DNA from: Gammaproteobacteria bacterium
GTDB lineage: Bacteria; Pseudomonadota; Gammaproteobacteria; GRL18
Length of the DNA stretch: 15,702 nt
Reading direction: 5' to 3'
Assembly: GCA_030632625.1 (NCBI GenBank)
Contig: DAOVUK010000015.1
Span: 1-15,702, forward strand
The notes below the pieces were generated by a model. It was not told the origin of the DNA. It saw only the letters and a program-made list of their open reading frames with translations, and ran no database searches. Shown here one piece after another: positions 1 to 15,702 of this stretch; positions within the stretch are counted from its first letter, which is position 1, and every line of letters begins with the position of its first letter. The translations under genes were made by a program, and so were the position numbers.

Positions 1-213
1 CTTATTATCCTGAACTCGTTCAAAATCCGAATCTTTACCAACGTCAGGCATCAAACTTATTATCTCGGCAAAACTTTTTTTCTGTGGTCTCAACAAAGCA
101 ATCTCAAGGATTTTCCGGTGTTCAGCTTCGGCGCTGATACCATCATTACCGGCTTTCGCTTTTAACGCATTAACCAGTTCAATATCTATATTACGAACTA
201 ATAAATCAGGCAT
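1..213 (-). CDS. FitA/VapB-like ribbon-helix-helix antitoxin (partial, C-terminus off left edge)
   Basis: The minus strand encodes 71 residues starting MPDLLVRNIDIELVNALKAK and staying open to base 1. The opening PDLLVRNID, followed by a helix and the G-ISAEAEHRKIL segment, is the pattern of the FitA-type ribbon-helix-helix (Arc/CopG-like) antitoxins of VapBC/FitAB systems. In these, the N-terminal strand binds operator DNA as a dimer and the C-terminal tail wraps the PIN-domain RNase toxin. The start at 213 is supported by a strong GGAGG at 221-225. Family antitoxins are usually about 75-85 aa, so only the last few residues are missing. The PIN toxin would be expected just beyond the left edge and cannot be seen. 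The paired palindromes at 246-299 upstream fit autoregulation. Family assignment is from sequence pattern; activity is inferred. Confidence 0.85.
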   Translation of the reverse strand, partial: MPDLLVRNIDIELVNALKAKAGNDGISAEAEHRKILEIALLRPQKKSFAEIISLMPDVGKDSDFERVQDNK

Positions 214-245
214 AAGTTTTCCTCCGCAAAAATAATATCTTGCTT

Positions 246-260
246 GCTATCAATGATAGC
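246..260. promoter_or_regulatory. Palindromic operator candidate 1 for the antitoxin gene
   Basis: GCTATCA-A-TGATAGC is a perfect 7+7 inverted repeat around one central base (253), lying 33 bp upstream of the antitoxin start. The same 15-bp core recurs at 279-293, with only the central base differing. FitA/VapB antitoxins bind such inverted repeats in their own promoter, so this is probably an autoregulatory site. Binding is inferred. Confidence 0.6.
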
Positions 261-272
261 ATAATTTGTCGA

Positions 273-299
273 TACAATGCTATCATTGATAGCATTGTA
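273..299. promoter_or_regulatory. Palindromic operator candidate 2 (27-bp perfect inverted repeat)
   Basis: A perfect 13+13 inverted repeat is centred on base 286. Its middle 15 bp (279-293) repeat the core of the 246-260 palindrome. The two centres are 33 bp apart, close to three helical turns, so two dimers could bind on about the same face of the DNA. This is the usual layout for cooperative toxin-antitoxin operators. No convincing -35/-10 pair could be fixed, although the promoter must lie in or next to this region. Confidence 0.6.
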
Positions 300-300
300 A

Positions 301-451
301 ATCGAGTACAAAAGCTTAAGGAGCGCATAAATTGATATTGAGATATAATTTTCACAGGAAGCTTTGCTTTAAACCTGGAAAAATCGATTCTTCACAAATT
401 TGCGTACTTTTCAAATAACAGCAAAACGACCTTAGCGGTAATTTGCAAAGA
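301..451. other. Intergenic stretch without recognisable feature
   Basis: Between the operator palindromes and the inverted-repeat block the sequence is AT-rich. I see no coding region, tRNA or clear promoter in it. Confidence 0.5.
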
Positions 452-485
452 AATGATGTGGCGTTCGAAAGTGGTGCTTACATTC

Positions 486-699
486 AGAAGTTGGGGAGGT
501 GTAGTTCACCTTGCCGGGGACGCGCGCATGCTTTTAGTTATCAAAGGTCATCCCTGTAGCGCTCAGCCTCGCCATGACTGCCATGGATGGTGGAAATGCA
601 GCGGGAGGCATGGATGCAGGAGCTGTCCATGGCTCGAACCAAAAGTAGGCGCCCTGAGGCGATGCCCCTTGCAAGGCAAACTACACCTCCCCACCTTCT
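486..699. repeat. Inner inverted-repeat unit (arms 486-514 / 671-699)
   Basis: The arms share the core GGGGAGGTGTAGTT and its complement (26/29 paired) and enclose about 156 bp. The enclosed part contains repeated CATGGATG motifs (582-589 and 609-616) and a smaller inverted pair, GCCATGGA at 580-587 with TCCATGGC at 626-633. It may be an element of its own nested in the larger block. Confidence 0.5.
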
Positions 700-854
700 T
701 AGCTGCATCACGTTTCTCACTGGTGCGGAAAGTCAAAAGCAAGTTCAAGAGCTGAGAACAAAGCCAGAGCCTGAGTCCGAATGCTTTTTCTTGTCTGTTG
801 ATTTATTCTTTTGCTCTTACACCCATAGTAAGAAACGTGATGCGGTCAAGAGGG

Positions 855-963
855 TTCGATGGACTGGTTAGCTTTGCGGGGGTATTTCGAGGCAGGACGC
901 CGAGGATAAGCGGCACAGGGATGTGTTCAAAGCGTCCCCCGCAAAGCTAACCAGTCCATTGAA
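855..963. repeat. Long hairpin, 28-bp arms (855-882 / 936-963)
   Basis: The arms pair at 27 of 28 positions and include GGACTGGTTAGCTTTGCGGG and its complement. They flank a 53-base loop. A transcript from either strand would form a very stable hairpin. No T-run follows on either side, so an intrinsic terminator is not supported, although it could still block or protect read-through RNA from apbE. Confidence 0.6.
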
Positions 964-1021
964 TCATCCTTTTTCACCTCAAGGCGCCTACTGTTGGCAG
1001 CACCACATTTCGAGCGCCACC

Positions 1022-2092
1022 TCATTCTAAAATAACAGGATTAATATCTGTAAGCAATTCAATCCGCTCAGCCATGGCTGGGGTTAAATAGATCTTATTA
1101 TCATCCGAAATCAGCATAACATACTGCACGCCCATTTTTTTAGCAATGTCAGGCCAGAGCTCTGGTCCTGCAATAAACAGGGCTGTTGAGGCGGCATCAG
1201 CCAAAGCAGCGTCTTTGCTCAGAACAGTGACAGATTGGGTACCTGTAGCGGGATAACCTGTTCTGGGATCAATGATATGATGGTAATATTTTCCCTCAAA
1301 CTCAAAAAAACGTTCGTAGTTGCCTGAGGTGAATAATGCCTCATTATCTTTTAGCTCAATGGCTGCAATAATTGCTTTTTCTGAGGGGTTATTAGCATTT
1401 GCCGGGTTTTTTATACCAATTTTCCAGAGCTTGCCATTTTTTGAACCCAGAACTTTGAGATCGCCTCCGGCATTGATCAGGGCGTTATTAATATGCTGTT
1501 CTTTAAGAAGGGACATCATTTTTTCAATGGCAACTCCCTTGGCAAAGGCGCCAAAATCAAGAGAGGTGACCGGGTTATTGCTTTTAATTTGCAAATTATC
1601 AATAACAATATCCTGCATTTGAGGATTTTGCGCCACTAAGCTTTGAAGTTTTTCCGGATCAGGTATTTTGAATTTATAATTTTCATCTTCAAGCTGATCG
1701 AACTGCCAGAGTTTAACCAGTTGTCCAATGGCCGGGTTAAACAGGCCATTGCTTTTTTTCGATAAGACCTGACTATCTCTTATCAGGTTAATGACTGATG
1801 AAGTGCTGGCAAACGCAGCTGAATTATAAGTATGGAAATTCTTATTAGCTTGTCCGAGAGCCCCGTTTTTCCAAGGGTGCCATTGACTGTGCAGATGATC
1901 AAATTCAGCACTAATGCGGTCAATTGTTTGCTTTGTCTGCTCTGAATTATCACTAATAATGCTAATGTCAACCAGTGTGCCAAAGGTAAATAACTGCTGT
2001 TGATACAGTTCTTTTGTTGGCTCTGCTGGCTGACAGGCGGTGAGTAATAGAATAAAAAAAACCGCTGGGAAAAAGCCGGGATTAATGTTCAA
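1022..2092 (-). CDS. apbE: FAD:protein FMN transferase (ApbE family lipoprotein)
   Basis: ApbE enzymes attach FMN from FAD covalently to threonine residues of target flavoproteins such as Nqr/Rnf subunits, on the outer face of the inner membrane. The 356-aa product has a hydrophobic leader ending in the lipobox LLTAC (Cys20), so it is probably a lipoprotein. Family signatures are present in order: FGTLVDI (37-43), LDFGAFAKGVAIE (178-190), INAGGDLKVLG (206-216), SGNYERFFE (256-264), HHIIDPRTGYP (271-281) and the AALADAASTALF segment (295-306). Length is normal. The start is TTG at 2090-2092: a TGA codon immediately precedes it in frame and the next Met is far inside. GGAG at 2099-2102 is well spaced. 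It overlaps gshB by 11 bp, so translation is probably coupled. Its stop codon lies inside the terminal inverted repeat of the 452-1026 block. The flavoprotein substrate is not in the window. Confidence 0.92.
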   Translation of the reverse strand: MNINPGFFPAVFFILLLTACQPAEPTKELYQQQLFTFGTLVDISIISDNSEQTKQTIDRISAEFDHLHSQWHPWKNGALGQANKNFHTYNSAAFASTSSVINLIRDSQVLSKKSNGLFNPAIGQLVKLWQFDQLEDENYKFKIPDPEKLQSLVAQNPQMQDIVIDNLQIKSNNPVTSLDFGAFAKGVAIEKMMSLLKEQHINNALINAGGDLKVLGSKNGKLWKIGIKNPANANNPSEKAIIAAIELKDNEALFTSGNYERFFEFEGKYYHHIIDPRTGYPATGTQSVTVLSKDAALADAASTALFIAGPELWPDIAKKMGVQYVMLISDDNKIYLTPAMAERIELLTDINPVILE

Positions 2093-3170
2093 TCATTGCT
2101 CCAGATGCTTGCTCCTTAACTTTTTTTTCAACTTTCTCCTCAACTTTTTCCTCAACTTTTTTTTCAATGACGTCCATCAATAAACCACTGATATTTAATT
2201 TATAAAGTGAATCCAGTTCTCTGATACAGGTTGGGCTGGTGACATTAATTTCAGTAATGTAGTCACCGATAACATCCATGCCGACAAAAATAAGTCCCAT
2301 CTCTTTTAATTTTGGCGCCACTTGCTCACAAATCCAATAGTCACGTTCTGTCAAAGGTACTCCCTTACCTGTCCCTCCAGCAGCAAGATTACCCCGTGTT
2401 TCACCCTTGGGTGGAATTCTGGCCAGAGCATAATCAACCGGGGTGCCGTCAATGATTAAAATTCGTTTGTCACCCTGAGTTATTTCAGGAATAAAACGTT
2501 GTGCCATAATGTATTGGCTGGCATGATCGGTCATGGTTTCCAGAATGACATTGAAATTGGGATCATTTTCCCTGATTCGGAATATGGAATGACCACCCAT
2601 TCCTCCCAGAGGTTTAACAATAATATCTTTGTGTTGTGTTAGGAATTGTTTAAATTGTTCTTTATTTCGACTGACCAGAGTGGGTACGGTGCAGTCTGGA
2701 AATTGATGAGTAAACAGTTTTTCATTGGCATCACGTAATGAGCGCGGTTTATTAATAATCAGAGTGCCGGCCTGTTCTGCCATTTCAAGGATATAAGTTG
2801 CGTAAATATATTCCATATCAAAGGGCGGATCTTTACGCATTAAAATAACATCCAGCTCTGAGAGTGATATTGTGGATGGGCTGTTATCTTGTTCAGGACT
2901 GTTGTCTAGTTCAGGACTGTTGACTAGTTCAGGACTGTTATCTGGTTCAAGACTGTCAGCAAATTGATACCAGCTATCAGGTTTATCTTCTACCTGTAAG
3001 CGTTGTGCATATGCACTTGCCTGATTGTTTTCAATGAATAAATCAGACATTTCCATATAGTAAATGTCATACTTTCGATGCTGTGCTTCAAGCAGCATAG
3101 CAAAACTGCTGTCCTTTTTGATGTTTATGGATTGGATTGGATCCATAACGATGCCGAGTTTTAGGGTCAT
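2082..3170 (-). CDS. gshB: Glutathione synthetase with repeat-derived insertion
   Basis: GshB ligates gamma-glutamylcysteine and glycine with ATP to make glutathione in the cytosol. The 362-aa protein shows the whole bacterial GshB pattern: LGIVMDPI and NIKKDSSFAMLLEAQ (5-30), LDVILMRKDPPFD (106-118), NKPRSLRDANEKLF (140-153), the ATP-grasp glycine loop KPLGGMGGHSIF (186-197), the RIPPKGETRGNLAAGG segment (251-266) and TEINVTSPTCIRE (306-318). Two additions make it about 45 aa longer than the usual 315. One is a hydrophilic insertion at about residues 74-103 built from SPELDN-type hexapeptides, coming from an 18-bp repeat array. The other is a charged KVEE-type tail after residue 335. Both lie outside the recognisable catalytic motifs, so the enzyme is probably active. 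gshB next to pilG is a conserved arrangement in Gammaproteobacteria. Confidence 0.96.
   Translation of the reverse strand: MTLKLGIVMDPIQSINIKKDSSFAMLLEAQHRKYDIYYMEMSDLFIENNQASAYAQRLQVEDKPDSWYQFADSLEPDNSPELVNSPELDNSPEQDNSPSTISLSELDVILMRKDPPFDMEYIYATYILEMAEQAGTLIINKPRSLRDANEKLFTHQFPDCTVPTLVSRNKEQFKQFLTQHKDIIVKPLGGMGGHSIFRIRENDPNFNVILETMTDHASQYIMAQRFIPEITQGDKRILIIDGTPVDYALARIPPKGETRGNLAAGGTGKGVPLTERDYWICEQVAPKLKEMGLIFVGMDVIGDYITEINVTSPTCIRELDSLYKLNISGLLMDVIEKKVEEKVEEKVEKKVKEQASGAMIEH
2116..2165 (-). repeat. 12-bp tandem repeat in the 3' end of gshB
   Basis: On the coding strand, units of the type GTTGAGGAAAAA repeat about four times and encode the KVEEKVEEKVEKKVKE tail of GshB. The array contains two runs of eight A on the coding strand, which are possible slippage sites shortly before the apbE start. 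Confidence 0.7.
2881..2956 (+). repeat. 18-bp repeat array 1 (inside gshB, opposite to the gene)
   Basis: On the plus strand the units are GTTCAGGACTGTTGTCTA (2891-2908), GTTCAGGACTGTTGACTA (2909-2926), GTTCAGGACTGTTATCTG (2927-2944) and a partial copy from 2945. A degenerate half-unit precedes them. gshB runs on the minus strand, so the array is read as SPELVN, SPELDN and SPEQDN. The units match the chpA repeat core GTTGARGACTCT at most positions. Confidence 0.85.
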
Positions 3171-3626
3171 ATTATTCTCTTATAGAACGATTTTCTTTAT
3201 TTATTATAGCTGTTTAGTGTCTGAAAAGAAGCTTGCCCTCAGAGATAAATAATAAATATTATTTTCGGACTAAATTATTGTCTGGATAAGTGCTTAGAAT
3301 CTTCAGAATTATTTAAGATTTATAATGTTTCAATAAGTAATATCTGCTACAAAGTCAATGTTTTTTGGTACGTTTTTTGTTTTATAAAATGTGATGCAAA
3401 TTTATTAAAATATGAATTGAAAAATGTGAAATGTGCCAAAAAGTTATGCTAAAAATAGTTTTTTTACTTGTATTTCTTGTATTTCTTACAGTTTGAACTA
3501 AAGTCTTAAGCAGGTAATCTGTTTTTCTTATTAAAACCGTATTAATTACTTACTCATGTTACTTACCTGTCTGCATTCGGGTCTTTTACCCTTTCGCTTT
3601 GGCAATTACATTATTTTGGGGGATAA
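3171..3626. other. Divergent intergenic region between gshB and pilG
   Basis: The 456 bp are very AT-rich and must hold the promoters of both the gshB-apbE unit (left) and the pil-chp operon (right). Apart from the gshB -10 candidate I cannot fix a convincing promoter for pilG. Two TGTGA half-sites and a short direct repeat of CTTGTATTT lie in the middle, but none forms a full known operator. No RNA gene is visible. Confidence 0.5.
3203..3208 (-). promoter_or_regulatory. Candidate -10 element for gshB-apbE
   Basis: A perfect TATAAT on the minus strand sits 33 bp before the gshB start, which would give a short leader of about 25 nt. The -35 region (TTCTTT or CTTCTT at 16-17 bp spacing) matches the consensus poorly, so the promoter call rests on the -10 alone. 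Confidence 0.35.
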
Positions 3627-4028
3627 GTGGGAACTTCTGATTCAAATATTTTAGATGGCTTGAAAGTCATGGTCATTGATGACAGTAAAACGATACGCCG
3701 TACAGCTGAAACTTTGTTGAAAAAATCAGGTTGTGAGGTTGTCACTGCAACGGATGGTTTCGAAGCCCTATCCAAAATACTGGAACATCGTCCCAACATT
3801 ATCTTTGTCGATATTATGATGCCGAGATTAGATGGTTATCAAACCTGTGCGCTGATCAAAAATAACAAAATGTTCAAAGATATTCCTGTTATTATGCTAT
3901 CCAGTAAAGATGGTTTATTTGATCGTGCACGCGGTAGAATTGTGGGTTCGGAGCAGTATTTGACCAAGCCTTTTACTAAAGATGAACTGCTTGGCGCCAT
4001 TACTCAATATGTCGGAAAAGCGAAGTAG
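3627..4028 (+). CDS. pilG: CheY-like response regulator PilG
   Basis: PilG is one of the two single-domain response regulators of the Pil-Chp system. It receives phosphate from ChpA and, in Pseudomonas, promotes pilus extension and cAMP production. The 133-aa protein is one receiver domain: acidic pair Asp18-Asp19 in MVIDDSKTIRRT, phosphoacceptor Asp62 in FVDIMMPRLDGYQT, Ser92/Ser93 in MLSSKDGLFD, and Lys114 in YLTKPF. The KDGLFDRARGRIVGSEQYL stretch is very close to Pseudomonas PilG. The start is GTG: GGGGGA at 3618-3623 precedes it, and no ATG occurs before Met15, which lies inside the first strand of the domain. It is the first gene of the plus-strand operon, 53 bp before pilH. Confidence 0.95.
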   Translation: MGTSDSNILDGLKVMVIDDSKTIRRTAETLLKKSGCEVVTATDGFEALSKILEHRPNIIFVDIMMPRLDGYQTCALIKNNKMFKDIPVIMLSSKDGLFDRARGRIVGSEQYLTKPFTKDELLGAITQYVGKAK

Positions 4029-4081
4029 AAGAGTAATGGTACAAATAAAGTATAATAATTAAATAATTAGAGACTTTTAAA

Positions 4082-4447
4082 ATGGCGCATATTCTTGTTG
4101 TTGATGATTCACCCACAGAAACCCATGTTATTTCTTCCACTTTAGAAAAGCAGGGACACCATGTTTCTGTCGCAGTGGATGGTAAAGACGGGGTAGAAAA
4201 AGCAACACAACTCATACCGGACTTAATTTTGATGGATGTGGTGATGCCGGAACTTAATGGTTTTCAGGCGACACGTCAGTTAACAAATCAACCTTCTACT
4301 GCCAATATTCCAGTCATAATGGTGACCACCAAAGATCAAAAAACAGATAAAATGTGGGCAGAAAGACAGGGTGCAAAAGGATATATAACTAAACCTTTCA
4401 CAGCAGATGGGTTGATTCAAGAAGTGAATCGTTGGTTATTAGCCTAA
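4082..4447 (+). CDS. pilH: CheY-like response regulator PilH
   Basis: PilH is the second receiver-only regulator of the system; in Pseudomonas it opposes PilG, either in pilus retraction or as a phosphate sink. The 121-aa sequence is one receiver domain with Asp8-Asp9 in VVDDSPTET, phosphoacceptor Asp52 in LMDVVMPELNGFQATRQL, Thr82/Thr83 in VTTKDQKTDK and Lys104 in YITKPF. The NGFQATRQLT and TTKDQ-TDK-W--RQGA segments separate it from PilG and match PilH. The ATG at 4082 is preceded only by a weak AGAG-type ribosome site, so it may rely on translation from upstream. Confidence 0.95.
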   Translation: MAHILVVDDSPTETHVISSTLEKQGHHVSVAVDGKDGVEKATQLIPDLILMDVVMPELNGFQATRQLTNQPSTANIPVIMVTTKDQKTDKMWAERQGAKGYITKPFTADGLIQEVNRWLLA

Positions 4448-4510
4448 TGAAAAACTCGTTTATCAACTTATGTATCAGCCTTTATATCGGCTTATATACC
4501 AGGAGAAAGA

Positions 4511-5059
4511 ATGAGTTTTGAGCCGCAAAATTCACAGCAGATTGTCCAGTTGTTAGAACAAATGGAGGAGTATAGCCGAAATAATGCCGCTCCTCTGCCA
4601 ATGAAAGAGAGTGTCAAATCACTGTGGTCTGGTATTGGTTTTCGTATTGCGCAACACAAATTTGTGGTGCAAATGGATTTTGTGAGTGAAATCATGAAGT
4701 ACCCGGCAATTTCTCAGGTCCCCGGAAGTAAAGAATGGGTGAGAGGTATTGCCAATATCCGTGGTAATTTGTTACCGGTTTTTGATCTGCAAGGTTTTCT
4801 CGGGAAGAAGTTAACTCCCATCAGAAGGGAAACACGTGTTTTATCAATTGCTAAAAACACATTAAGTGCGGGTTTGGTTGTCGATGAAATCTACGGAATG
4901 AAATATTTTGATCAATCAAATTTTGTTGCAAAAATGGGACATGAAGTCACCTGGAAAAACTATCTGAGTGGCGGTTATGAGCTGAATGGTGAAAACTGGG
5001 TTGTTTTTAATATGCAGCGGCTTGTTGAGAGCAGGGATTTTCTTAATGTAGCAAACTAA
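4511..5059 (+). CDS. pilI: CheW-like adaptor PilI
   Basis: PilI links the receptor PilJ to the kinase ChpA at the inner membrane, often at the cell pole in relatives. The 182-aa protein has an N-terminal helix (about 1-36) followed by one CheW fold (about 37-180). SLWSGIGFRIAQHKFVV opens the domain, and WVRGIANIRGNLLPVFDLQG (76-95) is the typical CheW signature. Length is close to Pseudomonas PilI (about 178 aa). A good AGGAGA at 4501-4506 fixes the ATG at 4511. It lies 63 bp after pilH and 112 bp before pilJ with no clear terminator between, in line with one operon. Confidence 0.94.
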   Translation: MSFEPQNSQQIVQLLEQMEEYSRNNAAPLPMKESVKSLWSGIGFRIAQHKFVVQMDFVSEIMKYPAISQVPGSKEWVRGIANIRGNLLPVFDLQGFLGKKLTPIRRETRVLSIAKNTLSAGLVVDEIYGMKYFDQSNFVAKMGHEVTWKNYLSGGYELNGENWVVFNMQRLVESRDFLNVAN

Positions 5060-5171
5060 TATGCAGTACTGGTGCCTTTAAATGGTTTAATTATTCAAGG
5101 TGCTTTTTAAAAAATATAACAAAAAAATAACAGAAAATCTCTGCAAATGATGAGTTAGGAGCCGATTAAAA

Positions 5172-7202
5172 ATGCAAGGTGAAACTACAAATAAAAAGAG
5201 CATCTATTTGCCCTTTACACTCCTGGTAGTCTTCGTGGTTGCCATGGCCATTGTTTATTGGATGGCCTTTACCAAAGAAAATAATGATGCACAATACCTT
5301 TCTCTTGTTGTCGAACAGAGGGTACTTTCACAAGGCCTGGCGAAATCAGCAACTCTGGCTGCAACAGGTAATGAAGTGGCATTTGCAACATTAAGAAAGT
5401 ACCAGAAAGAGTTTGCACGCAATATGAACCAACTGTCCGGGCTTGATCCGCTAACAGATGAAAATACTTTGCCTGAAAGCGTCAGAAGTGTTTATGACAC
5501 CCTGAAAAAAAGCTGGAAAGACTACAATAAACATATTAATACACTTTTGCAGAGTCAGGAAACCATTCTGATTTTATCAGAAGATATTAAAGCCATTAAT
5601 GAACAGATGCCTGATATGTTAAATGCATCCAATGAAGTGGCAGAAATACTGGTTGACAGTGACGTTCCGACTCGTCAGGTTTATCTGGCAACTCAGCAGC
5701 TGATGTTTATTGAACGGATTTCGGGTAATATTTCAGTGATGATGTCGGGCAGTAGTGATGCAGCACAAAGTGCTCAGCGATTTGGTCTGGATACCGCAAC
5801 ATTCAAGCGGGTGCTGGATTCCCTGATTAATGGCAATAAAATGTTAGGTATTGGCCGCGTTGAAGACCCGGATGCCTCAGAATTATTAGATGAAATATCT
5901 AAACTTTATAATGGCATTAAAACAAAAGTTGCAGATATTCTGGAACGTTCTCCTGAAACATTTGAAATCAACAATAGTGCGATGTCACTTTATAATAATT
6001 CTGAAAATTTGTTGCAGCAAATTGGTTCTCTTGGTGACATCTATCAAGAATCAGTTGCAGATGATACCACGCTTTCTCTCACCGGAAATGCATTAGCCGG
6101 GGCAATAGTCATTCTGTTTTTCCTGATTGGTGCTTTACTGATTGCACAAGAGAAACGAGTTGCTCGTGAAACTGAAGAACAGCGTAATGAAGTTGAAGCT
6201 CAGAATAATAAAAATGAAGCCGCGATTATGCGTCTTCTGGATGAAATGGGTGCACTGGCAGATGGTGATTTGACCGCACATGCGACCGTAACAGAAGATA
6301 TTACCGGTGCGATTGCAGACTCGATTAACTATACCATTGATGCCCTGCGCAGCCTGGTTACACAAATTAATGATACCACGGTACAGGTATCATCGGCGGC
6401 ACATGAAACACAGGCGACAGCCATGCATCTTGCTGAAGCGAGTGACCAGCAGGCTGCTCAGATTACCACAGCCAGCACCGCGGTAAATCACATGGCTGCA
6501 TCTATTGAAGAGGTTTCATCCAATGCAAATGACCTGGCAAACGAAGCAAGTAACTCAGTTGAAATTGCCAACAAAGGTTCCATGGTGGTACAAGATGCTA
6601 TTAGCGGTATGGATACTATTCGTGAGCAAATTCAGGAAACATCAAAACGAATCAAACGATTGGGTGAATCTTCCCAGGAAATTGGTGATATTGTTGAAAT
6701 TATTAATGACATTTCGGAGCAGACCAATATTCTGGCATTGAATGCGGCAATTCAGGCGGCTATGGCAGGTGATGCCGGTCGTGGTTTCGCAGTCGTTGCG
6801 GATGAAGTTCAACGCCTGGCGGAACGTTCAGGTAACGCCACAAAACAGATTGAAGCACTGGTGAAAACGATTCAGGCTGATACCAATGAAGCAGTTATTT
6901 CTATGGAGAGAAGTACTTCTGAAGTGGTTCAAGGTGCGCGTCTTGCACAAAACGCAGGTGGAGCACTGGAAGAAATTGAGCAGGTGTCTGCTACCCTGGC
7001 AAAATTAATTCAGGCTATTTCTGATACAACCAAACAGCAATCCTCTGCTGCAGTCAGCATTTCAGGTTCCATGAATGTTGTACAGGAAATTACCACTCAG
7101 ACCTCTGCGGGTACAAATGAAACGGCCGCATCTATTGGTAACCTGGCTGAACTGGCAAATGAACTGAGACAATCGGTCGCTGGTTTCACCTTACCTGACT
7201 AA
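5172..7202 (+). CDS. pilJ: Type IV pilus methyl-accepting chemoreceptor PilJ
   Basis: PilJ is the transmembrane receptor that feeds ChpA; in Pseudomonas it senses surface contact through pilin and certain ligands. The 676-aa protein has a short cytoplasmic N-terminus, a first membrane segment at about residues 13-33 ([20 protein letters not shown]), a periplasmic PilJ-type sensor of about 270 residues, and a second membrane segment at about 305-325. A HAMP region with [16 protein letters not shown] follows, then a long coiled-coil signalling domain. The hairpin tip is unmistakable (about 516-553, [20 protein letters not shown] then [18 protein letters not shown]). The [10 protein letters not shown] variant is typical of PilJ-class receptors. 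It ends at VAGFTLPD without a pentapeptide tether for methylation enzymes. AGGAG at 5157-5161 lies somewhat far from the ATG. Confidence 0.95.
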
Positions 7203-7269
7203 GATAGGCTGACATTATAAACGATGAAAACTATAACACTCTGCTGGTTTTAAAAGGGCTTCTGAGTTA

Positions 7270-8145
7270 ATGGCTGTATTAAACGGCTCCTTATCATGTT
7301 TCGAGCAAATGGATGATGTTCAATTTAATCATTGGACCTCTTTTCTTGAACAACGAACGGGTATGCATTTACCCAGAGAAAGACGTTCATTTCTTGAGAC
7401 CAGTTTAGGTTTAAGGATGAAAGAAATAGGCATTCAAGACTTTGCCGCTTATTTCCAGCATCTACAATCAGCCAGGGATGGAGAAAGAGAATGGTTAACT
7501 CTGGTTGACCGCTTAACGGTCCATGAAACCCGTTTTTTTCGCCATCAGCCTTCACTGGATTTTCTGGAAGAAATTATATTGCCCAGGCTTTTTGAGGCTG
7601 AACCAGATAGGAAAAAATTACAGATCTGGAGTGCAGGTTGTTCGACCGGGGAAGAAGCTTATACCCTGGGTATGATTGTAAACCAGTTTTTACAACATTT
7701 ATCCAATGATCGGCACTGTTATCTTGCTGTGACAGGGATGGATATTAGTATTCCTGCCTTAGTCAAAGCACGCAAGGCAGTTTACGAGCAATACAAAGTC
7801 CGCCATGTTCCCGAGCGATACCTTGAGCAATATTTTATTGGACAGGACAATGGTTGTTATCAAATTATTGATACGCTGAAAAAACGAGTTTGTTTTGTGC
7901 CGTTTAATATTGTTGATATGAAGAAAACCCTTCTGGAACCAATGGACATTATTTTTTGCCAGAATATGTTGATTTATTTTAATCGCGACAGGCGCAAAAA
8001 AATTATACACCAGCTGGTTCAACGGCTAAAACCAGGTGGTTTTTTGGTGTTAGGAGCGGGGGAGTCGTTAAATAATCCTCACCCTGAACTGGAAAAGATT
8101 AATTTTCCGAATTCATTAGCTTTTTCAAGAAAAAAAATTGAATGA
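7270..8145 (+). CDS. pilK: CheR-type chemoreceptor methyltransferase PilK
   Basis: PilK uses S-adenosylmethionine to methylate glutamates on the receptor PilJ and so adapts the pathway. The 291-aa length equals that of Pseudomonas PilK. Visible motifs are the N-terminal helical domain with RTGMHLPRERRSFLETSLGLR (29-49), the LTVHETRFFRHQPSLDFL segment (82-99), the SAM-binding loop WSAGCSTGEEAYTLGM (120-135), VTGMDISIPALVKAR (155-169), the catalytic-domain strand DIIFCQNMLIYF (226-237), and LKPGGFLVLGAGESL (253-267). The ATG at 7270 has a weak AAGGG about 12 bases upstream. It lies 67 bp after pilJ and 153 bp before chpA; the latter gap holds only a 12-bp palindrome, TTGATATATCAA at 8265-8276, and nothing else I can name. 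Confidence 0.95.
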   Translation: MAVLNGSLSCFEQMDDVQFNHWTSFLEQRTGMHLPRERRSFLETSLGLRMKEIGIQDFAAYFQHLQSARDGEREWLTLVDRLTVHETRFFRHQPSLDFLEEIILPRLFEAEPDRKKLQIWSAGCSTGEEAYTLGMIVNQFLQHLSNDRHCYLAVTGMDISIPALVKARKAVYEQYKVRHVPERYLEQYFIGQDNGCYQIIDTLKKRVCFVPFNIVDMKKTLLEPMDIIFCQNMLIYFNRDRRKKIIHQLVQRLKPGGFLVLGAGESLNNPHPELEKINFPNSLAFSRKKIE

Positions 8146-8298
8146 GTGAGCGGCACGTATTAATGATACATGGGTTAAGGGCCTTGCTAAATGTTTTAGC
8201 TCATAATTTTACAAAGCGCTAATGGCTTTAGAACAATAAACAAAAAAAGAGACTATCAGCCTGGTTGATATATCAAAGAATAAGACTGTGGAGTAGCA

Positions 8299-11200
8299 AT
8301 GGCGACCGATTTTGAACATGGCGGCCTGAAATGGGTAATTGACGAAATTCATGAAACCCTAAAACAGGCTCGTGTGCATTTTGAATCCTTTGTTGAAGAC
8401 GAAGAGGATAATTCCCAATTACAATTTTGCACGACCTATCTTCACCAGGTTGCCGGTAGCCTGAACATGCTTGAGCTGGGTGGCTCGACCTTGCTTGCCG
8501 AAGAAATGGAATTGCTTTCACAGGCTATTTATGATGATGAAATTGTCCGGCGTGAAGACAGTTTTGAAGTCCTCATGAGAGCTTTGATTCAACTGCCTGA
8601 TTACCTGGAGAGTCTGGATCGCGGTGCTCGTGACCTGCCTATGGTGCTTCTGCCTTTATTAAATGATCTGCGAGCCACCCGTGGAGAAAAACTGCTTACA
8701 GAGGGGGCAGTTTTTTCTGTCAATCTCGCTCTTGATAATGTGAGGCCAGAACCTGACAATGGTATTGATCCAGGGTTATTAGCAAAAAAAATTCGGCATC
8801 ATTATCATCTGGGTCTTCTGGGCTGGTATCGTGATAGTACAAGTATTGCCAGTATTAATAGAATCAAAAAAGTTGTTGTTAAACTAAAAGGAAGTATCAA
8901 AACGCCTAACTTCTACCAGCTTTTTAGTTTAATGGAAGCTTTTATTGAAGGTTTAATGGATAGAAGTATTGATTCCAGTGTATCAACTAAGCATTTGTTA
9001 GGCCAGGCTGATCGTTATATTAAACATTTGATTGATTCAGGTGAATCAACTGATTCTTATACTTATAATGATGAACAGGAACTTAAGAGTCTAAAGAAAA
9101 ATTTACTGTTTTATATTGCCCATAGCAAAAATTCTAATGATCTTGAGAGCTCTGCAATTAACTCGGTCAAGGCATTCTATAAGCTGTCTGACATTATTCC
9201 TGATGAAGATGAACTGGAAGATGCACGAGCCAGCATGGGGGGTGCTAATGCAGATTTAATGGAAACAGTGACGGGTGTCATTTTAGATGACCTGGCGAAT
9301 GTTAAAGAGCAGTTAGATATTTTCGTTCGTAATGTGAGTGAGCTTTCAGGTGAAAGTTCTTCACTCGCTGAGGGCTCCATACTTGCTGAAGGCTCTCTAC
9401 ACGCTGAAGGCTCTCCGCTAGCTAAAGGCTCAGAACATCGGGAAAGTCTACAGGTCATTATTGGTACGATGACGCAAATTTCAGATACGCTCGCCATGTT
9501 AGGACAAAATGCGCCCAGGGGTGTATTACAGGATAAAATTGAACAACTTAAATCAATGTTTGACACAGAGCAGGTGCTTGAACATACGATACTAATGGAA
9601 GTTGCAAGTGCTCTGTTATATGTTGAATCTGCAGTATCAGAAATGGGCCATGGTGGGTTGTTCAGCCATTCTGATGAAGATGAGGAAATTGATCTGTCAA
9701 AAATTGAGATGACAGAGCAAGAAAAAAATGAACTGCAGATTGTTGTTATTGATGAAGCTAAAAAAGAATTGTTAAAAGTAAAAGAAGGGATCATTTCACT
9801 GATTGATACTTTTGCTAATGATGTCCAGAATCCAGAAGAAAATGAACACAGTATTAATTTGGTTTATTCCAGTTTGAATTCTATTGGTGGGGTTCTGGAG
9901 CTGTTAAATAAAGAACAGGGTGCTCAAATTGTAAAAGACTGTGCTGCTTTTGTGGTCAACAATATGGTGGTTAATAACGTATTGCTTTCAGAAAATGAGC
10001 AGCAGCATCTGGCATATACTATTACCGCACTCGAATATTATCTTGATGCCATTGCAGAAAAACAGCATGATATATCTATTATTGAAAGTGTTGCACAATC
10101 GGGAGTCGATCAATTATTAGGTCGTGAGAGTGATGTCCCTGCTTATGATTCTGAACTGAGTGAAGCATTGGCAAGATGGATGCAGGATGTTTCTATAGCT
10201 GCTGCAAAAGAAAATTTACTCAAAGCTGTCATTTCTGTCGCTGAACAAGTGAAATTATTACAGAATGAAAAAGCAGAAGAAATTGCTCATCAAATGGAGT
10301 CAATGATTAATCTGGTCAGAGACAATCCGGATTCTCTCAGTGATGATATTTCCAGTACTTTACGCTGGGCAGCAGAAACAATTAATCGAATTATCCGCAA
10401 TGCGACTGAATTAAAAGAAAGTGAACCTGCAGACGCTGAAAAAAAAACACTAGAGGAAATTGATTATTTAAAAAACCCGGACGTCCAACAGGCAGTTCAT
10501 AATGACTCTTTATTTGCTGAGGGCTCTTTACCTGTTGAAGACTCTTTACTGGTTGAAGACTCTATACCCGTTGAAGACTCTTTACTGGTTGAGGACTCTA
10601 TACCCGTTGAGGACTCTTCAACTGGACAGGAGCCTGCTGGCCTTGAAGAGAGTTCAGAAAATATCCCACCAGAAGAAATTCAATCAACACCTCAGGCAGC
10701 AAAGACGCATTTAATCCCTGATCCTGCAAAAGATTATCCTGATATAAAAAAACTGGAAACATCAGATGATGTTGATCCGGAAATAATGGAAATCTTTATT
10801 GAAGAAGCTCAAGAGGAAATTGAAAAACTATCCACGCTCTACCCGCAATGGAAGTCAGCACAAAACAGCATGAATGCGTTAACTGATATGCGTCGCTCAT
10901 TTCATACACTCAAAGGAAGCGGGCGACTGGTTGGTGCATATGAAATGGGTGAGTTTGCATGGGCTTTTGAAAATCTAATCAGTCGTGTTATAAATAAGAC
11001 GATTACTGCTGATGAATTACACTTTGCAACAGTTGAATCTGCTCTTAATATGCTTCCTGAAATTATTGATGCATACGAACAACAAAGATTTTCAAATGTT
11101 GATTCTTCACGAATTGCTGCCTATGCACATATCTTAAGTAAGGGTGAAACATTTGATATTAAACTATTGAATCAGGAGACAGATAAAACAGCGACTGATC

Positions 11201-14200
11201 TTATTGAGGTTGGAGAAAAAACTAAATCTGTTGACTCTGAAATAGTTGAAGACTCTAAACTGGTTGAAGACTCTGCATTAGTTGAAGACTCTGAACAGGT
11301 TGAAGACTCTAAAATCACAATAGAAGCATTAAATGAAGAAGAGGAAGATGAAGATGAAGAGTGGATGGATCCCGTACTGTTAGAAATATTTACTAATGAA
11401 GCCTTAGGCCATATTAAAAATATTGAACAATTTATCGAGCAATGTCATTTACTAAATGATACCTGCCCGCCGGATGATATTTTAACCAGAAGTTTGCATA
11501 CGCTGCGCGGTAGTGCTCACATGGCAGATATTCACGCCATCGGAAATGTCAGTGAGCAAATGGAAAAGGCTGTAAAAGTAATTGCTGAGAAAGGGCAGAT
11601 ACTGGACCCGGAATTTATCCAGTTATTGGCTGAACTCGCTCAGTTCAGCACATCAGTATTAGAGCAGTTGAGTAAATCGACAACAACGATTCCTGAAGAA
11701 AATGAAGAACTTCAACATAGAATTTTAGAAAAATATGAACAGGTATTGCATCTTGAAAACCTGTTAGATGCCAGCGAAGTCAGTGAAGAAATCAGTATCA
11801 GTGAGGAACGGCTTAATATTGAACAAGACACTCCTGGTTCAACTGAGGGTTCTGAAGTATTTGAAGAAGAGAAACAGGCTGAAGCTGAAGACTCAGTGTT
11901 TGGTGAATATGATGATGAATTACTGCAAATATTTATTGAAGAAGGTGAAGAGTTACTTGAATCCAGTGGACAGGTACTGCAGAATCTGAAGGAAAATAGC
12001 CGTGATGCAAAAGCACTGAATCGCTTGTTGAGAGATATGCATACTCTCAAAGGTGGGGCCAGAATGGCTGGCGTAACAGCAATTGGCGACTTAACTCATA
12101 GTTTTGAAAGTAAACTGGAACAGTTTACTCAGGGTGATATGGTTTTCTCTCACAACCATATTGATCTGCTTTTGCAGGTACACGATGTTCTCTCTTCAAT
12201 GGTCGATGACTTGAAAAGTGCTAAAAAAGTTGAGAGTAATGCCGATATTATTGCCCAGCTTGATAGTATCAGTGAAGAAGAATCAATTGATACACACACT
12301 GAGACTGACAGCGCAGATTCCTCATCCGCAGAGCCGCTTTTAGATAGCGCTGAAGAAAAGTTTATAGCGATTAATGAGCAATCACCTGCTGAAAGTTCTT
12401 CAGAAGAAGAACTACTGGCTGAATTCTATGATGATGATCTGATGGAGATCTTCCTTGAAGAAGCACAGGAACTCATGGACTCAAGTGATGCTGCACTTTC
12501 TCAATTAAAGCATGAACCGGGTAATTCCGATCAATTAAAGCAGCTCTTAAGAGACTTGCATACGATTAAGGGTGGCGCCCGAATGGCAGGCATTTCACCA
12601 ATTGGTGACTTGACCCATAGCCTTGAAACTCAGCTTGAAAAAATTACCAGTCTGAACCAGACACCCAGCCAGCAATTTTTTGAGCTTTTGCACCAGGCTC
12701 ATGATACCCTTAATGATATGCTGGATGATCTAAAAGCGGGTAGAGCTGTCAGATCAGCCGATGAGCTCATTACACAAGCGGAAATTATTAAGCAGGGTGA
12801 AACTGGTGAAGATGCTCAGCAAAAGACTGAGGAAACGAGCCAATCTGAAGATACTGAACAAACGAGTGACGTTGAATCCGATGAGCCCACTGCTGCTGAA
12901 AGTGAAACAGATGCTGTAGAAATTATTGAGCATGATGATAGCATTAAGCTTATCGATGAACATGAGGAAAGTCTTCAACCCGAGGAAAGTCTTCAACCCG
13001 AGGAAAGTCTTCAACCCGAGGAAAGTCTTCAACCTGAGAACGTTCCTGAACCTGAGGAACTGCTGAAACCTGAACACACAATTTTTGGCACTGAACCAGA
13101 AGAAATCAAGCCAGAACAAGTCGCTGCAAATAAAACCAAAGTAACTGCAGCTAATACTGAACGGGTCAGGGTTAGTGCTGATATTTTAGATGAGCTGGTC
13201 AATTATGCAGGTGAAGTGAGTATTTACCGTTCTCGCCTGGATCAGGGCAGCAATGAAGTTCAAGTCTCACTGGATGAAATGAATACGACTATTATTCGTC
13301 TTCGGGAACAGTTGCGTCGCTTTGAAATGGAAACAGAAGCTCAAATCCAGTCACGTATGGATCAGGCTGAATCCCTGGGTTATGAGCGTTACGAAGAATT
13401 TGATCCATTAGAATTTGATCGTTTCTCAAATATGCAGCAGATCACCCGTGCCATGGCTGAAACTGTATCGGATTTGGATAGTATTGAAAACACAATGAAA
13501 AACCTGAACAGTGAATCAGAGACACTGCTGATTCAGCAGGGACGCGTCAATACTGATTTGCAGGAAGGCTTAATGCGAACTCGTATGGTTCCTTTTAAGA
13601 GCCAACTGACTCGATTTCGTCGAATTATCCGACAAACCTCTAAGGAACTGAAAAAACAGGTTAATTTTGAACTTTATGGTGGTGATCAGGAAATCGATCG
13701 TCGCGTATTAGAGAAAATGATGGCACCTCTTGAGCATATGCTGCGCAATGCTATTGCCCATGGTATTGAGACACCAGAAGAACGTGAAACAGCAGGAAAA
13801 AAACCAGTCGGTAATATCAAACTGATTATCGGGCGTGATGGTTCTGAAATTGAGATTAAAGTTATCGATGATGGTGCCGGAATTAATATTGAAGCAGTAC
13901 GAAAAAAAGCGATTGAACATGGCTTGATGCTGAAAAATGCCAAACTGACCGAACAGGATATTATTCACTTTATTATGGAGTCAGGTTTCAGTACTGCGAC
14001 TGAAGTGAGTCAGATTTCAGGCCGTGGTGTTGGTATGGATGTGGTTAATGCTGAAATAAAGCAGCTCAACGGCACGCTGGATATTGATTCACAAGAAGGC
14101 AGCGGTTCAATCTTTAAAGTGCTGATGCCACTGACAATGTCGGTCAGTCGAGCTCTGATGGTTGAAGTGGGTGAGGAAATTTTTGCTATCCCGCTTGTCG

Positions 14201-14976
14201 GTATTGAAAATATTATTCGAGAAACAAATGATGTGCTCGAGCGTTTAACTGCAAGTAATGATACCTATTATCAATGGCATAATGAACAATATCAGTTCAT
14301 GCATCTTGGTACCGCATTAGGCATTAATAGGCCTTCATTGCCGGGAGATAAAACCAAAGCACCTATTTTATTAGCACGTTCAGGTGAACACCGTGTTGCC
14401 CTGTTCGTCGATGGACTCATGGGCAGTCGGGAAATTGTTGTCAAATCGGTTGGTCCGCAATTAAGCACAGTAAAAGGAGTCACAGGTGCAACTATTTTGG
14501 GTGATGGAAAAATAGCCTTGATTTTAGATCTGGGTGTTCTCGCACGTGAAGGCGCAATGATGAAAGTTGCTGCAGAACAGGACATGGAAATCAAAGCAGC
14601 TGAAAGTGTCACTACAACCGTTATGGTTGTTGATGACTCAATTACTGTAAGAAAAGTAACACAACGTTTATTGCAGCGCTATGACTATCAGGTTATCACT
14701 GCTAAAGATGGTGTGGATGCTATTGCAACTTTGCATGAATCAATACCTGATGTGATGTTGCTCGATATTGAGATGCCGCGTATGGATGGTTTTGAATTAG
14801 CAACGCATATGCGGGATGATGACAAACTTAAACATATCCCTATTATTATGATTACATCAAGAACAGGTGACAAACACAGAGACAGAGCGATGAAAATTGG
14901 AGTCAATGAGTATATGGGCAAACCATATCAGGAACATGATCTGATTGCTAATATCAGAAAACTAACTGATGTATAA
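8299..14976 (+). CDS. chpA: Hybrid chemotaxis histidine kinase ChpA with several Hpt domains
   Basis: ChpA is the central kinase of the Pil-Chp system. It autophosphorylates under control of PilJ-PilI and passes phosphate to PilG and PilH. The 2225-aa protein has: an N-terminal FimL-like part (1-about 330) with an Hpt-like YLHQVAGSLNM (His49); a degenerate Hpt-like segment LNSIGGVLELL (Asn527 where His would be); four canonical Hpt domains with phosphorylatable His869 (FHTLKGSGRLVG), His1067 (LHTLRGSAHMAD), His1248 (MHTLKGGARMAG) and His1421 (LHTIKGGARMAG); a dimerisation helix region (from about 1621); an HATPase core with N-box Asn1817, G1 DDGAG (1857-1861) and G2 GRGVGMD (1908-1914); a CheW-like domain (about 1947-2090); and a C-terminal receiver (Asp2112/2113, phosphoacceptor Asp2156, Lys2208). 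Four 18-bp repeat arrays code for its linkers. GGAG at 8290-8293 supports the start. Pseudomonas ChpA is somewhat longer, with more Hpt-type domains. Confidence 0.96.
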   Translation: MATDFEHGGLKWVIDEIHETLKQARVHFESFVEDEEDNSQLQFCTTYLHQVAGSLNMLELGGSTLLAEEMELLSQAIYDDEIVRREDSFEVLMRALIQLPDYLESLDRGARDLPMVLLPLLNDLRATRGEKLLTEGAVFSVNLALDNVRPEPDNGIDPGLLAKKIRHHYHLGLLGWYRDSTSIASINRIKKVVVKLKGSIKTPNFYQLFSLMEAFIEGLMDRSIDSSVSTKHLLGQADRYIKHLIDSGESTDSYTYNDEQELKSLKKNLLFYIAHSKNSNDLESSAINSVKAFYKLSDIIPDEDELEDARASMGGANADLMETVTGVILDDLANVKEQLDIFVRNVSELSGESSSLAEGSILAEGSLHAEGSPLAKGSEHRESLQVIIGTMTQISDTLAMLGQNAPRGVLQDKIEQLKSMFDTEQVLEHTILMEVASALLYVESAVSEMGHGGLFSHSDEDEEIDLSKIEMTEQEKNELQIVVIDEAKKELLKVKEGIISLIDTFANDVQNPEENEHSINLVYSSLNSIGGVLELLNKEQGAQIVKDCAAFVVNNMVVNNVLLSENEQQHLAYTITALEYYLDAIAEKQHDISIIESVAQSGVDQLLGRESDVPAYDSELSEALARWMQDVSIAAAKENLLKAVISVAEQVKLLQNEKAEEIAHQMESMINLVRDNPDSLSDDISSTLRWAAETINRIIRNATELKESEPADAEKKTLEEIDYLKNPDVQQAVHNDSLFAEGSLPVEDSLLVEDSIPVEDSLLVEDSIPVEDSSTGQEPAGLEESSENIPPEEIQSTPQAAKTHLIPDPAKDYPDIKKLETSDDVDPEIMEIFIEEAQEEIEKLSTLYPQWKSAQNSMNALTDMRRSFHTLKGSGRLVGAYEMGEFAWAFENLISRVINKTITADELHFATVESALNMLPEIIDAYEQQRFSNVDSSRIAAYAHILSKGETFDIKLLNQETDKTATDLIEVGEKTKSVDSEIVEDSKLVEDSALVEDSEQVEDSKITIEALNEEEEDEDEEWMDPVLLEIFTNEALGHIKNIEQFIEQCHLLNDTCPPDDILTRSLHTLRGSAHMADIHAIGNVSEQMEKAVKVIAEKGQILDPEFIQLLAELAQFSTSVLEQLSKSTTTIPEENEELQHRILEKYEQVLHLENLLDASEVSEEISISEERLNIEQDTPGSTEGSEVFEEEKQAEAEDSVFGEYDDELLQIFIEEGEELLESSGQVLQNLKENSRDAKALNRLLRDMHTLKGGARMAGVTAIGDLTHSFESKLEQFTQGDMVFSHNHIDLLLQVHDVLSSMVDDLKSAKKVESNADIIAQLDSISEEESIDTHTETDSADSSSAEPLLDSAEEKFIAINEQSPAESSSEEELLAEFYDDDLMEIFLEEAQELMDSSDAALSQLKHEPGNSDQLKQLLRDLHTIKGGARMAGISPIGDLTHSLETQLEKITSLNQTPSQQFFELLHQAHDTLNDMLDDLKAGRAVRSADELITQAEIIKQGETGEDAQQKTEETSQSEDTEQTSDVESDEPTAAESETDAVEIIEHDDSIKLIDEHEESLQPEESLQPEESLQPEESLQPENVPEPEELLKPEHTIFGTEPEEIKPEQVAANKTKVTAANTERVRVSADILDELVNYAGEVSIYRSRLDQGSNEVQVSLDEMNTTIIRLREQLRRFEMETEAQIQSRMDQAESLGYERYEEFDPLEFDRFSNMQQITRAMAETVSDLDSIENTMKNLNSESETLLIQQGRVNTDLQEGLMRTRMVPFKSQLTRFRRIIRQTSKELKKQVNFELYGGDQEIDRRVLEKMMAPLEHMLRNAIAHGIETPEERETAGKKPVGNIKLIIGRDGSEIEIKVIDDGAGINIEAVRKKAIEHGLMLKNAKLTEQDIIHFIMESGFSTATEVSQISGRGVGMDVVNAEIKQLNGTLDIDSQEGSGSIFKVLMPLTMSVSRALMVEVGEEIFAIPLVGIENIIRETNDVLERLTASNDTYYQWHNEQYQFMHLGTALGINRPSLPGDKTKAPILLARSGEHRVALFVDGLMGSREIVVKSVGPQLSTVKGVTGATILGDGKIALILDLGVLAREGAMMKVAAEQDMEIKAAESVTTTVMVVDDSITVRKVTQRLLQRYDYQVITAKDGVDAIATLHESIPDVMLLDIEMPRMDGFELATHMRDDDKLKHIPIIMITSRTGDKHRDRAMKIGVNEYMGKPYQEHDLIANIRKLTDV
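9367..9438 (+). repeat. 18-bp repeat array 2 (chpA, residues about 357-380)
   Basis: Four units run from GCT: GCTGAGGGCTCCATACTT, GCTGAAGGCTCTCTACAC, GCTGAAGGCTCTCCGCTA and a diverged GCTAAAGGCTCAGAACAT. They are read as AEGSIL, AEGSLH, AEGSPL and AKGSEH. The array interrupts a loop in the N-terminal FimL-like half of ChpA. Confidence 0.88.
10504..10623 (+). repeat. 18-bp repeat array 3 (chpA, residues about 736-775)
   Basis: Six units start at 10516, 10534, 10552, 10570, 10588 and 10606, after a partial unit from 10504. The first is GCTGAGGGCTCTTTACCT; the rest alternate between GTTGAAGACTCTTTACTG and GTTGARGACTCTATACCC, so a 36-bp higher-order repeat is visible. They are read as AEGSLP, VEDSLL and VEDSIP. 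The array fills the linker before the His869 Hpt domain. Confidence 0.92.
11230..11316 (+). repeat. 18-bp repeat array 4 (chpA, residues about 978-1006)
   Basis: A shortened 15-bp unit at 11230-11244 is followed by four full units at 11245, 11263, 11281 and 11299. Each begins GTTGAAGACTCT and varies in the last six bases. They are read as VEDSKL, VEDSAL, VEDSEQ and VEDSKI. The array lies in the linker between the His869 and His1067 Hpt domains. Confidence 0.92.
11884..11901 (+). repeat. Isolated single unit of the 18-bp repeat (chpA)
   Basis: GCTGAAGACTCAGTGTTT matches the family core GYTGARGRCTC and is read as AEDSVF in the usual sense frame. It lies in the linker just before the His1248 Hpt domain. 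One copy may be a remnant or a seed of an array, but chance is possible for a single unit in an acidic linker. Confidence 0.5.
12964..13071 (-). repeat. 18-bp repeat array 5 (chpA, opposite orientation)
   Basis: GAGGAAAGTCTTCAACCC occurs three times exactly (12964, 12982, 13000) and once with a single change (13018). Two diverged units follow (13036, 13054). It is read as EESLQP. On the other strand the unit is GTTGAAGACTTTCCTCGG, which carries the same GTTGAAGACT core as arrays 3 and 4, so the array is inverted relative to the other three in chpA. It fills the linker between the last Hpt domain and the kinase core. Confidence 0.9.
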
Positions 14977-15010
14977 TTTGATTCATGTCACTATGAAATA
15001 TAATATTTAG

Positions 15011-15702
15011 ATGCAAAAACTTAAAGATATTAATCTTGCTATCGCATCCGGATCTGAAAATATCCAAAAGTGCCTGCAGGAAATGTTTAGACGACATGGT
15101 GCTAATGTTGTGCTTTGTGGTTTTTTGAATTTAAGTTTTGTCGATCAATTAGAGCATGCTGTTGACGCTGATGTTATTCTGATAGATATGGATGACAGTT
15201 ATGCAGAGGATGATGATGCGCTGGATCAATTGCTGGAAAAAATTGATTTGCCGATTCTCTTTCATGATAATGAATTTGATGAGCTCCATGATCCCCAGGA
15301 GGAGAGTTTTTCAATTCAGTCAGTTGAAAAGTTAGCCGCTAAACTCTCAGAATTAGTGACCAGTAAAAAGAATAAAGATAGAAAAAATGCTGAACAGAGC
15401 ATTAGCGATGAGCAACTAAAAAATGCCAATACTATTGATAAACTTCTGGAATCGGAGCATAAGAGATACCCGTATTTAACGGAAGAGGAATTGCAGGAAG
15501 TTCGCTTATGGGACTTATACAGTAGTGATTCGAAAACTACAGAGTCTTTAGCAGACGAGCAGCTCATTGTAATTGAAGAGCTGATAGCCAATGAAGAGCC
15601 TTCAGCGGGTAAAGAGCCTTCAGCGGGTAAAGAGCCCTCAGCCAATGAAGAGCCTTCAGCTAATGAAGAGCCCTCAGCCAATGAAGAGCCTTCAGCTAAT
15701 GA
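15011..15702 (+). CDS. chpB: CheB-type methylesterase ChpB, N-terminal part (runs off right edge)
   Basis: The open frame from ATG at 15011 runs 230 codons to the edge. Residues 1 to about 120 look like the receiver-like N-terminal domain of ChpB: VILIDMDDSY has an Asp59 in the phosphoacceptor place and LPILFHDNEFDE follows. The acidic pair expected in the first loop is absent (NLAIASGSENI), so it is probably a pseudo-receiver. A charged stretch (about 117-190) follows, then the hexapeptide repeats EPSAGK and EPSANE. The CheB esterase domain expected downstream would demethylate PilJ and oppose PilK. Position after chpA is the conserved one. TAG stands immediately before the ATG, so there is no longer start; no clear ribosome site is seen and the gap to chpA is 34 bp. 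The identification rests on synteny and weak domain resemblance. Confidence 0.75.
   Translation, partial: MQKLKDINLAIASGSENIQKCLQEMFRRHGANVVLCGFLNLSFVDQLEHAVDADVILIDMDDSYAEDDDALDQLLEKIDLPILFHDNEFDELHDPQEESFSIQSVEKLAAKLSELVTSKKNKDRKNAEQSISDEQLKNANTIDKLLESEHKRYPYLTEEELQEVRLWDLYSSDSKTTESLADEQLIVIEELIANEEPSAGKEPSAGKEPSANEEPSANEEPSANEEPSAN
15578..15702 (-). repeat. 18-bp repeat array 6 (chpB, opposite orientation, continues past the edge)
   Basis: Units start at 15596, 15614, 15632, 15650, 15668 and 15686, with a diverged one from 15578. On the minus strand they read GCTGAAGGCTCTTTACCC (two copies) and GCTGARGGCTCTTCATTR, differing from the first unit of array 3 in chpA at only 2 of 18 positions for the best copy. 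In chpB they are translated as EPSAGK and EPSANE. CCC/CTT and GCC/GCT variants alternate, giving a 36-bp higher-order period. Confidence 0.92.

Follow-up and report, generated by a model that had tools for sequence, protein, structure and literature searches.

A family of 18-bp tandem repeats with a common, covarying DNA core in unrelated genes of gammaproteobacteria

The six tandem arrays found in the window, a stretch of 15,702 nucleotides from a gammaproteobacterial contig, belong to a repeat family that is carried by some marine and vent gammaproteobacteria in many unrelated host genes. The family has one DNA motif, one period and two covarying pairs of positions, and it has no large pool of single copies. 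Probably, this is a minisatellite family specified by sequence, in which existing matches to the motif are amplified in place.

The initial annotation had described six arrays with an 18-bp period and the common core GYTSARGRCT, all located within genes. Tandem Repeats Finder and a core scan recovered all six at this period and 27 exact cores within them, and all six lay inside ORFs. The units were indeed in tandem, but the annotated number of approximately 30 was too high; the 27 exact cores and one core with a single mismatch give about 28, a count that leaves out partial units at array edges. Array 1 (2881..2962, plus strand; Tandem Repeats Finder period 18 at 2881-2956) contains four GTTCARGACT cores, at 2891, 2909, 2927 and 2945. 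It lies in the glutathione synthetase gene gshB (2082..3170, minus strand; phmmer match to PDB 1gsa, E 8e-126), which is on the strand opposite to the core, and it encodes the peptide NSPEL. In the phmmer alignment, GshB residues 72-100, with the array included, fall between two matched stretches of 1gsa; the array lies in a loop skipped by the alignment to solved GshB.

Four arrays were located in the linkers of chpA (8299..14976, plus strand), which encodes a giant chemosensory histidine kinase of 2225 aa. Array 2 (9367..9438, plus strand; period 18 at 9363-9431 in two overlapping rows) has three exact cores and one single-mismatch core and encodes AEGS... Array 3 (10504..10623, plus strand; period 18 at 10504-10618) has six cores from 10516, array 4 (11230..11316, plus strand; period 18 at 11233-11315) has four from 11245, and both begin with a partial left unit; their peptides are VEDSLP and VEDS.., respectively. 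Array 5 (12964..13051, minus strand; period 18 at 12964-13038) contains four minus-strand cores at 12970-13033 and encodes EESLQP. One isolated exact core was observed at 11884, outside the arrays. Array 6 (15586..15702, minus strand; period 18 over this span), with six minus-strand cores at 15597-15696 and the peptide EPSANE, runs off the contig, the end of which cuts its host gene chpB (15011..15702, plus strand) within the array. We take chpB to be CheB-like from its domain sequence; its orthologs from genomes G013 and G014 go on into a methylesterase-like domain. The family suggests that such arrays act as break points of short-read assemblies.

The proposal of a single DNA-sequence family, as opposed to a common protein function, was borne out by a genome-wide search, in which a large excess of the core was found beyond the six sites. 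In the genome of the window (G000), pairs of cores 18 bp apart with at most 2 mismatches numbered 81+149 = 230, compared with 0+1 for the pattern read backwards. The arrays occurred in both orientations and in several codon frames, and their codons were set by orientation. Ala was encoded by GCT in 108 of 111 cases and Gly by GGC in 110 of 116 in sense arrays, and Ser by TCA in 180 of 189 in antisense arrays, versus 30%, 29% and 23%, respectively, in long ORFs from 11 loci of the genus; units for this comparison were recruited at no more than 2 core mismatches, which limits synonymous change but does not forbid it. Recurrence of the peptides in unrelated codons, named in the annotation as evidence against a DNA family, was not what was found, since codon choice tracked DNA orientation.

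For further analysis, an array had to contain 2 or more units, two of which together had no more than 1 mismatch, and terminal units that had 2 mismatches were removed. The resulting main set comprised 134 arrays with 621 units from 11 genomes and omitted the named, viral and protein-search loci (L001-L110, L151-L229, L250-L319 and L360 on). ORFs of at least 150 aa held 111 of the 134 arrays and spanned 85% of the bases. Arrays showed no enrichment in long ORFs relative to the share of bases there, which counts against a portable element. According to Pfam, in-frame hosts included gyrA, rne, ftsY-like, tsaB, nuoK-like, tatC, rodZ and murD genes, among others. Array sites in gyrA, rne and the chpA linkers were observed to be common to related species. 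Relative to the ORF, 73 arrays were antisense and 38 sense (p 0.001), a bias that we read as filtering by frame; no preference for a replication strand is claimed, the core strand being G-rich at 63 of 107 loci (p 0.08).

The complete motif was found to be GYTSARGRCTS', in which position 8 is complementary to position 2 and position 11 to position 4; after it comes a loose TTNAYY tail with weak consensus. In the 134 arrays, mutual information was 0.567 for positions 4 and 11 and 0.385 for positions 2 and 8; the next pair reached 0.110, and the maxima of 200 permutations were 0.065 (4-11) and 0.035 (2-8). All four complementary combinations were present. Of 472 exact units in arrays, 420 had positions 4 and 11 paired and 435 had positions 2 and 8 paired; among 53 lone cores, the numbers were 17 and 34, respectively. 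Because the letters of each pair change together, some process seems to read the motif. The complementarity may reflect base pairing. The two pairs cross, and therefore one simple hairpin cannot account for both. A stable hairpin was not supported either: when the first 60 of 87 arrays of 3-6 units were folded as single-stranded DNA, they were no more stable than shuffled sequences, with z of about +0.5 on both strands (means +0.52 and +0.43).

Among 66 arrays with 3 or more units (a set without G004 and G005), the right edge was sharp at position 11. Last units kept position 11 paired (GC 90 + CG 28 of 134). Mismatched 4-11 pairs were GT in 15 and AC in 4 first units, and AC in 10 and GT in 2 last units. 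In first units, the 2-8 mutual information dropped to 0.175, below that of the tail pair 14-15 (0.197). The arrays may be polar, with a right end at position 11 that is tighter and perhaps fresher. When mismatched pairs were pooled, no strand preference was detected (T2-G8 13 versus C2-A8 10; A4-C11 16 versus G4-T11 16).

At a native site in tsaB, relatives form a ladder of copy numbers, seen for the most part in protein sequences. Here the array starts at Ala-Gln-Gly codons that are conserved in E. coli tsaB. TsaB of G000 reads AQG(SLSAQG)(CLSAQG)2CSGKND, and that of a relative reads AQGCSGQND, with one copy; among further relatives, AQGCYHDAPEQANK also has one copy and others have 2, 5 and 6, the rungs of P0122 and P0137 (1 copy each), P0129 (2 copies) and P0126 being known as proteins only. 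In this protein survey, 70 of 120 listed TsaB and 59 of 120 listed GshB proteins were examined, and the patterns failed for 2 and 7 of them, respectively. At the tsaB spot, 13 of 16 array-free and relic-free family orthologs ranked within the highest-scoring 0.5% of genomic windows. The scoring covered 19 of 20 loci (L260 was off-pattern), and the 16 omit G000 and G012, which have arrays, and G009, which has one core and a relic. tsaB is the best-resolved case and points to an array that grew from native codons present as one copy. Single-copy relatives may partly represent contractions, copies being losable.

Ladders at other sites were weaker. In HlyD of another family, an 88% identical relative had one AEGS versus four. 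In chpA linker 1, 0-4 cores were found across 7 species, with none within 1 mismatch in G008, and orthologs of array 2 had 0-3 cores (at most 1 mismatch) at the corresponding AEG-like peptide. In the linker of array 3, G013 carries EPSANK units in antisense orientation, and units in the linker of array 4 were also found in G004, G008, G009, G013 and G014. At the spot aligned with array 5, G004, G013 and G014 had no core within 1 mismatch, and the linker of G009 had diverged units. The chpA linkers evolve too fast to be aligned, and births of arrays in them are therefore not readable by orthology. At gshB, 23 loci were considered; L198 and L202 had no readable loop and L203 had no ORF. Four of the remaining 20 family orthologs carried the array (2-4 cores, at most 1 mismatch). 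Several array sites, namely those of gshB (G013 and G014), penicillin amidase and malQ, have relatives that lack any core at up to 1 mismatch; these relatives are diverged. Neither murD nor a yoaA/dinG-like helicase gene, two further hosts of arrays, gave a clear precursor. Compared with solved homologs, E. elysicola PolB and the SbcD protein of G174 had extra residues at the array, which gives no polarity.

The initial annotation had likened the repeat to a small portable DNA element that lives inside genes. For such an element, an 18-bp unit or short array would be inserted at new sites by mobilising machinery and would expand afterwards. The recurrence of one core across many unrelated loci and distant families, the weak tail consensus, the presence of the gshB array at one loop in just 4 of 20 readable orthologs and the excess of lone cores over the reversed control speak for it. 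Lone exact cores numbered 53 in 1.48 Mb, beside 510 in or near arrays, about twice the 28 of the reversed-core control; column-permuted cores gave a mean of 33 (sd 20, range 10-116). The excess is thus about twofold at most, and although a modest pool of real singles is possible, no large pool of single insertions was present. Tails from one genome resembled each other no more closely than tails from different genomes did (G000, G013 and G014, units with at most 1 mismatch): 515 of 1000 permutations reached the observed value. No match was found in plasmid records with one array or in phage records with another. Viral contigs gave 3, 22 and 1 matching stretches, which read mostly as other coding repeats (collagen-like AQG, SPEP or TPSPQP, LERLQS); the viral loci L205 and L206 were indistinguishable from the 18-bp family. 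Y1 transposases did not track carriage in 30 genomes and were rejected as a necessary factor: PF01797 was present in 26, including most non-carriers, and was missing from G004, G255, G381 and G139; the carrier G004 thus had none, and the heavy carrier G335 had only a fragment. The tsaB array, in addition, overlies native codons. The portable element is not supported and is an unlikely explanation.

Templated patching, in which a nascent strand switches during repair at a chance core to an array elsewhere, copies units and returns, would let arrays seed one another by short homology. It would explain why the tails have a consensus, why single copies are few and why arrays are sited at native cores. 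However, the tail permutations did not support copying from donors within a genome, and last units keep position 11 paired, unlike a random host flank; this explanation is unlikely. Ordinary replication slippage of old, family-inherited coding repeats, with no process that reads the motif, would explain the sites common to related species and a copy number that varies as in any VNTR. It does not explain why a single core recurs at unrelated loci, in either orientation and in scattered families, and is hard to reconcile with two covarying pairs, which makes it very unlikely. Selection for the encoded peptides, as acidic or Pro/Ser-rich linkers, could recreate repeats; in its favor, 107 of the 111 long-ORF arrays fall into three of the six frames, and the encoded peptides are hydrophilic. 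One DNA core nevertheless yields at least 5 different peptides, synonymous positions are fixed, and arrays outside long ORFs also show 17- and 19-bp steps; with codon use and orientation also against it as the main cause, this explanation can hardly be credited.

Under amplification in place, a site would come to match GYTSARGRCTS' and the loose TTNAYY tail by chance or through its codons. With positions 2-8 and 4-11 complementary, such a site would begin to duplicate in tandem where it stands, in increments of about 18 bp. Protein-level selection would then retain mainly arrays in hydrophilic frames and in tolerant loops or linkers; outside ORFs, 17- and 19-bp steps would survive as well. Duplication is presumably triggered by a lineage-restricted trans-acting factor, such as a motif-specific enzyme, perhaps acting on single-stranded DNA; no candidate was found, Y1 transposases failing in the 30 genomes. 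Several observations count against amplification in place. Pure copying of host flanks would not give the weak tail consensus, which fits only if the tail belongs to the motif. The lack of strand preference in pooled mismatches (array ends do differ), the weaker 2-8 covariation in first units, the lone cores at about twice the reversed control, the unstable folds, the crossing pairs and the core-less relatives at the gshB, penicillin amidase and malQ sites are also unfavorable. A more specific proposal, that a lineage-restricted enzyme system recognises the 11-base motif via two intramolecular base pairs and makes 18-bp duplications in place, is tentative and has somewhat less than an even chance. 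If it is true, genes that mutate into the motif grow a disordered peptide loop, and the system is a programmed, motif-triggered generator of in-frame insertions.

The initial annotation recognised no named family, and none was found in titles and abstract starts of the open-access literature. Human minisatellites with the Jeffreys core are dispersed tandem repeats with a common core of ~15 bases that seemingly drives repetition (an interview, PMC2782130). The present family resembles them in that unrelated loci carry tandem arrays of one core and in a copy number that varies at orthologous sites (tsaB 1, 2, 5, 6; chpA linker 1 0-4), whereas it is bacterial, mostly intragenic and fixed at ~18 bp, and two pairs of its positions are complementary. 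Human minisatellites are known for edge polarity. How minisatellites are born from single-copy sequence and whether a core drives repetition are long-standing questions. The present family offers a compact test, with one motif, many loci, native-site ladders and covarying pairs that hint at what is read. Essential genes (gyrA, rne, tsaB, ftsY) gain and lose disordered-looking segments in 6-residue steps.

TAACTGA direct repeats, as outlined in PMC4679880, are heptamers of Beggiatoaceae, Cyanobacteria and Bacteroidetes; most of those in the Guaymas genome lie immediately upstream of a start codon. In that outline they are similar in being one short word in tandem at many loci, patchy across distant lineages and with no evident mechanism; they differ in word and period, and the coding share of the present arrays equals ORF coverage. 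PMC2996958, in its general description, presents PARCELs as intragenic 25-residue amphipathic repeats (DUF285) in ORFs generally not recognisable as housekeeping genes, and mentions the palindromic elements of Rickettsia and Wolbachia. PARCELs so described share intragenic tandem repeats, DNA-level symmetry and a punctate distribution with the present family, the unit of which, in contrast, is 18 bp (6 residues) and often lies in known genes. DUF285 gave no row at E <= 1e-5 among 30 array proteins scanned. The Rickettsia and Wolbachia elements are single, longer, palindromic in-frame insertions in unstructured places of assorted housekeeping genes. The present arrays are likewise in frame in housekeeping genes but are tandem, and they show neither a large excess of single copies nor a stable fold. 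REP/RAYT systems differ in that REP is intergenic, whereas 111 of 134 arrays lie in ORFs of at least 150 aa, and the carriers have no consistent Y1 transposase. DNA uptake sequences (DUS/USS) occur as hundreds to thousands of dispersed single copies, compared with just the 53 lone cores here.

Among the genomes searched, the family was carried by 16 of 16 of the genus, 7 of 8 others of the family and 0 of 16 outside. Genome G110, with 8 matches, was not accepted as a carrier; its matches resemble collagen-type AQGSTG coding and were taken as convergent. In one Pseudomonadota sample, the control pattern gave 3 matches in 2 of 398 genomes. Family f139 of this sample is mixed: G174, G381, G650, G659 and G757 are carriers, and G511, G617, G670, G700 and others gave no exact match. 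Exact tandem cores were found in 12 of the 137 genomes of the class, its own included, and in 0 of 261 other Pseudomonadota; the occurrence is thus patchy within Gammaproteobacteria, with none outside in this sample.

All six 18-bp arrays that the initial annotation had reported in the window were confirmed. It corresponds to contig 475 in a draft assembly (3.36 Mb, 533 contigs, 82% complete). Besides the arrays, the window carries an apbE-like gene, gshB and a pilG-pilH-pilI-pilJ-pilK-chpA-chpB chemosensory operon. In this genome (G000), 230 pairs of the core GYTSARGRCT were found 18 bp apart, versus one pair for the backward pattern (≤2 mismatches), and codon choice in the arrays followed DNA orientation. 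The proposed single DNA repeat family was thus borne out. The annotation was also right to refuse a shared protein function as the explanation, since the two orientations encoded different peptides, with codons set by orientation: AEGS, VEDS and AQGC in arrays sense to the gene, and EPSA, SPEP, SLQP and TALS in antisense arrays.

The arrays were characterized in a set of 134 (623 units) drawn from 1.48 Mb of 11 genomes, the stretches having been picked for holding arrays. ORFs of at least 150 aa contained 111 of the 134 arrays and covered 85% of the bases; therefore, genes were neither avoided nor sought. Three of the six frames accounted for 107 of these 111 arrays. Pfam and PDB matches identified as hosts gyrA and rne (two species each), ftsY-like, tsaB, nuoK-like, tatC, rodZ, murD, malQ and penicillin amidase genes and, in other families, sbcD, yhdP, polB and HlyD proteins. 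Neighbouring units differed 10-19 times per 355 comparisons at positions 1, 3, 5, 7 and 10, and 48-149 times at positions 12-18. Arrays outside ORFs showed 17-bp steps (L137, L141) and 19-bp steps (L141); 17- and 18-bp steps occurred together outside long ORFs in L141:7787-7909 (G013), where 19-bp steps were also present, and in L245:7868-7938 (G290). Arrays of this core with a 21-bp period were also present in genomes that carry the 18-bp arrays (L119:7844-7896 and L148:14178-14251, the latter inside an ORF).

Tandem cores with at most one mismatch were found in 16/16 genomes of the genus, 7/8 other genomes of the family and 0/16 genomes of other families. A class-wide search matched 35 of 369 genomes, but by our own count the backward control matched 10, so many lone matches among the 35 were due to chance. 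Counts far above the control were obtained in four other families (G335, 87; G178, 31; G174, 30; G290, 14; G255, 8), and Endozoicomonas elysicola had five matches, two of them exact. Exact tandem matches occurred in 12 of 398 Pseudomonadota genomes (12/137 in the class, G000 included, and 0/261 outside it), four of the 12 having a single match each; the control gave three matches in two of the 398 genomes. The family of G178 may be near Arenicella, because one array protein of G178 had few homologs with a name, of which those from Arenicella sp. were the nearest. Collagen-like AQG repeats, whose likeness to the core probably stems from their coding and nothing else, were seen in an unrelated family (G110:C59:588-948) and in viral loci among L207-L228.

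Covariation was computed over 621 units, every array having equal weight. Two position pairs stood out, 4-11 (0.567) and 2-8 (0.385), for which the highest permuted values were 0.065 and 0.035; the 12 pairs ranking next reached 0.055-0.110, mostly involved tail positions and in some cases exceeded their own null maxima. Both leading pairs were complementary, with C-G or T-A at 2-8 and G-C or C-G at 4-11. Each of the four possible combinations was found among 294 units of the first set (CG/GC 127, TA/GC 58, CG/CG 26, TA/CG 10). Since the recruiting pattern left position 11 free and permitted every 2-8 combination, it could not create this covariation. The 4-11 rule also held in G178, G290 and G335, with both forms present; the G174 units were nearly all of the C form (CG 22, CA 5, CT 5, GA 1). 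Positions 4-11 were paired in 420/472 array cores versus 17/53 lone cores. Positions 2-8 were paired in 34/53 lone cores, and their covariation was weak in the first units of arrays (0.175). Single-stranded array DNA showed no unusual folding stability; as the two pairs also cross, an ordinary hairpin does not account for them. We infer that an enzyme would recognise a strand bent back on itself.

In kind, the arrays belong with minisatellite families whose loci have a core in common; the base-pair rule, the residence in coding sequence and the scattered bacterial hosts set this family apart. No description of this 18-bp family was found in the open-access literature searched.

The initial annotation read the repeat as behaving like a portable element. 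Lone exact cores numbered 53, compared with a permuted-core mean of 33 (range 10-116) and 28, about half, for the reversed core, and array sizes peaked at two to four units (25, 25 and 28 arrays), so single insertions do not form a large pool. The Ala-Gln-Gly of the TsaB peptide SSLAAIAQG is encoded by the array's first core; AQG (GCGCAAGGG) is present at this site in E. coli K-12, and 13 of the 16 scored family orthologs without an array or relic ranked there among the best 0.5% of genomic windows by motif score. In the protein database, TsaB P0122 reads AQGCSGQND, compared with AQG(SLSAQG)(CLSAQG)(CLSAQG)CSGKND in G000, and further rungs were P0137 AQGCYHDAPEQANK, P0129 (two copies), P0126 (five) and G012 (six). 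The flanks of the tsaB array are native on both sides, so any of the copies may be the oldest. With no large single-insertion pool and with native codons in tsaB, the portable-element reading should give way to motif-specified growth in place. A picture like that of tsaB is suggested by the HlyD sequences of a second family, with one AEGS in P0241 (88% identical) versus four in G178. Linker 1 of chpA had zero to four cores across seven species, an AEG- or AEE-like peptide being kept in each.

Insertion, or patching by repair-time copying of units from arrays elsewhere, is possible at the gshB, penicillin amidase and malQ sites, since diverged relatives (G013 and G014 for gshB) had no core within one mismatch there. 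The distribution of Y1 transposases did not match carriage in 30 genomes, and no trans-acting factor was found. With one genome compared per species, no array birth between strains was seen. The right array edge was sharp at position 11, with 92% agreement with internal units and a fall towards background beyond it (66 arrays). The left edge was fuzzier, with a partial unit in 52% versus 26% on the right (background 8%), and decayed units were in weak excess on the left (35 versus 20 arrays, 29 equal).

Contigs ended inside or beside arrays at window 15586-15702 and in G000 contigs C88, C164, C338 and C360, so short-read assemblies apparently break there, and draft genomes probably undercount the arrays. 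An acidic run encoded by a short GAAGAT repeat (window 11338-11360) adjoins array 4 in chpA, and a 12-bp tandem repeat unrelated to the 18-bp core lies in the gshB C-terminus (window 2113-2161; EEKVEEKVEKKV). One chpA linker carries arrays of opposite orientation in G013 (L146:10312-10434) and G000 (window 10504-10623), which points to either two seedings of the linker or an inversion.
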